This document shows, piece after piece, positions 1 through 64,000 of a DNA stretch of 64,000 bases. The position numbers were made by a program, and so were the translations under genes. The notes below the pieces were generated by a model that was not told where the DNA came from, made no database searches, and saw only the letters and a list, made by a program, of their open reading frames with translations. The first letter of the stretch is position 1. Each line of letters begins with the position of its first letter. Location: contig NZ_LPUT01000029.1 in NCBI RefSeq assembly GCF_001563475.1, positions 1 through 64,000 of the forward strand. The letters are read 5' to 3'. Source of the stretch: Sporosarcina sp. HYO08 (lineage in GTDB: Bacteria; Bacillota; Bacilli; Bacillales_A; Planococcaceae).

Positions 1-54
1 GTATTAGGCACGCCGCCAGCGTTCGTCCTGAGCCAGGATCAAACTCTCCATAAT
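1..54 (-). rRNA. 16S rRNA, 5' end only (partial)
   Basis: Read on the minus strand this is the conserved 5' start of bacterial 16S rRNA, containing GAGTTTGATCCTGGCTCAG followed by GACGAACGCTGGCGGCG. Only about the first 54 bases lie in the window and the gene continues leftward out of it. The exact mature 5' end is approximate. The leader upstream (55-238) contains CTTGAAAACTGAACA on the minus strand, a sequence usual in Bacillales rrn leaders and spacers. Confidence 0.95.
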
Positions 55-238
55 AGAAGAAATTGATTTGCTCAATTCTTGCTGACTTTGAATCCGAAGA
101 TTCTTGTTTTGTTTACTTCACCGACGGGGTCGGATCCGTAAACGTATTTGTTAACGTTTTGCTGTTCAGTTTTCAAGGTTCATTTTTTATAATAAAGAGC
201 CAATTCTCTTCTTCCGTTTTCCCGGAAGCGACTTTTAC

Positions 239-267
239 ATCTTACCAAGTTGCCATTTATTCGTCAA
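239..267 (-). promoter_or_regulatory. rrn promoter P2 (proximal)
   Basis: On the minus strand TTGACG (262-267), a 17-base spacer and TAAGAT (239-244) form a sigma-A promoter pointing at the 16S gene, with a leader of roughly 180 bases. The TTGTTGAC context at the -35 is shared with the second promoter 89 bases upstream. Tandem promoters of this kind are normal for Bacillales rrn operons. Confidence 0.75.
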
Positions 268-327
268 CAACTTTTCACAAAATGTTTTTGTCGGTTGTTG
301 TCGCTTTTTCGAAGCGCAACGTTTACT

Positions 328-356
328 ACTATAACATGTCTCACGGAACGAGTCAA
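328..356 (-). promoter_or_regulatory. rrn promoter P1 (distal)
   Basis: On the minus strand TTGACT (351-356), a 17-base spacer and TATAGT (328-333) form a good sigma-A promoter toward the 16S gene. It is the second member of the tandem pair and has the same TTGTTGAC -35 context as the proximal one. Between it and the next gene (357-448) the sequence is A+T-rich with no gene. Confidence 0.75.
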
Positions 357-448
357 CAACACATTTCAAATTTATTTAAGTTTGATTTTAATATTGTTTC
401 TCGCTCTCGAACGACATGTACTAATATACAATACTTACTTGATTAAAA

Positions 449-1351
449 TCAAGTCCTTTTTGAAAATAGTTTTTCCCGCAGCATTTTACCATCGACAACA
501 AATAGCAGAATCCCCGCAATAATAACCATTCCACCTATTATTTGAGAACCCATTAATTTTTCGTGGAATACATAATACGCCAAGATCGCTGCCCCAACCG
601 GCTCGAATAGTACGGCGATTGAAATGACATTTGTACTGACATATTTAATAGCCCAGTTAAATAATGTATGGCCAAGTAAGTTTGGAATAAGCGCAAGTAT
701 GATAAACCAAAACCAATCTGATTGCGGATAAGGTCCAAATGACTCTCCGCTTGCCAAGACATAAAAAAAGAGCGTAATTGTGCTTATTGAATAAACGACA
801 AACGTATATGTAATAAGAGAGAGTCGTTTACGTACATCTTGACCAAATAAAAGATAAGCCGTAATAAGCGCACACGCAATAAGTGCTAAAATATCACCAT
901 ATAATGCCGTTCCGCTTAATTGGAAGTCTCCCCAACTAATAATAACACTTCCGGAAATCGCAATCACACCAGATAAAATTGTTTTAAGCGATAATTTTTC
1001 TTTAAAAAAGAAATACGTTCCGACAAATGCAAAGATTGGCTGCAATGTCACTAGAACTGTTGAACTCGCAACAGACGTGTAATTTAACGACTCAAACCAA
1101 AGGATGAAGTGAAAGGCCAGAAAAATACCAGCGATTGCTGAAAATATCCAATCTTTCTTTCCTAACAGTTTTATCTCACTTCGATATTTGAACCAAAAGA
1201 TCGGCATCATAAGGATGACGGAAAATAACATTCTATAAAAGGCAATGACGCCTGCATCGGCTGTGGCAAGTTTTACAAAGATGGCCGATAAAGCAACTGA
1301 TAGTACCCCTATAATAATGGGGATGTAAGGGTGAATCGACGGTCGTTCCAT
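449..1351 (-). CDS. EamA/DMT-family transporter
   Basis: This is a 300-residue integral membrane protein of the drug/metabolite transporter superfamily. It has about ten hydrophobic segments in two EamA repeats; the second starts near SGTALYGDILALIAC. Family members export metabolites or drugs, and the substrate cannot be read from sequence. I chose the ATG at 1351 because GAAGGAGAT lies about 11 bases upstream; an ATG eight codons earlier (1375) has no ribosome site. It is transcribed toward the rrn operon and is divergent from the MgtC-like gene. Confidence 0.85.
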   Translation of the reverse strand: MERPSIHPYIPIIIGVLSVALSAIFVKLATADAGVIAFYRMLFSVILMMPIFWFKYRSEIKLLGKKDWIFSAIAGIFLAFHFILWFESLNYTSVASSTVLVTLQPIFAFVGTYFFFKEKLSLKTILSGVIAISGSVIISWGDFQLSGTALYGDILALIACALITAYLLFGQDVRKRLSLITYTFVVYSISTITLFFYVLASGESFGPYPQSDWFWFIILALIPNLLGHTLFNWAIKYVSTNVISIAVLFEPVGAAILAYYVFHEKLMGSQIIGGMVIIAGILLFVVDGKMLREKLFSKRT

Positions 1352-1460
1352 TGTTAATATATCTCCTTCAATCATGATTACAACTTTGCCATTTTAGGCA
1401 ATAGGTGTAATTATAACATGAATTAATCCTTATCTTAAAGCACAAAAGGGGGAACTTTGT

Positions 1461-2183
1461 ATGAATTGGATTTTAAGTGAAACACTTTATCCAGAAGTAC
1501 TAATAAAAATTGCAATTGCTTTAATACTAAGCTTAGTCATTGGTGTAGAAAGAGAAATTAAAAAGAAGCCTATTGGATTAAAGACAAGTGCAGTCATCGC
1601 TACTTTTAGCTGTTTGTTAACAATCGTTTCAATTGAAGCTGCTTATCTCGTCCCTTCCCGTCAAGATATCAACGTGACGATGGATCCGCTTCGACTTGCC
1701 GCACAAATTGTGAGCGGAATTGGTTTTCTCGGAGCCGGCGCTATTTTAAGAAGAGATAACGACAACATTACGGGACTGACAACTGCCGCTATGATTTGGG
1801 GCGCAGCAAGTATTGGCATCGCCGTCGGTGCAGGATTTTTCATTGAAGCCATTTTTGCGGTGCTAATGGTCATGTTTGTCATTGAAGTCATTGCGCCTTT
1901 CCTTGGTAAATTCGGTCCGAAAAGATTGCGTACGAAAGAAGCGGCTTTCGTGGTTGTGCTATCGGATAAGTCGAAAATTGACGAACTTATTACTTTCTTA
2001 AAAAAAGAAGGCATGATGATTGATAACCTTCGTATCCGCCAAATTTATACAGATGAAAGACACATTCATCATGAATTAGATTTTAGGCTATCAGCATTAA
2101 CAAAAAAACCGACATCTAAATTGTACATTGATCTATCCACTCTTCCTTATGTAGAATCCGTAGAGATTGAAATTTTTACGTAA
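1461..2183 (+). CDS. MgtC/SapB family membrane protein
   Basis: The 240-residue product has the MgtC/SapB signature: an N-terminal membrane domain (about residues 8-145) with LIGVEREI-type and GIGFLGAGAILR motifs followed by GLTTAAMIWGAASIGIAVGAG, then a soluble C-terminal domain of about 90 residues. Relatives are linked to magnesium limitation and modulation of membrane ATPase activity in pathogens; many Bacillales homologues have no assigned role. AAGGGGGAA precedes the ATG at a good distance. It stands alone, divergent from the DMT transporter. Confidence 0.85.
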   Translation: MNWILSETLYPEVLIKIAIALILSLVIGVEREIKKKPIGLKTSAVIATFSCLLTIVSIEAAYLVPSRQDINVTMDPLRLAAQIVSGIGFLGAGAILRRDNDNITGLTTAAMIWGAASIGIAVGAGFFIEAIFAVLMVMFVIEVIAPFLGKFGPKRLRTKEAAFVVVLSDKSKIDELITFLKKEGMMIDNLRIRQIYTDERHIHHELDFRLSALTKKPTSKLYIDLSTLPYVESVEIEIFT

Positions 2184-2318
2184 TTCGTCATAATCCCTCC
2201 TTCAATATGATAGGTCGCATGAAAAGTGGGTATAGATAAGAAGGTATCCAAACTGGCAACCTAACGATGAGCAAATCACAACATGTCTAAACGGACTGGA
2301 ACAAAACGGAGGGATCGT

Positions 2319-3293
2319 ATGGGAGCATTTTTCAAATTACTAAAGAATGGCAATCGACCGGCTTTACTTGCCGCGGTTGTGAACACGATCATCGGCGTAC
2401 TAAAAGCAGTTGCTTTTTTCATAACAGGCAATGTAGCAATGTTTGCAGAAATGCTGCATTCGTTTGGTGATGCGGCTAACCAACTTTTTGTTTTCATCGG
2501 TTCCGCTTTATCCAAACGCGCACCAACGCCAAGATTTCCAAATGGATTTGGCCGAGTGGTGAACCTAGTCTGTTTGGGCGCAGTCATTATCATTGCAATT
2601 ATGGCTTACGAAGCGGTGAAAGAAGGTTGGCACCATGTCCTACATCCAGTTGAATCCCAAGGGTTTTGGATTAACTTTTCGGTATTAGCCATTGGGCTTG
2701 TATTAGAATTTTTCGTTTTTTATAAGGCTGGAAAAGAGGTACTCGTTGAAGGAAACATTCAAAGTAAAGGCTTTCTCGCACCAGTTACATCGAGTTTCCT
2801 CCATTTAAATCGTGCAAAGCCTGCTACCAAGCTTGTCTTTTTGGAAGATTTAATTGCCACTTCTGGGGGAGCGCTCGCATTGATCGCCATTACCCTTGCA
2901 CATTTCTTCGGGGTATTATCGGCGGAAGGGATTGCTTCTATACTCATTGGTCTTATGATGTTTTACGTTGTCGGAAGGGTGTTTTTAGAAAATGCGCGTG
3001 GAGCGATTGGTGAAACGGATGAAGAAATGCTGAATCATATTGCCAAGCTCGTTAAAAAAGATCCCGACATTAAAGATTTACAGCGAGTAGAAGTAATCAA
3101 AGAAGGCGAGTTTTTACATGTAGAAGTGGTTGCAGAAGTAGATGCAACGCATACCGTTTCCTATGTGGACGCTATTCGCGATCGATTGATGAACACGATC
3201 CTACAACAAAAAGGCGTTCGAGACGTCATGATTGCATTCGACCAAGATGATGGCGTGATCAATTGGAAAGAATCTCGTTCTGATAAAATGTAA
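2319..3293 (+). CDS. Cation diffusion facilitator (CDF) family transporter
   Basis: This 324-residue metal efflux protein of the CDF family has an N-terminal membrane domain and a C-terminal cytoplasmic dimerisation domain (about residues 220-310, with IKEGEFLHVEVVAEVD). The metal-site helix reads AEMLHSFGD, an E/H/D variant of the usual D/H/D set, and a second acidic helix reads LEDLIATSGG. The metal (Zn, Mn, Fe or Co) cannot be assigned. The start at 2319 is preferred because GGAGGG lies just upstream; an in-frame ATG at 2283 lacks a site. A bidirectional hairpin terminator follows. Confidence 0.85.
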   Translation: MGAFFKLLKNGNRPALLAAVVNTIIGVLKAVAFFITGNVAMFAEMLHSFGDAANQLFVFIGSALSKRAPTPRFPNGFGRVVNLVCLGAVIIIAIMAYEAVKEGWHHVLHPVESQGFWINFSVLAIGLVLEFFVFYKAGKEVLVEGNIQSKGFLAPVTSSFLHLNRAKPATKLVFLEDLIATSGGALALIAITLAHFFGVLSAEGIASILIGLMMFYVVGRVFLENARGAIGETDEEMLNHIAKLVKKDPDIKDLQRVEVIKEGEFLHVEVVAEVDATHTVSYVDAIRDRLMNTILQQKGVRDVMIAFDQDDGVINWKESRSDKM

Positions 3294-3296
3294 AAA

Positions 3297-3330
3297 AATG
3301 ACGCGACGTTTATAGAACGTTCGCGTCATT
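3297..3330. terminator. Bidirectional terminator between CDF gene and alcohol dehydrogenase
   Basis: AATGACGCGA (3297-3306) pairs with TCGCGTCATT (3321-3330), with CCCCTTTT on the plus-strand side and an A-run on the other. The two flanking genes converge here. Confidence 0.8.
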
Positions 3331-3336
3331 CCCCTT

Positions 3337-4500
3337 TTATAGTGAAGCTTTTAAAATGGCTAGCACGTCTTCACGTTCTAACTTTACAAACTTGCCCAGT
3401 GGGCCGTTTGCCATTGCTTTATCCGCCATCAGTTCTAATTTAGCATCATCGATTTGATAATCCGCTAACGTTTGCGGTGCACCGATCGATGTCCAAAATG
3501 CACTCAGACGATCAATGCCTTCATATGCCACTTCTTCATCTGTTTTACCAGCAGGATCTACGCCAAAGACATTTACTGCCATTTTTGCAAATCGGGCTGG
3601 ATTCACATGGACATTATGACGCATCCAATTTGGGAATAAAATGGCTAGACCACCTGCATGCGGAATGTCGTAAACAGCGGATACCGCATGTTCAATGTCA
3701 TGGGACGCCCAGTCTCCTTGATAACCGAGACGAAGGAAATTATTTAAGCCGATTGTGCCAGCAAGTAAAATCGTTTCCCGCAAATCGTAATTTTCCAAGT
3801 CATCCACAAGTTTTGCGCCGTTGTCTATAATTGCCCGCAGGACCCCTTCGCACATTTCATCTTGTACAGGTGTATTGGTTGCTTCATTGTAGTACTGTTC
3901 GAAAATATGCGACATCATATCGACAATGCCATACACCGTTTGATCCCTCGGCACGGAAATTGTATAGGTCGGGTCCAGAATGGAGAACTTTGGAAAGTTA
4001 AACGGTCCGCCCCATCCATACTTTTCTTGCGTTTCTTCGTTCGTAATAACAGATCCTGCATTCATTTCCGAACCTGTTGCAGCAAGTGTTAAAATCGTTC
4101 CGAATGGCAGTGCGTCTTGAGGTTTTGCTTTTTGAATGACAAAGTCCCATGGGTCTCCGTCGTACTTCGCCGCAGATGCGATGAGTTTTGTACAGTCAAT
4201 GACAGAACCACCGCCGACTGCTAGAACGACATCGATGTCGTGCGCTTTACAAATCTCCGCTCCTTTTCGAGCAGTAGATACACGTGGATTTGGTTCCACA
4301 CCCGCAAGCTCATGGATTTCCATATTCGCTTCTTTTAAAAGGGACATGACTTCATCGTAAAGACCGTTCCGCTTAATACTTCCTCCGCCATACACAACAA
4401 GCACTTTTTTTCCATATTGAGAAAGCTCGTTTGTTAACTGACTAATTTGACCTTTCCCGAATATTAATTTAACAGGGTTATAAAATTCAAAATTATTCAT
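3337..4500 (-). CDS. yugJ: Iron-containing alcohol dehydrogenase (butanol dehydrogenase, YugJ/BdhA type)
   Basis: The 387-residue protein is a group III metal-dependent alcohol dehydrogenase, oxidising or reducing C4-type alcohols and aldehydes with NAD(P)H. The N-terminal nucleotide domain contains [12 protein letters not shown] and [29 protein letters not shown] is typical of the family. The C-terminal helical domain holds the metal ligands in DMMSHIFEQ and [21 protein letters not shown] precedes the ATG. Position next to a yuzA-like gene matches the B. subtilis yugJ-yuzA order. Physiological substrate is inferred only from family. Confidence 0.88.
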
Positions 4501-4612
4501 GCCAATCCTCCTTGTCTTTTATCATTATCCAGAACTGAATCGGATTTTGCAAAGCTAATGTCGTATGAAATGAATCCAACAGGGAATAGTAAAAGTAGGA
4601 GGTGTTCCCCGG

Positions 4613-4855
4613 ATGAATAAAATTCATAAATTAGCCTTGGCCATTACAATTATCGGTGCGCTCAATTGGGGAGTCGCCGGAATCTTTCGCTTTGATGTCG
4701 TTGCACAGATGGCGGGCGGTTCGATGGAATCGTTAGCAAGGTTCATTTATTTACTTATTGGGATTTCAGGACTTTTCAGCTTAGGGCTGTTATTTGATCA
4801 ATGGCGAAATCCGGAAGTGCGGAGAGAGCCTAAACCGATTCCTGAGGATTATTAA
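4613..4855 (+). CDS. yuzA: DUF378 family small membrane protein (YuzA)
   Basis: An 80-residue protein with two hydrophobic segments and the DUF378 pattern: ALAITIIGALNWGVAG near the start and LARFIYLLIGISGLFSLGLLF in the middle, ending in a short charged tail. The function is unknown. AGGAGGTGTTCCCCGG precedes the ATG. It is divergent from the alcohol dehydrogenase, as yuzA is near yugJ in B. subtilis. A strong hairpin follows directly. Confidence 0.85.
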   Translation: MNKIHKLALAITIIGALNWGVAGIFRFDVVAQMAGGSMESLARFIYLLIGISGLFSLGLLFDQWRNPEVRREPKPIPEDY

Positions 4856-4884
4856 AAGGCATTTCCTAAGTGGAAATGCCTTTT
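4854..4884. terminator. Bidirectional terminator after yuzA
   Basis: AAAAGGCATTTCC and GGAAATGCCTTTT pair around a five-base loop, with T-runs on either strand. The convergent yuzA and rocG genes end here. Confidence 0.85.
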
Positions 4885-4896
4885 AATCTACTTCTA

Positions 4897-6141
4897 TTAT
4901 GCCCATCCACGGAAACGGGATGCTTCCGCAGTTTTACGGACCCCGATCATATACGCAGCTAGGCGCATATCGATGTTACGTGTTTTGGCCACGTTGTAAA
5001 CATTTTCGAATGCCTCAACCATTTTGGCAGTCATTTTCTCACGAACTTCTTCTTCAGACCAGTAGTAGCCCATGTTGTTTTGAACCCACTCGAAGTAAGA
5101 AACCGTGACGCCGCCCGCACTTGCCAACACATCCGGTACAAGCAAAATGCCACGATCTGTTAGGATACGTGTTCCTTCTGCAGTTGTCGGACCGTTTGCC
5201 GCCTCGACGACAATTTTCGCTTTAATATCATGTGCATTCTCTGCTGTAATTTGGTTTGCAATAGCAGCAGGCACTAGAATATCACAGTCAAGCTCCAAAA
5301 GCTCTTTGTTCGAAATTGTATTTTCAAATAAAGTCGTTACTGTTCCGAAGCTGTCTCGTCTATCTAATAGATAGTCAATGTCTAGACCCTCTGGATCATG
5401 CAAAGCACCATAAGCGTCAGAAATGCCGATCACTTTTGCCCCTGCATCGTGAAGGAATTTAGATAGGAAGCTTCCCGCATTCCCAAATCCTTGGATAACG
5501 ATACGTGCACCTTTCATATCAATACCGCGACGTTTTGCCGCTTCTTCGATAATGATCGTTACACCCTCTGCTGTCGCACGGTCTCTTCCTTGGGAACCGC
5601 CTAGTACAATTGGTTTCCCTGTAATGAAACCTGGAGAGTTAAACTCATCAATTTTACTGTACTCATCCATCATCCAAGCCATAATTTGCGCATTTGTGAA
5701 AACGTCTGGCGCTGGGATATCTTTTGCAGGTCCCATAATTTGGCTGAGCGCGCGTACATAACCGCGGCTTAGACGCTCGAGTTCACCCATTGACATTTCA
5801 CGCGGGTCACAAATAATTGCTCCTTTTCCTCCGCCATACGGAAGGTCAACAATTCCAGCTTTCAATGTCATCCACATGGAAAGGGCTTTTACTTCCTCAA
5901 ATGTTACTTCCGGGTGGAATCGAACGCCGCCTTTTGTCGGCCCAACAGCATCACTATGCTGTCCGCGGAAGCCCGTGAATACTTTTACTTTACCGTCATC
6001 CATACGGATCGGAATCCGTACTTCAACCATACGTAGGGGTTCTTTTAATAGTTCGTACATTCCTTCATCATAGCCTAATTTGTCAAGTGCTTCTTTAATG
6101 ACATCTTGTGTAGACGTAAACAGATTCAGGTTTTCAGTCAT
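4897..6141 (-). CDS. rocG: NAD-specific glutamate dehydrogenase (RocG type)
   Basis: The 414-residue enzyme deaminates glutamate to 2-oxoglutarate, the last step of arginine, ornithine and proline use. Seen: the substrate-domain motif DLPYGGGKGAIICDP with the catalytic lysine, GPTKGGVRFHP, the APDVFTNAQIMAWMMDEY stretch, the Rossmann motif GFGNAGSFLSKF, and the C-terminal ASRFRGW tail of the Bacillus RocG/GudB enzymes. The start at 6141 gives MTENLNLF, aligning with family N-termini, and is preceded by AGAGGCG; an ATG 16 codons earlier adds non-homologous residues. It is the last gene of the rocA-rocD-rocG series. Confidence 0.93.
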   Translation of the reverse strand: MTENLNLFTSTQDVIKEALDKLGYDEGMYELLKEPLRMVEVRIPIRMDDGKVKVFTGFRGQHSDAVGPTKGGVRFHPEVTFEEVKALSMWMTLKAGIVDLPYGGGKGAIICDPREMSMGELERLSRGYVRALSQIMGPAKDIPAPDVFTNAQIMAWMMDEYSKIDEFNSPGFITGKPIVLGGSQGRDRATAEGVTIIIEEAAKRRGIDMKGARIVIQGFGNAGSFLSKFLHDAGAKVIGISDAYGALHDPEGLDIDYLLDRRDSFGTVTTLFENTISNKELLELDCDILVPAAIANQITAENAHDIKAKIVVEAANGPTTAEGTRILTDRGILLVPDVLASAGGVTVSYFEWVQNNMGYYWSEEEVREKMTAKMVEAFENVYNVAKTRNIDMRLAAYMIGVRKTAEASRFRGWA

Positions 6142-6227
6142 TGTTATGGTTCGCCTCTTTGATTCATAATGTATTTCTTCGTCACACATTGTACCACATT
6201 CTCCAACTTTTTTGGATAGTAAATAGA

Positions 6228-7427
6228 TTATTTAGCAAAAACCTGTTGGATTTTTTCAATCGCCCAGTCTAATTCCTCTTTTTCAATGATGAGCGGTGGT
6301 GCAAATCGAATGACGGTGTCATGTGTTTCTTTACATAACAGTCCAAGCTCTTTTAACTGTTCGCAATAAGGGCGGGCAGCTTCTGTCAATTCCACGCCGA
6401 TAAACAATCCGCGTCCGCGTACTTCTTTAATAGAAGGGTGGTCAATTTTTTCCAGTTGTTCTTTGAAGTAATTACCCAGTTCAATAGAACGCTCCGCAAG
6501 TTTTTCTTCTTCGAGCACTTCAAGCGATGCAAGGGATACTGCACATGCCATTGGGTTTCCACCAAAAGTTGAGCCGTGGGATCCCGGGTTAAATACACCC
6601 AGCACATCTTTGTTTGCAACGACACAAGATATTGGGAAAACGCCGCCGCCTAGTGCTTTACCAAGAATGTACATATCCGGAACGAAGCCTTCCCACTCTG
6701 TTGCGAACATTTTTCCTGTTCGGCAAAGACCTGCCTGGATTTCATCTGCGATGAATAAAACATTGTGTTTTTTGCACAGCTCATACGCAGCTTTCATAAA
6801 TCCTGCCGGTGGGATGATAATCCCTGCCTCACCTTGGATCGGCTCGATTAAAAACGCCGCCGTATTCGGTGTAATCGCCGCTTCAAGTGCCTTGATATCA
6901 CCGTAAGGCACTAATTGAATGCCTGGCAGCATTGGACCGAAACCGCGTTTATATTCTTCCTCAGACGATAAAGATACGGCTGTCATCGTACGGCCATGGA
7001 AGTTTCCTTCACAAGCAATAATTTCCGCTTGACCATCTGCAACCCCTTTTACATCGTAGGCCCAGCGACGTGCTGCTTTAATAGCCGTCTCAACAGCTTC
7101 TGCACCTGTGTTCATTGGCAATGCCATTTCTTTACCGGACAGCTGACAAATTTTCTCATACCACGGGCCCAACTGATCGTTGTGGAATGCACGTGACGTC
7201 AATGTTACTTTGTCAGCCTGATCTTTCAATGCTTGAATGATTTTCGGATGACGATGGCCTTGGTTCACTGCTGAATACGCAGATAGCATATCCATGTACT
7301 GATTACCTTCTGGGTTTTTCACCCATACCCCTTCAGCTTCTGAAATAACGATTGGCAGTGGATGATAGTTGTTTGCACCAAATTGTTCTGTTTGTGCAAT
7401 GACGTTTGCGGATACTGAAATTGACAT
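6228..7427 (-). CDS. rocD: Ornithine aminotransferase
   Basis: The 399-residue PLP enzyme transfers the delta-amino group of ornithine to 2-oxoglutarate, yielding glutamate semialdehyde. Seen: N-terminal [20 protein letters not shown], the [17 protein letters not shown] motif, [14 protein letters not shown] with the aspartate that contacts PLP, and [13 protein letters not shown] with the Schiff-base lysine, followed by [12 protein letters not shown] run of G+A bases (GGGAGGGAA) precedes the ATG. It lies between rocA upstream and rocG downstream on the same strand; a hairpin-forming repeat separates it from rocA, so it may also have its own promoter. Confidence 0.95.
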
Positions 7428-7455
7428 ACGATTCCCTCCCCTAATTATGTATGAA

Positions 7456-7495
7456 GGCTGTCTGAAAACGAAGAGCTAGGCACTTCCAGACAGCC
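7456..7495. repeat. Short palindromic element (repeat A), terminator-like
   Basis: GGCTGTCTG (7456-7464) pairs with CAGACAGCC (7487-7495); between them is the core CGAAGAGCTAGGCACTTC. The core is nearly repeated at 14715-14733 and partly in the long elements near 24150 and 63790. It lies 17 bases after the rocA stop. T-rich sequence follows on the plus strand, so terminator or attenuator activity between rocA and rocD is possible. Confidence 0.65.
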
Positions 7496-7512
7496 CTTTC
7501 TTGTTCCTTCAA

Positions 7513-9057
7513 TTAGAACATTTCTGAAGTTGTTTTCCCTTGCATGTGTAGTTGTAGGTAGTCCGGACCGCCCGCTTTTGAGTCAGTACCTGACATGTTA
7601 AATCCGCCGAATGGCTGGTATCCAACAATTGCACCTGTGCAAGTACGGTTGAAGTAAAGGTTTCCAACATGGAAGTCTTCACGTGCTTGCTCAATGTGGA
7701 AGCGATTATTTGTAATGACAGCACCTGTTAGACCGTAGTCTGTGTTGTTTGCAATTTCAATCGCTTCTGTAAAACTTTTCGCTTTTGTTAAACCAACAAC
7801 TGGTCCAAAGATTTCTTCTTGCATCACACGCGCGTCTGGTGCCAGATCCGCAATGACTGTTGGTGCAACGAAGTAACCTTTCGAGTCATCTCCAATACCA
7901 CCTGCAATAATGCGTCCTTCTTCTTTTCCAATTTCGATGTAGCTCATAATTTTGTCGTATGAAGCTTGATCGATTACTGGTCCAGTGAAGTTGCTTCGGT
8001 CAGCTGGATCTCCGTAAGTGATTTCTTTTGTGAGTTTTTCAACACGTGCTAGCACTTCATCATAGACATCTTCTAGGATGACTGCGCGTGAACAAGCCGA
8101 ACATTTTTGACCACTGAATCCGAATGCAGATTTAACAATCGATTCTGCTGCGAGATCTAGGTCTGCTTCGCTGTCTACGACGATTGTATCTTTACCGCCC
8201 ATTTCAGCGATTACGCGTTTTAGCCAAATTTGTCCTTCGTTCACAACAGCTGCACGCTCGTAAATGCGTGTTCCGACTTCACGTGAACCTGTGAAAGAAA
8301 TGAAACGTGTTCTTGGGTGATCGACGAGGTAGTCGCCCACTTCTGCGCCAGATCCTGGGATGAAGTTGACAACACCTGCAGGCATGCCTGCTTCTTCAAG
8401 CACTTCAATAAATTTGTATGCAACAACCGGTGTTGTAGAAGCCGGTTTTAGAAGCACTGTATTTCCTGTCACAAGTGCTGCAGCTGTTGTACCTGCCATG
8501 ATCGCGAATGCGAAGTTCCACGGGGAAATGACAACACCTACACCAAGTGGAATATAGTTAAAACGGTTGAACTCGCCTGGACGGCTCTCAACAGGAATAC
8601 CCTCTTTCAATTCCAGCATTTGACGTGCGTAGTACTCTAGGAAGTCAATTGCTTCTGCCGTATCTGCATCTGCTTCATGCCAAGGCTTGCCCGCTTCTTT
8701 TGTAAGAAGTGCCGAGAATTCGTGTTTGCGGCGACGTATGATCGCAGCAGCTTTGAATAGAACATCTGCACGGAATTCAGGTTTTACTTTTCTCCAAGTA
8801 TTAAACGTTTCATCCGCAACGTTCATCGCTTTTTCAGCAAGATCTCTGCTTGCTTTTGAAACAGCACCGATCACTTCTTCTTTGTTCGCTGGGTTTGAAG
8901 AAACTAATTTTTCTTCAGTCATTACACGCTCTCCGCCAATAATTAACGGGTAATCTTGGCCAAGATATCCTTCAACCGTTTTCATACCTGCTAAAAAAGC
9001 TTGTCGGTTTTCTTCTACCGAAAAATCAGTAAATGGTTCGTGTTTGTATGGAATCAT
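7513..9057 (-). CDS. rocA: 1-pyrroline-5-carboxylate dehydrogenase (RocA)
   Basis: The 514-residue aldehyde dehydrogenase oxidises P5C/glutamate semialdehyde to glutamate. Seen: [20 protein letters not shown] of the NAD site, [13 protein letters not shown], the general-base motif AEMGGKD, the catalytic cysteine in [12 protein letters not shown], and a C-terminal [18 protein letters not shown]. The start at 9057 (MIPYKHEPF) matches the family and has GGAGGAAAT before it; the open frame extends 25 codons further without a site. It is divergent from the RocR-like regulator, and two inverted repeats lie between them. Confidence 0.94.
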
Positions 9058-9082
9058 TCCATTTCCTCCTCTAACTATTGAA

Positions 9083-9101
9083 ACGCAAAAAATATTTGCA
9101 T
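9083..9101. promoter_or_regulatory. Inverted repeat 2 upstream of rocA (putative activator site)
   Basis: ACGCAAAAAATATTTGCAT on the plus strand is a 6-7-6 inverted repeat: ACGCAA and TTGCAT around seven A/T bases. Its centre is 26 bases from the rocA start and 44 bases from the centre of a second copy. Family knowledge: RocR of B. subtilis binds tandem palindromic activating sequences. Assignment here is inference. Confidence 0.55.
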
Positions 9102-9126
9102 TACAGAATTGATTACATCTATAATA

Positions 9127-9145
9127 ATGCAAAAGATTGTTGCAT
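9127..9145. promoter_or_regulatory. Inverted repeat 1 between rocA and its regulator (putative activator site)
   Basis: ATGCAAAAGATTGTTGCAT is a perfect 6-7-6 inverted repeat (ATGCAA and TTGCAT). With the copy at 9083-9101 it forms a tandem pair spaced about four DNA turns apart in the 144-base divergent gap. No -24/-12 sigma-54 promoter with correct GG-N10-GC spacing was found in the gap. Confidence 0.6.
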
Positions 9146-9201
9146 ATTTCAAGTCCGAATTCACAATTCTTTCAAAAAAATGTGCGGATGGTGGTTTATA
9201 A

Positions 9202-10515
9202 ATGAAAAAATCGGATAAAATGCTCCTTCCTTTTTATCGGTTTGTCGTTGAGAAGGCCGGCGTCGGCGTCCATGCCATCAACCTAGATGGACGAACTATA
9301 CTATACAATGACAAAATGAAAGAAATCGAGGGTCTTGCATTAGAAGATGTTGAAGACCGCTCCATTTTGGAGCTTTTCAACTTTGCACAAGAAGAAAGTA
9401 CGCTATTGAAAGTGCTGCAAAGTGGTAAGGAACAATTAAACATCAAACAAACCTATTGGAATCGAAATGGCACCGAAATTACAACGATCAATGATACATA
9501 CCCAATTTTTCAAGAAGACAACCTAATAGGCGCTGTTGAACTTGCACAAGATGTAACAGCACTTGAAAAATTCGTCCTGCATCCCCTGCGAAAAAACAGC
9601 GACCCCGTTACGTTCAATCAAATTGTCGCAGCAAGCGAATCTATGCAGTCAATCATTGCAACGGCAAAAAAAGCGTCACTTGCAAAACTGCCGGTTTTAC
9701 TGATCGGTGAATCAGGCACAGGGAAAGATTTGATCGCGGAAAGCATTCACAATGATTCATCACCTTCTAACGAAGATTTTTTTACGCTTCATTGTCATAA
9801 CGCGGATCCCCTTTTAATTGATCATTTGGACGAAGCGTTGGATAATACGAATTTGCTCACTCTATTTTGTGAAAGGATCGATCTTCTATCCATCCCCCTT
9901 CAACAAAAGCTATTGGCAATTTTGGTGGACGAACAAAACACCCATCGCCAAATGATCGCAAGCATCGGGGACGATCCTGTAGAACTGATCGCATCAGGGG
10001 AATTATTAAAGGATTTATATTATTTCTTCGCCTCGCTTACAATCCGAATTCCGCCGCTTCGCAAACGAAAAGAAGACATTATGCCGTTTGTCCAAGCTTA
10101 TTTTGAAAAACGCGGTGGGCGATACGGAACGAGTCTGCTAGATGTGAAACCTGAAGTTGAACAACTTTTTATGACCTATGACTGGCCCGGCAATATGCGT
10201 GAATTAGAATTTTTGCTCGATGAAGTTTCTTCACTCGCGACGACAGAAACTGTACTGACGTTCGATATGCTGCCGCTTCATTTTCGAATGAAAGCAACAG
10301 ACATGACATGCGAAGTAATGCATGCGACTGATTTTATCGTGCAGCCTTCAAAAGAACTCATGCCCCTCGACCAATTTTTAAAAGAAGCTGAACAATATTA
10401 TTTGCAAAAAGCATTGAAATTAAATGAGGAGAATATCACAAAAACTGCTACTGCTTTAGGGATGAGCAGGCAAAATTTACAATATCGTTTACGCAAAATA
10501 AAAAATGAGGACTAG
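9202..10515 (+). CDS. RocR-like PAS/AAA+/Fis regulator with degenerate sigma-54 activation domain
   Basis: The 437-residue protein has the RocR layout: an N-terminal PAS domain (about 15-125), an AAA+ core (140-365) and a C-terminal Fis-type helix-turn-helix (about 388-433, ITKTATALGMSRQNLQYRLRK). Walker A is intact (GESGTGKD, 169-176). The segment that should carry GAFTGA is missing, leaving about 16 residues fewer than usual between Walker A and Walker B. Walker B reads TLFCERI instead of TLFLDEI, and the arginine-finger region reads LLKDLYYFF. It probably no longer activates sigma-54 polymerase and may act TyrR-like at sigma-A promoters. Its place, divergent from rocA, points to control of the roc genes. 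Confidence 0.85.
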   Translation: MKKSDKMLLPFYRFVVEKAGVGVHAINLDGRTILYNDKMKEIEGLALEDVEDRSILELFNFAQEESTLLKVLQSGKEQLNIKQTYWNRNGTEITTINDTYPIFQEDNLIGAVELAQDVTALEKFVLHPLRKNSDPVTFNQIVAASESMQSIIATAKKASLAKLPVLLIGESGTGKDLIAESIHNDSSPSNEDFFTLHCHNADPLLIDHLDEALDNTNLLTLFCERIDLLSIPLQQKLLAILVDEQNTHRQMIASIGDDPVELIASGELLKDLYYFFASLTIRIPPLRKRKEDIMPFVQAYFEKRGGRYGTSLLDVKPEVEQLFMTYDWPGNMRELEFLLDEVSSLATTETVLTFDMLPLHFRMKATDMTCEVMHATDFIVQPSKELMPLDQFLKEAEQYYLQKALKLNEENITKTATALGMSRQNLQYRLRKIKNED

Positions 10516-10536
10516 GTTGTGAAATAACCTAATCCT
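10506..10536. terminator. Terminator between RocR-like gene and yugI
   Basis: GAGGACTAGGTT (10506-10517) pairs with AACCTAATCCTC (10525-10536), one mismatch, followed by ACCTTTATT. The regulator's stop codon lies inside the stem. Confidence 0.75.
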
Positions 10537-10544
10537 CACCTTTA

Positions 10545-10919
10545 TTATTGTCCAGATCTTTCAATCCAATCTTTCAACTTATCTTTTAACGAATTAAAGC
10601 CATCCGCGTCTCGCTCTCTCACTCGATCTTGCAGCGATTTGCGCGGTGAATGGTCTTTTCTTGAAGCTGGCGGTGCTTCTTGTAGTGCGCGGATCGATAG
10701 GCTAATCTTTCCTGCCTCTTTGTCTACGTCCAAAACTTTTACTTTCACTTCTTCGCCTATCGCAAGAAAGTCGTGTATATCTTTTACAAACCCGTACGTG
10801 ATCTCTGAGATGTGTACGAGACCTTGCGTTTCATCATCCAAAGCTACAAATGCACCGTATGGTTGAATTCCTGTTACCTTACCAGTAAGTTCTTCACCTG
10901 CTTCGTATTTTTTTGCCAT
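10545..10919 (-). CDS. yugI: S1 RNA-binding domain protein (YugI, general stress protein 13 type)
   Basis: This 124-residue protein has one S1 domain (about residues 6-78: GKVTGIQPYGAFVALDDETQGLVHISEI, then KVLDVDKEAGKISLSIRAL) and a basic, charged tail. Known relatives associate with ribosomes or RNA and are induced by stress. The ATG is preceded by GGGAGCTG. In B. subtilis yugI sits beside yuzA and upstream of patB; here the roc cluster lies between yuzA and yugI. Confidence 0.88.
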   Translation of the reverse strand: MAKKYEAGEELTGKVTGIQPYGAFVALDDETQGLVHISEITYGFVKDIHDFLAIGEEVKVKVLDVDKEAGKISLSIRALQEAPPASRKDHSPRKSLQDRVRERDADGFNSLKDKLKDWIERSGQ

Positions 10920-11051
10920 TGTAAACAGCTCCCAGTCTCTATTTTGAACTTCTATCTGCCAATTCGGCCACTTAAAATTATACCATGGTTAGAAGTACTG
11001 GGCAAAACAGGTAATGGGATCATTGAATGATTTTGGATGAACATTTGTTGA

Positions 11052-13223
11052 TCAAAAAATAAAGAAAAGAATACTATTTACTTTCCAACAAGCATCCGTT
11101 TCATCCCATATGAGCCAGGCGCCATATTCAAAGTTCCCCTCTTGATAGTAAAGCACTGGCGCTAACGGTACACCGTTTGTTTCATTTGTACCCAACTCAA
11201 CAGATATGGAATCGGCACCATTGAATGCTGGCTGCTTTAATGGCTGCCATTTCTCCGTATACACCTCAAGCGGCGGCTTGTCATCGTTGTTTATTAAAAG
11301 ATGCCACATCGTTTCGGCGTCTTCGAGATCATTCGCGTAGTAATACATGCCGATCACGACGAGCGGGTGGACGTCTTGTAGCACCGAAAAATCATGCTGT
11401 GCATGAAATTGTTCGTAAGTCTCCCTTACCAAGTCTTGGTAATCAAGGTCATTGAGTGCAACCTGTTCGGGTCCTCCGTCATCCTCTGCGGCAAACGATA
11501 GCGAAAAGGCCTCATCGTTTTTTGCCTGATCCATAAGCATTGCTAGATGAAAGGGTTCTAAACGATCATAGCTTTCAGACGTCGTCCAGCCACTTACTTC
11601 CATTTCCTTTACGATGGACCCCATTAGATAACCGGTCGGGGAGGCTTCCCCCGATGCTGCCATTTTCCGCCAACTATCCCGTAAGTCCATTTTTACTTGC
11701 CCTGTGTCATCAAAAACAAAGGCATTGCCGTCATAACCCTTCACAAGTGTTTGAAAGATCCATCCAAATTGACTAAAAAGAAAATCGTATGCCATACTTT
11801 CTGATTTGGAAGTGATTAACGACTGCTCCATTTCCAGTAACCCATCGACCGTTTCTTCGAGCGTATACCAAAAAATTGGTTCAAAATCATCTTGGTAATA
11901 AATAAATGGCTCTTTTTCCAACAATGTCATATAACCCGCCATGTCTTTATGTAATGCTTCACGCATTTGCTGGCTAAGTGCATTCGATTTGAATTTCGGA
12001 TAAAGCATCGGCCAAATCGGATCATCCTGAAAATGAAGATTTTGCTTTTCCATACTTTGGATGATCTGATCATCTTCAACCTTTATATTTTCATCAATAA
12101 ATTGTTGCAAGTCGAAGTTTGGATTTTCTTTCGCGCTATTAAGTTTCCATTCATACCGTGAAAATATGTTCGTATAGACTGCCTGCAGGATAAACTGTTT
12201 GTCGAAATAATCTGCTATGAAAGCCTCGCTCCCTTTACGATCATTGGTAAGTGGATGCTTCATAAGGTCTGCCACCATTTCAGAAGGCAGCGTGATCGAT
12301 TGAAGGATTTCTTCATACGCGGCTTGCGTTACTTTTCGATCCAATTTTTCTTTATTTTCGAGTTGATGTTCTAATTGTTTGATCAATTTCTCAAACTGGC
12401 TGCGCGCACGCGTACTAAATACTTCTTCATGATAATTTAACTTGATAAGTGCTTTTTCGGAAAACCCTAATACTTTGTATTTATCATCTATTTCTTGTTC
12501 GAATGCTATTTTTAAGTTTTCGATGTATTTTTCAGATCTTGCGTTTTGATAATCTTCACTTGTTAGGACGGAAGTAATTGCCAAAACTAAGAGGCTTAGG
12601 ACACCGATTCCCCATATGTATAATGATTTTTTAGACGGTGCTTGTTTTTCTTGTTGCACATCATTCGGTTTGTCCTCTTCGGCAGAGGATAACGATATTT
12701 CTTCTGTCCATTGATCCACTTCAACCTTTGTAGACAATCGCGCGTACGATTTGGCAAGTAATTGTAACCGTTTTTCTAATTGATCGATTTGTAATTGTTC
12801 TTTTGCCTGCCGAATTTTTTCTTCTGGATTAGTGAGTCCAGTAATTGCCGTAATGTCCTCTGCACTTTTTCTATGAAACTCGGTAAGTATGAGGGAAACT
12901 TTATCCTCTCTTTCAAGCAGGATAATTTCTTTATGCAGCATTTCATCCTCTTCAAACGATAAAAATCCTTTTTCGTTTGGCGGCGAAGGTGACTTCTCCC
13001 GTATGTACGACCAAGCAATTTGATAAAGCTTTAATAATCCGTCCCTTCCCCTATTGAAAGCGTCTTGTTTTGAATACAGCTCAAGAACTGCCATTTCTGT
13101 TATTTTTCCAGCTTGTTCTTTTGATAAACCGAATTGAAATGCGAATTGATAAATGCTTTTCGCAGATTGGTCTAACCACTTTTCAAAAGCACGCTGCTCT
13201 TTGTTTACGTCGCTTTCCTCCAA
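11052..13223 (-). CDS. Membrane-anchored protein with sigma-factor-like N-terminus (unrecognised family)
   Basis: I do not recognise the family of this 723-residue protein. Residues 13-76 resemble ECF sigma region 2 (SIYQFAFQFGLSKEQAGKIT, then LLKLYQIAWSYIRE). Residues 96-145 resemble region 4 (a KVSLILTEFHRKSAEDITAI stretch, then EEKIRQAKEQL), the usual DNA-binding helix-turn-helix. A low-complexity acidic linker leads to one membrane helix (about 200-220), and about 500 residues follow, predicted outside the cell, Glu/Asp/aromatic-rich with no domain I can name. The start is a TTG with GGGGGGAG six bases upstream. It is a lone gene between yugI and an NSS transporter. A membrane-tethered, signal-sensing sigma-like regulator is an inference; the head could also be inactive as a sigma factor. 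Confidence 0.7.
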   Translation of the reverse strand: MEESDVNKEQRAFEKWLDQSAKSIYQFAFQFGLSKEQAGKITEMAVLELYSKQDAFNRGRDGLLKLYQIAWSYIREKSPSPPNEKGFLSFEEDEMLHKEIILLEREDKVSLILTEFHRKSAEDITAITGLTNPEEKIRQAKEQLQIDQLEKRLQLLAKSYARLSTKVEVDQWTEEISLSSAEEDKPNDVQQEKQAPSKKSLYIWGIGVLSLLVLAITSVLTSEDYQNARSEKYIENLKIAFEQEIDDKYKVLGFSEKALIKLNYHEEVFSTRARSQFEKLIKQLEHQLENKEKLDRKVTQAAYEEILQSITLPSEMVADLMKHPLTNDRKGSEAFIADYFDKQFILQAVYTNIFSRYEWKLNSAKENPNFDLQQFIDENIKVEDDQIIQSMEKQNLHFQDDPIWPMLYPKFKSNALSQQMREALHKDMAGYMTLLEKEPFIYYQDDFEPIFWYTLEETVDGLLEMEQSLITSKSESMAYDFLFSQFGWIFQTLVKGYDGNAFVFDDTGQVKMDLRDSWRKMAASGEASPTGYLMGSIVKEMEVSGWTTSESYDRLEPFHLAMLMDQAKNDEAFSLSFAAEDDGGPEQVALNDLDYQDLVRETYEQFHAQHDFSVLQDVHPLVVIGMYYYANDLEDAETMWHLLINNDDKPPLEVYTEKWQPLKQPAFNGADSISVELGTNETNGVPLAPVLYYQEGNFEYGAWLIWDETDACWKVNSILFFIF

Positions 13224-13369
13224 ACATCTCCCCCCTTTTTTACCTTATACTCCTAATATACCAAAGAATATCCCTTTATTTGCTAGAAAGGGGACAGTGA
13301 CTTCCAATGTCGATTCATGTAGAATAAAGAGATGTTTTAAATTGCTAACAATAGAAAGTGTGGGTGTAC

Positions 13370-14689
13370 ATGAAACAACGTGATCAATGGACGAGCAAAA
13401 TCGGGTTCATCCTCGCTGCGGCCGGCAGTGCAATTGGACTCGGTGCCATTTGGAAGTTTCCTTATATGGCAGGGACAAATGGCGGCAGCGTCTTTGTGCT
13501 TTTATTTATACTAAATACGGTTTTAATCGGGCTGCCTATTTTACTCGGTGAGTTTGTCATTGGGCGAAGAGGACAAGCCGATGCCGTTACTTCATTAAAA
13601 AAGCTTGCGCCTAAAAAGCAATGGTTTTGGATGGGCTGGATCGGGCTTGCTGCATCATTTATTTTATTATCCTTTTATAGTGTTGTCGGCGGATGGATTC
13701 TTTCCTATTTGGTCCGTTCCTTTACCTTCGAGTTAGGATCGGCCAATCACGTGGAATTGTTCAATTCGATTATCGCGAATCCTTTGGAAGTGTTAGTCGC
13801 ACAAGGTGCATTTATGCTGTTAACCATTTTGATTGTACAAGGTGGAGTCAATGACGGCATTGAGCGGGCTAGTAAATGGATGATGCCTTTATTATTTATC
13901 TTTTTCATCGTTCTTGCGATTCGATCATTGACGTTGGAAGGAGCCATGGAAGGTGTTCGTTTCTTATTTGTGCCTGATTGGTCTTATTTGAAAGGATCGA
14001 CGTTTTTACTGGCACTTGGTCAAGCATTCTTCTCGCTCAGCGTTGGAGTGACCGCCATGATGACGTATGCTTCTTATTTGTCTAAGGAAGAACGATTGGG
14101 ACAATCAGCTATGAATGTCGCGATTTTAAATATCGTTATTTCTATTTTAGCGGGACTCGTCATTTTCCCAGCGGTCTTTGCACTCGGACATTCACCGATG
14201 GAAGGACCCGGTTTAGTTTTCGTCGTTTTGCCGGCGATTTTCAACCAAATTCCGTTTGGTGGACTATTCATGGTGATCTTTTTCATTTTACTACTATTTG
14301 CAACGCTCACTTCGGCAATTGCGATGCTTGAGATTGTTGTTTCAACGGGCATTCGTGAAAAATACGAGTATCGAAAGAAGGCTTCCTGGATTTTCGGTCT
14401 ACTCATTTTCCTCATTGGTATTCCTAGCGCCCTCTCTTTCGGGCCGTTGTCTGACGTGAAAGTTTTTGGCGGAACCATTTTTGACTTCGCAGATATTTTG
14501 ACAAGTCGGATTGCTATGCCGATTGGTGCGCTTCTCGTCTCCATTTTCGTTGGATTCGTCCTAACGAAAGCACAGACTGATGAAGAGTTGGGTATGCAGC
14601 CGCTGCTTCATAACAGCTGGAAGTTTCTCGTAAAGTATATTGCGCCGCTCGCTATCGTAGTCATTTTCCTTGCTTGGATATTTGAATAA
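13370..14689 (+). CDS. Sodium-dependent NSS/SNF family transporter
   Basis: The 439-residue neurotransmitter:sodium symporter homologue has the family's first helix, SKIGFILAAAGSAIGLGAIW followed by KFPYMAGTNGG, where sodium and substrate sites sit. It has about 11-12 membrane segments, short for eukaryotic members but normal for bacterial LeuT/MhsT-like carriers. The substrate is probably an amino acid, not identifiable here. ATG 13370 aligns with family starts; an in-frame GTG at 13358 is possible and the ribosome site is weak (GTGTGGGTG). A hairpin repeat follows the stop. Confidence 0.85.
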   Translation: MKQRDQWTSKIGFILAAAGSAIGLGAIWKFPYMAGTNGGSVFVLLFILNTVLIGLPILLGEFVIGRRGQADAVTSLKKLAPKKQWFWMGWIGLAASFILLSFYSVVGGWILSYLVRSFTFELGSANHVELFNSIIANPLEVLVAQGAFMLLTILIVQGGVNDGIERASKWMMPLLFIFFIVLAIRSLTLEGAMEGVRFLFVPDWSYLKGSTFLLALGQAFFSLSVGVTAMMTYASYLSKEERLGQSAMNVAILNIVISILAGLVIFPAVFALGHSPMEGPGLVFVVLPAIFNQIPFGGLFMVIFFILLLFATLTSAIAMLEIVVSTGIREKYEYRKKASWIFGLLIFLIGIPSALSFGPLSDVKVFGGTIFDFADILTSRIAMPIGALLVSIFVGFVLTKAQTDEELGMQPLLHNSWKFLVKYIAPLAIVVIFLAWIFE

Positions 14690-14697
14690 CACTTCTA

Positions 14698-14755
14698 GAA
14701 GGGGCTGTCCTAAAGCGAAGAGCCAGGCACTTCCAGGACAACCCCTTCTTTTTCA
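14698..14755. repeat. Short palindromic element (repeat B) acting as terminator
   Basis: GAAGGGGCTGTCCT (14698-14711) pairs with AGGACAACCCCTTC (14735-14748), followed on the plus strand by TTTTT. The loop carries CGAAGAGCCAGGCACTTCC, almost the same as in the repeat at 7456-7495. It is placed to terminate the NSS transporter gene. Confidence 0.75.
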
Positions 14756-14758
14756 AAT

Positions 14759-14795
14759 GAAAAACTGCGCCCCTTGATGGAGACGCAGTTTTTTG
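14759..14795 (-). terminator. Terminator of yugE
   Basis: AAAACTGCG and CGCAGTTTT pair around a 14-base loop immediately after the yugE stop codon on the minus strand; T-run follows on that strand. Confidence 0.75.
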
Positions 14796-14796
14796 T

Positions 14797-15057
14797 TTAA
14801 ACAATACATTTCGCTTCGTATTTAATGGCCAACAATTTATAAGCGATTTGTACACAGTTTTCGATTGGGATCCAAAGCTCGTAGGAATGTTCGTAAATTT
14901 CACGAATACGCTTAGCGAGATCTGTCGGATGATCTAGATAGTGCAGCTCAGCTACGACATCTGCAATTTCAAGCTCGTATGCCTTTTGTCCAACTTCGAA
15001 TGGATCCCACTGTTCTAGAAGCTCTACTGCCTTTTTATTCATTTCAATTGTTTGCAT
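14797..15057 (-). CDS. yugE: DUF1871 family protein (YugE)
   Basis: An 86-residue acidic, helical, cytosolic protein matching DUF1871 by length and pattern (AVELLEQWDPFEVGQKAYE, then DLAKRIREIYEHSYELWIP). Function is unknown. The start at 15057 (MQTIEMNKK) is chosen because AAGGTGA lies five bases before it; a GTG three codons earlier overlaps that site. Divergent from patB. The yugE and patB neighbourhood is shared with B. subtilis. Confidence 0.75.
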   Translation of the reverse strand: MQTIEMNKKAVELLEQWDPFEVGQKAYELEIADVVAELHYLDHPTDLAKRIREIYEHSYELWIPIENCVQIAYKLLAIKYEAKCIV

Positions 15058-15137
15058 GGCCGTCACCTTATTTTTTTTAATAGTTTAGATTATAATAACA
15101 TAGTGGAGGCTAAGAAAACATGAAATGAGGGATTTTT

Positions 15138-16310
15138 GTGGGAATATTCAATGAAATAGTCGAACGCCGCAACACGCGCTCTTTAAAATGGGACAGGTTG
15201 GAATTTGTTTATGGGGTCGAAGATGGTTCGGATATTTTACCAATGTGGGTGGCAGATATGGATTTTGCAGCGCCTGAACCTGTCATTGCTGCGATGAAAG
15301 AAAGACTGGAACATCCAGTTTTCGGTTATTCGTACATTTGCGATGGTTGTAAAGATGCGGTTCAAAAATGGCATGTGGATCGACATAATTGGCAAATTGA
15401 AAAGGATTGGATTCTTTTTCACCAAGGTGTTGTACCTGCAATTGCTACAGTTGTTGAGACATTTACAACTCAAGACGATGCCATTTTAGTGACCTCGCCA
15501 GTTTATCCCCCTTTCTTCAACGTGCCAAAATTTCAGGAACGTAAACTAATTGAATGTGTTATGAAAGAAGAGAACGGCGTCTATTCCATTGATTTTGATG
15601 CATTTGAAAAATGTTTACAAGACAATGTGAAATTATTTATTTTATGTAATCCACATAATCCAGGTGGAATTGTTTGGTCAGAAGATGAGCTGAAAGAAAT
15701 GGTTCGGTTATGCGCGAAATATGATGTGCTCATTTTATCGGATGAAATTCATGCGGATCTTGTATTCCCTGGGCATAAGCATATTCCACTTGCAACGATT
15801 GCAGGTGAAGAGAATGATCGGATCATTACATGCGTTGCCCCAACGAAAACATTTAACATTGCAGGTGTGCAAATTGCGATGATGATTGCATCCAATCCAG
15901 AAATCCGTGAAAAACTGCGTCAAAATGCAATGGCCCATGGTCAAATGGAACCTAATGCATTTGCAGCAGCCGCTTTGAAAGCTGCATATGAAGAAGGCGC
16001 CCCTTGGCTTGAACAGTTGCTTGAAGTCGTTTCCTCGAATATGGATTACATCATTGAAACACTTCCCGCGGCGGTACCTGGCGTGAAAATCACGAAACCC
16101 CAAGGGACATACTTATTGTGGATCGATTATCGCGGAACTGGTTTGTCAGAGGAAGAAATGATGAAGCGCCTCTTAACAAAAGGAAAACTTGCCCTTGAAC
16201 CGGGGACGAAATACGGCGAAGCGGGCAGAGGATTTTTGCGCATGAACGTTGCAACAACCCGCAGCCAAGTAGAAGATGGTGTAAAACGCTTTATAGCGGC
16301 AATGAAATAA
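15138..16310 (+). CDS. patB: Cystathionine beta-lyase / MalY-PatB type aminotransferase
   Basis: This 390-residue fold-type I PLP enzyme of the MalY/PatB group splits cystathionine and related thioethers to thiols, pyruvate and ammonia. Seen: LPMWVADMDFAAPEPV near the N-terminus, CNPHNPGGIVW, LSDEIHADLVFPGHKHIPL, and the PLP lysine in APTKTFNIAGVQ. It starts at a GTG, with GAGGGA upstream. Length is normal for the family. A strong terminator follows. Its methionine/sulphur role fits the methionine importer elsewhere in the window, but co-regulation is not shown. Confidence 0.9.
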   Translation: MGIFNEIVERRNTRSLKWDRLEFVYGVEDGSDILPMWVADMDFAAPEPVIAAMKERLEHPVFGYSYICDGCKDAVQKWHVDRHNWQIEKDWILFHQGVVPAIATVVETFTTQDDAILVTSPVYPPFFNVPKFQERKLIECVMKEENGVYSIDFDAFEKCLQDNVKLFILCNPHNPGGIVWSEDELKEMVRLCAKYDVLILSDEIHADLVFPGHKHIPLATIAGEENDRIITCVAPTKTFNIAGVQIAMMIASNPEIREKLRQNAMAHGQMEPNAFAAAALKAAYEEGAPWLEQLLEVVSSNMDYIIETLPAAVPGVKITKPQGTYLLWIDYRGTGLSEEEMMKRLLTKGKLALEPGTKYGEAGRGFLRMNVATTRSQVEDGVKRFIAAMK

Positions 16311-16352
16311 AAAAGTAAAGCCAAAGTCATTTTGACTTTGGCTTTACTTTTT
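16311..16352 (+). terminator. Terminator after patB
   Basis: AAAGTAAAGCCAAAGTCA pairs with TGACTTTGGCTTTACTTT around a three-base loop, followed by TTTT. It begins at the patB stop codon. Confidence 0.9.
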
Positions 16353-16379
16353 TAGATGACATTCTTGCTAATTGCATCT

Positions 16380-16505
16380 TCAGCCTGATTGAAAACGCTT
16401 GCCAGCCTAGGCGCGAAGTCGAGCGAAGACGCGAATAGAACTTAAGTTCATGAGCGGACGAGCGAGACGAGCAACGACGGATGCGAGCGTTTCTCAACAG
16501 GCTGA
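16380..16505. repeat. 126-bp element with imperfect terminal inverted repeats
   Basis: The left end TCAGCCTGATTGAAAACGCT (16380-16399) matches the complement of the right end AGCGTTTCTCAACAGGCTGA (16486-16505) at 16 of 20 bases. The interior is G+C-rich compared with its surroundings, has CGAGCGAAGACGCG-like tracts on both sides and the perfect palindrome GAACTTAAGTTC in the middle. It carries no gene and sits between patB's terminator and the next minus-strand gene. A MITE-like or other dispersed element is inferred. Confidence 0.6.
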
Positions 16506-16511
16506 CAGCAA

Positions 16512-16727
16512 TCAATTCGATTGCTGTTTTTCTCTTTCTTCGCGGCGTTCACGCAAAATGCGCGCTTCTAACTCTTTCGTTTCTTCCAATTGTTTTCTCG
16601 AATTTCTCCGAAACCATCGGATCGTAAAGTAAAAAAGAATCATAAAAATGATAAACGAAAAGGCCGCGGGAATGTATTCTGACTTGTCTTCCGGAAAGTA
16701 AAGGAACGGCATTAACAGGACGTTCAT
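16512..16727 (-). CDS. Small membrane protein, unrecognised
   Basis: A 71-residue product with a hydrophobic segment (about residues 18-38, IPAAFSFIIFMILFYFTIRW) and a strongly charged C-terminal tail (RKQLEETKELEARILRERRE), consistent with a single-pass protein with a cytosolic coiled coil. AGGAAGTGA lies upstream of the ATG. I cannot assign a family. The stop codon sits within a CAGCAATC/GATTGCTG hairpin next to the 126-bp repeat element, so its 3' end may have been altered. Confidence 0.55.
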   Translation of the reverse strand: MNVLLMPFLYFPEDKSEYIPAAFSFIIFMILFYFTIRWFRRNSRKQLEETKELEARILRERREEREKQQSN

Positions 16728-16767
16728 TTACATTCACTTCCTTACATCGAGTAATTTGACAATGACA

Positions 16768-17517
16768 TTATTTTTTCAGAATTTCAATGGATTGGATCGA
16801 AACATCTTCAACTGGCTTGTCTTGACGACCTTTTTTCACAGCAGCAATTTTATCAACGACGTCCATTCCTTCAATCACTTGACCGAACACAGTATGTTTT
16901 TGATCAAGGTGCGGTGTACCGCCCATTTTACCGTATGCTTCTGCAATTTCCTCAGGCCAGCCGCCAGCTTTCATTTGCTCCACAGAACCTGGTGCTTGAG
17001 ATGCCTGAACGATAAAGAACTGGCTGCCATTTGTTCCAGGACCAGCGTTTGCCATTGAAAGCGCTCCGCGCAAGTTAAACAATTGCATGGAAAACTCATC
17101 TTCAAATGTGTCACCATAAATGCTTGTGCCGCCCATACCTGTCCCAGTTGGGTCTCCGCCTTGAATCATGAAATCTTCAATGACGCGGTGAAAAATAATT
17201 CCATCGTAATAGCCGTTTTCGGCATGCGTCAAAAAGTTCTCAACTGTCTTCGGTGCCATCTCTGGGAACATTTTAATCTTAATCGCACCAAGCGTTGTAT
17301 TCATGACAACGAGTGCTTCGTTTTCTGCTACTTCTGTCGATAATTGTGGATACATAATAGTTGCCTCCTCATCGTTACGGTTCATATTTTCATCAGGAAC
17401 ACTTTTTACATCGTGGGCTTTCCCTTCTTCATTTAACGTCATCCCCTCGTCTTGACCGCAAGCAGAAAGGACGATTGAAAGCACCGCGATAAAAATGATA
17501 TGAAACATGTTTTTCAC
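16768..17517 (-). CDS. Lipoprotein cyclophilin-type peptidyl-prolyl isomerase
   Basis: The 249-residue protein has a lipoprotein signal peptide with lipobox LSAC at about residues 17-20, an acidic linker to about residue 65, then a cyclophilin domain. The active-site region reads [20 protein letters not shown], followed by [19 protein letters not shown]. It probably assists folding of secreted proteins outside the membrane. It follows a small membrane-protein gene on the same strand. Length is larger than cytosolic PpiB because of the signal and linker. Confidence 0.9.
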
Positions 17518-17643
17518 TATTGCTTCACCCTGAATAATTTTACCATATTCCCTTTGGCTTTTCGATGATTAAGCACGTTACTTCCTTCGTCTCTCGAAAT
17601 GTCTTATACTGTTAAGTAGCACGCATAGAAAGAAGGTTTTCAA

Positions 17644-18900
17644 ATGGACGTGCAAAAACGAAATTTTATCATCATTTGGTTTGCTAATTTTTTAGTTGCC
17701 GGAACAATGACGATGATTATGCCCTTTCTTTCCCTTTACATCGAGACATTTGGCAATCATTCAGATGTATATGTTCAAAGATGGGCCGGTCTTATTTTTG
17801 GTGCCACTTTTATCACGGCGTTTATCATGTCACCGATTTGGGGACGCGTCGCTGACCGATACGGCTTTAAACCAATTTTGATCATCAACGGATTTGGAAT
17901 TGCAACATCAGTTCTCTTGATGGGATTCATCAATTCCGTCGAGACTTTTTTTATTTTACGTTTATTGAATGGAATCGTGACGGGATTCATCCCTACTTCT
18001 CTTGCATTTGTTTCTTCACAAACTTCAAAGGAAGAAGCCGGTAAAATGCTCGGCACGTTACAAATGGGAAGCATGACGGGGATGTTATTTGGGCCCGTTT
18101 TAGGCGGCCTACTCGCCGATCAATTTGGCTTCCAATACACGTTCATCATTACTTCCATTTCTATCTACTTGGTAGCACTCCTTGTCCTAGTTGGCATTCG
18201 CGAAAAGAAAAAAGAGAAAAGTAAGCTTGCTGTGAACTACACGCGGAAAACTATCGTAAAAGGCATTTTTCGCCATCGATTAATGATGAATGTCATGATC
18301 ATTACCGCACTTATTCAAATTGGTAATTTTAGCATTCAGCCCCTTCTCTCTCTTTACGTTGCAGATCTTACAGATGCAAAAGATGTCGCTTTTCTATCGG
18401 GGATCACTTTTAGTGCTGCCGGGATCGGTAATCTGTTGCTGACACGCTTTTGGGGGAAGCTTGGTGATGAGATTGGCTATGAAAAGGTGCTTTCAATACT
18501 GCTTATTCTCTCCTTTATTTTCATCATTCCGCAAGCATTCGTTTCGAACCTTTGGCAGCTTGTCTTTTGGAGATTCTTCTTCGGTATGGCAATCGGTGGA
18601 ATGATTCCCATCACGACAGCTTTAGTAAGAAGAGAAGCCCCTATTGATATTCAAGGTGAATTAATGGGTTATAATACGAGCTTCCGATTTTTAGGGAATA
18701 TTATCGGTCCGATGCTAGGCGGGATCCTTAGCGGATATGTCGGCATTCCATCCGTTTTTGTCATAACAGGTGTATTATTTTTAGTCGGATTCACGCTCCT
18801 TTATCTAGTGAAACGCAGTCCTTTTCAAGATTTTAGTGAGTACCTAGTTGAGCAGAAAAGAGCAGAAAAAAACGTAAAAACACGCATGGAGCAATCCTAA
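17644..18900 (+). CDS. MFS multidrug-type efflux transporter
   Basis: This 418-residue, twelve-helix major facilitator protein has the loop 2-3 motif GRVADRYGFKPI and a repeat of it after the central loop (WGKLGDEIGYEKV). The motif-C-like stretch GSMTGMLFGPVLGGLLADQFG in helix 5 marks antiporter-type drug exporters. The central loop (about 190-215) is Lys-rich. AGAAGGTTTTCAA precedes the ATG. The actual substrate is not determinable. Confidence 0.85.
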   Translation: MDVQKRNFIIIWFANFLVAGTMTMIMPFLSLYIETFGNHSDVYVQRWAGLIFGATFITAFIMSPIWGRVADRYGFKPILIINGFGIATSVLLMGFINSVETFFILRLLNGIVTGFIPTSLAFVSSQTSKEEAGKMLGTLQMGSMTGMLFGPVLGGLLADQFGFQYTFIITSISIYLVALLVLVGIREKKKEKSKLAVNYTRKTIVKGIFRHRLMMNVMIITALIQIGNFSIQPLLSLYVADLTDAKDVAFLSGITFSAAGIGNLLLTRFWGKLGDEIGYEKVLSILLILSFIFIIPQAFVSNLWQLVFWRFFFGMAIGGMIPITTALVRREAPIDIQGELMGYNTSFRFLGNIIGPMLGGILSGYVGIPSVFVITGVLFLVGFTLLYLVKRSPFQDFSEYLVEQKRAEKNVKTRMEQS

Positions 18901-18915
18901 TCTCCATGCGTATTT
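18882..18915 (+). terminator. Terminator overlapping the end of the MFS gene
   Basis: ACGCATGGAG (18882-18891) pairs with CTCCATGCGT (18902-18911), followed by ATTTT. The MFS stop codon is in the loop. The same CACGCATG motif and the sequence beyond it recur at 19231-19263, after the second Gly-rich gene. Confidence 0.7.
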
Positions 18916-18929
18916 TGCCGTTTAAGCTT

Positions 18930-19136
18930 TTAAAATCCCCAATATCCTCCAAATCGCCGGTAGCATGCTGGACAGCCGCAGCCTCGATAAGGTGGAAAGC
19001 CGCCAAAACCGCGTCCCCATCCATAGCCCGGAAATATTGCACTTCCTAAGAAGCTTCCTGCCAATCCACCTAGAAATGGTGCACCAAATCCGCCAAATCC
19101 ACCAAATCCACCGGAGCCGTGAAATCCTCTAGACAT
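18930..19136 (-). CDS. Small Gly-rich protein, paralogue 1 (coat-like)
   Basis: A 68-residue Gly/Phe-rich protein: GFGGFGGFG repeats, then FLGGLAGSFLGSAIFPGYG, a four-residue-spaced CGCPAC cysteine cluster and the ending FGGYWGF. The architecture resembles small spore-coat or spore-associated proteins of Bacillales; function is unknown. GAGGGGGAAGAAA precedes the ATG. It is a paralogue of the gene at 19278-19538: core, C-terminus, 5' UTR and downstream sequence are alike. The cysteines are unique to this copy. Confidence 0.65.
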   Translation of the reverse strand: MSRGFHGSGGFGGFGGFGAPFLGGLAGSFLGSAIFPGYGWGRGFGGFPPYRGCGCPACYRRFGGYWGF

Positions 19137-19230
19137 TTTCTTCCCCCTCTCCCACTCATCCTATTCATAGAAAATTAAAGAATATGGACGTTTCCCCATT
19201 CGATTTAGATCCGTGTTGGTGAAAAATGAA

Positions 19231-19263
19231 ATAACACGCATGCGGCTAAGCCCATGCGTGTTT
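19231..19263. terminator. Hairpin between the two Gly-rich genes
   Basis: AACACGCATG and CATGCGTGTT pair around GCGGCTAAGCC-type loop sequence, with TTTTG on the plus side. It lies just after the 19278-19538 gene and duplicates the hairpin at 18882-18915. Confidence 0.6.
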
Positions 19264-19277
19264 TGCTGTTCAAGCTA

Positions 19278-19538
19278 TTAAAATCCCCAATATCCCCCAA
19301 ATGGCGGATAGTAATAATTTGGATAACCGTAGAATGGGTAAGGTGCGTATCCACCAAAACCGCCGCCATATCCGCCGTAACCCGGAAATAACGCGTTACC
19401 TAACAGGCTGCCTGTCAACCCTCCGATAAACGGTCCTCCAAATCCACCGAAGAAACCATCAAAACCAAATCCGCCTCGTCCGAAGCCGCCGCCGCCATGA
19501 CGGTGACCGCCCCTGTGATGATAACCTCCTCTAGGCAT
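19278..19538 (-). CDS. Small Gly/His/Tyr-rich protein, paralogue 2 (coat-like)
   Basis: An 86-residue protein with a His/Arg/Gly-rich head (GGYHHRGGHRHGGGG), GFGRGGFGFDGFFGGFGG, the shared core GLTGSLLGNALFPGYGG, a Tyr/Pro-rich tail and the ending FGGYWGF. I start at the ATG at 19538, because GGGGG overlaps the ATG two codons earlier and the paralogue has the same spacing (GGGGGAAGAAA then ATG). A spore-surface or envelope role is inferred only from composition. Confidence 0.65.
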   Translation of the reverse strand: MPRGGYHHRGGHRHGGGGFGRGGFGFDGFFGGFGGPFIGGLTGSLLGNALFPGYGGYGGGFGGYAPYPFYGYPNYYYPPFGGYWGF

Positions 19539-19597
19539 TTTCATCCCCCTTTCTCACTTATCCTATTCAAACAGAGTAAGTAAGAGTGGACATATGC

Positions 19598-21109
19598 CTA
19601 GTCCTCTTCTGTTTCGACAGCCATTAATTCCACAAATGTTGCGAGCGTCCTAGCCATGACGCCCGTTCCACCTTTTGGACCTAATGCATGTGCCGCCGCA
19701 GCATCCGAAGTTCCTGCAATATCTAAATGAATCCACGGCGTATCTTCCGCAAATTCACCGACGAATCCACCGCCAAAAATCATATGTCCATCGCGGCCAG
19801 GTGAGTTATTCAAATCTGCAATATCGCTTTTTCGTATTCTTTTCTTGTCACTTTCCGTTAAAGGCAGGCGCCAAACGAATTCACCTGTTTCAATGGAAGC
19901 ATGCATAAATTGTTCAAAAAATGCTTCGTCGTTCGTTAAAGCACCTGTCTTATCGTTACCAAGTGCAACGATGACGCCGCCAGTTAATGTCGCTACGTCA
20001 ATTAAATAATTTGCGCCCGATTGTTTCGCATACGTTACCGCATCAGCCAACACGAGTCGACCTTCGGCATCTGTATTTAACACCTCAATCGTTTTACCAC
20101 TTAATGATGTGACGACATCATCCGGTTTAAAAGCATCACCAGAAATCATATTATCCGTGGAAGCGATAACAGCGATCACATTTTGCGCAGGCCTGAGTTC
20201 TCCAATAATCGTCATAGCACCAAGCACTGCCGCCGCACCACCCATATCCCCCTTCATGCCTACCATACTTTCACGCGGCTTTAAGGAGTAACCGCCTGTG
20301 TCGTATGTAATCCCTTTCCCAACGAGTCCAACGACATTTCCCCACTGTTCTGTCGCTGCATATTTTAGAACGATCAATTGCGGTTCTTCTTTTGATCCTT
20401 GGTTGACCGCTAAAATGGCACCCATTCCGAGTTCTTCCATTTCTCTCTTACCTAATACTTCGATGTCAAAATCGTATTGCTCTGCAAGATTTCGTGCGTA
20501 GTCCGCCATTTTCGCAGCTGTTAATAAATTCGGCGGCATATTCACTAGATTTCTTGCCTCACAAACGGCATGCCCATATACTTTTCCGACTTCAAAGGCT
20601 GCTTTTAAAGCATCCGGATCGTATGCGGATAAGAACGTGATCGTTTCGATTGAGACATCACGTGCATTTGAGTTTGTTTTATACCCTTCGAATGCGTAAG
20701 CACCGAGCTGAATGCCTTCTGCTGCGACGTAGGCGACATCTTCACAAGTCAATGCATCGCTTGTGAACGGTACTGTCCAAACTGCGACCGAGGAAGCCTT
20801 GGCATCTGCAAGTGCCTTTCCTACTGCGGCAAAAGCTTGTCTCAAGCGTTCTTCCGTTAATTCTTTACGTGCACCAAGCCCGACGAAAATGACCCGTTCA
20901 TATCCTGTTTGCTCAAACGTAGGCATTTTTACAATTTCTTTAAAATCTGTTTTCACGTCACCTGTTTTTAGCCATTCCGGTAATCTTGTTGAAAATGAGT
21001 TAACGAAGGCTTCCCATCCTTCACTATTTTCCGGATGTTCGGGTACACCGATGACGAGTACATCAGCTGTTACTTTTGAAAAGTCTGGTTCTACAATAAT
21101 TGTTTGCAC
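19598..21109 (-). CDS. pepA: Leucyl aminopeptidase, M17 family
   Basis: This 503-residue cytosolic aminopeptidase removes N-terminal residues from peptides using two metal ions. The N-terminal domain (to about 170) is followed by the catalytic domain with VGKGITYDTGGYSLKP, MKGDMGGAAAVLG and NTDAEGRLVLADAV, carrying the metal-binding Asp/Glu and catalytic Lys/Arg residues. Length is typical. It corresponds by position to B. subtilis yuiE, next to yuiD, from which it is divergent here. Confidence 0.94.
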   Translation of the reverse strand: MQTIIVEPDFSKVTADVLVIGVPEHPENSEGWEAFVNSFSTRLPEWLKTGDVKTDFKEIVKMPTFEQTGYERVIFVGLGARKELTEERLRQAFAAVGKALADAKASSVAVWTVPFTSDALTCEDVAYVAAEGIQLGAYAFEGYKTNSNARDVSIETITFLSAYDPDALKAAFEVGKVYGHAVCEARNLVNMPPNLLTAAKMADYARNLAEQYDFDIEVLGKREMEELGMGAILAVNQGSKEEPQLIVLKYAATEQWGNVVGLVGKGITYDTGGYSLKPRESMVGMKGDMGGAAAVLGAMTIIGELRPAQNVIAVIASTDNMISGDAFKPDDVVTSLSGKTIEVLNTDAEGRLVLADAVTYAKQSGANYLIDVATLTGGVIVALGNDKTGALTNDEAFFEQFMHASIETGEFVWRLPLTESDKKRIRKSDIADLNNSPGRDGHMIFGGGFVGEFAEDTPWIHLDIAGTSDAAAAHALGPKGGTGVMARTLATFVELMAVETEED

Positions 21110-21267
21110 AATGCTTCCTCCCTTGTTCTCTACGCTTCATAGTATATCCCATTACCTTCCATTAGCAGCATCATTCATTCGTCATTTAATTATCGCTTGT
21201 TTTTTGATCCCGTCATTGTGGTATACTGTTCGTACACTTTTTGAAATTTGTAAAGGAGTGGAAGACG

Positions 21268-21744
21268 ATGGCAGTATTTCAAAATGTCCCGCTCCTTGCG
21301 GCATTATTCGGCATTTTGTTTGCTCAATTTGTGAAAATCCCCATTCATTATTTACTAAGCGGCAAGCTCGATTGGAAACTGATGACGTCTACCGGCGGCA
21401 TGCCCAGCTCACACTCGGCTGCAGTCACTTCTCTGACGACTGCCATTGCGTACGAAACAGGATTAGATTCGCCACTTTTCGCGGTGTCGGCAATTTTTGC
21501 TGTCATCGTTATGTTTGACGCAACAGGTATTCGTTACCAAGCGGGACAACAAGCGCTCATCATCAATCAAATGCGACTCGATTTTCAAACTTTTGTGCAA
21601 GAAGCGAAAGGCTGGCAGCATAAAGATGGCCAGCAAAAGATCAAAGAATTAAAAACGTTACTCGGTCATAAGCCGAGTGAAGTATTTGCCGGTGCCCTTA
21701 CAGGAATCATCATTTCAGTTGTCATTTACACATTTCTGATCTAA
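21268..21744 (+). CDS. yuiD: Divergent PAP2 family protein (YuiD)
   Basis: A 158-residue membrane protein with the family signature STGGMPSSHSAAVTSL and several hydrophobic segments. The family is related to PAP2-type acid phosphatases but its members' reaction is unestablished. The start at 21268 has AAAGGAG at the right distance; a TTG at 21241 in frame is upstream of that site. It precedes a very strong terminator shared with the converging yuiB gene. Confidence 0.88.
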   Translation: MAVFQNVPLLAALFGILFAQFVKIPIHYLLSGKLDWKLMTSTGGMPSSHSAAVTSLTTAIAYETGLDSPLFAVSAIFAVIVMFDATGIRYQAGQQALIINQMRLDFQTFVQEAKGWQHKDGQQKIKELKTLLGHKPSEVFAGALTGIIISVVIYTFLI

Positions 21745-21750
21745 GACAAA

Positions 21751-21796
21751 AAAAGGTAAGTTCAAGTGTCCACTTCCACTTGAACTTACCTTTTTT
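21751..21796. terminator. Bidirectional terminator between yuiD and yuiB
   Basis: AAAAGGTAAGTTCAAGTG pairs with CACTTGAACTTACCTTTT, 18 base pairs, with T-runs on each strand. The two genes converge on it. Confidence 0.92.
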
Positions 21797-21806
21797 AAGA
21801 CATCTG

Positions 21807-22130
21807 TTAAAACATTTGATAACCTTGTTTCCTCAGTAATTTAATAACAAAGCCTGAAATAATTGCGCCCACAAGACCGCTTGCTAATATAATAACATCG
21901 ACCACTTGGAGTGCAAGTATCTTCTCCCCAAGCAACTGAAATGAAACTTTAGGCTTTGTAATATATTCATATACCTTTACTTCATCGATAATGAGGATGA
22001 CTACTATCGGATAAATAATGGCCATCAACCACGTCATACGAAGCAGCATATTTAAGAGGAATCCTATACCGAAAAACATGACGATAAAAATCAGTATAGA
22101 TAAAACAACGTGCGTTAATGAAATGGTCAA
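21807..22130 (-). CDS. yuiB: YuiB-like small membrane protein
   Basis: A 107-residue protein with three hydrophobic helices (about 8-30, 32-48 and 76-98) and a short Lys-ended tail. It matches the YuiB pattern by size and by its place beside yuiD and the NADH dehydrogenase gene. Function is unknown. A sigma-A promoter (22158-22186) lies just upstream. Confidence 0.75.
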   Translation of the reverse strand: MTISLTHVVLSILIFIVMFFGIGFLLNMLLRMTWLMAIIYPIVVILIIDEVKVYEYITKPKVSFQLLGEKILALQVVDVIILASGLVGAIISGFVIKLLRKQGYQMF

Positions 22131-22157
22131 TGCATTTCCCTCCGTTTTCCATCCATA

Positions 22158-22186
22158 ATTTTACACGAAGGGTCTAACTCTTTCAA
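22158..22186 (-). promoter_or_regulatory. Promoter of yuiB
   Basis: TTGAAA (22181-22186), 17-base spacer and TAAAAT (22158-22163) on the minus strand, about 28 bases before the yuiB start. Confidence 0.65.
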
Positions 22187-22258
22187 TAAATTAAATAAGT
22201 TGTTAGAATGTCGTCACTTCTTGAAAAATCCTGGCTTACTCTAGTACAATTTCCTAAA

Positions 22259-22293
22259 AAAACACTTGCCGTCATCACAGACAGGCAAGTGCC
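22259..22293 (-). terminator. Terminator of the type II NADH dehydrogenase gene
   Basis: On the minus strand CACTTGCC pairs with GGCAAGTG around a 13-base loop, followed by TTTTTTT. Confidence 0.85.
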
Positions 22294-22302
22294 ATAAAAT
22301 GC

Positions 22303-23526
22303 TTATTTAATGAGGTTAAATTTACCTTTTTTCAAAGTAAGTCCGACGCCGCCAATGAGGTAAAGCGCACGGTTGTCGACCATCTTCTTCATGAATGAAG
22401 CTTTTGTACCCGTCATTTTCTTACCGAACACAAGACCGATTGCGTCATCGTCTCCAAGTGAACAAACGCTACCTTTCAAGTCTGGAACGAATTCTTTCGT
22501 CGGCTCGCCTTTGATCAATGCATGCACGTTTTGTGCAATTGTCACACCTTGCTGCATCGCAATTTGTGCTGTCGGTGGGTATGGACGATTAATTTCTTCA
22601 TTGATCAATAATGCACAGTCCCCAACGATGAAAACGTCTTCATGGCCTGGTGCACGAAGGTCTTTTTCAACTTTAACACGCGCACGCATGTTTTCGATAC
22701 CAGATTCTTCGATTAGTTTGTTTCCGCGAACGCCCGCAGCCCAAATGACTGTGCCCGCTTTGATGAATTCGAATTCATCTTCGCCTTTTTTAATTTTAAC
22801 GCCTTCTGGAGTTGCTTCGACAACCGGCGTACCGATTGAAAACTCGATGCCTTTTGCACTTAGTTGACGTACAGCATAGTCTACTAGCTCTGGATCAAAT
22901 CCTGGTAGAACCATAGGCGCTGCCTCTACACATAGCACGCGTACTTTTTCCTGCGGAACATCAAATTCCTTACAAAGCTCTGGCACACGGTTACCAAGCT
23001 CACCAAGCAGCTCAATACCTGAGAATCCTGCGCCTCCAACAACAATCGTTAGACGGCTATCGTCTTTTTCTTCTTCAGTAGACCATGTTGCAAATTGATA
23101 ATCGATATGCTCACGAATTTGACGTGCTGCTTTTACATTCGCCATTGCCAGTGCATATTTATCCAATCCAGGGATGCCGAATGTCTCCCCCTCAAAACCA
23201 AGACCGATGACGAGATAATCGTACGTATGCGTACCCGCAGTTGACGTTACAACTTTCCCTTTCACATCAATTCCTTGTACTTCAGCTTTAATAAATTTCA
23301 CTTTCGACTCATCAATGACATTCTTAACATCATAGCGAACTTGCTCAGGTGACAACGTTCCTGCAGCCGCTTCATGAAGCCATGTGGATTCATAGTGATA
23401 ATCGTTTTTGTTAATAAGAATAATTTCTACATCGTCCGTACCTACTAATTTTTGCAAGTTAACGACTGTTGTTAGACCTCCGTAACCCGCACCCAATACT
23501 AAAACTGTTGGCCTTTTCACGAACAT
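22303..23526 (-). CDS. yumB: Type II NADH dehydrogenase (YumB-like flavoprotein)
   Basis: The 407-residue FAD protein passes electrons from NADH to quinone without proton pumping. Seen: FAD-binding [21 protein letters not shown]-binding [19 protein letters not shown], the FAD motif [10 protein letters not shown] and the C-terminal AQIAMQQG region. The start at 23526 (MFVKRP) has AAAAGGTGG before it; a GTG three codons earlier overlaps this site. A paralogue lies at 25014-26081. Similarity is to YumB rather than to the quinone reductase of another subfamily, judged by neighbours. Confidence 0.9.
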
Positions 23527-23709
23527 CGAAACCACCTTTTATGTTTTATGAGCCGGGTTCAAACAGTCTAGCTACTATCTAGTCTACAAAACCCGGATTT
23601 TGTCATCATTTCGACAAACTTATACTTTAATAGTAGCCCTTTTGATACGTTATTTCAATAGCTTATGGTAAGTGGGAATATTCTGAATACTCCAGATGCT
23701 CGTTTGCAT

Positions 23710-23741
23710 AAAAATACCTTCCTGCATCATGCGAGGAAGGT
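23710..23741 (-). terminator. Terminator of yutM
   Basis: ACCTTCC (minus strand, 23741-23735) pairs with GGAAGGT (23722-23716), followed by ATTTTTATG. Confidence 0.75.
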
Positions 23742-23748
23742 CGTTGTA

Positions 23749-24114
23749 TTATTCACAATCCGAAGGTGCACCTTGTTTTGTAGCAGTTCTGAATGATGTC
23801 CCGCAACCGCAAGATGCGATCGCATTTGGGTTGGTGATCGTAAATCCGCCGCCCATGAGTGATTCCTTATAGTCGACAATCGTTCCTTCAAGGATCGGGG
23901 CATCTTCTTTTGAAACGAGAATTCGCAGCCCTTGCTGTTCAAGTAAAGTATCTTGCTCTTCTTGTTCCGATGTGAAGCCTAGACCATAGGTTAACCCGCT
24001 ACATCCCCCGCCATTTACAGCTACACGGAGGAATGAACCTTCTTCACCGTTATGACTCATCATTTCTTTTACCTGATAAGCTGCCGCTTCCGTAATTTCA
24101 ACAATTTGCGCCAT
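23749..24114 (-). CDS. yutM: Fe-S assembly accessory protein, IscA/HesB family (YutM)
   Basis: A 121-residue A-type carrier that accepts and passes on Fe-S clusters. The three conserved cysteines are present: VNGGGCSGLTYGL and the C-terminal CGCG in ASCGCGTSF. The start at 24114 (MAQIVEITEAA) follows GGGAGGGG; the open frame extends seven codons further. A long palindromic repeat lies directly upstream of the ribosome site, separating it from the NifU-like gene. Confidence 0.92.
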   Translation of the reverse strand: MAQIVEITEAAAYQVKEMMSHNGEEGSFLRVAVNGGGCSGLTYGLGFTSEQEEQDTLLEQQGLRILVSKEDAPILEGTIVDYKESLMGGGFTITNPNAIASCGCGTSFRTATKQGAPSDCE

Positions 24115-24139
24115 GCGTGTTCCCCTCCCTTTCATCTAC

Positions 24140-24253
24140 CGTCTATAAAAACGAAGAGCCAAGCACCTTTAAACACTGAATATAGTATCGAAATTAGAAA
24201 ACGATGCTACATTTTGACAGTGTTTAGTGGTGCCAGGCACTTCTAAGACAGCC
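24140..24253. repeat. Long palindromic repeat element (repeat C)
   Basis: A ~110-base imperfect palindrome: AAACACTGAATATAGTATCG and CGATGCTACATTTTGACAGTGTTT form the inner arms. Flanks are CGAAGAGCCAAGCACC on the left and GGTGCCAGGCACTTC on the right, with AAGACAGCC at the end. It shares all of these blocks with the element at 63754-63882 and its outer blocks with the short elements at 7456 and 14698. No protein is encoded. Confidence 0.7.
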
Positions 24254-24259
24254 GCTTTA

Positions 24260-24496
24260 TTAGAATACTTGCTCTACCTCTACAACGCCTGGAACTTCTT
24301 CGAGAAGTGCACGTTCGATTCCTGCTTTAAGCGTAATCGTTGAGCTTGGGCATGTACCGCATGCGCCGAGCAAACGAAGCTTCACAATTCCATCTTCAAT
24401 ATCTACAAGCTCGCAATCGCCGCCGTCTCTCAATAAAAATGGGCGTAATTTATCTAATACATTTTGAACTGGTTCCATCATTGCCGTATCTGTCAT
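24260..24496 (-). CDS. yutI: NifU-like C-terminal domain protein (YutI)
   Basis: The 78-residue product is a single NifU C-terminal (Nfu) domain: [20 protein letters not shown], then [20 protein letters not shown] with the CxxC pair that binds a 4Fe-4S cluster. It delivers clusters to target proteins. It is upstream of yutM on the same strand; both feed Fe-S maturation together with the suf operon at 39731-44911. Confidence 0.93.
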
Positions 24497-24580
24497 TGTA
24501 TTTTAACTCCCCTTTCCTTATACTTATTATAAACTGGATAGCAGAAAAAATCCAACTTTGATTTGAAAGGGGTCTTTTTG

Positions 24581-24910
24581 TTGAGTCTAAACAAAGTAAC
24601 AATTGAAGTGTACGGGGCAGATATTATTTGTGCGAGCTGTGTCAATGCTCCTTCGTCGAAAGATACGTATGAATGGCTACAAGCCGCAATTGATCGTAAA
24701 TATCCTGATCAGCCTTATGCAATTGAATATATTGATATCGAATCGGATATTTCTGATGAGCGGCAACATTCGATTGCCGAGCAAGTGCGTAACGATGAAT
24801 TTTTCTATCCATTGGTCATGATTGAGAATGAAATGATCGGTGAAGGCTACATTCAATTAAAACCTGTTTTTGCAGAATTAGAAAAACACGGGTATACGCC
24901 ACAAGCTTAA
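24581..24910 (+). CDS. yuzD: YuzD family protein (DUF1462)
   Basis: A 109-residue, probably thioredoxin-fold protein: KVTIEVYGADIICASCVNAP with CxxC at the end of strand 1, then YAIEYIDIES and YPLVMIENEMIGEGY. The function is not known; the place between Fe-S and flavoprotein genes matches B. subtilis. AAAGGGG precedes several candidate TTG codons; I use the TTG at 24581 for its spacing of eight bases. The TTG at 24578 is an alternative. Confidence 0.8.
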   Translation: MSLNKVTIEVYGADIICASCVNAPSSKDTYEWLQAAIDRKYPDQPYAIEYIDIESDISDERQHSIAEQVRNDEFFYPLVMIENEMIGEGYIQLKPVFAELEKHGYTPQA

Positions 24911-24951
24911 ACGTGAAACTTTCCTGATAATAAAATCTGTTAACTGAGAAT

Positions 24952-24978
24952 AAAAACCCCCATGTTCGGGGGTTTTTA
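24952..24978. terminator. Bidirectional terminator after yuzD
   Basis: AAAAACCCCC and GGGGGTTTTT around a six-base loop. Confidence 0.92.
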
Positions 24979-25013
24979 ATTCTAAATTATTTGTAAACGC
25001 TGCCAAATCGATA

Positions 25014-26081
25014 TTAACCGTTATGCCATTTGTACATCCACAGCACACCAGATTTTAACAGTCTAGCAATTCTGCCCGTAACTGTTCGATCTGCCAAGTA
25101 GGCAAACCCTTGCTTTTTACCGAGTGAACCGAGGAAACCTTTTAATTTAATTTCCGGCATTTTTTCAGGTAATGGCTGATCGCTCCATACTAAGCGTAAA
25201 ATTTTAACGATTTGTTCTGCCTGTTCCTCTGCAACTTGTGCACTTGGCGCATAAGGCAATGCTGCACAGTCACCTACAACGTAGACGTCCTTATATTGCG
25301 GAACTTGGTGATGCTGGTTCAAAATGACTCGTCCAGAACGGTCTTTCTCAACTTCCATATTTCGCACCAATTGAACGGGACGGATCCCTGCTGTCCAAAC
25401 GACTGCATCCACTTGAATTGTTTCTTCGTGGTTATGTAACAGATCCTTTTCAACGCGTGTAATATTTGAGTTAGCTACAACTTCAACATTGTTTTCGTCA
25501 AACCACTTTTTCACATAATTACTCAAGCGCTCCGGAAAATCACGCAAAATTCGCGGACTGCGATCAAATAGTTTGATAGTTAGATCAGGTCTGCTTTCAC
25601 GCAATTCACTGGCAAGTTCTATTCCACTCAAACCTGCACCTATAATTCCTACTGTCGCACCTCCACCTAAGCCAAGAAGCTTTTTATACGTTTCACGTGA
25701 TTTACCGATTGTTTGAATGCTATATGTATATTCCTCAGCACCTGGCACGTTATGATAGTTATCTTGACAGCCTAGTCCAATGACAAGCTCATCGTATGGA
25801 ATTTGCATACCATCCGCAAGATATACGCATCTCTCATCCGGCCTAATCTCTATGATTTCTCCTCCGACGACCTTCAATTGACTATGATCAGGAAGTGGTA
25901 CCCTGACTTCTGTATCTGAGACAGTACCCGCAGCAAGTGCATAAAATTCAGTTTTCAAGCTGTGAAATGGCGTCCTATCAACAAGTGTAATTTCAATGTC
26001 AGCTGGTAATTCCTTCGTTAATAGCCGAAGTAAAATACGCATGTTTCCGTATCCGGCACCCAATAATACAAGTTTTCGCAT
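25014..26081 (-). CDS. yutJ: NDH-2-like FAD/NAD oxidoreductase (YutJ)
   Basis: A 355-residue flavoprotein with FAD motif LVLLGAGYGNMRILLRL, NADH motif VGIIGAGLSGIELASELRE and the second FAD motif DVYVVGDCAALPYA. It is a paralogue of the gene at 22303-23526 but shorter and lacking an obvious membrane tail. The likely role is NADH:quinone or related electron transfer; the acceptor is not known. The start at 26081 has AAGGAG directly before it; an upstream GTG overlaps that site. Confidence 0.85.
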   Translation of the reverse strand: MRKLVLLGAGYGNMRILLRLLTKELPADIEITLVDRTPFHSLKTEFYALAAGTVSDTEVRVPLPDHSQLKVVGGEIIEIRPDERCVYLADGMQIPYDELVIGLGCQDNYHNVPGAEEYTYSIQTIGKSRETYKKLLGLGGGATVGIIGAGLSGIELASELRESRPDLTIKLFDRSPRILRDFPERLSNYVKKWFDENNVEVVANSNITRVEKDLLHNHEETIQVDAVVWTAGIRPVQLVRNMEVEKDRSGRVILNQHHQVPQYKDVYVVGDCAALPYAPSAQVAEEQAEQIVKILRLVWSDQPLPEKMPEIKLKGFLGSLGKKQGFAYLADRTVTGRIARLLKSGVLWMYKWHNG

Positions 26082-26251
26082 TTTTTTCTCCTTCACGGTT
26101 CATTAATTCGACACATTTTTCCTTTTCTCTAGTATAACAGAAGTCTGATATGCCCCACAATACGTGTAGGACTAGTTCTACATATGCAATGTGAGACAAT
26201 TGACGTTTTCCTAAAAAAAGAGTAGCATTCCAATTAGTGAGGTGATGGATC

Positions 26252-26488
26252 GTGAATCCGATTGTTGAATTTTGCATAAGTAACCTTGCAAACGGTTCAC
26301 ATAAAACCTTCGAAAAATTGGAGAATGATCCGAATCTAGATGTTCTTGAGTATGGCTGTTTGAGTTACTGTACGAAATGTGCAGAAACACTATACGCCAT
26401 CGTAAATGGAGAAATCGTTGAAGCCGATACTCCAGAAGAACTTACGGAACGTATCTATCAATTCATAGAAGAGAATCCGCTCTTTTGA
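26252..26488 (+). CDS. yuzB: DUF1450 family protein (YuzB)
   Basis: The 78-residue product has four cysteines in VEFCISNL and [16 protein letters not shown], the DUF1450 pattern reminiscent of a small redox or iron-binding protein; its function is unknown. It begins with GTG after GAGGTGATGG. It is divergent from yutJ. A terminator of twelve base pairs follows. Confidence 0.85.
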
Positions 26489-26496
26489 GCATTTTT

Positions 26497-26544
26497 AGAG
26501 ACTCTCCCACAAGCTGCCAAAGCTTTGCGGGGGAGTCTCTTTTT
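26497..26544. terminator. Terminator between yuzB and yutE
   Basis: AGAGACTCTCCC pairs with GGGGGAGTCTCT, followed by TTTT on the plus strand. The loop contains a smaller AAGCT/AGCTTT stem. The genes converge here. Confidence 0.88.
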
Positions 26545-26553
26545 ATCATTCCA

Positions 26554-27003
26554 TTATTTCTCCTCTGGTAAAAATGCTGAAACGGGCCCTAGTTCATTTT
26601 CCAGATAATAACGCACTTTACTTGGAAATACTGCTAATTCTTCCATAGAGGCGCGAAGTACGGCCTCAACTTCTTGTCCTTCCACTTCTGTGAATTCCCG
26701 AACGATCATTTTTCGAAGGGCGAGCACATTTTTCAATGGTACTGACATTTCGGCAGTAATGACACGCTCATCCTCCATAATATCAATGATGTCGTCATAA
26801 CTTCCCGGATCCCGCATAATAAATCCGTCGATCATAGAATTGCCAACGTCAATAACGGATTCGATCACAACATGCGCAATGCGCTCAAGTGCCAATGTGC
26901 TAATGAAATCTTCATGCCAGTTTTGTTTCGTTTCAAATTGTTGTAATAACTTTTCCATGTAGTCCAAAGTCCTATACATTTTAGTTCGATCGATAAAATA
27001 CAA
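26554..27003 (-). CDS. yutE: DUF86/HepT-like protein without partner (YutE)
   Basis: A 149-residue helical protein of the DUF86 (HepT-like) family, seen in ISTLALERIAHVVIESVIDVGNSMID and the C-terminal VLALRKMIVREF stretch. HepT toxins carry RX4HXY at this last position; here the motif is R-KMIV-R-E-F, lacking the His and Tyr. No nucleotidyltransferase (MNT) gene is adjacent. It probably is not an active HepT RNase; actual role unknown. Confidence 0.8.
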   Translation of the reverse strand: MYFIDRTKMYRTLDYMEKLLQQFETKQNWHEDFISTLALERIAHVVIESVIDVGNSMIDGFIMRDPGSYDDIIDIMEDERVITAEMSVPLKNVLALRKMIVREFTEVEGQEVEAVLRASMEELAVFPSKVRYYLENELGPVSAFLPEEK

Positions 27004-27050
27004 AAGAATCCCTCCTACAAGTCCACTTCATTTATCTTACCATTTCCGCA

Positions 27051-27089
27051 GAAAAAGACCCGTCTGTAGGGGTGTCTACGTAAGGGTCT
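27051..27089 (-). terminator. Terminator of yutE (continuing from yutE toward yutD)
   Basis: On the minus strand AGACCC and GGGTCT pair, with internal GTAGACACCCCTAC pairing, followed by TTTTT. It lies upstream of the yutD stop and downstream of yutE's 5' end orientation, at 27051-27089, so it can end transcription arriving from yutD before yutE. Confidence 0.6.
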
Positions 27090-27102
27090 GTTCTGGTCTT
27101 TG

Positions 27103-27402
27103 CTATTTTTCTGCAGCAGGTTGTTTGACTTTACTGATTTTTCTCAACACGAAATGCGCACAGCCGAAATTACAATACTCAAATAGGTAGTCCTGCAATG
27201 TACTTATTTTGGTTTCATACGTCGCTTTTGGGTTTTTGTCATCAAAAAAACCTTTCAGTCGTAATTGACCATAACCCCAATCGCCAAGGATATAGTCGTA
27301 TTTCAGCAACACATCACTATAACGTGCTAATACCGCTTCTTCGTTGAAGCCATTTCGATAGTCTTTAATCACTTCAAACTGCCAATTGTCAAGGATGATC
27401 AA
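27103..27402 (-). CDS. yutD: YutD family protein (DUF1027)
   Basis: A 99-residue acidic cytosolic protein matching YutD by the pattern FNEEAVLARYSDVLLKYDYI, GDWGYGQLRLKGFFDD and CNFGCAHFVLRK. The function is unknown. It follows lipA on the same strand, as in B. subtilis, and a hairpin lies between it and yutE. Confidence 0.85.
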   Translation of the reverse strand: MIILDNWQFEVIKDYRNGFNEEAVLARYSDVLLKYDYILGDWGYGQLRLKGFFDDKNPKATYETKISTLQDYLFEYCNFGCAHFVLRKISKVKQPAAEK

Positions 27403-27454
27403 TGGTCTTTCACCGCCATTTAACTAAATATCGAAGAGAAATTCGAACGCCTTC

Positions 27455-28396
27455 TTATAAAGTCGTTCCTTCTAGCTGTTCCTCTCCTCGACGTTGTCTT
27501 TCTTTTGCAGCAGCACTTACTTGTTCATCAGCATGGTAACTTGAACGAACGAGTGGTCCCGCTTCACAGTGAGAAAAGCCTTTGGACATCGCAATTTTTC
27601 TAAGCTCTCCAAATTCTTGCGGAGAATAGTATTTTTGCACTTTCAAATGCTTTCTCGAAGGTTGTAAATATTGGCCAATTGTCATAATGTCCACTTTATG
27701 TGCACGAAGATCGTCCATCGTTTCAAGAATTTCTTCATGCGTTTCCCCAAGTCCTAACATTAAGGAAGACTTTGTCGGGATATCCGGCTGTAATTCCTTT
27801 GCACGCAGCAAAAGTTCCAACGAACGGTCATATGTAGCTCTTGCACGTACCCTTGGCGTTAAGCGGCGAACCGTTTCAATATTATGGTTTAAAATGTCCG
27901 GCTTTGCGTCCATGAGACGTTTTAAGTTATCGTAGTCGCCCCCCATATCAGACGGAAGCACTTCAACCGTTGTAAATGGACTTTTTCTTCGAATGGCACG
28001 AATCGTTTCAGCGAAAATGGCCGAACCGCCGTCTTTTTGGTCATCGCGTGCGACAGCTGTAACAACGGCATGCTTCAAGTTCATGAGCGCTACCGAGTCC
28101 GCAACACGCTCTGGTTCAGCCAAGTCCAGCTCAGTCGGTAATCCTGTTTTAACCGCACAAAAACGGCATGCGCGCGTACAAACAGCCCCTAAAATCATGA
28201 AAGTCGCAGTACGGCGTTCTCCCCAACATTCGTGAATATTCGGGCAGCGTGCTTCTTCACACACAGTATGTAGATTATTCTCCCGCATCATTTTCTTTAG
28301 ACCGGTATAGTTATCGTTCGTATTAAGTTTAATTTTAAGCCAATCGGGCTTACGGATATGTTCTGTCTTGTTTGCGTTTTCTGGTCTGCATGACAT
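27455..28396 (-). CDS. lipA: Lipoyl synthase
   Basis: The 313-residue radical-SAM enzyme inserts sulphur into octanoyl-protein to form lipoyl groups. Both clusters are visible: the auxiliary cluster [12 protein letters not shown] and the radical-SAM [10 protein letters not shown], followed by [11 protein letters not shown] and [11 protein letters not shown]. Lipoylated targets would include GcvH encoded at 51004-51387. AAAGGAGCGG precedes the ATG. First gene of a lipA-yutD unit. Confidence 0.96.
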
Positions 28397-28526
28397 GATA
28401 AATCCGCTCCTTTCTTATTAACTTTTTCTATTTATCACTGTTGTCAATGTACCATATCTTCTGACATCTAACAACACCGCCGGCTTTATCGTCATACGAT
28501 AAAATAGATGATTGTATTAACATCAT

Positions 28527-28558
28527 GAAAAAAAGCGCCTTTGAAAGACGCTTTTTTT
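28527..28558 (-). terminator. Terminator of the liv operon
   Basis: On the minus strand AAAGCGTCTTTC and GAAAGG-CGCTTT style arms pair (one mismatch), followed by TTTTTTT. It starts right at the livF stop codon. Confidence 0.8.
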
Positions 28559-29271
28559 CAATGCCCCCCAAGATAGGCTTTTTTAATTTCTTCACTTTTT
28601 TGTAATTCTTCAACAGTCCCCGAAAGAATCACCTTTCCTGTTTCGATCACGTATGCCCGTTCAGCAACGGATAATGCCATATTTGCATTTTGTTCGACGA
28701 GTAAAATGGTTGTTCCTTCTTTATTAATATCTCGAACAACTTCGAAAATCGTTTTGACCATTAATGGCGCTAATCCCATTGAGGGCTCATCGAGTAACAG
28801 AAGTTTGGGCTTTGCCATAATTGCCCTGCCCATAGCTAACATTTGTTGCTCTCCACCGGACAATGTTCCAGCTGACTGCTTGCGTCGCTCATATAGGCGC
28901 GGAAAAATATCATACACTTTTTGATGGTCACTTTTAATCCCATCTTTATCTTTTCTTAAAAAAGCACCTAACTCAATATTCTCTTCTACTGACATTTCCG
29001 CAAAGACGCGTCTGCCTTCTGGAACATGTGAAACGCCAGCTTTCACAATCGATTGTGCCGGCTTTCCTGCAATGGGAGCATTCAAATAAGTGATGGATCC
29101 ATCCTTTGGCTTTAACAACCCGGATAATGTTTTCAATAATGTACTTTTCCCTGCCCCATTCGCGCCGATTAACGTAACAATTTCCCCTTCATTAACTTCC
29201 AAGGAAACGCCTTTCAATGCATGGATGCTGCCGTAATAAACATTTAAATTTTCAACTTTAAGCATGCTCAT
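28558..29271 (-). CDS. livF: Branched-chain amino acid ABC transporter ATPase LivF
   Basis: The 237-residue ATPase has Walker A GANGAGKSTLLKTLSGLL, signature LSGGEQQMLAMGRAIM and Walker B LLLLDEPSMGLAPLMV, the last being typical of LivF. It powers uptake with LivG on the cytosolic face. Its start overlaps livG by 14 bases, implying translational coupling. GGGGAGGAAGTTCACG precedes the ATG. Confidence 0.93.
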   Translation of the reverse strand: MSMLKVENLNVYYGSIHALKGVSLEVNEGEIVTLIGANGAGKSTLLKTLSGLLKPKDGSITYLNAPIAGKPAQSIVKAGVSHVPEGRRVFAEMSVEENIELGAFLRKDKDGIKSDHQKVYDIFPRLYERRKQSAGTLSGGEQQMLAMGRAIMAKPKLLLLDEPSMGLAPLMVKTIFEVVRDINKEGTTILLVEQNANMALSVAERAYVIETGKVILSGTVEELQKSEEIKKAYLGGH

Positions 29272-30046
29272 CGTGAACTTCCTCCCCTAAATACGCCTCT
29301 ATTACTTTGGGATTATTACGAATTTCTTCTGGTAACCCTTCGGCAAGGAGTACACCATGATCCAATACATATATGCGCTCACAAATCCCCATGACTAAGT
29401 TCATGTCATGCTCAATAAGTAAAATTGTTAAATCAAATTTCTCACGGACAAACGCAATCAATTCCATAAGCTCTTTCGTTTCCTGCGGATTCATCCCTGC
29501 TGCCGGTTCATCCAGTAATAATAACTTGGGACCTGCGGCTAATGCTCGGGCAATTTCCAACCTTCGCTGCTTCCCGTATGCTAAATTTTTCGCCTCTTCG
29601 TCTTTGTATTGATCCAACTGGAAAATCTTCAGGAATTCAATTGCTTTCTTTTCCATTTCTTTTTCTTCTGAAAAGTGGGATGGAAGACGCAGTATAGAGC
29701 TGAGTGCGGAATTTTTCGCCAAGGAATGATAAGCAACTTTAACATTATCCAAAACAGACAACTCATTGAACAAACGGATATTTTGAAATGTACGGCTAAT
29801 GCCCCTGCGTGTTACTTGAAAAGGAGGGAGTCCATTTATACGGTCCCCTTTGAATCGTATCTCACCTTCCGTAGGCGTATAGACACCTGTCAACAAGTTG
29901 AAACTTGTTGTTTTACCCGCGCCATTTGGTCCAATTAAGCCGATAAGTTCTCCTTGATGTATTTCCATATTAAAATTCGAAACGGCTTTTAGTCCGCCGA
30001 ACTGTATGCCGACATCTTTCACTTGAAGTAACGGTTCATTGGCCAT
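29258..30046 (-). CDS. livG: Branched-chain amino acid ABC transporter ATPase LivG
   Basis: A 262-residue ATPase with Walker A GPNGAGKTTSFNLLTGVY, the LivG-type signature LAYGKQRRLEIARAL and Walker B LLLLDEPAAGMNPQET; GISRTFQNIRLF is also LivG-specific. It overlaps livM upstream by 11 bases and livF downstream by 14. Confidence 0.93.
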   Translation of the reverse strand: MANEPLLQVKDVGIQFGGLKAVSNFNMEIHQGELIGLIGPNGAGKTTSFNLLTGVYTPTEGEIRFKGDRINGLPPFQVTRRGISRTFQNIRLFNELSVLDNVKVAYHSLAKNSALSSILRLPSHFSEEKEMEKKAIEFLKIFQLDQYKDEEAKNLAYGKQRRLEIARALAAGPKLLLLDEPAAGMNPQETKELMELIAFVREKFDLTILLIEHDMNLVMGICERIYVLDHGVLLAEGLPEEIRNNPKVIEAYLGEEVHDEHA

Positions 30047-30986
30047 GCTGCTTACCCCCTCTAGAACCTCTCCACAACTTGAAGTAATCCGTTATTTCCA
30101 TTGTTCCCATTAATCCTTTTGGACGGTAAAGCATCACAATAATGAGGACTAAACTATAAATAATCATTCGTGTTTCGGGATAGCTTTGAAGAAAAGTAGA
30201 GACGATTGTCAAAAGGATCGTTGCGACAATGGCTCCTGACAAACTTCCCAGTCCCCCTAATACAACGTAAATTAAAATATCGATAGATTTTAAAAATCCA
30301 AAGTTAACGGGCTGAATGATATAAAAGTTATGTGCATACAGCGCACCTGCAATACCTGCAAAGAACGATCCGATGGCGAATGCCAGTACTTTATAATAAG
30401 TCGTATTAATACCCATTGCATCCGCAGCGATCTCATTTTCACGAACAGCAATACATGCACGTCCATGTCTTGAATTTGTAAAGTTAACGATCACAAGGAT
30501 TGTTATAAATAGACACACATACGCATAAGTCCAGGTTGTCATGTGGGTCACTTGCATTCCTGCCGCCCCACCTACATATTCAATATTCAAAAAGACAATT
30601 CGAATAATTTCTGCGAATCCCAGGGTGGCGATGGCCAAATAATCTCCTCTGAGTCGCAAACTTGGAATTCCTACAATGAGCCCTGCAATCGTAGCGACAA
30701 TTCCTGCTGCCAAAATAGCCATCGGAAATGATAAGTTCAACTTCATTGTTACGATTGCCGATATATATGCCCCGACCGCCAAAAAACCAGCATGGCCAAG
30801 AGAAAATTGCCCCGTAACCCCAATCACCAAATGCAGACTGACCGCCAGCATAATATTAATGGCCATAAAAATCAGTGTATTGGAGTGAAAGTTATTTAAT
30901 ATACCTACATTTATAAGTACCTCAACAACTACATAGACAGCAATCGCCGCACTTATAAATGACCAAAACTGTTTTGATCTTTTCAT
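30036..30986 (-). CDS. livM: Branched-chain amino acid ABC transporter permease LivM
   Basis: The 316-residue membrane permease has about nine to ten helices and the LivM pattern GVTGQFSLGHAGFLAVGAY, GIPSLRLRGDYLAIATLGFAE and the EAA-like loop RHGRACIAVRENEIAADAMG that contacts the ATPases. It follows livH by 11 bases and overlaps livG. Confidence 0.93.
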   Translation of the reverse strand: MKRSKQFWSFISAAIAVYVVVEVLINVGILNNFHSNTLIFMAINIMLAVSLHLVIGVTGQFSLGHAGFLAVGAYISAIVTMKLNLSFPMAILAAGIVATIAGLIVGIPSLRLRGDYLAIATLGFAEIIRIVFLNIEYVGGAAGMQVTHMTTWTYAYVCLFITILVIVNFTNSRHGRACIAVRENEIAADAMGINTTYYKVLAFAIGSFFAGIAGALYAHNFYIIQPVNFGFLKSIDILIYVVLGGLGSLSGAIVATILLTIVSTFLQSYPETRMIIYSLVLIIVMLYRPKGLMGTMEITDYFKLWRGSRGGKQHGQ

Positions 30987-30997
30987 CCCTTATTCAC

Positions 30998-31873
30998 CTA
31001 CACTTTCTCTCGTGTATTTTTGCCAAAGATGCCGGATGGTTTGAATATGAGGATTAAGATTAAAATGATAAACGCCGCAGCATCTCGCCATAAAGAAAAG
31101 CCAAGCGCACTGACAAACGTCTCCACCACGCCGAGTACGAGTCCCCCAACCATGGCTCCCGGAATAATTCCAATCCCTCCCAGAACTGCAGCAACAAATG
31201 CTTTCAGACCAGGAATTACCCCCATTAACGGATCAATCTTTGTATAATAAATACCGAAAATTACACCTGCAGCACCAGCAAGGGAAGATCCAATTGCAAA
31301 TGTTGCCGAAATCGTGTTATCTACATTGATGCCCATTAGTTTAGCAGCCTCACTATCATATGAAACCGCGCGCATCGCTTTACCAATTTTCGTTTTATGT
31401 ACAATGAATTGTAAAATAATCATTAGCGCAACAGAGACGGAAAGAATTAATAAGGCCTGACTGCTAATTTGTGCACCAAAAAGATTGAAAGTTTTATTTG
31501 CCAACACTTCTGGGTAGGCTTCAGGCTGTGCCCCACGCATATAGATAACACCATTTTGAATAAGGAGTGAGACCCCAATCGCAGTAATCAGCGCTGCAAT
31601 TCTAGTTGCTGCCCGCAATCTTTTATAAGCAATTCGCTCAATAACGACACCAATAATTGCACAGACCGTCATTGATAAAATCAATGCAGGAAAAAACCCA
31701 AAGCCCCATCCTGTGATGGAGTAGAAGCCAATGAATGCTCCAATCATAAAGACTTCACCGTGTGCAAAGTTAATAAGCTTAATGATTCCATAAACCATTG
31801 TATAACCCAGTGCAATAAGCGCATAAATGCTTCCGAGTGAAATCCCGTTTATCAGTTGTTGTAACCATTCCAT
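30998..31873 (-). CDS. livH: Branched-chain amino acid ABC transporter permease LivH
   Basis: A 291-residue permease with QQLINGISLGSIYALIALGY, YGIIKLINFAHGEVFMIGAF and the coupling loop KTKIGKAMRAVSYDSEAAKLMG. The start at 31873 (MEWLQQL) matches the family and follows CGGAGTGA; the frame runs seven codons upstream to a TTG. A hairpin between livJ and livH (31984-32016) may limit readthrough. Confidence 0.92.
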   Translation of the reverse strand: MEWLQQLINGISLGSIYALIALGYTMVYGIIKLINFAHGEVFMIGAFIGFYSITGWGFGFFPALILSMTVCAIIGVVIERIAYKRLRAATRIAALITAIGVSLLIQNGVIYMRGAQPEAYPEVLANKTFNLFGAQISSQALLILSVSVALMIILQFIVHKTKIGKAMRAVSYDSEAAKLMGINVDNTISATFAIGSSLAGAAGVIFGIYYTKIDPLMGVIPGLKAFVAAVLGGIGIIPGAMVGGLVLGVVETFVSALGFSLWRDAAAFIILILILIFKPSGIFGKNTREKV

Positions 31874-31983
31874 GATTTTTTCACTCCGTTTCAAACATTT
31901 GATTGAGTATTAACTTCGACATTCTTTGCGGCAAGCAGTGTACGATAAATTTCTCCACAACCTACTAGATTGATATCCGAGAG

Positions 31984-32016
31984 AAAAAAATAGGGGGAGA
32001 CATTCCTCCTCCCCCC
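31984..32016 (-). terminator. Internal terminator between livJ and livH
   Basis: On the minus strand GGGGGAG (32015-32009) pairs with CTCCCCC (31999-31993) followed by TATTTTTTT. Placed after the binding-protein gene, it probably lets livJ be made in excess over the permease and ATPase genes. Confidence 0.75.
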
Positions 32017-32032
32017 ATTCCTGCCGTTCAGA

Positions 32033-33232
32033 TTAAGGATTAACTTTTGTTTCGAACACTTGCCCACCATTTTCATATTTCAAAATTGTTGCAGATTTAA
32101 TTGGATGGTGATTTTCATCAACAGAATACAAACCCGTGACGAGTTCCAGATCTTTTGTCGATGCTAAAGCTTCCTGGATTTTTGTTGAATCTGTGCTGCC
32201 TGCACGTTTAATCGCATCTACTAAAAGATAAACAGTGTCATAACCTAGGGCGTTAAATGCATCTGGTGATTTCCCATTGTATTTTTCTTCAAATTTCTTG
32301 TTGAATTCTTGAATTTTCCCCTCTGGATCTTCAGATGAATAGTGATTCGTCGTAAATGTATTGTTCAAAGCATCTGCTCCTGCTAACTCAAGCAAAGTTG
32401 GTGAATCCCATCCGTCTGCTCCCATAAGCGGAACATCAATGCCCATTTCTCTTGCCTGTTTAACGATCAAACCAACCTCTTCATAGTAGCCAGGGATGAA
32501 AATGAATTCCGGGTTTGCTGCTTTAATACGTGTTAAAGTAGAGCGGAAATCGGAGTCTTTTGCTACATAGGACTCATCCGCGACAATTTTCCCTCCAGCA
32601 GCTTCGAAATCTTTCTTGAAAGAAGCCGCAAGCCCTTTTGAATAATCACTTGCATTATCAGAGTAAATGGCTACATTTTTTACTTTCAGATCATTTGCCG
32701 CGAAATTTGCAGCAACTGTTCCTTGGAAAGGATCAATAAATGATGTACGGAATACATATTCGTTGACTGAACCGTCTTCGTTTACTGTAACAGTCGGGCT
32801 TGTACCAGATGGACTAATCAAAGGTGTCTTATTACTATTCGCAATTTGCGCTTGTGCAACCGTAGCGCCGCTCGTTGCCGCACCAATGATTGCAACAACT
32901 TGATCCTGTGTCGTCAATTTAATCGCCGCATTTGTAGCTTCTGCAGCGTCTGACTTATTATCTACTTTTACAAGTTCGATTTTCTTACCATCGATACCGC
33001 CCGCCTCGTTAATCTCCTCAACCGCAAGATCAATTCCAGCAGCTTCTGATGTTCCATAGGATGCGACAGCTCCCGATAATTCTAGGTTCACACCAATTTT
33101 AATGGTGTCAGCTCCCTTGGAACCTCCCGTACTTTCGTCTCCCGTGCCCGTTTTATCCGCCCCACATGCTGCCAAGACGCCTAGCGCAAGGGTTGTGGCT
33201 GCGAATAGACCTGCAATTTTTTTAAACTTCAT
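32033..33232 (-). CDS. livJ: Amino acid ABC transporter substrate-binding lipoprotein LivJ
   Basis: The 399-residue protein has a lipoprotein signal peptide with lipobox LAAC near residue 20, a Gly/Ser/Thr linker and a type I periplasmic-binding fold (IKIGVNLELSGAVASYGTSEAAG at the start of the mature domain; AIIGAATSGATVAQAQIAN). Substrates of this group include Leu, Ile, Val and related amides. The start at 33232 follows AAAGGGGGA; the frame extends ten codons upstream. Two promoters and a 300-base leader precede it. Confidence 0.92.
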   Translation of the reverse strand: MKFKKIAGLFAATTLALGVLAACGADKTGTGDESTGGSKGADTIKIGVNLELSGAVASYGTSEAAGIDLAVEEINEAGGIDGKKIELVKVDNKSDAAEATNAAIKLTTQDQVVAIIGAATSGATVAQAQIANSNKTPLISPSGTSPTVTVNEDGSVNEYVFRTSFIDPFQGTVAANFAANDLKVKNVAIYSDNASDYSKGLAASFKKDFEAAGGKIVADESYVAKDSDFRSTLTRIKAANPEFIFIPGYYEEVGLIVKQAREMGIDVPLMGADGWDSPTLLELAGADALNNTFTTNHYSSEDPEGKIQEFNKKFEEKYNGKSPDAFNALGYDTVYLLVDAIKRAGSTDSTKIQEALASTKDLELVTGLYSVDENHHPIKSATILKYENGGQVFETKVNP

Positions 33233-33330
33233 ATGAAATCCCCCTTTTTTTTGCTGCTTCAATTCCGAACTGATCGTCCATCTATTTGACCAGATCCAGA
33301 AGCATCACTTTTTTCCTAGTTTCACGATCC

Positions 33331-33359
33331 ATTGTATAACAAACTACTAATTCAGTCTA
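33331..33359 (-). promoter_or_regulatory. Proximal promoter of the liv operon
   Basis: TAGACT (33354-33359), 17-base spacer and TACAAT (33331-33336) on the minus strand, about 95 bases before the livJ start. Confidence 0.5.
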
Positions 33360-33450
33360 CTCGGAAAAGTCTGTCTTCCGTTAACAGAAAGTAACACTAC
33401 TAGATCAATGTGATGAAACGACGGAAAGGTTTGATGCGATCCTACTATTG

Positions 33451-33477
33451 CTATATGTTTGTTTCTCTTATCATCAT
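33451..33477 (-). CDS. Possible leader peptide upstream of livJ
   Basis: Within the leader, TAGGAGG precedes ATG ATG ATA AGA GAA ACA AAC ATA TAG at close spacing, giving the eight-residue MMIRETNI. Two of eight codons are the rare isoleucine codon ATA. Downstream, TTTCCGT, ACGGAAG and TTTTCCG could form alternative hairpins. An attenuation role tied to isoleucine supply is inference, and no T-run terminator is visible after the hairpins. Confidence 0.35.
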   Translation of the reverse strand: MMIRETNI

Positions 33478-33538
33478 TTCCTCCTATCTATCATTAAGCA
33501 TTCGGAATAGAAAGACTATTTTCATAATCTTAATGACC

Positions 33539-33567
33539 AGTATATACAGGTAATCAATTATTGTCAA
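33539..33567 (-). promoter_or_regulatory. Distal promoter of the liv operon
   Basis: Perfect -35 TTGACA (33562-33567), 17-base spacer and TATACT (33539-33544) on the minus strand. Transcription would start near 33532, giving a leader of about 300 bases before livJ. Confidence 0.75.
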
Positions 33568-33599
33568 AATATTATTTATTCACCAAAAGTATTAGAGTA

Positions 33600-33633
33600 T
33601 AATAAAAGAAGCGATGAATATTCATCGCTTCTT
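33600..33633. terminator. Terminator of the NhaC-family gene
   Basis: A perfect 28-base palindrome at 33606-33633 centred on GAATATTC, with arms AAGAAGCGAT and ATCGCTTCTT, and TTTATT following on the minus strand. Confidence 0.85.
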
Positions 33634-33635
33634 GA

Positions 33636-35219
33636 TCATAGTTGGGTAGCAGACTTTCCTGTTGTGGATTTCTTAATACTCAATGCCCATATGGAAAATA
33701 ATGTGATAAGTATAACGAAAACAGCTGCAAGACCTAACCAAACTGAACCGGTAATACCTAGAACGATATACCCTGAAGTGGCAATCCCTGCGCTTATTAA
33801 TGCATAGGGCAATTGAGTTGTAACATGATCAATCAGGTTACAGCCGGCTCCTGTAGCAGAAAGAATCGTTGTATCGGATATAGGCGAGCAGTGATCACCA
33901 AAAACGGCACCTGCAAGAACCGCTGCCAGTGCGGGTAATAACATTTCTGGTGCAGCTTTGATCATAATGGTCCCTGCAATCGGTAGCAATATTCCAAAAG
34001 ATCCCCATGAAGTACCTGTTGAAAATGCCATAACACCAGCAAGAATAAACATGATCACCGGGAGAAAGGAAATTGGTAAATTGGCTTTCATTACGAGATC
34101 AGACAGATATAAACCTGTTTCTAATTTTTCGATATGGTACGCTAACGCCCAAGCGAAGATCAGGATGAGTACAGGAGACATCATGACTTTCACCCCACTC
34201 ACAATCGCACGTCCCATAAGAGAAAAACTTGCTGTATTATTGTTTTTCATCTGAAGCATATACAATAGCCCAGCGAGTACCGTCGCCGCAATTCCGCCAA
34301 CGACTAATGAGAAAGATACATCTGTATTTTCGAAGATCGTCCAAATACTCATTGATCCCCCTACCACATAACCTGTCCAGAACATCATCAAAAATGTCAC
34401 AAAAATCAGCATTATAATGGGGGCAACAAGATCACGTACCTTACCATATGTGTGCGTTGGGAAATCCTCTTTTAATTGACCCGGAATAGACTTGTCCGGA
34501 TCATAGACGTGACCTGTTTCAGTTGCACGCTGTTCATGCTTTTTCATTTCGAAAAGATCGAAATTCGTCCAGGCAAGGAAAAACACCATTGAAAGTGTTG
34601 CAATTACATAGAAATTCATCGGCGCCATCATGATAAATGCGGATAGCGGGGAATAATTAATGGCTGCTGCTCCACCAAATATCAGTGCCAATTGTCCGAT
34701 TAAAAAAGCACCCCAACTCGAAATCGGGGAAACTACACAAATAGGTGCAGAAGTTGAATCGATAAAATAAGCTAATTTCGCACGAGAAATTTTATGCCGA
34801 TCGGTAATCGGCCGGGAAATTTGACCGACCGCAAGTGCATTAAAATAATCATCGACAAAAATGGCCATTCCCAAAGATACAGTTAGTAATTTTGCGCCCC
34901 GTTTCGTCTTAATCCGCTGCACCGCCCAGTCAGCAAATGCCCTGCTTCCTCCAGACAAGCTAACAAATGCAGTGATGATTCCTAAAAGAAGAATGAAGAT
35001 AATAATATAGACATTTCCAGCATTCAGTGCACCATCATCCCAAAATGTTGTTTTTACTGAATACCATAAATTTTTTAGTGTCGAAGCAGGTTCGAATGCT
35101 GCTGCAATCAAAGCGCCTGAAACAACGCCCGCGCCAAGTGATAGAAGCACCCGTCTTGTTGCAAATACCATCACAATCGCAATTAGTGGCGGTAAAATGG
35201 ATACCCAAGTTCCAATCAT
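33636..35219 (-). CDS. lysW: NhaC-family carrier under lysine riboswitch (probable lysine transporter LysW)
   Basis: A 527-residue protein with about 12 hydrophobic segments and the NhaC-superfamily blocks IFVDDYFNALAVGQISRPI, DSTSAPICVVSPISSWGA and AVFGDHCSPISDTTILSATG. These carriers are sodium-coupled antiporters or amino acid carriers. A complete lysine riboswitch with terminator precedes it, matching the class named LysW, proposed as lysine transporters from this very linkage. So lysine import is inferred from regulation, not from residues. GGAGGAAAAGGAAA is upstream of the ATG. Confidence 0.85.
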   Translation of the reverse strand: MIGTWVSILPPLIAIVMVFATRRVLLSLGAGVVSGALIAAAFEPASTLKNLWYSVKTTFWDDGALNAGNVYIIIFILLLGIITAFVSLSGGSRAFADWAVQRIKTKRGAKLLTVSLGMAIFVDDYFNALAVGQISRPITDRHKISRAKLAYFIDSTSAPICVVSPISSWGAFLIGQLALIFGGAAAINYSPLSAFIMMAPMNFYVIATLSMVFFLAWTNFDLFEMKKHEQRATETGHVYDPDKSIPGQLKEDFPTHTYGKVRDLVAPIIMLIFVTFLMMFWTGYVVGGSMSIWTIFENTDVSFSLVVGGIAATVLAGLLYMLQMKNNNTASFSLMGRAIVSGVKVMMSPVLILIFAWALAYHIEKLETGLYLSDLVMKANLPISFLPVIMFILAGVMAFSTGTSWGSFGILLPIAGTIMIKAAPEMLLPALAAVLAGAVFGDHCSPISDTTILSATGAGCNLIDHVTTQLPYALISAGIATSGYIVLGITGSVWLGLAAVFVILITLFSIWALSIKKSTTGKSATQL

Positions 35220-35265
35220 GTTTCCTTTTCCTCCAATTTCTTCGGGACTAGAAGGCTTTGCGTAT

Positions 35266-35308
35266 AAAAAAACGGTACCTTGCTCACATAATTGTGTTCA
35301 GGGTACCG
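35266..35308 (-). terminator. Riboswitch-linked terminator in the lysW leader
   Basis: On the minus strand CGGTACC pairs with GGTACCG around a loop containing CACAATTATGTG, followed by seven T. It lies between the lysine aptamer and the gene, so lysine binding would favour it. Confidence 0.85.
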
Positions 35309-35359
35309 GTATACTCTACATTTCGTTTGTTTGATAAATTTCAACTCATCTAAACGGAC

Positions 35360-35536
35360 GACTTGTAGCTCATCAAACGTCATTACAAACGTGTGACAGT
35401 GTTATCCCTATTCGGAATAACCCCAACCTAATAGACTTTGACTTTTCTATTAAGTTTCGGCACTACTTCCTTTTACATACAGTCAACGATGTCAATCTCA
35501 CGTATGCTACTCTTAAGCAATGCAGCCTCTACCCAA
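35360..35536 (-). promoter_or_regulatory. Lysine riboswitch (L-box) upstream of lysW
   Basis: Read on the minus strand the leader has the lysine-riboswitch landmarks in order: GTAGAGGCTGC, AAGAGTAGC, GTGCCGAAACTT, GGTTGGGGTTATTCCGAATA followed by GGGATAACACTGTCAC, and GATGAGCTAC closing helix P1 with GGTAG. These agree with the family consensus (AGAGGNGC ... GCCGAAG ... CUGGG ... CACUGUCAC ... GAGC). Lysine should switch off the downstream gene. Confidence 0.9.
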
Positions 35537-35557
35537 TCGGTATTTTAATACCGTACT

Positions 35558-35586
35558 ATCCTATCAGCTTTTCAAAAGATTTTCAA
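35558..35586 (-). promoter_or_regulatory. Promoter of lysW leader
   Basis: TTGAAA (35581-35586), 17-base spacer and TAGGAT (35558-35563) on the minus strand, between the yunB stop region and the riboswitch. Confidence 0.65.
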
Positions 35587-35591
35587 GTCTT

Positions 35592-36359
35592 TCACTCAAG
35601 TTTTTCCGGTGGAATCGGCACTTCCACTTGAGGATTGAGATTACCAGACCCACCGCTAATGACTGGAATATCACCTTTGATGACCGTAATGGCAACGGGG
35701 ATTTTTTGCTCTAACGTACTTGTTTTTGTCGCGAGCGGCACAATAATTTGGACATTGACGCTTAGTAAAACACTGATTTCTACATACGCATTATTAATGC
35801 CGAAATCCCGTATTTCTGTTTCTGGCACTGCATGGACGTCACCAATGACATGGAACCGGATTGGCACTTTGGGTCCTAAATTTCCAAGCAATGGAATTTG
35901 CAAAGCTTGCGATAATGGCACAAAAAAGACAATGCCTCCGTGATTCTCCATTTCTTTTTGATCATATTTAATATTGTCTTGAAGCGGCAATAAGTCCAAA
36001 TTGCCCGCCTCTGCTTGTTCAAGATGTGACTCTACGAGTGCATGCGTTTCCGCCACGACTTGATTGACAATATCGCTATCAATTTTCACCATGCCATCTT
36101 GACCTGACACGCTTGTAATGATTCGACTATTATCGATCGTTCCTTCGGGTCTTGAATTGATCGCTTTGTTAATAACGTGAGCAGCAATTTTCCTCGTTTG
36201 TACTTCGGCATATTGCACGTAGACAGGTTTAAGTTTTTCATTGACTACATATAAAGAAAGTGGAATGGTGATTAAAAATGCCGGAATAAGCAGCGGCAGC
36301 CATATATTTTTTTTTCTTTTTGCTCTTCGCCTGCGGGTGCTTTGCCCATGAAATTTCAA
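35592..36359 (-). CDS. yunB: Sporulation protein YunB
   Basis: The 255-residue protein has a basic N-terminus (RRRRAKRKK), one membrane helix (about 20-40) and an extracytoplasmic domain with VINKAINSRPEGT-like and VPLSQALQIPLLGNLGPKVPIRF segments, the YunB pattern. In B. subtilis it is a sigma-E gene needed for proper spore formation. I start at the TTG at 36359, seven bases after GGGAGG; an ATG ten codons upstream is before that site. It follows yunD, yunE and yunF on the same strand. Confidence 0.88.
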   Translation of the reverse strand: MKFHGQSTRRRRAKRKKNIWLPLLIPAFLITIPLSLYVVNEKLKPVYVQYAEVQTRKIAAHVINKAINSRPEGTIDNSRIITSVSGQDGMVKIDSDIVNQVVAETHALVESHLEQAEAGNLDLLPLQDNIKYDQKEMENHGGIVFFVPLSQALQIPLLGNLGPKVPIRFHVIGDVHAVPETEIRDFGINNAYVEISVLLSVNVQIIVPLATKTSTLEQKIPVAITVIKGDIPVISGGSGNLNPQVEVPIPPEKLE

Positions 36360-36412
36360 AACGACGCCTCCCGCTACTAAAGTATGCATGGGACACGTCG
36401 TTCATTCTTTCG

Positions 36413-37810
36413 TTAAGGTTCAGTTGTTTGATCTTTCTCATGGAAATAGTTAGCGCCAAACCATCCTAAAACATCACGAATTAACTCGGGCATACAATAA
36501 TCTTTTTTGGCATGCTGCAACGTCGGAAAGAAATAGCCAAATGTAAACATATCAAGCGTGGCAAGTGTGTACGTTTCCCCTGCCACCACTTGCCGGTTCC
36601 CCGCGAATAACTGACCAGTTCGATTGACAAATAATCTTTCGTGAATCATAGCACCCATCAAAGCACCGCGGAACCCGAGTCCTTTTATTTCAGTTTGCGG
36701 CCAGTCTGGATTTAAAGATGTTTCGTAAACATGAATGAGTTCCGCACCATCTAATGTAATGATACACGGATTAATCGGATGAGGCAGCAAGGCATGTAAA
36801 TGCTGTTTTGTGATCCATCCCGAATCCAAACTTCCAAGGAAAATACCTGCATTAAACATGGCACAATCCGCATTTGTGTAGGCAATCAATGCCCGACCAA
36901 AAAAAGAGGCAAGCGGACTTTGATCGAATAAGTTTTGTGGAAGCGGTGTTGGATTATAGAAAACTTCACGGCCCATGGCATCTTTTCCAACTTCAAGGAG
37001 CTTATTCAAAATAAGCCGATCTTCCTCGGTTGTTTTCAGTTGTTCTGTACGAACAACGGATGCTTCCATTTTCGCACGTGCACGCCTTGAAATGTCCACA
37101 TCGACCGTGACGCAGCCGACGTACTCCCCAAATTTCCCTGTTGCCGCTAATAATGTATCATTCACCCATTCACCATGTTGAAATAAATGATGCGTATGCG
37201 CGCCAAAAATAACGTCTATTTCTGCACATTCTTCCGCTAACAAACGATCATCCTTTATCCCCATATGAGACAGACAAACGATTAAATCAGTCTCTTTTTT
37301 TAACCGCTTCGCAAGTTCCTTCAGCTGTTCACGCGGCGGCGACACTTCCCATCCAAGTTTCGAGTAAAATGCTTGGTATTCTGCGGTTGCACCGATCACG
37401 CCAATTTTTGTACCGCGCTCTGTCTCGTAAATCGCAGAGGGCAACATCCAATCGGGGCGGCTGCCATCTTGCTCAACGACATTCCCCACAATGACGTCAA
37501 ATAATGATTCAGAATAGAGGTCGCATAATTTTGTTTTCGCCATCGTAATGCCTTCATTATTGCCGATTGTTACCGCATCATAGCCCGCCTCATTGAGCAG
37601 TGAAACATTGCCTTTTCCGTTCGTTCCTTCTGTAAATGGATGGGATCGATCGACGTGATCCCCAATGTCAAAAATGTAACATGCTTCTTTTTGCGATCCA
37701 TGCAGACGTCTTTGATCCTGCAGAAAGCGGCTAATTTGCGGCCAGTTTTCAAAATGGCTGTGAATATCGTTTGTATGATAAAAATGAATCGTCTCCAATG
37801 TCGTTTCCAT
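36413..37810 (-). CDS. yunD: Metallophosphatase / 5'-nucleotidase family protein (YunD)
   Basis: A 465-residue two-domain enzyme: an N-terminal calcineurin-like phosphatase (FYHTNDIHSHFEN, DIGDHVDRSHP, TIGNNEG, CLSHMG and FGAHTHH metal-binding blocks) and a C-terminal 5'-nucleotidase domain (from about residue 290). There is no signal peptide, so it is probably cytosolic. It acts on nucleotides or related phosphoesters. The ATG is three bases after the yunE stop codon. Confidence 0.9.
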   Translation of the reverse strand: METTLETIHFYHTNDIHSHFENWPQISRFLQDQRRLHGSQKEACYIFDIGDHVDRSHPFTEGTNGKGNVSLLNEAGYDAVTIGNNEGITMAKTKLCDLYSESLFDVIVGNVVEQDGSRPDWMLPSAIYETERGTKIGVIGATAEYQAFYSKLGWEVSPPREQLKELAKRLKKETDLIVCLSHMGIKDDRLLAEECAEIDVIFGAHTHHLFQHGEWVNDTLLAATGKFGEYVGCVTVDVDISRRARAKMEASVVRTEQLKTTEEDRLILNKLLEVGKDAMGREVFYNPTPLPQNLFDQSPLASFFGRALIAYTNADCAMFNAGIFLGSLDSGWITKQHLHALLPHPINPCIITLDGAELIHVYETSLNPDWPQTEIKGLGFRGALMGAMIHERLFVNRTGQLFAGNRQVVAGETYTLATLDMFTFGYFFPTLQHAKKDYCMPELIRDVLGWFGANYFHEKDQTTEP

Positions 37811-37813
37811 ATC

Positions 37814-38638
37814 TCACCCCAACAAGCTGCTAATAATTGACCGTACTCCTAATAGAAGCAGTGTAATTCGTAAAGCAGTCACTAACGTTTCTGATTTCAT
37901 TTTTTGATTGAGCGAGGCCCCAATTCTTGCACCAAAATAGGCTGCCGGTACGACCGCAATTGTGTAAAGCCAAGGTACATTTCCAAGTGATATATGTGTA
38001 ATCGAGTTGACAATTGCTGATAAAAAAACCATAAACATGGACGTACCCACTGCCACATGCGGTGGAAATAAAAATAATAAAATCATGGCGGGAACGATAA
38101 TCGAGCCGCCGCCGATCCCAAACAGTCCCGATATAAAGCCAATCCCGAACGTTAAGAGCAGTGCGAACCAAATCGGATATCCGAACACATGCGTCTCGCC
38201 CCGATTATCTGTAAACGTCCGCTGTCTGCCATGATCTACAAACCATCGAACGGGCTTTAAATATTTTCGTACAAGGAGCAAAGTGGAAATCGCGATTAAT
38301 AGAATGCCAAAGTATAAATTGAAAGATGACAAGTTAAGTCCTTTGTTTACGTACGCCCCTAATAGAGTACCCGGTACACTGCCTGCAAAAAAGATCAAAC
38401 TGCTTTGATAGTCAATCGTCTTCGTCTTCATGTAATACAAAGTAGAAGAAAGACCAATAAAGATCATCATCACGACTGAAAGACCGACAACACTTTGCGG
38501 CGTGATGCCCTCAATCAGCCCTAAGTTAACGCCAATATACAGCGTTGCAGGAACGAGGATGACTCCTCCCCCAAGGCCGACAAGCGCCCCGACAATTCCT
38601 GAAAAAAGGCCGATAAAAGCCAAAATAACAAATTCCAT
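37814..38638 (-). CDS. yunE: TSUP/TauE-SafE family permease (YunE)
   Basis: A 274-residue membrane protein with about eight helices in two repeats, each beginning with a Gly-rich signature: FSGIVGALVGLGGGVILVP and GFISGLFGIGGGSIIVPAMI. The family exports or imports sulphite, organosulphonates or similar anions. It is tightly packed between yunF and yunD. Confidence 0.88.
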   Translation of the reverse strand: MEFVILAFIGLFSGIVGALVGLGGGVILVPATLYIGVNLGLIEGITPQSVVGLSVVMMIFIGLSSTLYYMKTKTIDYQSSLIFFAGSVPGTLLGAYVNKGLNLSSFNLYFGILLIAISTLLLVRKYLKPVRWFVDHGRQRTFTDNRGETHVFGYPIWFALLLTFGIGFISGLFGIGGGSIIVPAMILLFLFPPHVAVGTSMFMVFLSAIVNSITHISLGNVPWLYTIAVVPAAYFGARIGASLNQKMKSETLVTALRITLLLLGVRSIISSLLG

Positions 38639-38643
38639 GTTCC

Positions 38644-39507
38644 CTACCAGTCCCCTTCAAAAAAGTCGAGTTGCTTCGGTGTTAGACTTTCAAATTGGAT
38701 ATCGAGCATTTTTTGCAGCCGCTTCGCATTTGGGGCTGCATGTCCACCTGAATTATTGTTGAATATGATAAATACCTCTTCTGATTGTTGCTGAAGATTA
38801 TGAATCACAGCTTCGATTTCCTGTAATTCTTTAGCACTGTAATCGTATAAGTATCGTACTTTCCGCCATTCTTTGTCGTTACGGCTTGTCTTTTGCCAAC
38901 CAAATTGATTGCGGCCATGAAGACGAAGCAATGCTTTATCATTCCTTGTCGCAATCGGAACGAGTGGAACACTTCCATTACCAGCTTGCGGTTCATCGCA
39001 AACTGTATGGATCACTTGGAGGCCCCGAAGAAATGCTAACGTTTGCTCTCTATATTGCGCTGAATACCAAGATTGATGCCTAAATTCCACCGCAATATCG
39101 AAGTCTTGCAGTTCCTCACGCATCTTTCGAATTTCATCGACAGATTTACGTGTACAAGTAAACCAAGGCGGAAATTGTACGAGCACCATCGTAAGTTTCC
39201 CTGCTTCTTGCATCGGTTTAATAGATAATCGGAAAGCTTCAAACATTTCTCCTGCATCGGCATATGGGATTTCTCCTCGCTGATGTCCGGTAATTCCCTG
39301 ATATGCCTTTACAATGAAACGGAAACTGTCAGGTGTTTCCCTAATCCATTTCCGAATATTTCGTTCCGGCTGAATCGCATAAAAGGACGAGTCCAGCTCA
39401 ACGATCGGAAAATGCGCACTATAGTCTATTAACTTTTCCTTCGACGAAGAGGAGGGCGCATACACTTCCGGATGATCTCCCCAACCTGTCAATCCTATTT
39501 GAATCAT
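38644..39507 (-). CDS. yunF: DUF72 family protein (YunF)
   Basis: The 287-residue protein has the TIM-barrel-like DUF72 pattern: IGLTGWGDHPEVY, VELDSSFYAIQP, FVQFPPWFTC-type and VEFRHQSWYS. A terminal NNNSGGHAAPNAKRLQ block is typical. Function is not established. First gene of the yunF-yunE-yunD-yunB series, preceded by GGGAGGCGACAGG. Confidence 0.88.
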   Translation of the reverse strand: MIQIGLTGWGDHPEVYAPSSSSKEKLIDYSAHFPIVELDSSFYAIQPERNIRKWIRETPDSFRFIVKAYQGITGHQRGEIPYADAGEMFEAFRLSIKPMQEAGKLTMVLVQFPPWFTCTRKSVDEIRKMREELQDFDIAVEFRHQSWYSAQYREQTLAFLRGLQVIHTVCDEPQAGNGSVPLVPIATRNDKALLRLHGRNQFGWQKTSRNDKEWRKVRYLYDYSAKELQEIEAVIHNLQQQSEEVFIIFNNNSGGHAAPNAKRLQKMLDIQFESLTPKQLDFFEGDW

Positions 39508-39730
39508 CCTGTCGCCTCCCTTTAATACAATAACCTCATATTACCATATCCAAAGTCATTTTCGAGACAATTTTGACTTTGGACCTGCGATCAATTGGAT
39601 TAGTATATGATCGTTTGTTGGTGGTCCATGAACGTTGATCAGAACTTCGTACGCTTTCATTAAAATTTCTTTTTACTTTTTCACCATATGAAAAAACCGA
39701 CGCCTATGCGCCGGTTTTTTGTGTCATTAT
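39508..39730. other. Intergenic region between suf operon and yunF
   Basis: 223 bases, ended on the left by the yunF start and on the right by the suf terminator at 39691-39720 (AAAACCGACGC / GCGCCGGTTTT with T-run). I see no further gene, repeat or clear promoter. Confidence 0.5.
39691..39720. terminator. Terminator of the suf operon
   Basis: AAAAAACCGACGC pairs with GCGCCGGTTTTTT (one bulge) around a short loop, ten bases after the sufB stop. Confidence 0.9.
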
Positions 39731-41128
39731 TTATCCAATAGAACCTTCCATTTCGAACTTAATGAGACGGTTCATTTCTACTGCATATTCCATCGGCAGT
39801 TCTTTTGTGAACGGCTCGATGAAGCCCATAACGATCATTTCTGTTGCTTCTAGCTCAGGGATTCCGCGGCTCATGAGGTAGAACAGCTGCTCCTCTGATA
39901 CTTTTGAAACTTTCGCTTCGTGCTCAAGAGAAATGTTGTCGTTTAGAATTTCGTTGTATGGAATTGTGTCAGACGTAGACAGCTTATCCATGATAAGCGT
40001 GTCACACTCGATGTTCGCACGTGCACCGTCCGCTCTGCGGCCAAAGTGTACAACCCCGCGGTAGGTTACTTTACCGCCGTGCTGTGAAATCGATTTGGAA
40101 ACGATTGTTGACGACGTATTTGGTGCCAAGTGAATCATTTTCGATCCAGCGTCTTGGTGCTGACCTTTTCCTGCAAGTGCAATCGATAGGGTCATACCGC
40201 GTGCGCCTTCACCTTTTAGAATGATTGCCGGATATTTCATCGTCAATTTAGAACCGATGTTGCCGTCAACCCATTCCATCGTTCCGTTCGCTTCACATAT
40301 TGCGCGCTTCGTTACAAGGTTGTAAACGTTGTTCGCCCAGTTTTGGATTGTCGTGTAGCGGCAGTATGCATCTTTTTTAATGATAATTTCAACGACCGCA
40401 CTGTGAAGTGAGTTCGTTGTGTAAACTGGTGCTGTACATCCTTCAACGTAGTGAACGCTTGCGCCTTCATCTACAATGATTAACGTACGCTCGAACTGTC
40501 CCATATTTTCCGAGTTAATACGGAAATACGCTTGTAGCGGCGTGTCTACTTTGATGCCTGGCGGTACGTAAATAAATGATCCACCCGACCAAACTGCAGA
40601 GTTTAACGCTGAGAATTTGTTGTCTGTGTTCGGAACGACAGTACCCCAGTATTTCTTGAACAGTTCTTCGTTTTCTTTCAACGCAGAATCTGTATCTTTA
40701 AAGACGATCCCCAAATCTTCAAGATCTTCTTTCATGTTGTGGTAAACAACTTCTGATTCGTATTGTGCAGAAACACCTGCAAGGTATTTTTGTTCTGCTT
40801 CCGGAATACCAAGCTTATCAAACGTACGTTTAATCTCTTCCGGAACTTCATCCCAAGAACGTTCTGTTGCTTCGGATGGTTTTACATAGTAAGTGATCTC
40901 GTCAAAGTTTAACGAATTCAAGTCTCCGCCCCACTGTGGCATTGGCTTGCTGTAGAAGATCTCCAGGGATTTTAGACGGTAGTCTAGCATCCATTGAGGT
41001 TCTTCTTTCATTTTAGAAATTTCTTCAACGATTTCACGTGTTAAACCACGCTCCGAACGGAACACAGAAACGTCTTTATCCGCAAAACCGTATTTATAAT
41101 CACCGATTTCAGGCATTTTTTTAGCCAT
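39731..41128 (-). CDS. sufB: Fe-S cluster scaffold SufB
   Basis: The 465-residue scaffold component of the SufBCD complex. Seen: [56 protein letters not shown] with the conserved cysteine, and the C-terminal [20 protein letters not shown] helix that binds SufC. Last gene of sufC-sufD-sufS-sufU-sufB. CGGAGGAATCGTA precedes the ATG. Confidence 0.96.
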
Positions 41129-41146
41129 TACGATTCCTCCGTTCTA

Positions 41147-44113
<2,967 letters not shown>

Positions 44114-44131
44114 TTGACATTGTCCCCTTCC

Positions 44132-44911
44132 TTAAACTTCTTGTCCAACCGTCTCGTCTTCGATGCCAAGTTCTTCTTTAATCCAGTCGTAACCTTGCTC
44201 TTCAAGTTTTTCTGCAAGCTCAGGTCCGCCCGATTTGACAACTTTACCTTGCATCATAACGTGAACGTGATCTGGCGTAATGTAGTCAAGTAGACGCTGA
44301 TAGTGTGTAATCATTAGGCAGCCAAAGTTTTCGCCGCGCATTTCGTTAATACCCTTCGAAACGATTTTTAATGCATCAATGTCGAGTCCTGAGTCGATTT
44401 CGTCAAGAATCGCAAATTTCGGCTTCAACATCATCAATTGAAGAATTTCGTTACGTTTCTTTTCCCCACCTGAGAAACCTTCGTTCAAGTAACGTGTTGC
44501 CATATCTTCGTCCATTTCAAGAAGCTCCATCTTGCCGTCAAGCTCGCGGATAAACTTCATCAAGGAAATTTCATCGCCTTCTTCACGTTGTGCATTAATT
44601 GCAGAACGCAAGAAGTCTGCGTTGGTCACACCTGTAATTTCGCTTGGGTATTGCATCGCTAGGAATAGACCTGCGTGTGCACGCTCGTCAACTTCCATTT
44701 CTAAAACATCTTCTCCGTCAAGTGTGACTGAACCGGATGTGATCTCATATTTGGGATGTCCCATAATCGCTTGTGCAAGCGTAGATTTTCCTGTACCGTT
44801 TGGACCCATGATTGCGTGGATCTCATTTGTATTAATCGTCAAGTCGACGCCTTTAAGTATTTCTTTGCCTTCAATTTCAACGTGTAGGCCTTTGATTTCC
44901 AACGTTGCCAT
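44132..44911 (-). CDS. sufC: Fe-S assembly ATPase SufC
   Basis: The 259-residue ABC-type ATPase drives the SufBCD complex. Walker A GPNGTGKSTLAQAIMGHP, signature FSGGEKKRNEILQ and Walker B FAILDEIDSGLDIDALK are present, the last two being SufC-specific. First gene of the operon; AGGTAGTGG precedes the ATG, and a promoter with an overlapping PerR/Fur-like box lies 60 bases upstream. Confidence 0.96.
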   Translation of the reverse strand: MATLEIKGLHVEIEGKEILKGVDLTINTNEIHAIMGPNGTGKSTLAQAIMGHPKYEITSGSVTLDGEDVLEMEVDERAHAGLFLAMQYPSEITGVTNADFLRSAINAQREEGDEISLMKFIRELDGKMELLEMDEDMATRYLNEGFSGGEKKRNEILQLMMLKPKFAILDEIDSGLDIDALKIVSKGINEMRGENFGCLMITHYQRLLDYITPDHVHVMMQGKVVKSGGPELAEKLEEQGYDWIKEELGIEDETVGQEV

Positions 44912-44957
44912 TCCACTACCTCCAATATGTTAAGGATGTAAAAATCACATCCGCAAA

Positions 44958-44972
44958 TTATTATCATTCTAA
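44958..44972. promoter_or_regulatory. PerR/Fur-like box at the suf transcription start
   Basis: On the minus strand TTAGAATGATAATAA agrees with the PerR consensus TTATAATNATTATAA at 12 of 14 defined bases and less well with a Fur box. It covers the predicted start of transcription from the promoter at 44972-45000. Peroxide or iron control of suf is inferred. Confidence 0.5.
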
Positions 44973-45000
44973 TCTTAACGCATTCACCTTGCGCATGCAA
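44972..45000 (-). promoter_or_regulatory. Promoter of the suf operon
   Basis: TTGCAT (44995-45000), 17-base spacer and TAAGAT (44972-44977) on the minus strand. Confidence 0.65.
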
Positions 45001-45136
45001 ATCATTAAGAATCTTGTGTGATTAACTGATTGCCTGATTTCAAGGCTTCTTTACACCGATTTCAATAGTTGGTATTTATTTTCATTTATTAATTCCCTAA
45101 TTGAGAATGAAATAACGAGCCTTCTTGAATAACATG

Positions 45137-45166
45137 AAAAAAACCGGCAAACTAGCTGCCGGTTTT
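45137..45166 (-). terminator. Terminator of the dicarboxylate/amino acid symporter gene
   Basis: AAAACCGGCA pairs with TGCCGGTTTT around a seven-base loop, with a T-run on the minus strand, 11 bases after the stop. Confidence 0.88.
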
Positions 45167-45176
45167 CATTGAAAGA

Positions 45177-46346
45177 TTATGACTTTGTTTCGCCTGGCGA
45201 AAAACGATCGACAATGATCGCAAGTGCTCCGTCACCTGTAACGTTTGTTGCCGTACCGAAGCTATCTTGCGCCAAATATAATGCGATCATTAAAGCAATC
45301 ATCGTTTGATCGAAATGAAGCATCGTGCCTAAAAGACCGATTGCTGTCATTACAGCACCGCCTGGCACGCCAGGTGCTGCGATCATCATGACCCCCAGCA
45401 TGAAGATAAACGGCAGGAAGGCGCTGAATACAATCGCTTGTCCGTTTAAAATAAGCACGCCGATGGCACATGTAACGATCGTAATCGTACTGCCCGATAA
45501 GTGAATCGTCGCAAACAACGGAACCGCAAAGTCTGTCACTCTCGAAGATGCGCCTGTTTTACGCGCTTGACGCAATGTAACAGGAATCGTTGCTGCGGAT
45601 GATTGTGTTCCAATTGCCGTCAAATAAGCTGGCAGCATTGTTTTAATTAAGAAAAACGGATTTTTCCCTGTCAAAGTGCCCGCTGTCACATATTGAATGA
45701 AAAGCATAATCCAGTGCAATACGATAATTAAAACGAAAACAAGTGCAAAAACAGACAGCACTTTCGCTACATGCCCTGCAAACGTCATATTTAGGAATAT
45801 TCCAAAAATATGAATAGGTAGTAGCGGAATGATGATATATGAAATCACTTTCTCAATAATCGCATTAAATTCATCGAAAAGCGGAAGCATGGAACGACTG
45901 CCAATTGACGCCATGCCAATCCCGAGAACAAACGCCAAGACAAGTGCCGTCATAATTTCCATTGGCGCTGGAATGGCCAATTCGAAAAATCCAGAGGCAA
46001 GGCCTTCTTCGGGATCCGCTAAGTTGCTAATTTCTTTCCCTTTTAGGAAGCCCGGCAAAATCGTTGAACCGGCAAAAAAAGCAAGGAACCCTGCAAATAG
46101 CGTTGAGGAATAGGCGGCCACCGTTGCGATCCCGAGCATTTTCCCGGAACCTTTTCCTAGTTTTGCAATTCCAGGTGCGATAAATGCGACAATAATAAGC
46201 GGTACGATAAATGAAAGGAAACTGCCGAAAATGCTGTTAAAGGTTGCAAATAAACGAACGAATCCTTCAGGCACCCATGTACCAAGGAGTACTGCTAAAG
46301 CAATCGCAATGACAATTCTCCAAATCAAGCCTATTTTAAGCTTCAT
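45177..46346 (-). CDS. Dicarboxylate/amino acid:cation symporter (DAACS/SDF family)
   Basis: The 389-residue glutamate-transporter-family protein has about eight helices and re-entrant loops. The Ser-rich loop reads AIGTQSSAATIPVTL and the substrate-binding helix region contains VPLFATIHLSGSTITIVTC and APGVPGGAVM. This last group is nearest to the serine/threonine- and dicarboxylate-type members; I cannot fix the substrate. Single gene between the suf and met operons. Confidence 0.88.
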   Translation of the reverse strand: MKLKIGLIWRIVIAIALAVLLGTWVPEGFVRLFATFNSIFGSFLSFIVPLIIVAFIAPGIAKLGKGSGKMLGIATVAAYSSTLFAGFLAFFAGSTILPGFLKGKEISNLADPEEGLASGFFELAIPAPMEIMTALVLAFVLGIGMASIGSRSMLPLFDEFNAIIEKVISYIIIPLLPIHIFGIFLNMTFAGHVAKVLSVFALVFVLIIVLHWIMLFIQYVTAGTLTGKNPFFLIKTMLPAYLTAIGTQSSAATIPVTLRQARKTGASSRVTDFAVPLFATIHLSGSTITIVTCAIGVLILNGQAIVFSAFLPFIFMLGVMMIAAPGVPGGAVMTAIGLLGTMLHFDQTMIALMIALYLAQDSFGTATNVTGDGALAIIVDRFSPGETKS

Positions 46347-46453
46347 TTTTTAATCCTCCTATGATGTTATACAACAAGTACAATACCATATAATGTGTTC
46401 TATGGATACGACTTTTCCTTTAACTTTTTTATTCAAAATATTCAATTACCCAC

Positions 46454-46496
46454 AAAAAAGACCCTATCAATCATTTTTGATTGATAGGGTCTTTTT
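46454..46496 (-). terminator. Terminator of the met importer operon
   Basis: AAAAAGACCCTATCAATCA pairs with TGATTGATAGGGTCTTTTT around a four-base loop, right after the second metQ. Confidence 0.93.
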
Positions 46497-46499
46497 AAC

Positions 46500-47357
46500 T
46501 TATTTTACTGGAACGACGGAGCCTTTCCACTCTTCTGAAATGAAATCTTGAATTTCTTTCGATGTCAGCACTTCCACCAAAGTTTTGATGGCTTCATTAT
46601 TTTCTTCGCCTTCTCTGACAACAATGATGTTCGCGTAAGGCGAGTCAGTATCTTCAAGAACAATGGAATCTTCAACCGGATTCAATCCAGCGTCGATTGC
46701 ATAGTTCGCATTGATGACAACTGCATCTCCTTCATCGTTATTGTATAGCTGAGGGAGTAGTGCAGGTTCGTAGTTCGCGTCAAATTTTAGGTTTTTTGGG
46801 TTTTCAACGATATCTTTTACTTCTGCTTTTACTTTATCTACACCCTCAGCAAGTTTGATCAATCCAGCTGATTCTAGCAATGATAAAACGCGGCCATGTT
46901 CTGCCACCGAGTTACTAAAAATGATTGTAGCACCTTCTGGAAGATCTTCTACTGATTCATATTCTTGTGAGTAAACAGCCATCGGTTCGATATGAACAGC
47001 GCCGGCATTGGCAAATTGATAACCATGGTCGATGACTTGTTGATCCAAATAAGGGATGTGCTGGAAGAAGTTCGCATCCAGTTCCTTTGATTCCAAGTCT
47101 TTGTTCGGTAACACATAGTCTTGATACGTTTCGATGACAAGTTCAATACCTTTTTCTTCAAGTAAAGGCTGCGCTTGTTCAAGAATGACAGCGTGTGGTG
47201 TATTAGAAGCACCTACTGCAATTTTTGTAAGTTCTTGCTTTTCTTCGCCTGTGTTATCACTTGCTGCATTATTGTCGCTTCCACTGTCTTTCGCCCCGCA
47301 AGCTGCCAATGCAAGAACGAGGATTGCAAACAGTATTCCCCCTAACAGTTTTCTCAT
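46500..47357 (-). CDS. metQ: Methionine-binding lipoprotein MetQ, second copy
   Basis: A 285-residue NlpA-family binding protein with a lipoprotein signal (LALAAC lipobox), the linker SDNNAASDNTGE, then VGASNTPHAVILEQAQPLL and DANFFQHIPYLDQQVIDHGY. It delivers methionine, probably also the D-isomer, to MetN-MetP. The start at 47357 is chosen because GGGGAGA lies six bases upstream; the ATG two codons earlier abuts it. It is highly similar along its whole length to the adjacent copy at 47421-48269, indicating tandem duplication. Confidence 0.92.
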   Translation of the reverse strand: MRKLLGGILFAILVLALAACGAKDSGSDNNAASDNTGEEKQELTKIAVGASNTPHAVILEQAQPLLEEKGIELVIETYQDYVLPNKDLESKELDANFFQHIPYLDQQVIDHGYQFANAGAVHIEPMAVYSQEYESVEDLPEGATIIFSNSVAEHGRVLSLLESAGLIKLAEGVDKVKAEVKDIVENPKNLKFDANYEPALLPQLYNNDEGDAVVINANYAIDAGLNPVEDSIVLEDTDSPYANIIVVREGEENNEAIKTLVEVLTSKEIQDFISEEWKGSVVPVK

Positions 47358-47420
47358 CAACATTCTCCCCTTTTCTATTCTCTTTGTATGGTTAGCAGGC
47401 AAAACCTGTTAGACCTAAGT

Positions 47421-48269
47421 TTATTTTACTGGTACAACTGTTCCATCCCATTCTTCTAGAATGAAGTCTTGGATTTCTTTTGACTTCAAGACTTCGATTA
47501 ACGCTTTGATTGATTCTTTATTTTCGTCACCATTTCGAACAGCAATAATATTGACATAAGGTGAATCCGCATCTTCAATTGCAATCGCATCTTCAAGCGG
47601 GTTCAAACCTGCATCAATTGCAAAGTTAGAGTTAATTAACAATGCGTCCCCTTCATCATTGTTATATAGCTGCGGCATAAGTCCCGGTTCATAATTCGGG
47701 TCGAATTTAAGATTTTTTGGATTTTCCACAATATCTTTTAATTCAGCCGCTGTTTTATCGATTCCTTCGGCAAGTTTAATGAGTCCTTTTGATTCGAGCA
47801 TTGAAAGCACACGTCCATGGTCTGAAACAGAGTTACTCATTAAAATCGTTGCACCGTCAGGAAGCTCATCCAGTGACTTATACTTTTTCGAATAGACACC
47901 AATTGGTTCAATATGGATGCCGCCTGCATTTACAAAGTCATATCCATTATCTTTCATTTGCAATTCCAGGTATGGAATATGCTGGAAGTAGTTTGCATCA
48001 AGTGCTTTTGATTCAAGGTCTGTATTTGGCAGGACATAATCTTGGTATGTTTCAATTTGAAGGTCATAACCTTTTTCTTTTAACAATGGTTTCGCTTGTT
48101 CAAGAATGATTGCATGCGGTGTATTAGAAGCACCTACAACAATTGTCGTTTGTTCTTTTTCCTCGTTATTCCCCTCACCTGCATTATTGCTGCTGTTTTT
48201 ATTTGCTCCGCAAGCGGCAAGTGCTAGTACGAGAACAGCGAATAAAATTCCCGTTAATAATTTTTTCAT
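47421..48269 (-). CDS. metQ: Methionine-binding lipoprotein MetQ, first copy
   Basis: The 282-residue NlpA-family lipoprotein has lipobox LALAAC, an Asn/Glu-rich linker and the same core as its neighbour (VGASNTPHAIILEQAKPLL, DANYFQHIPYLELQMKDNGY). It follows metP by 41 bases. Differences between the two copies are spread over surface positions, so distinct specificity is possible but unproven. Confidence 0.93.
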   Translation of the reverse strand: MKKLLTGILFAVLVLALAACGANKNSSNNAGEGNNEEKEQTTIVVGASNTPHAIILEQAKPLLKEKGYDLQIETYQDYVLPNTDLESKALDANYFQHIPYLELQMKDNGYDFVNAGGIHIEPIGVYSKKYKSLDELPDGATILMSNSVSDHGRVLSMLESKGLIKLAEGIDKTAAELKDIVENPKNLKFDPNYEPGLMPQLYNNDEGDALLINSNFAIDAGLNPLEDAIAIEDADSPYVNIIAVRNGDENKESIKALIEVLKSKEIQDFILEEWDGTVVPVK

Positions 48270-48310
48270 CCGTATAAAACTCCTTTATTTGTATTAAATA
48301 GTAGCCTTAT

Positions 48311-48979
48311 TCATCTCTTATCCACTTTCTTCACAGCGAAATCTCCGATAAATTGGAGAATAAATACGATAATCAAAATAAGTATTGTCGCCATTAGTGT
48401 CACATCTTCTCGGCTGCGCTGGAATCCATCTAAATAAGCAAGCGTTCCAAGTCCTCCCGCACCGATGATCCCTGCCATCGCCGTATACCCGACAAGTGCG
48501 ATCGCTGTCACCGTAATTCCTGATATAAGGGCAGGCATTGACTCGGGCAGAAGTACTTTATAAATAATGGTTGATGTTTTAGCACCCATCGACTTTGCAG
48601 CTTCAATGACACCTTTATCTATTTCTTGTAAAGCGATCAACACCATTCTTGCATAAAACGGTGCCGCCCCGATAATCAGTGCAGGCAACGCCGCATCCGG
48701 TCCACGAATTGTCCCGAGAAGGAATTTCGTAAACGGGATGAGCAAAATGATTAAAATAATGAACGGGATCGAACGAAAAATATTAACAAATGCACCCGTT
48801 AATATATTTACAAGTCGATTCGCCCACAATTGATGCGGACTTGATAAAAACAATATGACGCCTAGTGCAAGCCCGATGACAAACGTGAAAAGCGTCGAAG
48901 CAGCTGTCATATATAACGTCTCTACTGTTGCTTCCCACATTTTTGTCCAGTCAACATTCGGGAAAAAGCTTTCAATCAT
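48311..48979 (-). CDS. metP: Methionine ABC transporter permease MetP (MetI)
   Basis: A 222-residue, five-helix permease with the EAA loop [31 protein letters not shown] and [26 protein letters not shown] typical of MetI. It overlaps metN by eight bases and precedes both metQ copies. Confidence 0.94.
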
Positions 48980-50006
48980 TGCCGATCACCTCCGTCTGTA
49001 CATCCTTACCATGGAGGTAATTCATTGCTTCTTGAATCGTCTCGTCATTTCCAATGAGTTGAAGAATAAGTGTTCCATATGCTCCACCATGCGTATGTGA
49101 AATATTTCCTTGGACAATGTTCACGTCAATATCAAATTGTCGAATAAGGTCGGCCAGAACCGGTTGCTCTGTTCGTTCACCAACAAACACTAGTTTTAAC
49201 AACGTACCTTCAGGAAATTCTTCTTTTATATGTGTCATCGCTTGTTTGGCTGCTTCTGGTTCAGTCAATTGAGAAACAAATCGTCTTGTAATTGGCTCTT
49301 GCGGTGATTGGAACACATCCAGAACGTTCCCCAATTCTACGACTTTCCCAGCTTCCATAACTGCAACTCGGTGACAAATTTTCCGAATCACATGCATTTC
49401 ATGTGTAATGAGCACAATCGTTAAGCCAAGTCGCTCATTAATACTTGTCAATAACTCTAAAATAGCATCTGTCGTCTCAGGATCAAGCGCAGACGTCGCT
49501 TCATCACAAAGCAAAACTTCTGGATCATTTGCCAATGCACGTGCAATGCCAACCCGTTGCTTTTGTCCTCCCGATAATTGGGATGGATAGGCATTTTCAC
49601 GACCTGCCAAACCGACAAGTTCAATCAGTTCTGTCACTTTCCGGTCACGCTCAGCTTTTTTCACGCCGGCGATTTCAAGTGGAAATGCAATATTTTCCTT
49701 CACCGTTCTTGACCAAAGCAAGTTAAAGTGTTGGAAAATCATGCTCACTTTTTGTCTGGCTTCTCGTAACTCTCGTCCTTTAATGGAAGAGATTTCAAGT
49801 CCGCCAATTTGAATGGAACCTGTAGTCGGTGTTTCTAATCCATTTAACATGCGGATTAACGTACTTTTCCCAGCGCCGCTATAGCCGATAATCCCAAATA
49901 TTTCGCCATCGGCAATATCAAGCGACACATCATCAACTGCTTTTATTGCATTGTTTTGGGCGCCAAATATTTTATTGACATCCTTTAAATTGATCATTTT
50001 ATTCAC
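48972..50006 (-). CDS. metN: Methionine ABC transporter ATPase MetN
   Basis: The 344-residue ATPase has Walker [19 protein letters not shown], signature [16 protein letters not shown], Walker [17 protein letters not shown] and a C-terminal NIL domain (about 265-340), the methionine-sensing regulatory domain that causes trans-inhibition. First gene of metN-metP-metQ-metQ, with a SAM riboswitch in its leader. Confidence 0.95.
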
Positions 50007-50016
50007 CTCAAAAGAT

Positions 50017-50050
50017 AAAAAAACCTTTTTGCAGATTAGCAGAAAGGTTT
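50017..50050 (-). terminator. Riboswitch-linked terminator before metN
   Basis: On the minus strand AAACCTTT pairs with AAAAGGTTT around CTGCTAATCTGC, followed by TTTTTT. It is the expression platform of the SAM riboswitch upstream. Confidence 0.88.
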
Positions 50051-50076
50051 ACGTTTAAAAGTTACGTTCATCCGAT

Positions 50077-50182
50077 CTCTCATCTTTCAAAGCATGCGCT
50101 TCGAGTGATTTGGCACCATTTCATAAATATGACGGTTGCCGGGCTTCATAGGGCACTTTCCCTCCACCTCTCTTAATAAGAG
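50077..50182 (-). promoter_or_regulatory. SAM-I riboswitch (S-box)
   Basis: On the minus strand the S-box landmarks appear in order: CTCTTATTAAGAGAGGTGGAG, GATGAAGCCCGGCAACC-type sequence (here CTATGAAGCCCGGCAACC), ATGGTGCCAAATC, and ATGAGAG closing P1 against CTCTTAT. SAM binding would favour the terminator at 50017-50050 and shut off methionine import. Confidence 0.95.
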
Positions 50183-50209
50183 CGACATATGTAATTAATT
50201 GTTAGGCAT

Positions 50210-50239
50210 AATTTAGCACATGCGGTCTCTTGTTGTCAA
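50210..50239 (-). promoter_or_regulatory. Promoter of the met importer operon
   Basis: TTGACA (50234-50239), 18-base spacer and TAAATT (50210-50215) on the minus strand. The -35 overlaps the yusE stop codon. Confidence 0.65.
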
Positions 50240-50544
50240 CTTATTTTGTCGAGAAGATGTGGTACGGACTGAAATGCATACACTTTATGTCGAATGATGC
50301 CATTTTTTTGAATGAGCAAGCAAGGTACACTTTCGATCTCATAATCGATCGCAAGCTCCTGCTCATAGTTAATATCTGCTTTTCCGATTGGCAAATTGGG
50401 GCGCATCGCCTGCACAACTTCCATCATTTTAGAAGCGACCGCACAAGTCCCGCAAATCGGTGTATATAAATAAAAAACCGCGTCTGCTTTGTTGTTTAAT
50501 AGTTCTTTCCACTGTTCATATGTCCATTTTTCCAAATGACTCAA
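50236..50544 (-). CDS. yusE: Thioredoxin-family protein (YusE)
   Basis: A 102-residue thioredoxin-fold protein with active site PICGTCAVA and the cis-proline region ESVPCLLI. The substrate is unknown. It follows yusF by four bases and precedes the met promoter, as in B. subtilis. Confidence 0.88.
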   Translation of the reverse strand: MSHLEKWTYEQWKELLNNKADAVFYLYTPICGTCAVASKMMEVVQAMRPNLPIGKADINYEQELAIDYEIESVPCLLIQKNGIIRHKVYAFQSVPHLLDKIS

Positions 50545-50548
50545 TCCT

Positions 50549-50890
50549 TCAAAACAAATATTCCGTTTTCACTTTAAAATTTGCCGCATGTAGGATGGTC
50601 GCCAACAATTTGTATGGGGTTGTTGCGACTTCGCGGTAGATCTTATCTGTGTATAAATGATGCGCTTCTGAAAATTCCCTTTTGAACAATGCACGAAGTT
50701 TTTCCCCTGAATCGTCAGCGTCTACAAATACGTATAACTCCCAGTCTTCGTACGGTGCTAACAGTTCCTCCAAACGATAAGGACTCACCGTGCCGTTTGT
50801 ACAAATGATCTTAACAGGTTCGGCAAGAATTGGCAAAAGGCGTTTTCGATCCGTATCGCCTTCAACAATTAAGACTCTTTCCTCATTCAA
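50549..50890 (-). CDS. yusF: Toprim domain protein (YusF)
   Basis: The 113-residue product is little more than a Toprim domain: VLIVEGDTDRKRLLP with the catalytic glutamate, and ELYVFVDADDSGEKLRALF with the DxD metal ligands. Related small Toprim proteins act on nucleic acids, but the substrate is not known. I start at the TTG at 50890 because GGGGTGA is five bases upstream; the GTG three codons before overlaps it. Confidence 0.85.
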   Translation of the reverse strand: MNEERVLIVEGDTDRKRLLPILAEPVKIICTNGTVSPYRLEELLAPYEDWELYVFVDADDSGEKLRALFKREFSEAHHLYTDKIYREVATTPYKLLATILHAANFKVKTEYLF

Positions 50891-50955
50891 CGCTGTCACC
50901 CCATTATATTCAAAAGCGTAGGGCGTCTGGCGCCCGAAGCCTAGACGATTTATTT

Positions 50956-50990
50956 ACAAAAAGCGCCGGAAAATCATCCAGGCGCTTTTT
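50956..50990. terminator. Terminator between gcvH and yusF
   Basis: AAAAAGCGCC pairs with GGCGCTTTTT around a 13-base loop; T-runs on both strands. Confidence 0.9.
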
Positions 50991-51003
50991 GCATTTGTAC
51001 ATA

Positions 51004-51387
51004 TTATTCTCCGATTGTCATTTTGTCATACTCTTCAGCAGACATTAACTCATCAAGTTCAGAAACATCGGATGGCTCAACAACGATCATCCATGCACCT
51101 TCGTATGGTGATTCATTGACAAGCTCTGGGCTGTCTTCAAGTTCTTCGTTTACTTCAAGGACTTTACCGCTAATTGGCGCGTAAAGTTCAGAAACTGTTT
51201 TAACAGATTCAACACTTCCGAAAGGCTCGTCCGCTTTTACTTCGTCGCCTGCTTGTGGCAGCTCAACGAAAACGATGTCGCCTAGTTCAGATTGTGCGAA
51301 ATGTGTAATTCCGATACGGTAGTTTCCGTTTTCGTCTTTTACCCATTCGTGTTCTTCAGAATAACGTAACTCTTTTGGTGTGCTCAT
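51004..51387 (-). CDS. gcvH: Glycine cleavage system H protein
   Basis: The 127-residue lipoyl carrier of the glycine cleavage system, also the relay from which lipoyl groups reach other enzymes in Bacillus. The lipoyl lysine is in [23 protein letters not shown] is the N-terminal signature. The start at 51387 follows GGAGGGGT. It links functionally to lipA at 27455-28396. Confidence 0.95.
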
Positions 51388-51460
51388 TCTTGACCCCTCC
51401 AAAACTATATTCATTCTTGTCGATTTTCCCATACTTCTACACGAAACTCAAGATAATCAA

Positions 51461-51820
51461 TTACTTTGTCCAAGTATTTTCGAAACTTTCTTCTTTGAAA
51501 CCTACTGTTACTTTTTCATCGCTCGCCACAATCGGTCTCTTCAATAACATCCCATCTGAAGAAAGCAACTCAATTTTCTCTTCATCTGACATGGTTGGCA
51601 ACTGGTCTTTTAAGCCCAGTTCACGGTATTTTTTGCCGCTGACGTTAAAGAACTTTTTAATGTCCAGTCCGGACGTTTCAATCATGTTTTTTAGCGTCGC
51701 TGCGGACGGAGGTTCCTTTGTAATATCAACCTCTTCAAAAGGAAGCCCGTTCATCTCTAACCATTTCTTCGCTTTTCTGCACGTCCCACATTTTGCATAT
51801 CCATAATAGATCAATGTCAT
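51461..51820 (-). CDS. yusI: ArsC/Spx-family protein (YusI)
   Basis: A 119-residue thioredoxin-fold ArsC/Spx-like protein with YAKCGTCRKAKKWLEM near the N-terminus, PFEEVDIT and the RPIVASDEKVTVGFKEE end typical of the family. It lacks the Spx-type regulatory C-terminus evidence I could name, so arsenate reductase-like or regulatory activity are both open. It lies between gcvH and fadE as yusI does in B. subtilis. Confidence 0.85.
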   Translation of the reverse strand: MTLIYYGYAKCGTCRKAKKWLEMNGLPFEEVDITKEPPSAATLKNMIETSGLDIKKFFNVSGKKYRELGLKDQLPTMSDEEKIELLSSDGMLLKRPIVASDEKVTVGFKEESFENTWTK

Positions 51821-51862
51821 ATCCTAGTCCCCCTGCTTCTGCCAATTTATCACTAGTATAAC

Positions 51863-51901
51863 AAAAATAACATCCAGGCACCTAATGAGTACCTAGATGT
51901 T
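51863..51901 (-). terminator. Terminator of the fad operon
   Basis: On the minus strand AACATCTAGGTAC pairs with GTGCCTGGATGTT (two mismatches), followed by ATTTTTG. Confidence 0.75.
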
Positions 51902-51908
51902 ATGGTGA

Positions 51909-53681
51909 TTAGACGACGTACTTGCTTGCTTGGATGAGCTTTTCAGAGGCTTGGCGTTTTTTCACAATGATATTGTAAGGATTCGAACGCGTTAGCTTTC
52001 GAAGTGCGGACAGCATCATGCGCTGCTGATCACCTTCGACAGAAGCGAGCAATGTCTCTTTTGCATCTTTTTCAATTGCTTCAAACGCTTCTTGACAAAA
52101 GATTTCTGTGTACAAAATCTTCTGTTGTTCTTTCGCTTCTCCATTTTTGGCCACTGCTTTTTCTGTTCGAAGCAACACTGATTCCATGGCAAAAATCATG
52201 TTGGCAATATCGGCAATATTCACTAGTACTTCTTGCTCTGCTTCTAACTTCGTTCCAAAACGCTGCGCTGCCAACCCTGCAACGAGCAAACCAATCTTTT
52301 TCGCGTTTTTCACAAGCATTTTTTCCTGCGCAAGTGCTTCTTCGCCAATTTCTTCCGGCATCAGCATAAGCAGCTCTTCTTGCAAGCTTTGCGCTTTTTG
52401 AAGAAGCGGCAATTCACCTTTTAATGCTTTCTTCAAAAATGTACCCGGTACGAGCAGTCGATTAATTTCATTGGTTCCTTCAAAAATTCGGTTAATGCGC
52501 GAGTCTCTGTAAATGCGTTCCACTTCATAGTCTTGGATATACCCGTAGCCGCCAAAAAGCTGTACTGCTTCGTCCGCTACATAGTCCAGCGTTTCAGAAC
52601 CGACAACTTTATTAATCGAACACTCGATGGCATACTCGGCAATCGAAGCGGCGATCGCTTTCCCGTCCTTTTGCTGTTCTGGCGTCATTTGTGCATGGCG
52701 CGCTTCAAAATAGCCAACCGTTCGGTACATTAAACTTTCAGCAGCATAAATTTTCGATGCCATCGTGGCCAATTTTTGCTTTGTTAAATTAAATGAAGAG
52801 ATGGGTGTTTTAAATTGCTGACGCTCATTTGTGTACGTAATCGCTAAATCCAGCGCACGTTTTGAACCGCCGACTGTTCCAATCCCAAGTTTGTAGCGTC
52901 CGATATTCAAAATATTAAAAGCGATGACATGACCGCGGCCGATTTCACCTAACATATTCTTAACAGGAATTTGTGCATCTTGTAAAATAAGCGTTCTCGT
53001 AGAGGAAGATTTCAACCCCATTTTTTTCTCTTCTGCTCCTACGGAAACACCCGGGAAATCTCTTTCGACGATAAAAGTCGTAAATTTTTCCCCATCCACC
53101 TTGGCATAGACAATGAATACATCCGCAAACGCTGCATTCGTAATAAATTGCTTTTCACCATTTAAAACGTAATGCGTTCCTTCGGCATTCAGCTTTGCGA
53201 CTGTTTTTGCCCCCAATGCGTCAGAGCCTGAACTCGGTTCTGTCAGCGCATAAGCAAAAATTTTCTCCGCAGTAGACGAGTAGGGTAAATAATTCTTTTT
53301 CTGTTCATCGTTTCCAAATAATACAATCGGTAATGTTCCAATCCCAACATGTGCCCCATGCGTAATCGAAAATCCACCTGTTACAGCCATTTTTTCTGCA
53401 ATGAGCGCGGATGAAACTTGATCGAGCCCCAGCCCGCCGTATTCCTCGGGAATGTCAGCACTTAAAAGACCTAGTTCTCCCGCAGCCTTCAAGAGTTTAA
53501 TCGATTGGTCGAATTGTTGTTTTTCCAGTTCTTCCATATGCGGTTCAACTTCGTTTTTCAAAAACTGTTCTGTCGTTTCAGCAATCATTTTCTGTTCAGC
53601 GGAAAAATCTTCAGGTGTAAATACACGACTTGCCGCTAGATCTTCCAGTAAGAAAGCCCCGCCTTTTACGAGCTCAGTCAT
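51909..53681 (-). CDS. fadE: Acyl-CoA dehydrogenase FadE
   Basis: The 590-residue flavoenzyme does the first step of beta-oxidation. The acyl-CoA dehydrogenase core spans about 30-410 (EYGGLGLDQVSSALIAEKMA, YALTEPSSGSD, LNGEKQFITNAAFADVF, FGGYGYIQDYEVERIYRDSRI); about 180 extra residues at the C-terminus are typical of the Bacillus FadE group. GGAGGAAAAAGA precedes the ATG. Third gene of fadN-fadA-fadE. Confidence 0.94.
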   Translation of the reverse strand: MTELVKGGAFLLEDLAASRVFTPEDFSAEQKMIAETTEQFLKNEVEPHMEELEKQQFDQSIKLLKAAGELGLLSADIPEEYGGLGLDQVSSALIAEKMAVTGGFSITHGAHVGIGTLPIVLFGNDEQKKNYLPYSSTAEKIFAYALTEPSSGSDALGAKTVAKLNAEGTHYVLNGEKQFITNAAFADVFIVYAKVDGEKFTTFIVERDFPGVSVGAEEKKMGLKSSSTRTLILQDAQIPVKNMLGEIGRGHVIAFNILNIGRYKLGIGTVGGSKRALDLAITYTNERQQFKTPISSFNLTKQKLATMASKIYAAESLMYRTVGYFEARHAQMTPEQQKDGKAIAASIAEYAIECSINKVVGSETLDYVADEAVQLFGGYGYIQDYEVERIYRDSRINRIFEGTNEINRLLVPGTFLKKALKGELPLLQKAQSLQEELLMLMPEEIGEEALAQEKMLVKNAKKIGLLVAGLAAQRFGTKLEAEQEVLVNIADIANMIFAMESVLLRTEKAVAKNGEAKEQQKILYTEIFCQEAFEAIEKDAKETLLASVEGDQQRMMLSALRKLTRSNPYNIIVKKRQASEKLIQASKYVV

Positions 53682-53705
53682 TCTTTTTCCTCCCCTTCAA
53701 TTGCT

Positions 53706-54881
53706 TTACAGTAGTTCGAAAACGCCCGCTGCTCCCATGCCGCCGCCAATGCACATCGTCACGACACCAAATTGTTTCCCTTGCCTTTTTAACTCATGCA
53801 GTAATTTTAATGTTAACACGGTACCTGTTGCCCCAAGCGGATGGCCAAGCGCGATCGCGCCTCCGTTCACATTTACTTTATCCATATCAAGATCCAAGTG
53901 CCGAATGACTTGAAGGGATTGGGAGGCAAATGCTTCGTTTAGTTCCCATAAATCGATATCAGCAATGGTTAACCCTGCCATTTTCAATGCTTTCGGCACG
54001 GCAGCAATCGGTCCGATGCCCATCACTTCCGGCGGCACGCCTCCGACAGCAAATGACCGAAACTTTGCGAACGGCTTCAGTCCTTTCGCTTCTGCCACTT
54101 CCCGTTCCATCATGAGAACTGAAGCGGCACCGTCAGACGTTTGAGAGGCATTTCCGGCGGTGACGGTTCCTTTCACCGAAAAAACCGGCCTTAATTTCGC
54201 CAACACTTCCCTATTCGTTCCATGCCGCACACCTTCATCCATTTCGAATAGAAAAGGTTGTTCTTGAACTTTGCCTTTTTCATCGACAAAACGTTTAACG
54301 ACTTCAACTGGAACGATCTCATCGACAAACTTTCCAGCGGCAATTGCTGCCCCTGCTTTTTCATGTGATCTTACCGCAAAAGCGTCCTGGTCTTCCCGGC
54401 TCACACCGTACTTCATCGCAACTTGCTCCGCTGTATGCCCCATCCCCATATAATACTCGGGTGCTGTTTCGGCTAGCTTGACATTCGGCCGAATCGTATG
54501 CCCCATCATTGGTACCATACTCATCGACTCCACACCGCCTGCGATCACCGCTTCCGCATGACCGAGCATAATTCGCTCTGCAGCAAACGCAATAGACTGG
54601 AGACCCGAAGAGCAGAACCGATTGATCGTAATGGCTGGTGTTGTGTCGGGCAGTCCAGCAAGTGCACCAATATTGCGCGCAACATTCATTCCTTGCTCTG
54701 CTTCCGGCATCGCACAGCCAATAATAACGTCATCGATCGGTCCATCATACCCTCCCGCTCGTTTCAACGTCTCTTGAATGACAAGTGCTCCTAGGTCATC
54801 GGGACGAACTGTTGCAAGGGAACCTTTTCCTGCTTTACCGACCGGCGTTCTTGCGCCGGACACGAGAACTGCTTCACGCAT
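53706..54881 (-). CDS. fadA: Acetyl-CoA C-acyltransferase FadA
   Basis: A 391-residue thiolase that releases acetyl-CoA in beta-oxidation. Seen: [16 protein letters not shown], the acylated cysteine in [28 protein letters not shown] and the second cysteine in [15 protein letters not shown]. It lies between fadN and fadE, each 24-26 bases apart. Confidence 0.95.
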
Positions 54882-54907
54882 GTTTTTTCCTCCTTTAGGC
54901 GGGTTCT

Positions 54908-57292
54908 TTAATTGCGCAGTGGTTTTCCTTTCAAAAGCATATGTTGCATCCGTTGCTGTGACTTTGGTTCTGCAATTAAACTTAAAAACGCTTCTCTCTC
55001 AAGGTCTAGTAAATATTGTTCATCTACTAGTGTCCCAAATGGCAGTTTTCCACCTGATAATACAAAGGCAAGTTTCTTCGCGATCTTCAAATCATGTTCG
55101 CTTATATAGCCCGATAAGAACATCGCTTCCGCACCAAGCAGTAACGTCGCATAACCCGAATCTCCTGTGACCGGGATTTTCTCCCGCTTCGGTGTCGTGT
55201 AGCCATTTTCAAATAAAGTAAGCGCGATTTGTTTCGCTTCGTACAATTGATGATCTTCGTTCACACTGATGCCATCCGCAAAGTTTAAGAAGTTATTTTC
55301 TCTCGCTTCTTCGGCAGATGTTGAGACTTTGGCCAGCGCAATCGTTTCAAATACTTGATTGGCCACTTTTTGAAGATCGACTTCCACACCATGCGGAATG
55401 CCTTTTAAGAACTTCGTATAGAGACCGATATTGCCGCCCCCGCCGGGAATTAACCCAACGCCAGTTTCCACTAATCCCATATACGTTTCCTGCGCCGCTT
55501 GAATATGCGCCGCTGGTAAGCAAACTTCCGCCCCACCGCCAAGCGTCATACCGAATGGCGCAGCAACGACCGGCTTTGTTGCGTATTTTATTTTCATCAT
55601 GGCATTTTGAAATGCGCGAATGACATAATCTAATTCAAATAGGTTATCGTCCCCGGCTTCCATTAAAATAAGTCCTAAATTCGCGCCGACACAGAAGTTT
55701 TTTCCTTGATTGCCAATGACGAGCCCTTTGTAATTTTTTTCGACTTCATCGACAGCAAAATTGATCATTTGAATAATATCCAGTCCGATCGCATTCGATT
55801 GCGAATGAAATTCAAGCAAAGCAATGCCATCGCCTAAGTCAATCAAGCTTGCACCTGTATTTTTTTTAATAACACCCTGTTTCTTTTTATACTGTTTTAG
55901 ATCAATTACTTTTTCATTAACCGGAACTGGACGGTAACGATCCCCATCAAAATAGTGGATCACCCCGTCTTGTTCACCATAAAAAGAGTCATAGCCGCTG
56001 TCGAGCAAACTTTGCACAAAAGTGGGGATCTCAAATCCTTCTTCCCTCATTTTCCGAACGGATTTTTGTACGCCAATGGCATCCCATACTTCAAAAGGTC
56101 CTTGCCGCCATCCAAAGCCCCACTTCATCGCCTGATCGATGGCGACAATGGTATCGGCAATTTCACCGTGCATTTCGGCTGCGTACCGAAGGGTTGGCGA
56201 TAAGGTATTCCATAGTATTTCTCCAGCTCGATCTTTCGCATAGACGAGTGTCTTTACTTTGTTCGCCAATCCTTTTTGCTGCTTTGTCATTTCAATTGAA
56301 GGCGCTTTCATTTTCTTTGTCTGGATGTAGTCAAATGTTTGAAGATCCAACTCAAGAATTTCTCGACCTTTTTTCACATAAAAACCTTGCGTTGCTTTTG
56401 CACCGATCCAGCCGTTATCGATCATTTTCTTCATAAACGGTGGGATCGTAAATACTTGTTGTTCTTCCCCTGTCGTTTCGTTGTAAACATTGTTCACAAC
56501 ATGCATGAACGTATCAAGACCGACAACGTCTAACGTGCGAAAAGTCGCTGATTTAGGCCGGCCGATCAAAGTCCCCGTCACGGAATCTACTTCTCCAATT
56601 GAATAACCGTACCTCTCCATCTCACGAAGTGTGACCATTAAGCCGTACGTTCCAATTCGATTGGCAATAAAATTAGGCGTATCCTTTGCGATGACGACAC
56701 CTTTGCCGAGCCGGTTCTCACCAAATTGCACCATTTCCTCCACAACGGATGGGTCGGTGTAACTTGACGGAATAACTTCGAGCAATTTCAAATAGCGTGG
56801 CGGATTAAAGAAATGTGTACCTAAAAAATGTTGTTGGAAATCTTTTGATCGCCCTTCAGCCATCGCATCAATTCGTATTCCCGAAGTGTTAGAGCTAATC
56901 ATCGTTCCCGGTCTCCGCACTGTCTCAATCTTTTCATATAACGCCTTTTTCGCATCAAGATTTTCCACAATGACTTCAACAATCCAGTCCACTTCTTTCA
57001 GCTTTTCTAAATCATCTTCCAAATTCCCAACTTCTATTAATGAGAGGTTACGCTTCGATGTTAGGGGGGCTGGCTTTTGTGTTAGCAGCTTTTTTAAAGC
57101 GTTTGCTGCAAACTTATTGCGTACTTGCGGATCTTCCAATGTTAATCGTTTCGTTTGTTCTTCGTTCGTCAATGCCGTAGGTACAATATCGAGCAACAAG
57201 ACAGGGATCCCAACATTTGCAAGATGGGCTGCGATGCCTGATCCCATCACACCGGATCCAATAACTGCCACTTTTTTGATTTGTATGGCCAC
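54908..57292 (-). CDS. fadN: 3-hydroxyacyl-CoA dehydrogenase / enoyl-CoA hydratase FadN
   Basis: The 794-residue bifunctional beta-oxidation enzyme has an N-terminal NAD domain ([19 protein letters not shown]), the catalytic-histidine region [17 protein letters not shown], a second dehydrogenase C-domain and a C-terminal crotonase domain ([36 protein letters not shown]). The start is a GTG at 57292 with GGAAGGGAG upstream; the open frame runs 22 codons further, across the FadR-type operator, with no site. Confidence 0.94.
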
Positions 57293-57315
57293 GCGCGAAG
57301 TCTCCCTTCCACTTT

Positions 57316-57333
57316 TGAATGAGTGCTCATTCA
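57316..57333. promoter_or_regulatory. FadR-type operator upstream of fadN
   Basis: TGAATGAGTGCTCATTCA is a perfect 8-2-8 inverted repeat and matches the B. subtilis FadR operator form TGAATGA-N4-TCATTCA. It sits 24 bases before the fadN start. Repression in the absence of long-chain acyl-CoA is inferred from the family. Confidence 0.85.
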
Positions 57334-57499
57334 TTTTATGAGTGAAACAACAAAACATTCCCTATTTATTATTCTAAAACATTTTCACTATTTTCACAAT
57401 ATTGAAACCCGATTTCATTATATGCATGACTAGGCAGAGTGTTTCACTACCGCCGCGTAGTAAAACATTGTACACTGACATATGGGAGGGGAATATTTG

Positions 57500-57823
57500 A
57501 TGATGAAACCAATTACGACAGTTGAACAATTTAATGAAGCAATTGCTGGAGAGGACAAAGCAATCGTCAAGTTTCAAGCAGGTTGGTGTCCGGATTGCAC
57601 AGTATTAGATATGTTTATCGGACCGATCGTTGAAAAATACGATACGTATACATGGTACGATGTGGATCGCGACGTGCTTCCTGAAATCGCAGAAAAGTAT
57701 GAAGTGATGGGCATTCCAAGTTTATTAATTTTCCAAAATGGCGAAAAGACGGGACATCTACACAGCGCCTATACAAAAACGCCTGAGCAAGTTACTGAAT
57801 TTCTCGACAAAGACAATGAATAA
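57500..57823 (+). CDS. Thioredoxin-like protein
   Basis: A 107-residue thioredoxin-fold protein with active site FQAGWCPDCTVLDMF and the cis-proline stretch VMGIPSLLIFQNG. CPDC instead of CGPC suggests a role different from the main thioredoxin; its partner is unknown. The start at 57500 is eight bases after GGGAGGGG. It is divergent from the fad operon and is followed by a terminator. Confidence 0.85.
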   Translation: MMKPITTVEQFNEAIAGEDKAIVKFQAGWCPDCTVLDMFIGPIVEKYDTYTWYDVDRDVLPEIAEKYEVMGIPSLLIFQNGEKTGHLHSAYTKTPEQVTEFLDKDNE

Positions 57824-57832
57824 TTAGAAGGG

Positions 57833-57860
57833 AAACGACGGAAGTAGCCCGTCGTTTTTT
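57833..57860 (+). terminator. Terminator after the thioredoxin-like gene
   Basis: AAACGACGG pairs with CCGTCGTTT around a seven-base loop, followed by TTT. Confidence 0.85.
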
Positions 57861-57903
57861 ACTACATAAATTCATGTGATGCATACATTTTGGAGGTCTC
57901 TTG

Positions 57904-58419
57904 ATGAAAAAAATATTGCAGGTAAACGGCAAATCACAATATGACCAAGACATTCATCAAGCCTATCGCGCCTCTGCCTGCGGTCCAGTTACGGCTCGCG
58001 TCATGCTGGATCAATTCTCCACCGATACATGTTCCTACACCATCAATGAACTTTATCCATTGCTTGGCGGGACAAAAATAGGGCTTTTTAAAAGACGTTT
58101 CATCCGAAACATGCAAAAGATTTTGGGAGATGACTGGATCGTAGCCCAATGCTCGTTGGATGAAGTGAAACAGCAAATTAATAAAGGCCATCTCGTTGCA
58201 GCCAAGTTCGATAAATGGTTCAAGATCCGTTGGTTCGGCAAATACAAATTCGATTATCATTGGGTGCCTGTCATCGGCTATGAAGAAAAGAACGAGGACA
58301 TCGATCTAATCATTCACGATAATGGCAGCAGACATCATCCGAGCCGAATCCGCCGTGTCTCTTACAAACAAAATCAAGCCATATTGTCCTTCGTAAAGGT
58401 TGAGCCTAGAAATGCTTGA
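57904..58419 (+). CDS. C39-like peptidase-fold protein
   Basis: A 171-residue protein of the papain-like C39 superfamily by pattern: YDQDIHQAYRASACGPVTA with the nucleophile Cys26, DYHWVPVIGYEE with the histidine, and IIHDNGSRHH with the third residue. No signal peptide or membrane helix is visible, so it appears cytosolic, and no bacteriocin or ABC partner is adjacent. Substrate unknown. GGAGG is seven bases upstream of the ATG; a TTG directly before it is an alternative. Confidence 0.65.
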   Translation: MKKILQVNGKSQYDQDIHQAYRASACGPVTARVMLDQFSTDTCSYTINELYPLLGGTKIGLFKRRFIRNMQKILGDDWIVAQCSLDEVKQQINKGHLVAAKFDKWFKIRWFGKYKFDYHWVPVIGYEEKNEDIDLIIHDNGSRHHPSRIRRVSYKQNQAILSFVKVEPRNA

Positions 58420-58425
58420 CAAACT

Positions 58426-58466
58426 AAAAAACGCTGCCTGACTTTTCCATCAGGCAGCGTTTTTTT
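58426..58466. terminator. Bidirectional terminator
   Basis: AAAAAACGCTGCCTGA pairs with TCAGGCAGCGTTTTTT around an eight-base loop. It ends the C39-like gene and overlaps the 3' end of the STAS remnant on the other strand. Confidence 0.92.
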
Positions 58467-58680
58467 CTCTTGTATGAGCTAGTGCTTGTTTCGGCGTTGC
58501 AAAACTTTTAATCTTGCCGAATGATAGGCCTAGATTGACCATTGTTTGGGCAATGGCCGGCGAAATACCGCTTGTCATTGCCTGAATGCCTAGTAAGGAG
58601 AATGTTTTAAACAAATAGTAAAGCTGTTGTACGACAAACGTGTCTGTCGTCTCCAATCCCGATAAAACAACAATCTTACA
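58450..58680 (-). pseudogene. C-terminal remnant of an RsbR-type STAS protein
   Basis: In frame from about 58680 the minus strand encodes IVVLSGLETTDTFVVQQLYY, then LLGIQAMTSGISPAIAQTMV and NLGLSFGKIKSFATPKQAL. This is the second half of an RsbR-type STAS domain (normally preceded by about 40 more STAS residues and a sensor domain). A TAG lies in frame immediately upstream, inside the exonuclease gene end, and no ribosome site precedes the TTG at 58656. I read it as a decayed stressosome gene fragment; a functional mini-protein is less likely. Confidence 0.6.
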
Positions 58681-59578
58681 CTTCTAAAATATTTCGGCCA
58701 AATAGTGAATCTGCCTGTCTGACGATTAGAGAATATCCTTCTTTTTCTATAGCTGCTCTTATGCTTCCGTCAAATGTCGGGATTTCCAATTCTTCCAGTG
58801 AATCATTCAAATCCAGTTGACAATGAATCTCGGCAAGTTTTCTAGATAACAGAAGCATCTCCTGATCCTGGGCAATTTTCTTTTGCATCGCTGGACTTAA
58901 TTGTTCGAGTGCAGCTAATACCCCTTCCACTGTACCGTATTCTTTAATGAGCTTTAAAGCCGTTTTCGGACCAATGCCTTTGACACCCGGATAGCCGTCG
59001 CTTGCATCTCCGGTAAACGCTTTTTTATCAATAAATTGGACTGGTTGAATGCCATACTCCTCCACGAATCGTTCATCTGTATACAGATCATAAACGGTAT
59101 ACCCCTTTTTCGTAAAAGCAATCTGAGTGCCCGGTCTCAATAACTGCAATAAGTCTTTATCTCCAGACACGATCGTTATATCTGCCTTACCACCCCACGT
59201 ATGAACGAATGAACCAATTAAATCATCCGCTTCCATTCCTTCAATCCCATAACTTTTCCATCCCAACAGTTCCGACACGCTCCGCGCCATATCAAACTGC
59301 GGTACGAGTTCCGGTGCAGGGGCAGGACGATTCGCTTTATATCCGTCAAACAAATCATTCCGGAATGTATGAGCCCCCATATCCCAGCACACTGCCATAT
59401 GCGTCGGCTTAAAAATAGAGGCCGCCGTCATCGCATGTCGGGCAAATCCTTGTACGCCATTTGTCGGTACGCCTTTTTCATTTGGCATATAATGCCCCAT
59501 CGCAGACGTAGCAAAAAAAGAACGGAACAAGAGTGCCATTCCGTCTATGAGTAAAATATGTGGTTTCTCTTGTGTCAT
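58676..59578 (-). CDS. ypcP: 5'-3' exonuclease (YpcP type)
   Basis: The 300-residue protein matches the 5' nuclease domain of DNA polymerase I: LLIDGMALLFRSFFA, EGMEADDLIGSFV, TIVSGDKDLLQLL with acidic metal ligands, and the helix-hairpin-helix FTGDASDGYPGVKGIGPKTA. It processes flapped or RNA-primed DNA in replication and repair. TGGAGGAA precedes the ATG. The end of the gene abuts the STAS remnant. Confidence 0.92.
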   Translation of the reverse strand: MTQEKPHILLIDGMALLFRSFFATSAMGHYMPNEKGVPTNGVQGFARHAMTAASIFKPTHMAVCWDMGAHTFRNDLFDGYKANRPAPAPELVPQFDMARSVSELLGWKSYGIEGMEADDLIGSFVHTWGGKADITIVSGDKDLLQLLRPGTQIAFTKKGYTVYDLYTDERFVEEYGIQPVQFIDKKAFTGDASDGYPGVKGIGPKTALKLIKEYGTVEGVLAALEQLSPAMQKKIAQDQEMLLLSRKLAEIHCQLDLNDSLEELEIPTFDGSIRAAIEKEGYSLIVRQADSLFGRNILEV

Positions 59579-59872
59579 TTGTTAAAATTCCTCCAATATC
59601 TCGTCGCATCCCTCTATCCTTATTTTAGCATACACGATTGTTTAATAGTTAAGCCAGATATTACTTATCCAGAAATTTCAAATAACATACGTATATTAGG
59701 AGATAATTCACTGTGAAGAAAGTACTGTTTTTAATTTGATCTCTATCTGATCTGATTAAATGCACTGCGCATATTTACTTCCTTCAATTCCCCCATTCAT
59801 CAATAGGTATACCCATTCCTTTTTAATACCCCATGCATACACTACATCGAACCACCTAGAAGGAGTGAGCGA
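59579..59872. other. Intergenic region before the repeat-rich protein gene
   Basis: 294 bases between divergent genes. A+T-rich, no open gene, no strong hairpin. CATACACTA at 59836-59844 resembles a sigma-K -10 element (CATANNNTA) 29 bases before the start codon, but no AC -35 at the proper distance is present, so the match may be chance. Confidence 0.4.
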
Positions 59873-60658
59873 ATGGTTAATATGCAGCCGTCTGGGCAAG
59901 ATGGGCAGATGTGGTTCCCTAAGTTACCAGAAGGATATGAGGAAAGGCAGGAGCAGATGATGCATAGTTATGCAAATTGGCAAGGAATGCCCGGCATGGC
60001 AATGACAGAATGGCACGGCATGCCTGATATGGATCCGTCGGGAATGGGCATGCAAGGAATGGAAATGCCTGGTATGGAAATGGCAGCGGCTTATCCGCAC
60101 GAAGAGATGTCTGGCATGCAAATGCCTGAAATGTCGAATTGGCATGGGATGGAACATATGGAAATGGTTAACCAACCACGTTGGCATGGTAACCCCGATC
60201 CGCCGTCACCGTTCGGAGGACCTGGATTTGGACCGCCGCACGGGGGACCCGAATTCGGACCGCCAATGCATGGGGGGCCTGGATTTGGACCACCGCATGG
60301 GGGACCCGGATTTGGACCGCCAATGCATGGAGGGCCTGGATTTGGACCGCCGCATGGAGGGCATGGGCAGGGGGGACATGGAGGACATGGCCAACACGCA
60401 CAACCGCCTTCATCACCGCCGCCGTTCCATACACCTAGTTTCCCAACTCACCAAACCTTTGCGGTAGATCCGGGTGCTATTCGCGGATGTCTATACCGGT
60501 TTACGTATGTTTGGTTATCCAGACGGAACGGTTTTTGGTTTTATCCCGTATTTGTAGGCCGCAGATCTGTTGCCGGTTATCGTTGGAATAGCCGCCGCCG
60601 TAGATGGGAATATACAGGGATAGATTTGAACCAAATTATTCGTTTCACTTGTTCTTGA
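59873..60658 (+). CDS. Met/His-rich, Gly-Pro-repeat protein with conserved-looking C-terminal module (unrecognised)
   Basis: A 261-residue protein in three parts. Residues 1-105 are rich in Met, Trp and His (GMPGMAMTEWHGMPDMDPSG). Residues about 113-175 are Gly-Pro-Phe-His repeats (GGPGFGPPHGGPEFGPPMHG), coded by a 57-base DNA repeat. Residues 200-261 form a Cys-containing basic/aromatic module (GCLYRFTYVWLSRRNGFWFY, then GIDLNQIIRFTC) that looks like a folded or surface-attachment domain. No signal peptide. AAGGAGTGAGCGA precedes the ATG. Composition suggests a spore-coat or metal-binding surface protein; that is inference. Confidence 0.7.
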   Translation: MVNMQPSGQDGQMWFPKLPEGYEERQEQMMHSYANWQGMPGMAMTEWHGMPDMDPSGMGMQGMEMPGMEMAAAYPHEEMSGMQMPEMSNWHGMEHMEMVNQPRWHGNPDPPSPFGGPGFGPPHGGPEFGPPMHGGPGFGPPHGGPGFGPPMHGGPGFGPPHGGHGQGGHGGHGQHAQPPSSPPPFHTPSFPTHQTFAVDPGAIRGCLYRFTYVWLSRRNGFWFYPVFVGRRSVAGYRWNSRRRRWEYTGIDLNQIIRFTCS

Positions 60659-60707
60659 TATAGGGAACATGTATTATAGTACCTATTCACTTTTGACTGA
60701 AACAAGT

Positions 60708-60743
60708 AAAAATCGAATCCGTTGTACTAGGATTCGATTTTTT
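60708..60743 (+). terminator. Terminator after the repeat-rich gene
   Basis: AAAAATCGAATCC pairs with GGATTCGATTTTT around a nine-base loop, followed by T. Confidence 0.88.
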
Positions 60744-60818
60744 ATTTGTGGATGCGTTTGATTCGACTGCATGATGGGAATGAGCAGTGTATAGAACTTT
60801 GGCATGCTTTTTATAATA

Positions 60819-60847
60819 TTGGACACATTAGGTTAAAAGTGTAAATT
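60819..60847 (+). promoter_or_regulatory. Promoter of the BCCT transporter gene
   Basis: TTGGAC (60819-60824), 17-base spacer and TAAATT (60842-60847), about 25 bases before the start codon. Confidence 0.55.
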
Positions 60848-60872
60848 ATCTTAATGAAACTTAGGTGATGAA

Positions 60873-62393
60873 ATGAAAAAAGTCTCAAATGTGTTTTGGA
60901 TCGCAGCTGGGCTTGTGGTGCTCGCTTTGTTGTACGGTGTATTTGCACCCCAAAGCTTTGAAGCTGTGACCAATAACATGAAAAACTTTATAACGTCTGC
61001 ATTTGGTTGGTACTATTTGCTAGTAGTTACTGGTATCGTTTTTTTCTGCTTCTTCTTTATTGTGAGTCCAATTGGGCAGATTACACTAGGGAAACCGGAC
61101 GAAAAACCGGAATATTCCCGAACAAGCTGGTTTGCAATGCTTTTCTCCGCCGGCATGGGCATTGGACTCGTCTTCTGGGGTGCTGCAGAACCGCTTTCGC
61201 ATTTTGCGATTAGCCCTGCAACTGAGCAACCGGGCACAGAGGCCGCGTTCCGCGAATCTATGCGCTTCACATTTTTCCACTGGGGTATCCATGCATGGGC
61301 AATCTATGCTGTCGTTGCCATGTCACTCGCCTATTTCCAATTCCGCGAAGACGCACCGGGGTTAATCTCCTCTACCCTGCGACCGATTTTCGGTGATAAA
61401 ATCAATGGACCATTCGGAACGACTGTTAACGTACTTGCAGTTTTCGCCACAGTCGTCGGTGTTGCGACTACCCTTGGCTTTGGTGCCATTCAAATTAATG
61501 GTGGACTTGCTTACTTATTTGGCATCCCTAATAGCTTTTCAGTTCAAATGATCATTATTAGCGTTGTAACAGTCCTTTTCATTATCTCTGCATGGTCCGG
61601 GTTAGGAAAAGGGATTAAGTACTTATCAAATGCGAATCTGGTGCTGGCCGTTATTTTATTAATGCTCGTCATTATCCTTGGTCCTACGTTATTAATTTTT
61701 GATACTTTTACCGATACGATCGGTCAGTATTTGCAAAACTTGCCGCGCATGAGTTTTAGATCCGCGCCATTGGATGATGTTAATCGTGCTTGGATTAATG
61801 GTTGGACAATCTTCTATTGGGCTTGGTGGATTTCTTGGGCGCCATTCGTTGGGATTTTCATCGCACGCGTCTCACGCGGTCGAACGATTCGTGAATTTTT
61901 AGTTGGTGTTTTACTATTGCCAACGTTACTCAGCTTTTTCTGGTTCTCCGTTTTCGGCGCCACGGCAATGGATGTACAACTAAAAGGGACAGACCTTTCT
62001 GGGTTGAAGACTGAGGAAACGTTATTTGCGGTCTTCCACGAAATGCCGATGTCTATGCTGCTGTCGATTGTTGCAATCTTGCTCATTGCTATTTTCTTCA
62101 TTACATCTGCTGACTCCGCAACGTTTGTTCTTGGCATGCAGACAACGTACGGTTCATTGACGCCGCCAAATACTGTTAAATTAACATGGGGTGTTGCACA
62201 AGCCGCCATTGCCATGATTCTTTTATCCGCCAATGGACTAACAGCATTGCAAAACGCACTCATTATTGCCGCGTTGCCCTTTTCCTTTATCATGATCTTA
62301 ATGATGATCTCACTATATAAAGCGCTCGATAAGGAAAGAAAAGAATTAGGGCTTATGGTACGCCCTTATGAAAAGCGAAGAAAAATTAAATAG
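60873..62393 (+). CDS. BCCT family glycine betaine/choline/carnitine transporter
   Basis: The 506-residue, twelve-helix protein has the betaine-type sodium motif [20 protein letters not shown] and the aromatic helix [21 protein letters not shown] that lines the substrate site. These favour sodium-coupled uptake of glycine betaine or a related osmoprotectant. Terminal loops are short; the C-terminal tail ([20 protein letters not shown]) is basic, as in osmosensing members. TTAGGTGATGAA precedes the ATG. Single gene. Confidence 0.88.
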
Positions 62394-62559
62394 TTTTTTG
62401 ATGACAGCTGCTCCCCGATTTGGGTACGGTTGTCATCAAAAAAAAACGACCCATCTTGTTATTTAGGTTCTTCTGAACATTTTCAACTTGCAATTATACC
62501 GAATTACATGTACAGTCATAGTAATTGAACATATACTTATTTCAAAACTTTGAAGTAAG
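62394..62559. other. Intergenic region with dapA leader promoter
   Basis: It holds an inverted repeat GATGACA/TGTCATC at 62400-62440 with A- and T-runs on the wrong sides for a classic terminator, and a promoter at 62488-62516: TTGCAA, 17-base spacer, TACAGT, leading into the lysine riboswitch. No gene is seen. Confidence 0.5.
62488..62516 (+). promoter_or_regulatory. Promoter of the dapA leader
   Basis: TTGCAA (62488-62493), 17-base spacer and TACAGT (62511-62516); transcription would begin about 35 bases before the riboswitch helix P1. Confidence 0.55.
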
Positions 62560-62729
62560 GATAGAGGCGCAAAGACCATTAGTACACAATTAGAGGATGA
62601 TGAGATCCTGTGAAGGTTGTAGAAAGGGGAATTTGCCGAAGTGGAGAGAACCTCATTGTCTCGAAGCTGGTTCTGGGTTGAATAAGCTCAGGATTGTCAT
62701 ATAGGTAACTATATGGAGGGCTATCTTAC
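62555..62729 (+). promoter_or_regulatory. Lysine riboswitch (L-box) upstream of dapA
   Basis: The leader has GATAGAGGCGCAAAGACCATTAGT, then TTTGCCGAAGTGG, a CTCATTGTCTCGAAGCTGG-type segment, TTGTCATATAGGTAACTATA and GGAGGGCTATC closing P1 with GATAG. Order and sequence agree with the lysine riboswitch family. Lysine would reduce expression of dapA through the terminator at 62754-62784. Confidence 0.93.
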
Positions 62730-62753
62730 GCTAAGAAATAAACGATTATTTCA

Positions 62754-62784
62754 AAGCAACAACGACCCCTCGTTGTTGCTTTTT
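62754..62784 (+). terminator. Riboswitch-linked terminator before dapA
   Basis: AAGCAACAACGA pairs with TCGTTGTTGCTT around CCCC, followed by TTT. Confidence 0.92.
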
Positions 62785-62856
62785 GCGTTCATTTACAAAT
62801 TGCCCTTCTCCCTCTATTTTATTTATAAAAATAAACGAATAGGATGTGGAGAAAAA

Positions 62857-63741
62857 ATGAATTTCGGACAAATTGTAACAGCTATGGTGACGCCTTTTGA
62901 TGAACAGTTAGACATTGATTTTGAAGCGACAAGAAACTTGATTGAGTATTTGATCGCCAACGGGACAGACAGTTTAGTCGTATCAGGCACAACAGGGGAA
63001 TCTCCGACATTAACGACCGAGGAAAAAGTGGAATTATTCAAATTCACGGTAGATGTTGTAAATGGAAGAGTGCCGGTCATTGCGGGGACAGGCTCGAATG
63101 ACACAAGAGCATCCGTCAAACTAACAAAGTTAGCGGAAGAAACGGGTGTCGATGCAGTGATGCTTGTCGTTCCATACTATAACAAGCCATGCCAGGAAGG
63201 AATGTACCAACACTTCAAAACAATTGCGGAGTCCACTTCTTTACCCGTCATGCTCTACAATGTGCCGGGAAGAACGGTCGCAAGTATTGATGTCGACACA
63301 GTCGTACGCCTTGCCGAAATCCCAAACATCGTTGCCATCAAAGAAGCGAGCGGCGATTTGGATGCTATGGCCGAAATTATTGAACGGACGCCAAGAGGTT
63401 TTGCTTTGTACAGCGGTGACGATGGTTTGACATTACCAGTCCTAACGATCGGCGGCGCAGGCATCGTTTCTGTTACGTCCCATATTCTTGGAAATGAAAT
63501 GCAAACGATGATGCGAAATTTCAAAATCGGCCATCTCGATGAGGCAGCTAAAGACCATCGCAAACTACTGCCAGCGATGAACGCACTTTTCGCGGCTCCA
63601 AACCCATCGCCTGTAAAAGCGGCACTGAACCTGAAAGGAATTCCGGTTGGCGGCGTCCGCTTGCCAATGCTTCCGTTGAACGATGAACAACTTCGTTCGC
63701 TAAAGCAGACTTTGACTAACTATGATGAAGTGACGGTTTAA
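62857..63741 (+). CDS. dapA: 4-hydroxy-tetrahydrodipicolinate synthase
   Basis: The 294-residue TIM-barrel aldolase condenses pyruvate with aspartate semialdehyde, the first step specific to lysine and dipicolinate. Seen: VSGTTGESPTLT, YYNKPCQEGMYQHF, YNVPGRTVASIDV and the Schiff-base lysine in IVAIKEASGDLD. The start at 62857 (MNFGQIVTAMVTPFDE) follows GTGGAG; a much longer upstream frame crosses the riboswitch terminator and is not coding. Expression is under the lysine riboswitch. Confidence 0.96.
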   Translation: MNFGQIVTAMVTPFDEQLDIDFEATRNLIEYLIANGTDSLVVSGTTGESPTLTTEEKVELFKFTVDVVNGRVPVIAGTGSNDTRASVKLTKLAEETGVDAVMLVVPYYNKPCQEGMYQHFKTIAESTSLPVMLYNVPGRTVASIDVDTVVRLAEIPNIVAIKEASGDLDAMAEIIERTPRGFALYSGDDGLTLPVLTIGGAGIVSVTSHILGNEMQTMMRNFKIGHLDEAAKDHRKLLPAMNALFAAPNPSPVKAALNLKGIPVGGVRLPMLPLNDEQLRSLKQTLTNYDEVTV

Positions 63742-63753
63742 TCACCGAAAGAT

Positions 63754-63882
63754 CGGGTTGTCCCAAAAGCGTCTCTAAAAGTGCCTGGCACCGCTAAACA
63801 CTGTCAAAATATAGTATCATTTTTCAATGACGATACTATATTTAGTGTGCAATGGTGCCAGGCACTTTGTTTTACAACAGCT
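63754..63882. repeat. Long palindromic repeat element (repeat D)
   Basis: AGTGCCTGGCACC (63780-63792) pairs with GGTGCCAGGCACT (63854-63866); TAAACACT and AATATAGTATC pair with GATACTATATT and AGTGT inside. The outer arms GGTTGTCC and ACAACAGC resemble the ends of the short elements at 7456 and 14698. It is the same family as the element at 24140-24253 and lies between dapA and a converging gene. Confidence 0.75.
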
Positions 63883-63892
63883 CCATCTTTAA

Positions 63893-64000
63893 CTATTCTG
63901 TCGAGATTTCAGTATCGCGCGATCCGCGAATGTCAGTTTCTTTCATTTCCGTCGGATAGAACACGATAAAGTTACCGTGATTCAAAGAAGCTATTTTCTT
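63893..64000 (-). CDS. C-terminal end of an unidentified protein (partial)
   Basis: On the minus strand an open frame runs from the window edge to a TAG at 63893, encoding 35 residues: KIASLNHGNFIVFYPTEMKE, then TDIRGSRDTEISTE. The frame has good codon use and a soluble, protein-like composition, and it ends just beyond the repeat element, as a convergent gene would. I cannot name the family from so short a piece. Confidence 0.5.
   Translation of the reverse strand, partial: KKIASLNHGNFIVFYPTEMKETDIRGSRDTEISTE

Follow-up and report, generated by a model that had tools for sequence, protein, structure and literature searches.

A sigma factor by descent, fused to a presumed membrane anti-sigma factor in Sporosarcina sp. 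HYO08 and its relatives

The window, a stretch of 64,000 nucleotides from Sporosarcina sp. HYO08, encodes a membrane protein whose cytoplasmic head resembles an ECF sigma factor, which raises the question of what a sigma factor tied to the membrane by its own chain can still do. The initial annotation, made from the letters of the sequence, proposed that one chain might sense outside and regulate inside, perhaps after proteolytic release of the head, and cautioned that the head might be degenerate. We favor, with a probability of roughly 60%, a different outcome, namely a membrane sensor whose sigma factor became an intramolecular sigma mimic, docked in cis on its own chain's presumed anti-sigma domain and no longer an active sigma.

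Layout of the chain and ancestry of its head

The gene occupies positions 11052 to 13223 on the reverse strand as an ORF of 723 codons with a TTG start and no internal stops. Its product consists, in order, of sigma2, sigma4, a presumed anti-sigma domain, one membrane helix, and an ectodomain (Table 1). Hydropathy has one peak, in 19-residue windows starting at residues 200 to 205 (best 2.22; elsewhere at most 0.97), and net charge is +2 before and -1 after the helix. The single membrane helix, the large ectodomain, and the one-chain sensor layout of the initial annotation are upheld; its boundaries (residues 13 to 76, 96 to 145, and 200 to 220) were nearly right, although sigma4 starts nearer residue 86 and the presumed anti-sigma domain had gone unnamed. 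The chain contains one cysteine, residue 712, and so does not fit a zinc-finger anti-sigma domain of the ECF52 type; Pfam searches up to E 10 gave no receiver domain for the window protein.

Table 1. Features of the fused gene, in positions of the window and residues of its product
Feature	Positions	Strand	Residues	Details and basis
Sigma2-like head part	12999..13211	-	about 5-75	three helices, AF2 5-30, 35-51, 60-74; profile A1 vs SigW sigma2, i-Evalue 1.4e-5; VIA-align to ECF sigmas
Junction, much of ancestral sigma2-sigma4 linker gone	12969..12986	-	about 80-85	alignment
Sigma4-like head part	12789..12968	-	86-145	FEEDxxLH motif (90-97) retained; recognition helix changed; AF2 helices 91-101, 105-115, 121-128, 133-144
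Presumed anti-sigma domain	12627..12785	-	147-199	motif LEKRLQLLAKSYAR; AF2 helices 149-161, 169-183
Single transmembrane helix	12561..12623	-	201-221	Lys-Lys on inner side; sole strong hydropathy peak
Extracytoplasmic sensor-like part	11055..12560	-	222-723	homologous to ectodomain of separate membrane proteins
Ectodomain end, tentatively NTF2/SnoaL-like	11058..11375	-	617-722	VIA-align
Possible extended -10 box TGGTATATT	13255..13263	-		by-eye reading; tentative

Searched alone, the window protein gave no sigma match in Pfam, where its matches to DZF_N and ARPP-1 are to chance families, and just a trace in NCBIfam (PRK12522, E 0.17); relatives were thus needed to test the by-eye sigma similarity. 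Profile A2, built from 10 separate sigma proteins with no fused rows, picked up the window head when its own genome was searched in all six frames (E 5.4e-5, 23.7 bits). Separate sigmas scored the window head at 41.4 bits, while shuffled versions reached at most 7.4 (981 scored), and a profile of fused heads from which the window row had been excluded scored it at 121.5, with a maximum of 12.1 for shuffles (965 scored); 1000 shuffled heads were made, the unscored ones giving no match. Profile A1, made from 20 fused proteins with the window protein included, matched SigW (5wuq) at E 6.6e-13 in separate sigma2 and sigma4 stretches. Among these 20 members, 14 matched Sigma70_r4_2 in Pfam at E<=1 (best 1.6e-8) and two weakly matched PhyR_sigma-like (best E 0.051), and the NCBIfam PhyR model matched the fused protein of locus L031 at 7e-5.

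The predicted fold points the same way. An AF2 model of residues 1 to 190, made from 11 sequences (mean pLDDT 86.3, pTM 0.82), folds the head into three plus four helices, for which Foldseek ranked ECF sigmas and PhyR first (E 4.6e-4 to 7.2e-4 and TMt 0.65 to 0.71 for the five best matches). The four best VIA-align matches had Z scores of 14.2 to 15.4, as against about 5 for unrelated cyclins, and the nearest folds were sigmas solved with anti-sigmas, SigG1, and PhyR. Sigma2 and sigma4 are placed in the model as in RpoE/NepR, CnrH/CnrY, and SigW/RsiW (Z 15.4, 15.0, and 14.6; rmsd 2.6 to 3.4); polymerase-bound sigmas aligned over both domains only with an rmsd of 21.6 to 27.9. Two sigmas with no anti-sigma in the entry title, SigG1 (Z 13.4) and SigJ (Z 10.7), also matched, and some anti-sigma-bound sigmas matched poorly, including SigK/RskA (rmsd 8.7) and AlgU/MucA and sigmaE/RseA, which aligned over one domain only. 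The head is a sigma factor by descent that has kept the sigma2 and sigma4 fold, and the similarity first seen by eye is borne out by relatives' profiles, shuffles, and structure comparison alike.

At the other end of the chain, the last ~100 residues of the ectodomain are tentatively NTF2-like. Their VIA-align matches (Z 6.2 to 7.9) included AtzH, the CaMKII association domain, PBP5fm, and the S1C-NTF2 bi-domain of the anti-sigma RsgI9 (7sjy, Z 6.8), which we take to share the NTF2 fold; such Z values are middling.

One locus in split and fused forms

Relatives of the window protein occur at one syntenic locus in two architectures. In the first, a separate sigma of about 184 residues is encoded by a gene that overlaps the beginning of another, for a membrane protein of about 400 to 745 residues, and the sigma of one such pair (L050) matches Sigma70_r2 at 6.1e-14 and r4_2 at 2.4e-17. 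In the second, head and membrane protein form a single gene, so homologues with the same fusion as the window gene do exist, and their heads are related to sigma factors like its own. Common neighbors were found on both flanks at 77 of 82 loci, the remaining five touching a contig end; an S1-domain gene lies downstream at 80 loci, and at least one of an SNF-family transporter gene, a DUF1871 gene, and an aminotransferase gene lies upstream at 79. The 10 named loci related to the window protein are titled Sporosarcina (7), Filibacter (1), Psychrobacillus (1), and Arthrobacter (1).

Among 80 genomes, which were chosen from those with matches and do not form a census, 22 had the pair only, 20 the pair together with one or more fusions, 37 fusions only, and one a broken copy; broken fused copies were seen at four loci (L045, L157, L040, and L201). 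In the family search, 170 of 261 genomes contained a match to the membrane protein at E<=1e-6, some of them weak, and 90 contained the canonical sigma at E<=1e-60, one of these (G169) being a fused intermediate. The order-level search covered the same number of genomes, 261, and all those listed belong to one family. Within the genus, a strong match to the body was absent from 30 of 68 genomes by a hand count. No canonical sigma of the locus type was found at E<=1e-60 in the window genome or in genus g37; the window genome has six separate ECF matches, which score at most 94 bits vs 228 to 369 for canonical sigmas.

The split pair is probably ancestral to the fusion, because a degenerate sigma cannot easily revert to an intact one. 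The membrane protein in turn is presumably an anti-sigma factor, given its operon, the gene overlap, its single membrane helix, and its short cytoplasmic segment. The separate membrane proteins of relatives begin with a motif of the LEKRLQLLAKSYAR type, e.g., FEKRMELLKKSYER, but neither Pfam nor NCBIfam gave them a convincing match and their profile found no relative among solved chains (best E 0.028); hence, the presumed anti-sigma domain and the ectodomain go without a family name. The initial annotation had remarked that no anti-sigma protein is adjacent. There is indeed no separate one, yet relatives encode it as a separate overlapping gene and in the window the two genes are fused, so the "missing" anti-sigma would lie in the same chain. 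With split homologues at the locus and a membrane helix at residues 201 to 221, the window protein has the layout of an IutY-type fusion, a sigma head joined to a membrane-bound, here presumed, anti-sigma.

The fusion seems to have arisen more than once. A quick body tree of 113 rows had given 6 to 7 changes, a count that was discarded when three rows labeled as separate proved to be broken or contig-end fused pieces and were dropped. From the remaining rows, a 51-row subset picked by locus (first 430 residues, LG+G4) placed clades A, A2, and C together (95/86), clade I within genus g36, and clade B within Sporosarcina pairs. When the fusions were tested as a single clade, p was a borderline 0.048 with clade B included and 0.00065 with clades B and I. 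Two independent origins, one for the A/A2/C group and one for clade I, are thus well supported by the body tree and the tests, and clade B is likely a third. The head tree groups clade B with the other degenerate heads, and a Trp at position 21 is common to clades A, B, and C, which may reflect convergence, long branches, or a head swap with a neighbor.

Loss and retention in the sigma head

Residues were counted in 66 degenerate fused heads, including that of the window, and in 42 separate sigmas; the heads were gathered by a profile match of at least 30 bits, a threshold that would miss badly decayed ones, and one fused row with an incomplete head (L206) was excluded. Trp69, Tyr82, and the region 2.2 and region 4.2 residues of sigma factors serve in promoter melting, core binding, and contact with the -35 element. 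Trp69, present in all 42 separate sigmas, is found in none of the 66 degenerate heads, nor are Tyr82 and Gln48, and every one of them has gaps at linker columns 85, 88, and 91. Judged by residue alone, the other region 2.2 positions are kept in three (Asp45) and 14 (Glu49) heads, and in the recognition helix K160 is left in 2 heads, R162 in 3, and R165 in 1. Mean retention of conserved sigma positions among degenerate heads is 0.15 in region 2.3-2.4 and 0.23 in the recognition helix but 0.74 at the start of region 4.1. By these counts, the sigma head has evidently lost most DNA- and core-binding residues along with much of the linker. The initial suspicion of degeneracy was therefore well founded, while the idea that the head regulates as a sigma after release finds no support, most residues for that activity being gone.

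In the window, the substitutions in sigma2 are Trp69 to Lys65, Tyr82 to Ser78, Gln48 to Glu43, and Asp45 to Lys40; in the recognition helix, K160 became Glu134, R165 became Gln139, and R162 became Lys136, while K167 remains as Lys141. Measured against a functional ECF sigma, the window head has the fold and lacks both the residues for promoter recognition and melting and the sigma2-sigma4 linker. Between separate sigmas and degenerate heads, mean charge drops from +4.3 to -1.35 in the recognition helix (window 0) and from +3.95 to -1.48 in region 2.3-2.4. With a charge of +3 in region 2.3-2.4, and with Lys136 and Lys141 remaining, the window head is in this respect less stripped than average.

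Other positions are nearly invariant. Among the 66 degenerate heads, G37, F114, and D117 are kept in 66, E116 in 65, Q35 in 63, H121 and L127 in 60, and F140 in 57, and 56 heads from four genera share the derived Trp at position 21. The intermediates are two fused genes from genus g36 (L169 and L177, in genomes G161 and G169), which retain Trp69 and the three linker columns, with a recognition-helix charge of -1 and 0.

Promoters follow a similar but looser course. The box TGAAAC-N14-18-CGTAT, which resembles the sigmaW consensus, lies within one mismatch upstream of 35 of 42 canonical operons (29 exact), compared with 2% of shuffled DNA; the seven misses are partly technical, because the upstream sequence was trimmed at the earliest candidate start codon, which comes too soon in some sigma genes. 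Within one mismatch, the box was found at both intermediates, where it is exact, at 1 of 3 clade B and 7 of 16 clade C genes, and at 1 of 14 first-in-locus clade A and neither of 2 clade A2 genes. No ECF-type promoter was found at the window gene, whose best candidate has three mismatches, the same as shuffled DNA, and exact TGAAAC-N16-CGTATC occurs once in the window genome and once in the reversed control. Where ancestral operons have the ECF-type promoter, the window gene has TGGTATATT, tentatively an extended -10 box, which was likened by eye to boxes of the TGCTATAAT type at other fused genes but is missing from the results of the consensus scan. Genes with a degenerate head thus have the ECF-type box less often, clade C showing that the tie is loose.

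Selection was gauged in the 14 closest fused pairs, which share rows and all come from relatives, the window protein being in none. Head dN/dS was below 1 in all 14; three pairs were excluded for a dS below 0.1 (head ratios 0.82, 0.62, and 0.30), and in the 11 with usable dS it ranged from 0.12 to 0.58, compared with 0.08 to 0.42 for the body, the head exceeding the body in nine. Separate sigmas gave 0 to 0.19 in the 13 pairs with a value. The heads of relatives are under purifying, but relaxed, selection.

A proposed mimic docked in cis and its known counterparts

The preferred reading runs as follows. An ECF sigma/anti-sigma gene pair would have fused into one gene, after which the sigma half probably lost most of what promoter and polymerase binding need, while the sigma-shaped head stayed docked on the anti-sigma domain that follows it in the chain. 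There it would fill and stabilize that domain, a self-occupied anti-sigma, such that a signal from the ectodomain may change the cytoplasmic module instead of freeing an active sigma. Where an intact pair persists alongside, the extra receptor would probably tune it by competing for its signal or protease.

Docking in cis is favored over action in trans or on polymerase by motif retention and by the compact pose that is predicted. Retention of the docking-type motif FEEDxELH is 0.92 for the 24 fused heads whose genome also has a canonical sigma and 0.91 for the 42 orphans, which argues for a constraint that needs no trans partner; the anti-sigma helix motif occurs with 23 of the former and 39 of the latter, one extra match to the loose pattern being spurious. 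DNA/RNAP positions are retained at 0.03 and 0.07 in the same two groups. Both residue sets were picked by hand after the residue counts, so these levels are partly circular, whereas the comparison with orphans is not. Single residues do differ between heads with a canonical sigma and orphans (L120, 1.0 vs 0.71; H121, 0.79 vs 0.98). The argument from the compact pose is weaker than it appears, given that SigG1 and SigJ match as well, that certain anti-sigma complexes fail to, and that AF2 had been exposed to sigmas bound by anti-sigmas. The ECF-type box kept by seven clade C genes and one clade A gene, the positive charge left in the window head, and the higher dN/dS of heads than of bodies also count against the cis-docked mimic.

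An alternative that we regard as unlikely is that the head works in trans like PhyR, capturing the anti-sigma of a real sigma, in the neighboring or another ECF pair, and so releasing that sigma. The fold is near PhyR (Z 12.9, 12.8, and 12.7), the PhyR-type profile matches are in keeping with it, and the 20 genomes with both pair and fusions would supply a target. However, 37 genomes have fusions only, the canonical sigma was found at E<=1e-60 in neither the window genome nor g37, the head motif is as conserved in orphans, and the head is physically tied to an anti-sigma domain of its own. Doubtful, too, is a transmembrane one-component sigma mimic, in which the ectodomain would sense an envelope signal and the degenerate sigma/anti-sigma module would be the effector, a PhyR-like, membrane-borne cis switch whose target would be polymerase or a different sigma/anti-sigma pair, independently of the ancestral sigma.

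We think it quite improbable that the head is an evolutionary leftover, a mere folding scaffold for the anti-sigma helices with an idle cytoplasmic side and any function in the ectodomain. The loss of most sigma-activity residues, the broken fused copies, and the faster evolution of head than body fit such decay, and relaxed decay is part of the story, but the near-invariant F114, D117, and G37, the derived Trp shared across genera, and head ratios below 1 in every pair speak for constraint. Last, a membrane-tethered active sigma, freed by regulated proteolysis to join RNA polymerase on its own regulon as IutY does, is highly improbable here, for although its architecture equals that of known sigma/anti-sigma fusions (PMC8999054), region 2.3-2.4 of the window head is still basic, and the intermediates suggest that an active fusion may have existed early or persists in G161 and G169, the residue and linker losses, a recognition helix no longer basic, the lack of an ECF-type promoter at the window gene, and a genomic box count equal to its control stand against it.

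As described in PMC8999054, known fusions of the kind are IutY (ECF243, Pseudomonas putida), ECF48, ECF52, ECF53 (SCO4117), and ECF36, which like the window protein combine a sigma-type head and a membrane-bound anti-sigma part in one chain. Unlike the window head, which is degenerate, the sigma there is active after proteolysis, as shown for IutY and expected for the others; ECF48, ECF52, and ECF53 moreover carry a zinc finger. SigW/RsiW and CnrH/CnrY share with the window protein the head fold and compact sigma2-sigma4 arrangement, and the ancestral operons have the TGAAAC...CGTAT promoter, but these systems consist of two proteins and the window has one. Anti-sigmas contact both sigma domains (PMC7406223). 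Those of the two-helix, CnrY-like kind place a first helix on sigma4 and a second on sigma2. With two predicted helices, the second at a pLDDT of about 75, the short anti-sigma part here appears closer to CnrY than to the zinc-type RsiW, judged by the model and PMC7406223.

PhyR, of the alphaproteobacterial general stress response, is likewise a degenerate sigma-like domain (VIA-align Z 10.0 to 12.9), and PMC8103513 describes a correct ECF fold with degenerated promoter- and RNAP-contact regions, kept for anti-sigma binding. PhyR, however, possesses a receiver domain and targets NepR in trans; the mimic proposed here, from Bacillales, gave no receiver match and is joined to a presumed anti-sigma that spans the membrane. 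No degenerate sigma fused to its anti-sigma was found for the host's family in the literature searched, whose coverage leaves most subscription journals outside. Within that literature, fusions and sigma mimics are each known, and a cis mimic on a membrane anti-sigma, at a locus that preserves its stages, would be a new combination. At this one locus, the stages range from a sigma/anti-sigma operon that works, by way of a recent fusion whose sigma is near intact, to a proposed mimic that has lost the old promoter. They form a natural series in which to study the conversion of a functional regulator into a mimic, and such fused proteins should not count as sigma factors in genome surveys. Beside PhyR, the sigma mimic named in the sources cited, a second origin of sigma mimicry, cis-acting and within Bacillales, would allow the evolution of such mimics to be tested across sister species.

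A derived tryptophan in disarmed heads

Canonical position 21, numbered after the separate sigmas, was Leu in all 41 sigmas with that column filled, while Trp occupied it in 56 of the 66 degenerate fused heads, which lack most sigma-activity residues, and in neither of the two fused intermediates with an almost intact sigma (L169 and L177). This Trp is a derived residue common to the disarmed heads.

Features of the window and of related loci (L-numbers)
Feature	Record	Coordinates	Strand	Remarks
Trp, residue 16 (canonical position 21)	Window	about 13176-13178	-	Head alignment
PAS/sigma54-activator-like regulator gene	Window	9202-10515	+	Sigma54_activ_2 1.1e-17; HTH_8 2.6e-7
Second, longer fused gene	L032	1778-4345		Directly upstream of window-type fused gene
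Second, longer fused gene	L033	7250-9865		As L032
Second, longer fused gene	L037	6506-9088		As L032
Fused copy, apparently broken	L045	7506-9246		Head part and body part each in an open frame of its own
Fused copy, apparently broken	L157	8647-10769		As L045
Fused copy, apparently broken	L040	5548-7729		As L045
Fused copy, apparently broken	L201	4440-7048		As L045

Neighboring regulator

A regulator of the same type adjoins the fused or split locus in most relatives. Inspection of the window's regulator by eye did not find the GAFTGA loop, which is needed for sigma54 contact.

Additional and broken fused copies

The record L143, titled Arthrobacter beigongshangensis REN13, shared its fused-gene layout with contig G061:C18, placed in the window's genus; its organism name is probably wrong. 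The longer fused genes encode 855 to 871 residues, with bodies resembling the separate membrane protein and heads resembling the degenerate heads, and may have originated by a head swap. Given the apparently broken fused copies, copies seem to be frequently gained and lost at this locus.
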